In this document: positions 1 to 10,178 of the stretch, in pieces
How positions within the stretch are numbered: the first letter of the stretch is position 1
Layout: each line of letters begins with the position of its first letter
Source: Alphaproteobacteria bacterium
GTDB taxonomy: Bacteria > Pseudomonadota > Alphaproteobacteria > Micavibrionales > UBA1664
Reading direction: 5' to 3'
Length of the DNA stretch: 10,178 nucleotides
Assembly (NCBI GenBank): GCA_002401195.1
Contig: NVSI01000039.1
Location: 1-10,178, forward strand
The notes under the pieces: generated by a model
Database searches by the model: none
Told to the model about the DNA's origin: nothing
Seen by the model: only the letters and a program-made list of their open reading frames with translations
Translations under genes and position numbers: made by a program

Positions 1-35
1 AATATTTTTAAAAGTTACATTTACAATGCCGCGGC

Positions 36-1379
36 TTATAAAAAACATTCACAAACCTTTTTTTGTTTCTCTAGGAACAAATTAACGATCTCGTTATGAG
101 TATCTTTAGGCGATAAATCGGTTGTATCTATTTTTTGATACGACGACGGTAATACATTTTCATACACTTGCTGTAATTTGTTCACTTCTTCATCTGTATG
201 TTTACCTTTGCGTTTTTGAACGGCCTCAGACGAACACAATAAATACACAAATAATGAACGTTCGTCTTTACGTTTTAATACCATGCGAGTCATCCAACAT
301 GACAGACGTGCGCCAGCGATTTTTCGACCACTCCACTTCATTAAAACATCATATAAAGATCGATCATAAATCACGATATAACCAATTTTTTCGAAAGTCT
401 TTCCAATAGCATAACGCGTTATAATTTCTAAGCTGGATGTGACGGGCCAGATCGACCGCAACAAAAAACCAACGCCTCTTAACGCGCGTCCTTTATCGAT
501 CCATTCATTCAAAAACACCCACCCCTGACGTCCAAGATATATTTTCTTAATTGGGCCAAGTTTTCGCAAAATTGTGGACAGATTTTCCATTGATGATGAC
601 TTCCCTGCGCCGTCATGACCTGCCAAAATTATCCCGCATCCATACCCCAATTTATTACGCTTCAAACCGACACGAACCGCACATCGATTGATAACATTAG
701 AACGTCTGTTTTTCTTAACTTTATCAAGGTTTAGGATGCGTAGGTCAATGGGATTAAGATTATTTAAATTAGATACAATTTTATTTTGGATGCCTATTTT
801 TCCTTCATGACTCGACGCCATAAATTTATCAACACTCTTTTTCATTCCAAGCGGTGCGAATATTTTTTTACAAATATCGACTTCTTCGATATCATTTATT
901 TTGCCACTAAATCGAGCACACAAATCATCCAAAATCGGATCATTAGGCTTTTCACGGATCGCATTCACAATAAATCGCGTCACAAAAAACATGATGTCAT
1001 CCAAAACCCAAAAATCGTCCTTTTTTATTCTTGAAGAAAAGCATAAATCTTCCAATGGAATACGATATTCTTTGTATTTTTTAGAGCCTGAAAATAATCC
1101 GAAATGACAATGAAAGGTAAAAAAACGATGCGTTTCATTATCGTACCCTCTGAATATATAAAGGTCGCCTCCGTGTGTGTCAGCGGATGTGATATCAAGA
1201 ATAAAACCATTTTTAGATAGAAAAGAGAAAACGTCATGTCGGTTTTCGTCACGAAACAAAATATCGATATCTTCTTTTCCTTCAAGCTGTCTTTTAAAGT
1301 TTTCAAGACTTTTCCAAATCACGTATTCAATTTTTTGTGAATCTAAAAGAGATGCCATGTTTTTTATTTGAGCAAGCAT
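36..1379 (-). CDS. Nucleotidyltransferase-like domain fused to thymidylate-kinase-like P-loop domain
   Basis: 447 residues from ATG 1379. The N-terminal part (1-110) resembles an NTP-transferase fold: IEYVIWKSLENF, then EGKEDIDILF, where D37 and D39 form the acidic metal-binding pair, followed by LSKNGF. Residues 110-240 are not recognisable. From about 247 there is a P-loop kinase domain like thymidylate kinase: Walker A GHDGAGKS (254-261), YDRSLYD (338-344, the DR motif) and a lid-like RKGKHTDEE (390-398). Similar two-domain proteins occur, to my knowledge, in polysaccharide loci without a firm function; a nucleotide- or sugar-phosphorylating role is inference. The start is ATG 1379 (TGATG with the previous stop) or the in-frame GTG at 1382; the ribosome binding site is weak. 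No clear terminator is visible in the 35 bases after its TAA. Confidence 0.78.
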   Translation of the reverse strand: MLAQIKNMASLLDSQKIEYVIWKSLENFKRQLEGKEDIDILFRDENRHDVFSFLSKNGFILDITSADTHGGDLYIFRGYDNETHRFFTFHCHFGLFSGSKKYKEYRIPLEDLCFSSRIKKDDFWVLDDIMFFVTRFIVNAIREKPNDPILDDLCARFSGKINDIEEVDICKKIFAPLGMKKSVDKFMASSHEGKIGIQNKIVSNLNNLNPIDLRILNLDKVKKNRRSNVINRCAVRVGLKRNKLGYGCGIILAGHDGAGKSSSMENLSTILRKLGPIKKIYLGRQGWVFLNEWIDKGRALRGVGFLLRSIWPVTSSLEIITRYAIGKTFEKIGYIVIYDRSLYDVLMKWSGRKIAGARLSCWMTRMVLKRKDERSLFVYLLCSSEAVQKRKGKHTDEEVNKLQQVYENVLPSSYQKIDTTDLSPKDTHNEIVNLFLEKQKKVCECFL

Positions 1380-2908
1380 CACGCGACTTTCTTGTTCAAA
1401 TAATAAGAAATGACGTCTTTATATTGACGGTACAAATAATCGATTTCGTCACCCTCGCCGCCTTTTTCCCAAACTTTTACATACTCCATCAAGAAACCGT
1501 GTTCATACGAGCATGCAACATAACGACGCATAGATTGATCATATTTTTTATCATCAAAGGGAGAAGACAGCACCTCAACAATTTTTTTAGGCAATGATGG
1601 AAAATCCGTATGATACGTTATATTTGGAAGAAGTTTTGTAATGCCCATTTCACCAAATTGAATGGCTGGAATTTTCATCAATGCCGCCTCCATCAACACC
1701 GTCCCACTTGGCGCCAATACAATTTGTGCGCCGTGTATTGCTCTTTGGGAATCGATATCTGGCGCGACCAACTTCACATTTGGAGATCGCGCAATTTTAT
1801 CATAAAAAGAACGAGATCTTCGACCAATCATAGATGGATGCTCCTTAACAACTAGCGTCATATCACCGGGCAAAGATTGTGCCGTCAAACGGGCGATCTC
1901 AATTTGATTATTAAAATATCCGGAAATCACGTCAATTTGTTCTTCTGGTTGAAATTGAAGCGGGAAAAATGCATAAGGCGATTTAATTTTTTCTATATCT
2001 GAATACGGATATTGCCATGCATTTCGTTTGTTCCATAAATGCATAAAATGATCACGTAAAATATAATACGGAGGGCGGTAATCAAGAGTGGGGCCTAAAT
2101 TTGCACGCCTATTTTCTCGACTTTCACTCCGTCTCCAATAAAATCGAAAACATAAATAAAAGGGTAAAATGATATCTTTAAAACGCCGAACACATGTTTT
2201 TCTTACCTTGGGCGGTCGAATATTATTGACCTTATTTGTCGCGCTTTCTTGTTCTTCAAGGAAGTTAACAGTCTTCGTCTTTATCTCGTCCGAAGTCGCG
2301 TCATAAGAATAATCATTATAGCGATCGATAAAATATCCCTGATCACAAAATCCTGAACCAATAAACGAAAATCGACCATCCACTTTTGTATACATGACAC
2401 CAACCATGGGGATCGATTTTTTCTTTGCCAACAATCGAGTGATCTCCTGAATCACAGAGGCAAAGTTCGGCGTTAAAATAATATCTGGTTTCACCTCATC
2501 TAAAAAAGATTTCAAGGATAGATATAGAGCCTGAATATAGATAATTATATCCTTATCATTCATATTTTGTCGGAAAGAATAATAATATTTATCTTTATAA
2601 CTTCGGGCATGTGTTCGCAATCGATTGGCGATCGGCCAAATACTATCCACGCCTAAATCATCGCAAATTTTCTGTAAAGATGGAATTACATCAAATTTCT
2701 CAAGAACTTTTTCGGGGAATTCTATGATCTCATCATGGTTTAGAATACCAAAATAATTCAGGTCACTTTGCTCCTGAATAAAACGAGCCGTTGTTTTTTT
2801 TGCCGTAATTGCCGCAATGGCGTGACCGTCACGGTTTAACTGTGTTGCGATTGGGTGACCAATACGCACCCCCCATCCACGTTGCTGAAATATAAGAATT
2901 TTTGACAT
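1379..2908 (-). CDS. KpsS-like capsule/surface carbohydrate biosynthesis protein (GT-B transferase)
   Basis: 509 residues. The N-terminal Rossmann-like half begins MSKILIFQQRGWG and contains DIILTPNFASVIQE (152-165). The C-terminal nucleotide-binding half has FFPLQFQPE (314-322), LVVKEHPSM (352-360), APSGTVLMEAALMKIPAIQFGE (399-420 region, with E407). These are the marks of the capsule-synthesis family (PF05159) that includes KpsS/KpsC Kdo transferases. A basic linker at about 243-275 (RPPKVRKTCVRRFK, then Arg-rich) joins the halves and might touch the membrane. Being the only clear sugar transferase in view, it is the best candidate to transfer the CMP-activated nonulosonic acid to a growing glycan or lipid acceptor; this is inference. 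The ATG overlaps the stop of the GNAT gene (TAATG) and has no separate ribosome binding site. Confidence 0.78.
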   Translation of the reverse strand: MSKILIFQQRGWGVRIGHPIATQLNRDGHAIAAITAKKTTARFIQEQSDLNYFGILNHDEIIEFPEKVLEKFDVIPSLQKICDDLGVDSIWPIANRLRTHARSYKDKYYYSFRQNMNDKDIIIYIQALYLSLKSFLDEVKPDIILTPNFASVIQEITRLLAKKKSIPMVGVMYTKVDGRFSFIGSGFCDQGYFIDRYNDYSYDATSDEIKTKTVNFLEEQESATNKVNNIRPPKVRKTCVRRFKDIILPFYLCFRFYWRRSESRENRRANLGPTLDYRPPYYILRDHFMHLWNKRNAWQYPYSDIEKIKSPYAFFPLQFQPEEQIDVISGYFNNQIEIARLTAQSLPGDMTLVVKEHPSMIGRRSRSFYDKIARSPNVKLVAPDIDSQRAIHGAQIVLAPSGTVLMEAALMKIPAIQFGEMGITKLLPNITYHTDFPSLPKKIVEVLSSPFDDKKYDQSMRRYVACSYEHGFLMEYVKVWEKGGEGDEIDYLYRQYKDVISYYLNKKVA

Positions 2909-3597
2909 TACAGATCAAATACATCCCTATAATAGGCGTCACCTTCAACACTCAAAAAATGATCCAATCGATCAATGAAGCGTTCTTTTGGTAAGGATTT
3001 TAAACGACGTTTCATAGAGTCCAAAGAGTCCCAATATTGCCCGCGAACATCAACAAGACGCAGGTAATCATCATAAATTAACGAGCTTCGCATTAAATTC
3101 GCGCGCTCCTCCCCTTTGATGAAATCCTGTCGTGTAATACCTTCAAGACGATACCCCAGAATTTCTTTCCTGTATTGCCACCCATTCAGTTCCATATGTT
3201 GTGCGGAATTAATCCGTCGTGCGCCCATTTCTGTCATCGCATATTCCGACATACGAGCAATCGATTCCAAAGAAATATACGGGCGCATTCGGGGGTTACA
3301 TTGCTGGCCAATGACCATCGCCATATCCGCCTGCCCCTTGTTAATATGGCTCAATGATATCGTTCCAATATAATTATTTTTATCCGATATGATAAAAATA
3401 ACACGCTGGCCGCTGGCTTTTTCCTGTTTGAAAAATTCCAGTTGTTTTTCAGGGGTGTTCCGCGTCTCTCCCTGATACAAATACCGCGTAATTTTTGGAT
3501 CATTAAACCACGAATACCAATCTGAGTTCAGGGCATATTCCTCTGTCGGAATACACAAATCAATATTTTCACCTTCGATGTGAACGTCCAGTTTCAA
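2908..3597 (-). CDS. GNAT-family acyltransferase (RimJ/RimL-like)
   Basis: 229 residues. The fold is recognisable from NSDWYSWFNDPKITRYL (24-40), YIGTISL (76-82), MVIGQQ (94-99), a long helix (107-125), RRINSAQHMELNGWQYRKE (127-145), LGYRLEG (147-153) and a RimJ-like close with RANLMRSSLIYDDY. It should transfer an acyl group from CoA to an amine, plausibly on a sugar given the context. The acetyl-CoA loop, normally Q/R-x-x-G-x-G/A, is replaced by NPRMRPY around 101-107, so donor binding may be altered, or activity lost. About 50 residues after 178 extend beyond the usual domain. It starts at TTG: no in-frame ATG lies nearby, the frame upstream closes by 3637, and GGAGG sits 7 nt before the TTG. 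The TTG overlaps the previous TGA (TTGA), and the gene's stop overlaps the next ATG. Confidence 0.82.
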   Translation of the reverse strand: MKLDVHIEGENIDLCIPTEEYALNSDWYSWFNDPKITRYLYQGETRNTPEKQLEFFKQEKASGQRVIFIISDKNNYIGTISLSHINKGQADMAMVIGQQCNPRMRPYISLESIARMSEYAMTEMGARRINSAQHMELNGWQYRKEILGYRLEGITRQDFIKGEERANLMRSSLIYDDYLRLVDVRGQYWDSLDSMKRRLKSLPKERFIDRLDHFLSVEGDAYYRDVFDL

Positions 3598-4559
3598 TTG
3601 ACAGCCTCCATTTTTGACTGGTTTCTTTCCAAAAAATTACACGCGCCCATATATTCATGAGGCGTCACAAAAACATCATCCTTAACCGAAAAGCTCCGTT
3701 TATTAATGCGATTATTTTCAAAAGCTGTCTTTTTTTGAACTGCCATTTCAATCAATTTAGATTCCGAGTAATCACTCCTCAGACTTAAATTAAGAATTGT
3801 TCCATCCGTTGCATTTGCAAATTTCGTTTGATTAAGGTTCAAGGCAGTCATGCCCATCCCGGGTCCAAAGCCCTTTTTATTGAGCTCTTGTTCCACAGAT
3901 TTAAATAAATTTTTATTATTCAGATCCCCCAAAGGAGTGTGGACATACGGCATATCATACCGTTTTAGAACTGATAAGATGGTATCAATAATCTTCCAAA
4001 ACTCACCATGATCCTGCGGAATAAACGGCCAATGCCCTGCGGATAAACTGAAATCATAATGGCCGTAGTGAACTTTTGTTATACCCAGATCGTTTTTATA
4101 GTCCAAAATTTCAGGTAAATTTTTCAAGCCCTCTTCAGACTCGAGCATCGCTGTAAACTTGATGGATTCACAGCCCATTTCATCGAAGGCCGCCCGCGCG
4201 CGGCGCACATAATCAAGATTATCTGATTTAGGCAACCATATGTCCGCAACAGGACATATGGTGTTATGAATGTGCGCAATAGTTTTAAGGTCATCTTCAA
4301 AATACGAAGTTTCCAAACCGTTCATTCGAATACGGATTGGCACAACATCTTGTATTTTATAAACGGACGTCAGTTCCAGAAGATTTTCACGCGCTTTTTT
4401 TTTCAATGCTGAGGATTTATTAGGGTCAAAAATATCCTGAACGCTATCTTCAATGTCCAAAACAACCTGACCACCCTGCGCTTTGATCATCGGGGTCATT
4501 CTTTTTAAGGCCCTCCCCATAATCAACGGAACATATTGATAGCACACGACTTTACCCAT
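3594..4559 (-). CDS. HpcH/HpaI-family (CitE-like) lyase/aldolase
   Basis: 321 residues from ATG 4559. The pattern follows the CitE/malyl-CoA-lyase branch. VVLDIEDSV (32-40) matches the family's LDLEDAV. IRIRMNG (75-81) carries the substrate-binding Arg, followed by WLPKSDNLDYVRRA (108-121) and FTAMLESEEG (135-144, with predicted metal ligand E140). HYGHYDFSL (164-172, with predicted ligand D169) and GFGPGMGMTALNLNQ (230-244) complete it; there the usual HPSQ-like motif has become NLNQ. The family cleaves or forms 3-hydroxyacyl (CoA-thioester) C-C bonds, for example malyl-CoA from acetyl-CoA and glyoxylate. A role in supplying an acyl donor to the next gene's GNAT is inference; an aldolase acting on a sugar is the alternative. 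A TTG at 4580 with GGAAGG 8 nt upstream would add seven residues; ATG 4559 follows the previous stop after one base. The gene contains a perfect inverted repeat. Confidence 0.75.
   Translation of the reverse strand: MGKVVCYQYVPLIMGRALKRMTPMIKAQGGQVVLDIEDSVQDIFDPNKSSALKKKARENLLELTSVYKIQDVVPIRIRMNGLETSYFEDDLKTIAHIHNTICPVADIWLPKSDNLDYVRRARAAFDEMGCESIKFTAMLESEEGLKNLPEILDYKNDLGITKVHYGHYDFSLSAGHWPFIPQDHGEFWKIIDTILSVLKRYDMPYVHTPLGDLNNKNLFKSVEQELNKKGFGPGMGMTALNLNQTKFANATDGTILNLSLRSDYSESKLIEMAVQKKTAFENNRINKRSFSVKDDVFVTPHEYMGACNFLERNQSKMEAVN
3605..3609 (-). promoter_or_regulatory. Ribosome binding site GGAGG deciding a TTG start
   Basis: On the minus strand GGAGG lies 7 nt before TTG (3595-3597) of the GNAT gene. 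It is the strongest Shine-Dalgarno match in the window and sits within the last codons of the CitE-like gene. It makes the TTG start convincing and shows that this organism uses non-ATG starts. Confidence 0.8.
4235..4262. repeat. Perfect 11-bp inverted repeat with 6-base loop
   Basis: Arms at 4235-4245 (ACCATATGTCC) and 4252-4262 (GGACATATGGT) are exact reverse complements around the loop GCAACA. The pairing ends at 4234/4263. It lies within the CitE-like gene, over codons for residues around 99-108. It would form a stable hairpin in the mRNA, or a dyad for a DNA-binding protein. No T-run follows on the minus strand, so it is not an intrinsic terminator. Confidence 0.9.
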
Positions 4560-4560
4560 C

Positions 4561-5232
4561 TTAAGACAGTTTTCTGGCAAGCATAAAGCCTTCCGCCGCG
4601 TGGACGCCGACCTCTGCGCCCCGAACCGTTGCCACGGCCTCGATCGCCTTATAAGAACGAGGATGAGGAAAGTCCCTCATCTCTTCGTCATAAGCCCGTA
4701 ACGATTCGATTTTCTTCAGCATAAAATTCGAAACATCAAAAAAGACATTTGGCTTAAAACAAGATTGAGAATCTCCATATGCCCACTCCGTACTGGACGG
4801 CACTTCGAACATCAAAATTTCACGAACAGTTTGCCCGATTTGAGGGCGAGTTGCCGTCACCACCGCCTGATAAGTCACGCGATGATCCACATTCAAATCA
4901 TGCGCATAATGCGTAAAGATAGTGTCGGGTTTAATGTCCGCGATCACAGATTCAATCTGTTGAACGACATCCAACAACGGCAATGAATCCATTTTATTAT
5001 CAGGAAGATCAAGGCATTGAACAGTTTTAAGCCCCAAAATCTCAGACGAATTTCGTAAAGCATCACTCCGTTGAGAGGCATCAGTCTCATCTGCGCTTGC
5101 GCGCGCCGAAACACCGTTCGTCAGACATAGTAAGTGAACATCCTTGCCTTCGCTGACCAAGCGCGCAACTGTCCCGCCGCAGCCTAAGGCTTCGTCGTCA
5201 GGATGGGCGACAATAACAAGGATAGTTTTCAT
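4561..5232 (-). CDS. LmbE/PIG-L family zinc N-deacetylase
   Basis: 223 residues, the normal size for the family. The N-terminus carries AHPDDE (9-14): H10 and D13 are predicted zinc ligands and D12 the catalytic base. The third ligand is H117 in HDLNVDHR (111-118). Family members (PIG-L, MshB, BshB, LmbE relatives) remove the N-acetyl group from GlcNAc-type moieties or related amides. Here the likely substrate is an N-acetyl group on a nonulosonic acid, its precursor or another glycan sugar. No signal peptide is seen, so it should act in the cytoplasm before export. Its ATG overlaps the PseI stop codon (TAATG), which implies coupled translation; a GGTGG lies 10 nt upstream. The gene looks more GC-rich than those to its left (see findings). 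The exact substrate is not readable. Confidence 0.9.
   Translation of the reverse strand: MKTILVIVAHPDDEALGCGGTVARLVSEGKDVHLLCLTNGVSARASADETDASQRSDALRNSSEILGLKTVQCLDLPDNKMDSLPLLDVVQQIESVIADIKPDTIFTHYAHDLNVDHRVTYQAVVTATRPQIGQTVREILMFEVPSSTEWAYGDSQSCFKPNVFFDVSNFMLKKIESLRAYDEEMRDFPHPRSYKAIEAVATVRGAEVGVHAAEGFMLARKLS
4589..4594 (-). promoter_or_regulatory. Possible ribosome binding site GGAAGG for an alternative TTG start
   Basis: GGAAGG on the minus strand is 8 nt before TTG 4580, which is in frame with the CitE-like gene and seven codons upstream of its ATG. The spacing fits a working site, but the TTG lies inside the deacetylase gene and the match may be chance. The ATG at 4559 has no such site and would depend on coupling to the deacetylase stop. 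Confidence 0.35.
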
Positions 5233-6437
5233 TATATAGTTTCCACCTTATTAAAAGAAGGTTTTTGTTCTGCCTGAATGCAGGTCTCAGCCAGACCTTC
5301 GCCAACCTTAATATCTCTCGTTAAGATAGCGTCCTCAAATACAGGGCGGTGCCTTGGATGCGCACCATGCCCGGGACGGAGAGCCGAAAAATTTTCATCA
5401 TAAACAAGTTTCTCACCTGCGCTGACATCCTGCGTCACGATCAATGAACGACGGTATCCTGACAAAAAATCTTCGTCTTTTCGTAAAAACTGATCTTCTC
5501 CCCAGGCATCTTCAATTCTCCCCAAATCGTCTCCAGCCATCTTGGAAAATTGAGGGTTACTCCCAATGAAAGACACGACACTTTGGCACGCTTGTTCAAA
5601 ATCATCAAAACGTTTATCTCCAAGATACTCCTCATACACACGAATAGAATCCATCATAATTTTATATTCATCCGGCGTCAGTGAAAATGCCACATCAGGA
5701 TTACGCGCACCATTTTCAAAAAACTCATCCTTAGTGAGCGTAATGTGCTTTTCCAACATCTCGCCCCCCATTGCCAAGCCTAATAGCGGCGCCGTAATTG
5801 TTATTGTGTGATCCGACAAACCAATCTTCGCACGCGTCCCAAAGCGTTTTTTCAACGCGACAAAAGATTTCATATTTACAATTGATATATCCGCAGGATA
5901 ACTACTGATACAGTGCAACAAGTAAATGTCAGTCGCCCCTGCACTTTGCGCAACGGTCAACGCATGGTCAATATCATCGTAATTGGCCTGCCCCGTAGAA
6001 ATAATGACTGGCTTTCCTGTTGATGAAGCCGACGCCAGCAATTCATCATCCACAATTTCAAAGGATGCGATTTTGTAAAATGGTGGCTCAAAATTTGTTT
6101 TCAAATAATCAACGGCCGTTGGACTAAATGGTGACGAAAAAACATCGATACCAAGCTCTGCTCCACGCTCAAACAATGGCGCATGAAAATCCCACGGCAT
6201 GTGGATATTTTCATACAGGCCATAAAAATCCTTAAACTTAGCCCAAGGTGTCCCCTCCAACGAAAAGGCCGGAAGATCAGATTTTACCGTCAAATCCTTT
6301 GGCTTGTATGTCGCAACCTTAAACGCATTTGCTCCCGCCGCATGCGCGCCCTCTAAGGTCCCCATACAGACGCCCAACAATTTTCCATGCGCATTTGCAA
6401 TCTCTGCGATCACGTAATGTTTATTATTTTGAAGCAT
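5232..6437 (-). CDS. pseI: PseI-like pseudaminic/nonulosonic acid synthase (NeuB family)
   Basis: 401 residues. NeuB-family enzymes condense phosphoenolpyruvate with a 6-carbon amino sugar to give a 9-carbon nonulosonic acid. Visible in order: AEIANAHG (11-18), FKVATY (39-44), WDFHAPLFE (82-90), FSSPFSPTAVDYL (100-112), YKIASFE (121-127), IISTGQA (145-151), LLHCISSYP (173-181), GLSDHT (206-211), EKHITL (229-234) and NPDVAFSL (246-253). After these comes a C-terminal SAF antifreeze-like domain (about 329-391) with RRSLIV and LRPGHGAHP. YKIASFE, the WDFH block and DxAFSL favour PseI over NeuB and LegI. It is longer than typical PseI (about 345 residues): extra residues lie in the loop at 235-246, in the linker at 285-328 and in the tail. 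A 24-nt gap, the only real spacer in the window, precedes it. Its TAA overlaps the next ATG by one base. Confidence 0.92.
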   Translation of the reverse strand: MLQNNKHYVIAEIANAHGKLLGVCMGTLEGAHAAGANAFKVATYKPKDLTVKSDLPAFSLEGTPWAKFKDFYGLYENIHMPWDFHAPLFERGAELGIDVFSSPFSPTAVDYLKTNFEPPFYKIASFEIVDDELLASASSTGKPVIISTGQANYDDIDHALTVAQSAGATDIYLLHCISSYPADISIVNMKSFVALKKRFGTRAKIGLSDHTITITAPLLGLAMGGEMLEKHITLTKDEFFENGARNPDVAFSLTPDEYKIMMDSIRVYEEYLGDKRFDDFEQACQSVVSFIGSNPQFSKMAGDDLGRIEDAWGEDQFLRKDEDFLSGYRRSLIVTQDVSAGEKLVYDENFSALRPGHGAHPRHRPVFEDAILTRDIKVGEGLAETCIQAEQKPSFNKVETI

Positions 6438-6461
6438 GCCTAGTTTCTCTCTCTGCTCAAA

Positions 6462-7658
6462 TTATATATTCGCAAGAGCAATCACTTCGCCTTGCCAGCC
6501 TGTCGCGCGAATAGCGGTTTCAATCTCGACACTAAAAGTCGACGAAATCGCTATTACAATTTTATCTTGATCTTGCTTTCGGCTTTCCAATAAAGACGGC
6601 CCATGCTTAATGGACTTATTCAGCCCCGCATACTGAAGGCCCTCTTTGTTTTTATTGCTGTCTAAATAAGCCTCAAATTGTCCATCCAACAAAGACCCAA
6701 CGGTCAAACCAAACGACCCCGCGCCCCACAGGTAAAGCTCTTTACCTTCGCTAGCGGACGACAACGCATCCAACCAACGCTGTTTTTGACCGCGAATTTT
6801 ATCCAAATTAAAGGCATTCGGTGGTAAAATATCTGGCAAAGCATTTGGAGCCTCGGATTCTTTTTGGAAGAACCCGATCATATTGCCCGCTTCACTCAAC
6901 TCCAAACCAACCATAAGCCATCCATTTTTTTTCGCCAAAGCCTGAATGGACGCTTTAGAAAATACGTGAATGTGCTCAACATGAAATGGATCAAGCTTTC
7001 CTTCTTTGATAAACCAATCCAAGCACGGTGTTTCATGAATTAAGTACGCCCCTGGCGCCGCAACTTTCGCGGCAGCATTAAAAAAATCAGTTTGATCTGG
7101 GATATGCTCAACAACATGACGTGAAAAAATCATGTCATATTTTGTATCAATGCCCCGCACTGTTTCAGCAGTAAAGAATGCGTCACGAACTTCAAATCCT
7201 TTTTCTTCTGACTTCTTACTTGTCAGAGAATTCGGCTCAAACCCCAAAAATGTCGCATCCGATAAAAATGCATCCAAATCAGATAACATTTCACCATCCG
7301 AACTTCCAACTTCCAAAACATTAAGGCCCTCGCCTTTCTTTGGATGCTTATCAAGATATTGTGGCAAAACAGAAATAAAATATTTACGAAAAGTTTCACC
7401 TATTGAGCCCTCCGCCGGCGTGTAGTAATGAGACGAATATAACTTTTCAAGCAATTCCTCGCTATACTCCGCCTGAAAACAATGCCCAGACACAGGAGAA
7501 TAATAAAAATCCAACGCAACACGAACTTGATCAAGCTCAGCGTTCACACTCATCGGATGTTGAAAAACCGGGAACTGTGGAAAGTTTAAAAGATGCTCAA
7601 CTTCATTCGTCCCCGTTATAGGGCAAGAAACTTCTTCTTTGTGTGCCGGTATACTCAT
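6462..7658 (-). CDS. SAM-dependent methyltransferase, NDP-sugar C-methyltransferase-like (three-part)
   Basis: 398 residues in the layout of the TylCIII/NovU/TcaB9 sugar C-methyltransferases (Methyltransf_13 / class I core / Methyltransf_14). An N-terminal region carries CPITG (C12) and SGHCFQ (C60). The class I core has VLEVGSSDGEML (114-125, SAM loop), FEPN (140-143, acidic residue binding the ribose) and HVVEHIPD (181-188). A C-terminal Rossmann-like domain begins at YLWGAGSFGLTV (about 309-320) and has YLDSNKNKEG (331-340). The family normally has four zinc-binding cysteines at the N-terminus; only two of the expected positions are Cys here, so the zinc site looks degraded. It probably methylates a sugar or sugar-linked group; the methylation site is unknown. 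The ATG is followed by the first expected family motif, supporting this start despite the 56-nt overlap with the HAD gene and a weak ribosome binding site. Confidence 0.85.
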   Translation of the reverse strand: MSIPAHKEEVSCPITGTNEVEHLLNFPQFPVFQHPMSVNAELDQVRVALDFYYSPVSGHCFQAEYSEELLEKLYSSHYYTPAEGSIGETFRKYFISVLPQYLDKHPKKGEGLNVLEVGSSDGEMLSDLDAFLSDATFLGFEPNSLTSKKSEEKGFEVRDAFFTAETVRGIDTKYDMIFSRHVVEHIPDQTDFFNAAAKVAAPGAYLIHETPCLDWFIKEGKLDPFHVEHIHVFSKASIQALAKKNGWLMVGLELSEAGNMIGFFQKESEAPNALPDILPPNAFNLDKIRGQKQRWLDALSSASEGKELYLWGAGSFGLTVGSLLDGQFEAYLDSNKNKEGLQYAGLNKSIKHGPSLLESRKQDQDKIVIAISSTFSVEIETAIRATGWQGEVIALANI

Positions 7659-8289
7659 AATGAATAAAATCCAAACCTGTATTACGAGCCAATTGCCCGT
7701 CTGTTGTTAAATCGTCGCCCACTATAACAGCACGAACTTCGCCTCGCAAGCGTTGATACTCTTTAATAACATGCGGGTCAGGTTTTAATTTACAGGCCTT
7801 ATTTCGAGGATCCAGAATGATGATTTCATCGACGATTTCTTTCAAATTTAACGCTTCAATTTTCAGGGATTGCCGTTCCTTTTCACCATTTGTAACGACA
7901 ATAATTTCATGTCGTCCAGCATTATGAATTTTCTTCAACAGCGGCCTTAACGATTGCTCTTGCACAAGGTTTTTAGGGTCATATCGCTGATAAAACGAAA
8001 TCAAATCGGGCAAAACACCCGAATTCAAGCCATAAAACTCAATGAAATCATTAAACAAACAGCGATAATGAGGACCTTTTTTATCTTTGACATCCCAAAT
8101 CCATAGCGCCATCTCTTTGGCTTTCTTATCACTCTCGCCTAAAACATGGCGCGCCATGTCCAAAAAGGCAAAAAAATCATAATCAAATCGATCATAAATC
8201 GTGTGGTCCAAATCAATGAAAATTCGAGAATACCCCACCAGAGCCATTTCAAGTTTTTGAGTGTTTTTAGGCTGGGATAAATTCTTCAT
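7603..8289 (-). CDS. HAD-superfamily hydrolase (YjjG/NANP-like phosphatase)
   Basis: 228 residues from the chosen ATG. All four HAD motifs are visible: motif I FIDLDHTIYD with nucleophile D26 and acid D28, motif II TNG at 133-135, motif III lysine in KLKPDP (K169), and motif IV VGDD (191-193). The helical stretch between motifs I and II is a C1-type cap, as in YjjG and N-acylneuraminate-9-phosphatase. The role is probably dephosphorylation of a sugar or small-molecule phosphate; standard pseudaminate synthesis needs no such step. The start is uncertain. ATG 8289 overlaps the ATP-grasp gene by 23 nt and has GGCGG 4 nt upstream. ATG 8247 would leave a 19-nt gap and begin 9 residues before motif I, without a ribosome binding site. 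The open frame reaches 8346 but that start overlaps too far. The 3' end overlaps the methyltransferase by 56 nt. Confidence 0.87.
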   Translation of the reverse strand: MKNLSQPKNTQKLEMALVGYSRIFIDLDHTIYDRFDYDFFAFLDMARHVLGESDKKAKEMALWIWDVKDKKGPHYRCLFNDFIEFYGLNSGVLPDLISFYQRYDPKNLVQEQSLRPLLKKIHNAGRHEIIVVTNGEKERQSLKIEALNLKEIVDEIIILDPRNKACKLKPDPHVIKEYQRLRGEVRAVIVGDDLTTDGQLARNTGLDFIHYEYTGTQRRSFLPYNGDE

Positions 8290-9178
8290 AAAACCGCCAT
8301 ATAATTTTCTGATCCGCGATGTCGCGGTCTTTGGGATATTCATCATTTAAAAATAGCGCAATGCTTTCTGCAGCGACATTAAAGCCAGCCTGCGCACAAA
8401 ACAGATAACTTCCTGACAGACGTGGGTTGATTTCCGACAAAAGAAGTCGACCTGTTTTGTCGCATTCAAAGATTTGAATATTAATTGGCCCCTTAAAATC
8501 GAGTGCTTCAACGCATTTTTTACACAAATCCAGAATGTCTTGGCGGACGTCAATTTGACCAACGGTGCTCACCCCTTTTGCGCTCAACCTTTTACGCGGC
8601 AACCCAAAAATCCATTCCCCGTTTTTACCTGTCAAAACATCAATCGTATACTCCATACCTCGAATATTTTCCTGAAACATCCCTTCTGTTTTTTTCGAAA
8701 AATAATCCCATTCGTCTTGTGTCGTGATCACACTATGCCCGTTTCCACCACGTCCTGATCTTGGCTTGTAATACGCAGGAAACGTTGTCGCTAATTCAAC
8801 ACAAGGAATGTCATTTTCTTTACAAAACTTATGGAACTCAATTTTGTCATCTGTGATTTGAATTGCTTCGGCACAACTGATAAAAATTTTATCTTTTAAA
8901 ACATCAGGAAGATGTCCCCAACGTTCGGACAGCAATACCAACTCCTCATCAATATAAGGAAAAAATACGTCGAATTGATTCGATTTTTCGACCAAGAAAT
9001 TAATGTATCCTTGCTTATTTTTAATCAATGGCGCCCGCCAAAAATCATCTGCAAAAAACTGCCCCGTTGGGTGCTCCCCTGCATCCATTCCAATAACAAA
9101 ATGCCCCTCGGCCTGAATGCTTTTTATGATACTGGGGGCGACTGCCGTTCCCATTGCACTTAACAAAATCCGCGCCAT
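8267..9178 (-). CDS. ATP-grasp carboxylate-amine ligase (CarB/PylC-like)
   Basis: 303 residues with a complete ATP-grasp layout. A pre-ATP-grasp Rossmann-like domain occupies residues 1-95 (MARILLSAMG start, VIGMDAGEHPTG). The ATP-binding lysine sits in YYKPRSGRGGNG (136-147, with its Gly-rich loop), followed by QENIRGMEYTIDV (169-181), GPINIQIFE (230-238) and the metal-binding SEINPRLSGS (E249, N251). The family activates a carboxylate as an acyl-phosphate and joins it to an amine or other nucleophile. In this operon a plausible acceptor is an amino group of a sugar intermediate, or a small metabolite used as substituent; the substrate cannot be read from sequence. The ATG has a good ribosome binding site, AAGGA at 9186-9190 with 7-nt spacing, lying inside the end of the preceding gene. 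All key catalytic residues look present, and size is normal for the family. Confidence 0.88.
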   Translation of the reverse strand: MARILLSAMGTAVAPSIIKSIQAEGHFVIGMDAGEHPTGQFFADDFWRAPLIKNKQGYINFLVEKSNQFDVFFPYIDEELVLLSERWGHLPDVLKDKIFISCAEAIQITDDKIEFHKFCKENDIPCVELATTFPAYYKPRSGRGGNGHSVITTQDEWDYFSKKTEGMFQENIRGMEYTIDVLTGKNGEWIFGLPRKRLSAKGVSTVGQIDVRQDILDLCKKCVEALDFKGPINIQIFECDKTGRLLLSEINPRLSGSYLFCAQAGFNVAAESIALFLNDEYPKDRDIADQKIIWRFYEEFIPA

Positions 9179-10178
9179 TTAATTATCCTTTATAAATTTA
9201 ATAAATTGACCTTGTTGTTCTTTGTTTTTAAATTTTAGACCTTCAAATAATTTGATTGACGCCTCATTTTCACTGTGAATATAAGCATAGATTTCACGAC
9301 AAGGAAAGAGTGAGAGGCCCTGTTCCAACGCTTTTAAAGCGAGCCCTTTTCCTCGAAACTCTTTACCAATCGCGACCGAGACCTCACAATCGTCGCCCAC
9401 GTTATCAAAGCGTAAAAAGCCCGCATCTTGCCCTTTATACGAGACAATAAAAAATGACATCGGATTACGAATACGTTTTTGCATGTAATTTTCATGCTCT
9501 GTCATTGTTGGCGGCTCTACATTTTTGTAAAACTTCCTTGTCTCCGCATCCTGCAACCCATAGATGAAATTAGAATCTTCCATACGCGCCTGGCGCAAAG
9601 ACAAATCACCACCTACATACGAACACAGGAATGAATCGAGATAACAACGCGGTTCTCCGCCTAAAATACCGATATTATGATCTGACAGTTCATTCAACAT
9701 GTTCTCATTTTGCGTTAAACTCGTAAACATCTCTAAAAAATTCTTTGACGAAAACTCATCGATACGCCCCGCATTATAAATTGCGCAACTCCGTTCAAAA
9801 TAATCAATGTTCGGTTTTTGATTGTCTGCATACTCGTACACCATCGACGGCAAACCCAACACCGCGCGCTCATATATATTTCCACCGCCGGCGCCAATTG
9901 CAAAATCACACATGGACATCACGCTTGCCAAATCATCTGCATTTAACGCATAGAAAAATTCAACTTCATGACAGCCTTTAAAACGATCAATAACATCTTG
10001 TATTTCCGATTGCAGGCGCGGGCTTAACACAACGAACGCCTTTATTTTTTTAGGGATCGGCCTCAGCGCCTCTAAAATTTTTGCCGTAAATAATTTCGGA
10101 TCATCATACCCAAAACTTATAAAAACATTCGATATACAGGAACAATGCGCCCACGGAGAAACATTTAAAAATGCCTCA
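9179..10178 (-). CDS. pseG: PseG-PseH fusion: UDP-sugar hydrolase fused to GNAT N-acetyltransferase (5' end cut by window)
   Basis: The frame stays open to the right edge, giving 332 visible residues with the N-terminus missing; GTG at 10030 lies inside the conserved domain and is not the start. Visible residues 17-190 are the C-terminal half of PseG, the MurG-like GT-B hydrolase that removes UDP from UDP-2,4-diacetamido-2,4,6-trideoxy-altropyranose. I see ISFGYDDP (PseG usually has SFGG-DP), then AIGAGGGNIYER at about 93-104 and GLPSMVYEYADNQ, the PseG nucleotide-binding region. Residues 191-332 form a GNAT domain with the acetyl-CoA loop RGKG (275-278) and NEASIKLFEGLKF; this fits PseH, which N-acetylates the 4-amino group one step before PseG. 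The order is thus hydrolase first, acetyltransferase second. The PseG catalytic His is in the missing part. The stop TAA directly abuts the next ATG. A legionaminic-type (LegG/LegH) substrate cannot be excluded. Confidence 0.88.
   Translation of the reverse strand, partial: EAFLNVSPWAHCSCISNVFISFGYDDPKLFTAKILEALRPIPKKIKAFVVLSPRLQSEIQDVIDRFKGCHEVEFFYALNADDLASVMSMCDFAIGAGGGNIYERAVLGLPSMVYEYADNQKPNIDYFERSCAIYNAGRIDEFSSKNFLEMFTSLTQNENMLNELSDHNIGILGGEPRCYLDSFLCSYVGGDLSLRQARMEDSNFIYGLQDAETRKFYKNVEPPTMTEHENYMQKRIRNPMSFFIVSYKGQDAGFLRFDNVGDDCEVSVAIGKEFRGKGLALKALEQGLSLFPCREIYAYIHSENEASIKLFEGLKFKNKEQQGQFIKFIKDN
9186..9190 (-). promoter_or_regulatory. Ribosome binding site AAGGA of the ATP-grasp gene
   Basis: AAGGA on the minus strand lies 7 nt before ATG 9178 and inside the last codons of the PseG-PseH gene. 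It supports the ATG as the start and independent ribosome loading despite zero intergenic space. Confidence 0.65.

Follow-up and report, generated by a model that had tools for sequence, protein, structure and literature searches.

Our analysis of an alphaproteobacterial gene cluster revealed that a gene for a PIG-L/LmbE-type deacetylase recurs beside the gene for the pseudaminic acid synthase PseI, with exchangeable formyl- or acyl-transferring partners. In the 10,178-nucleotide stretch of DNA analyzed here (the window), its neighbors encode a CitE-like protein and a GNAT N-acyltransferase, and on balance we lean toward the interpretation that the three genes form an N-acyl exchange cassette of the pseudaminic acid pathway.

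Nonulosonic acids with unusual N-acyl groups are found on bacterial flagella and capsules. To our knowledge, the mechanism by which the GlcNAc-derived acyl group of these sugars is exchanged is not settled. In the pseudaminic acid pathway, PseC leaves a free amine at C4 of the hexose precursor (later C7), and a PseH-type enzyme sets its acyl group. The C2 nitrogen (later C5) already carries the acetyl group from GlcNAc, which can be changed only after a deacetylase has acted.

The gene run is longer than first noted: it takes up the whole window with ten genes of one orientation, and gaps between ORFs are at most 24 bp.

9179..10177, minus strand: PseG with a GNAT domain fused to its C-terminus, truncated by the window end (TIGR03590, 67.7 bits; PF13302, 48.8 bits)
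8267..9178, minus strand: ATP-grasp enzyme, PRK12767-like (PF15632)
7603..8346, minus strand: HAD hydrolase (PF13419, 41 bits)
6462..7658, minus strand: SAM methyltransferase with a C-terminal domain (PF13489, 63.6 bits)
5232..6437, minus strand: PseI-like nonulosonic acid synthase, 401 aa (TIGR03586, 299 bits; NeuB model, 179 bits)
4561..5232, minus strand: PIG-L/LmbE-type zinc N-deacetylase, 223 aa (PF02585, 110.7 bits, cut-off 28.2; presumed zinc motif residues)
3594..4580, minus strand: CitE-like (HpcH/HpaI) protein of an apparently undescribed subfamily (PF03328 HpcH_HpaI, 35 bits against 25; probable start ATG 4559)
2908..3597, minus strand: GNAT N-acyltransferase with a C-terminal extension, 229 aa (PF13302, 30.9 bits against 25.4; TTG start behind GGAGG)
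1379..2908, minus strand: possible glycosyltransferase (weak match to NF046086, 25.6 bits; cut-off 200)
36..1382, minus strand: protein judged kinase-like by inspection of a P-loop-like stretch, GHDGAGKSS (matching no family)

The original prediction of a PIG-L, CitE-like, and GNAT trio right after the PseI-like gene was confirmed, with three minus-strand ORFs at the predicted positions and tight junctions. The PseI-like and PIG-L genes overlap by 1 bp, the CitE-like and GNAT genes by 4 bp, and the GNAT gene and the next downstream gene by 1 bp. The PIG-L and CitE-like genes overlap by 20 bp when the latter is started at TTG 4580. The true start probably lies further downstream, at the in-frame ATG 4559, which agrees with where the homologues begin and would leave about 1 bp between the two genes. 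The full contig (11,256 bases) extends 1,078 bases upstream of the window and contains there the remainder of PseG, which brings the PseG-GNAT fusion to 487 aa with one residue unread, and a partial gene with a weak match to class III aminotransferases (20.2 bits; cut-off 30.5).

Other pathway genes were found elsewhere in the host genome. PseB on contig C22 scored 551 bits against a cut-off of 407.75, which was passed by 1 of 14 control genomes. The same contig encodes the first 117 residues of PseC (160.6 bits against 423.5), a match broken off by an in-frame stop roughly a dozen bases short of the contig end, in an assembly that is 66.7% complete. The PseI-like protein reached 299.2 bits with TIGR03586, under the PseI equivalog cut-off of 340.25 and 120 bits above its score with the NeuB model TIGR03569. 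The GNAT domain fused to PseG likely provides the PseH function and would set the C7 acyl group, because the C4 amine is already free after PseC.

The PIG-L protein resembles BshB and chitobiose deacetylase of the PIG-L/LmbE family in family score, in length, and in the AHPDDE-type (HxDDE) stretch and distal DH histidine, which we take to be the zinc motif. These residues (His-10, Asp-12, Asp-13, Glu-14, and His-117) were invariant in all four aligned sequences, the window protein and three pse-linked relatives. The protein fell below the BshB1 cut-off (89 versus 182.5 bits) and, unlike BshB and chitobiose deacetylase, the window-type PIG-L is encoded near PseI and near formyl- or acyltransferases.

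This linkage was evident in three loci of the same order, where a PIG-L 46–49% identical to that of the window adjoins PseI, with a formyltransferase replacing the CitE-like protein and GNAT. The gene order formyltransferase-PIG-L-PseI is the reverse of that in the window. Among 26 PseI loci from 26 genomes of the order (window left out), a strong formyltransferase (383–396 bits) was present in 3/3 loci with PIG-L versus 0/23 without (Fisher p = 0.0004, kinship ignored). These counts were unchanged when all ORFs were scanned, and the group without PIG-L includes short contigs (L124, 4.4 kb; L140, 6.1 kb; L141, 3.1 kb). A search of 385 genomes of the class at E 1e-40 found the formyltransferase in five; in every case a PIG-L gene lay within two genes of it and beside PseI. 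Two of these five loci share 99% identical DNA, leaving four independent ones. A weaker formyltransferase group (57–75 bits) occurred beside PseI without PIG-L in 5 of the 23 loci, as would be expected of an enzyme acting on the already free N4, if that is its role; L062 carries both kinds, and L068 encodes a distant formyltransferase-like protein (PF00551, 24.8 bits; cut-off 26.1).

Acyltransferases also accompany PIG-L. In L120, GNAT, PIG-L, and PseI genes are adjacent, and on a cyanobacterial plasmid (L069) a small PseH-like GNAT (47.6 bits, under the cut-off), a formyltransferase, LmbE, and PseI (508.7 bits, over the cut-off) are consecutive. At 16 of 24 PIG-L places in the class (window left out), a PseI/NeuB-family gene above 200 bits lay in the examined stretch; at L123, PIG-L is at a contig edge with one neighbor out of view. 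Other PIG-L neighbors included WbqC, an inositol-phosphatase-type protein, and an aminotransferase; an acyltransferase is therefore not always adjacent. Among plasmids, 320 records matched PIG-L, and 4 were inspected; the Priestia and Cytobacillus plasmid loci are not annotated as pse clusters. The evidence for partner exchange comes from few independent loci. In a PIG-L tree, for which only L108 of the near copies L101 and L108 was used, the formyltransferase label was not clustered (8 changes versus a shuffled mean of 7.2; starred branches force at least 3 of them). Support was weak at most forks, and the window had no supported neighbor; we therefore do not assign a direction to the exchange.

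A deacetylase among pse genes has a precedent in the polar flagellin glycosylation islands of Aeromonas, where passages in PMC7874193 place a "deacetylase" between pseF and pseG or pseH and pseI, with a class III aminotransferase and an aldo/keto reductase nearby. Those passages do not give the family or role of the deacetylase and name no CitE-like gene. Literature searches, which extended to few subscription papers, found no paper linking pseudaminic acid to PIG-L/LmbE and, among the titles listed, none on pseudaminic acid and citrate lyase. A search combining pseudaminic, N-formyl, and deacetylase returned nothing on topic as judged by titles and the beginnings of abstracts.

The predicted structure of the GNAT (AF2 pLDDT 90) had SpeG, Helicobacter pylori PseH, and FdhC among its listed Foldseek matches, the last solved with a 3-hydroxybutanoyl-amino sugar. 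The GNAT shares its fold with PseH and FdhC, which acylate amines on deoxyamino sugars, and differs from PseH in its score (TIGR03585, 35.1 bits, under the cut-off of 93.1), its C-terminal extension, and its membership of a distinct conserved subfamily. A relative in L104 lies in a Pse-like cluster without PIG-L, and in the SAR11 genome G057, a GNAT relative and a CitE-like gene are on different contigs.

The GNAT may serve another amine, because the partial gene upstream weakly matches class III aminotransferases. We consider it rather unlikely that the GNAT acylates, for example, a C8 amine installed by such an aminotransferase while PIG-L leaves a free amine or works with another partner. 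Consistent with this scenario, the gene with the partial, weak match immediately precedes PseG on the contig, relatives of the GNAT in L104 and L143 adjoin an aldo/keto reductase and a cytidylyltransferase-aminotransferase fusion, and 8-amino nonulosonic acids are known according to passages in PMC3210612. However, the same kind of fusion accompanies formyltransferase-PIG-L in L105, L106, and L115 and is present in L107, L114, and L003 as well; it is therefore not tied to the window-type GNAT. Moreover, the three formyltransferase-PIG-L loci of the order have a cytidylyltransferase of ordinary length or no fused one, and the PIG-L, CitE-like, and GNAT genes of the window are adjacent and overlapping.

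Structure comparison revealed that the CitE-like protein has a CoA-lyase fold. Among 50 Foldseek chains listed, 49 were of the CoA-lyase type (malyl-CoA, citramalyl-CoA, CLYBL, CitE, and RipC) and one was a malate synthase. The protein is like malyl-CoA lyases in fold and metal site, at 17–22% identity to the aligned malyl-CoA lyase, CLYBL, and citramalyl-CoA lyase sequences, and it scored below the equivalog cut-offs of RipC (NF038242, 27.8 versus 375 bits) and CitE (TIGR01588, 16.2 versus 443.4 bits). We aligned its family of 58 proteins with one further sequence, P0087. Arg-85, Asn-87, and Asp-176 were kept in all 59 rows, Glu-44, Asp-45, and Glu-147 in 58/58 readable rows, and Asp-42 in 48/48. 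An extra insertion after the D-x-E-D motif distinguishes the family from malyl-CoA lyase, CLYBL, and CitE. It appears to be a small undescribed enzyme family, judging from literature searches to which subscription papers were largely inaccessible.

Enzymes of the malyl-CoA lyase type carry an Asp at a C-terminal lid position that is Glu in thioesterases (PMC3832036). At this position (306), the 58 family rows have Thr (41), Pro (15), Ala (1), or a gap (1), and P0087 has Ser; the lid acid is absent from 57/57 members with a readable position. By comparison, 20/20 ordinary CitE homologues have Asp or Glu. We dropped the idea that this loss is unique to the family, as 24 of 27 more distant matches (P0088–P0114) carry Gly there, the remainder being one Asp, one Glu, and one gap. 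The role of the lid Asp is perhaps taken by a His/Gln two residues on.

The missing acid, with the metal pair and arginine invariant, is compatible with a different arrangement that we regard as improbable: PIG-L and GNAT swap the N-acyl group, and the CitE-like protein is a 2-oxo-acid-dependent aldolase or lyase whose substrate is a sugar or a precursor used by the downstream genes. The original prediction likewise named a sugar aldolase as an alternative. Non-CoA HpcH/HpaI aldolases rely on the same metal pair and arginine, and L120 has PIG-L and GNAT with no CitE-like gene. Yet the motif is the CitE-type D-x-E-D and not HpaI-type, nearly all listed structural matches are CoA-lyase-type chains, and in two lineages a CitE-like gene overlaps an N-acyltransferase gene, each time of a different Pfam family; all of this speaks against such an arrangement.

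We then examined how widely the three genes travel together. The CitE-like P0002 (76% identity) and the GNAT P0022 (86%) come from the same source, both with a longest contig of 5600 bases, and for this reason they probably share one metagenomic contig. Apart from this inferred case, the window is the only place where the full triad was seen. No CitE-like gene was present in 53 other loci examined, and among 55 kin-group genomes it was confined to its own genome. The CitE-like profile matched 21 of 385 class genomes at E 1e-10, its own included; the other 20 (42–56 bits) are, in our reading, ordinary relatives of CitE. Across the SAR11 order (297 genomes), it matched at E 1e-25 solely in two already-known genomes. 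Plasmid and phage collections queried with the CitE-like and GNAT proteins gave zero matches, and none of 40 stretches from a viral contig scan with the CitE-like profile was confirmed. A Rhizobium candidate (L005) was rejected as an ordinary HpcH/HpaI aldolase with an HpaI-type motif. In Pelagibacteraceae, an AAC(3)-like N-acyltransferase gene overlaps the CitE-like gene in two of three loci, and one locus (L002) adjoins a nonulosonic acid cluster; no PIG-L was found in the three SAR11 genomes bearing CitE-like genes.

The original prediction that the three families act as a deacylate-then-reacylate set in pseudaminic acid synthesis, and co-occur near nonulosonic genes, therefore stands in part. 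The PIG-L/PseI pair recurs with exchanged partners, as does the CitE-like/N-acyltransferase pair with its SAR11 AAC(3)-like overlaps, whereas all three together are very rare.

In the cassette that we favor, PIG-L would strip the acetyl group from a pathway intermediate, presumably at the C2 nitrogen (which becomes N5 of pseudaminic acid), after which the separate GNAT would re-acylate the freed amine with another acyl group. The CitE-like enzyme, which combines a metal/2-oxo-acid site with a CoA-lyase fold, would make or tune the hydroxyacyl-CoA on which the GNAT draws, for instance through condensation of an acyl-CoA with a 2-oxo acid. Malyl as the transferred group is a guess, and one that we have lowered because the family does not have the lid Asp/Glu of malyl-CoA lyases. 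Malic acid amides do occur on bacterial amino sugars, as N-malyl groups in marine polysaccharides (PMC3210612); the sugars described in those passages are diaminouronic acids, not nonulosonic acids, and no CitE-like gene is named there.

More tentatively, and with some doubt, we propose that the cassette makes its own donor, with an aldolase devoid of the lid acid supplying a hydroxyacyl-CoA to the GNAT for the N5 freed by PIG-L, and that PIG-L with an exchangeable donor is a general principle. If true, PIG-L combined with a formyltransferase, a GNAT, or CitE plus GNAT would be a general means of diversifying an otherwise fixed N5 acyl group. With acyl-donor partners that can be interchanged around one deacetylase, a simple genetic rule would allow N5 substituents to be predicted from sequence. 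The CitE-like family would add a new group of enzymes to sugar biosynthesis and offer a natural way to test the role of the lid acid in CoA lyases.

Finally, we considered whether the CitE-like, ATP-grasp, and HAD proteins form a Ter-operon-like small-molecule module unrelated to N-acylation, which we judge very improbable. The window ATP-grasp enzyme matches PF15632 (ATPgrasp_Ter) at 63 bits, and the CitE-like relatives P0008 and P0009 pass PF15617 (C-C_Bond_Lyase), a family presumably linked to Ter operons. However, PF15617 does not match the window CitE-like protein at E 0.1, the family matches across the window include no Ter protein, and ATP-grasp-like genes occur in six other loci examined, none with a CitE-like gene. 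The product of the gene at 1379..2908, directly downstream of the GNAT gene, has a 36% identical relative downstream of PseI in locus L106.

The formyltransferase was used as the query against 385 genomes of the class because selection on PIG-L, the putative zinc N-deacetylase, is thereby avoided. It was found in five of them (loci L101, L105, L106, L108, and L115), and in all five PIG-L lies no more than two genes away and itself adjoins PseI. L101 and L108 are 99% identical, so these represent four independent formyltransferase loci. PIG-L was detected at E 1e-50 in 23 of 337 class genomes, the window's own genome counted, and 16 of 24 PIG-L places outside the window have a PseI/NeuB-family gene scoring >200 bits within the fetched stretch.

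Related arrangements occur on plasmids and elsewhere. The Mariluticola plasmid (L068) carries pseB-pseC-pseF-PIG-L-pseG-NeuB family, followed by a distant formyltransferase-like gene beside the NeuB-family gene (L068:10821-11528, annotated as hypothetical; PF00551, 24.8 bits, below the cut-off of 26.1). A Synechococcus plasmid has a row of a small PseH-like GNAT, formyltransferase, LmbE, and PseI, and at L120 a 142-aa GNAT is immediately next to PIG-L and PseI. PIG-L also neighbors an inositol-phosphatase-type protein (L114), a class III aminotransferase (L112), or WbqC (L107), so its immediate neighbors do not always include an acyl- or formyltransferase. WbqC-family proteins recur in PIG-L-bearing pse clusters (L107:8003-8695, L068:11525-12205, L099, and L109), an assignment checked by PF08889 in L107 alone, and another such cluster encodes a PhyH-family (phytanoyl-CoA dioxygenase) protein (L110:9555-10343).

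Within the order, a PseI homologue was present at E 1e-30 in 27 of 142 genomes, and the gene content of the 26 PseI loci outside the window was called with HMMs built for this analysis. Three loci contain a PIG-L, 46–49% identical to that of the window, which adjoins both PseI and a 226–231-aa formyltransferase (PF21553, 65–71 bits); the HMM scan found no formyltransferase of this type in the other 23. The Fisher value for this association (0.0004) and the hypergeometric value (1e-6) both ignore kinship and come from few independent loci, and the latter counts near-copy loci twice. A second, weaker formyltransferase group, scoring 57–75 bits to the main one, is found next to PseI in five loci that lack PIG-L (L129, L130, L131, L138, and L140), and L062 carries both kinds (second-group member at L062:7325-8056). 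In the pathway from PseB to PseI, the C4 nitrogen (N4) is free once PseC has acted, and the C2 nitrogen (N2) needs prior deacetylation. The occurrence of one formyltransferase kind with PIG-L and the other without it fits this chemistry, and the second group is perhaps N7-formylating.

That PIG-L plus a transferase performs N-acyl exchange in general is likely. In the window, PIG-L would free the C2 nitrogen, the GNAT would place a new acyl group on it, and the CitE-like enzyme would supply the acyl-CoA; we consider this the best reading as a whole, with a probability slightly above even. Malyl is a possible acyl group because N-malyl amino sugars are known from marine bacteria (PMC3210612), and no result of this analysis favors malyl in particular. 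The missing lid acid, the C-terminal catalytic Asp/Glu of malyl-CoA lyases, argues that the CitE-like chemistry differs from that of a plain malyl-CoA lyase. Another CitE-like group (P0088–P0113) mostly has Gly at this position and the motif FIGPP.

The predicted GNAT model (pLDDT 90) resembles SpeG, PseH, and FdhC. The FdhC structure was solved with a 3-hydroxybutanoyl-amino sugar, providing a precedent for a GNAT-class enzyme that moves hydroxyacyl groups onto amino sugars. The window GNAT belongs to a conserved subfamily (27 other proteins, 41–86% identical) that is rare, occurring in 2 of 349 genomes of the phylum sample, its own included. One of three CitE-bearing SAR11 genomes has a relative, on a contig other than that of the CitE-like gene; the CitE-like P0002 and GNAT P0022 appear to share one metagenomic contig, judging solely by equal contig size and source. 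In L143 (SAR11) and L104, the GNAT relatives have as neighbors an aldo/keto reductase and a fusion of a cytidylyltransferase with an aminotransferase. Because fusions of this kind are also found with formyltransferase-PIG-L (L105, L106, and L115), they do not distinguish between possible target amines of the GNAT. Such cytidylyltransferase fusions with a class III aminotransferase, of ∼670–690 aa, recur at L143:5887-9548, L104:5707-9300, L105, L106, L107, L114, L115, and L003, often with an aldo/keto reductase, a possible sign that the nonulosonic acid bears an additional amine.

The window (10,178 bases) contains ten genes, all on the minus strand, with intergenic gaps of ≤24 bp. In transcription order, they encode PseG fused to a GNAT, ATP-grasp, HAD, methyltransferase, PseI-like, PIG-L, CitE-like, GNAT, possible glycosyltransferase, and P-loop-like proteins, including the following.

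8267-9178, minus strand: ATP-grasp protein (PF15632, a family named after Ter operons) inside the Pse operon

36-1382, minus strand: 448-aa protein with a P-loop-like stretch, without Pfam or NCBIfam match

The window occupies the first 10,178 bases of an 11,256-base contig. Beyond it lie the beginning of the PseG-GNAT gene (487 aa in full) and, 6 bp further on in the upstream direction, an incomplete gene that weakly resembles class III aminotransferases (20.2 bits versus a cut-off of 30.5). In the same assembly (1.29 Mb, 66.7% complete), contig C22 encodes PseB (551 bits versus a cut-off of 407.75), adjoined by a stretch of 117 PseC residues that runs into an in-frame stop ∼12 bases short of the contig end. 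Genes similar to the ATP-grasp gene occur in L064, L065, L100, L104, L114, and L116, and in a formyltransferase-PIG-L-PseI locus (L106:11900) the third gene after PseI encodes a 513-aa protein 36% identical to the glycosyltransferase-like one of the window.
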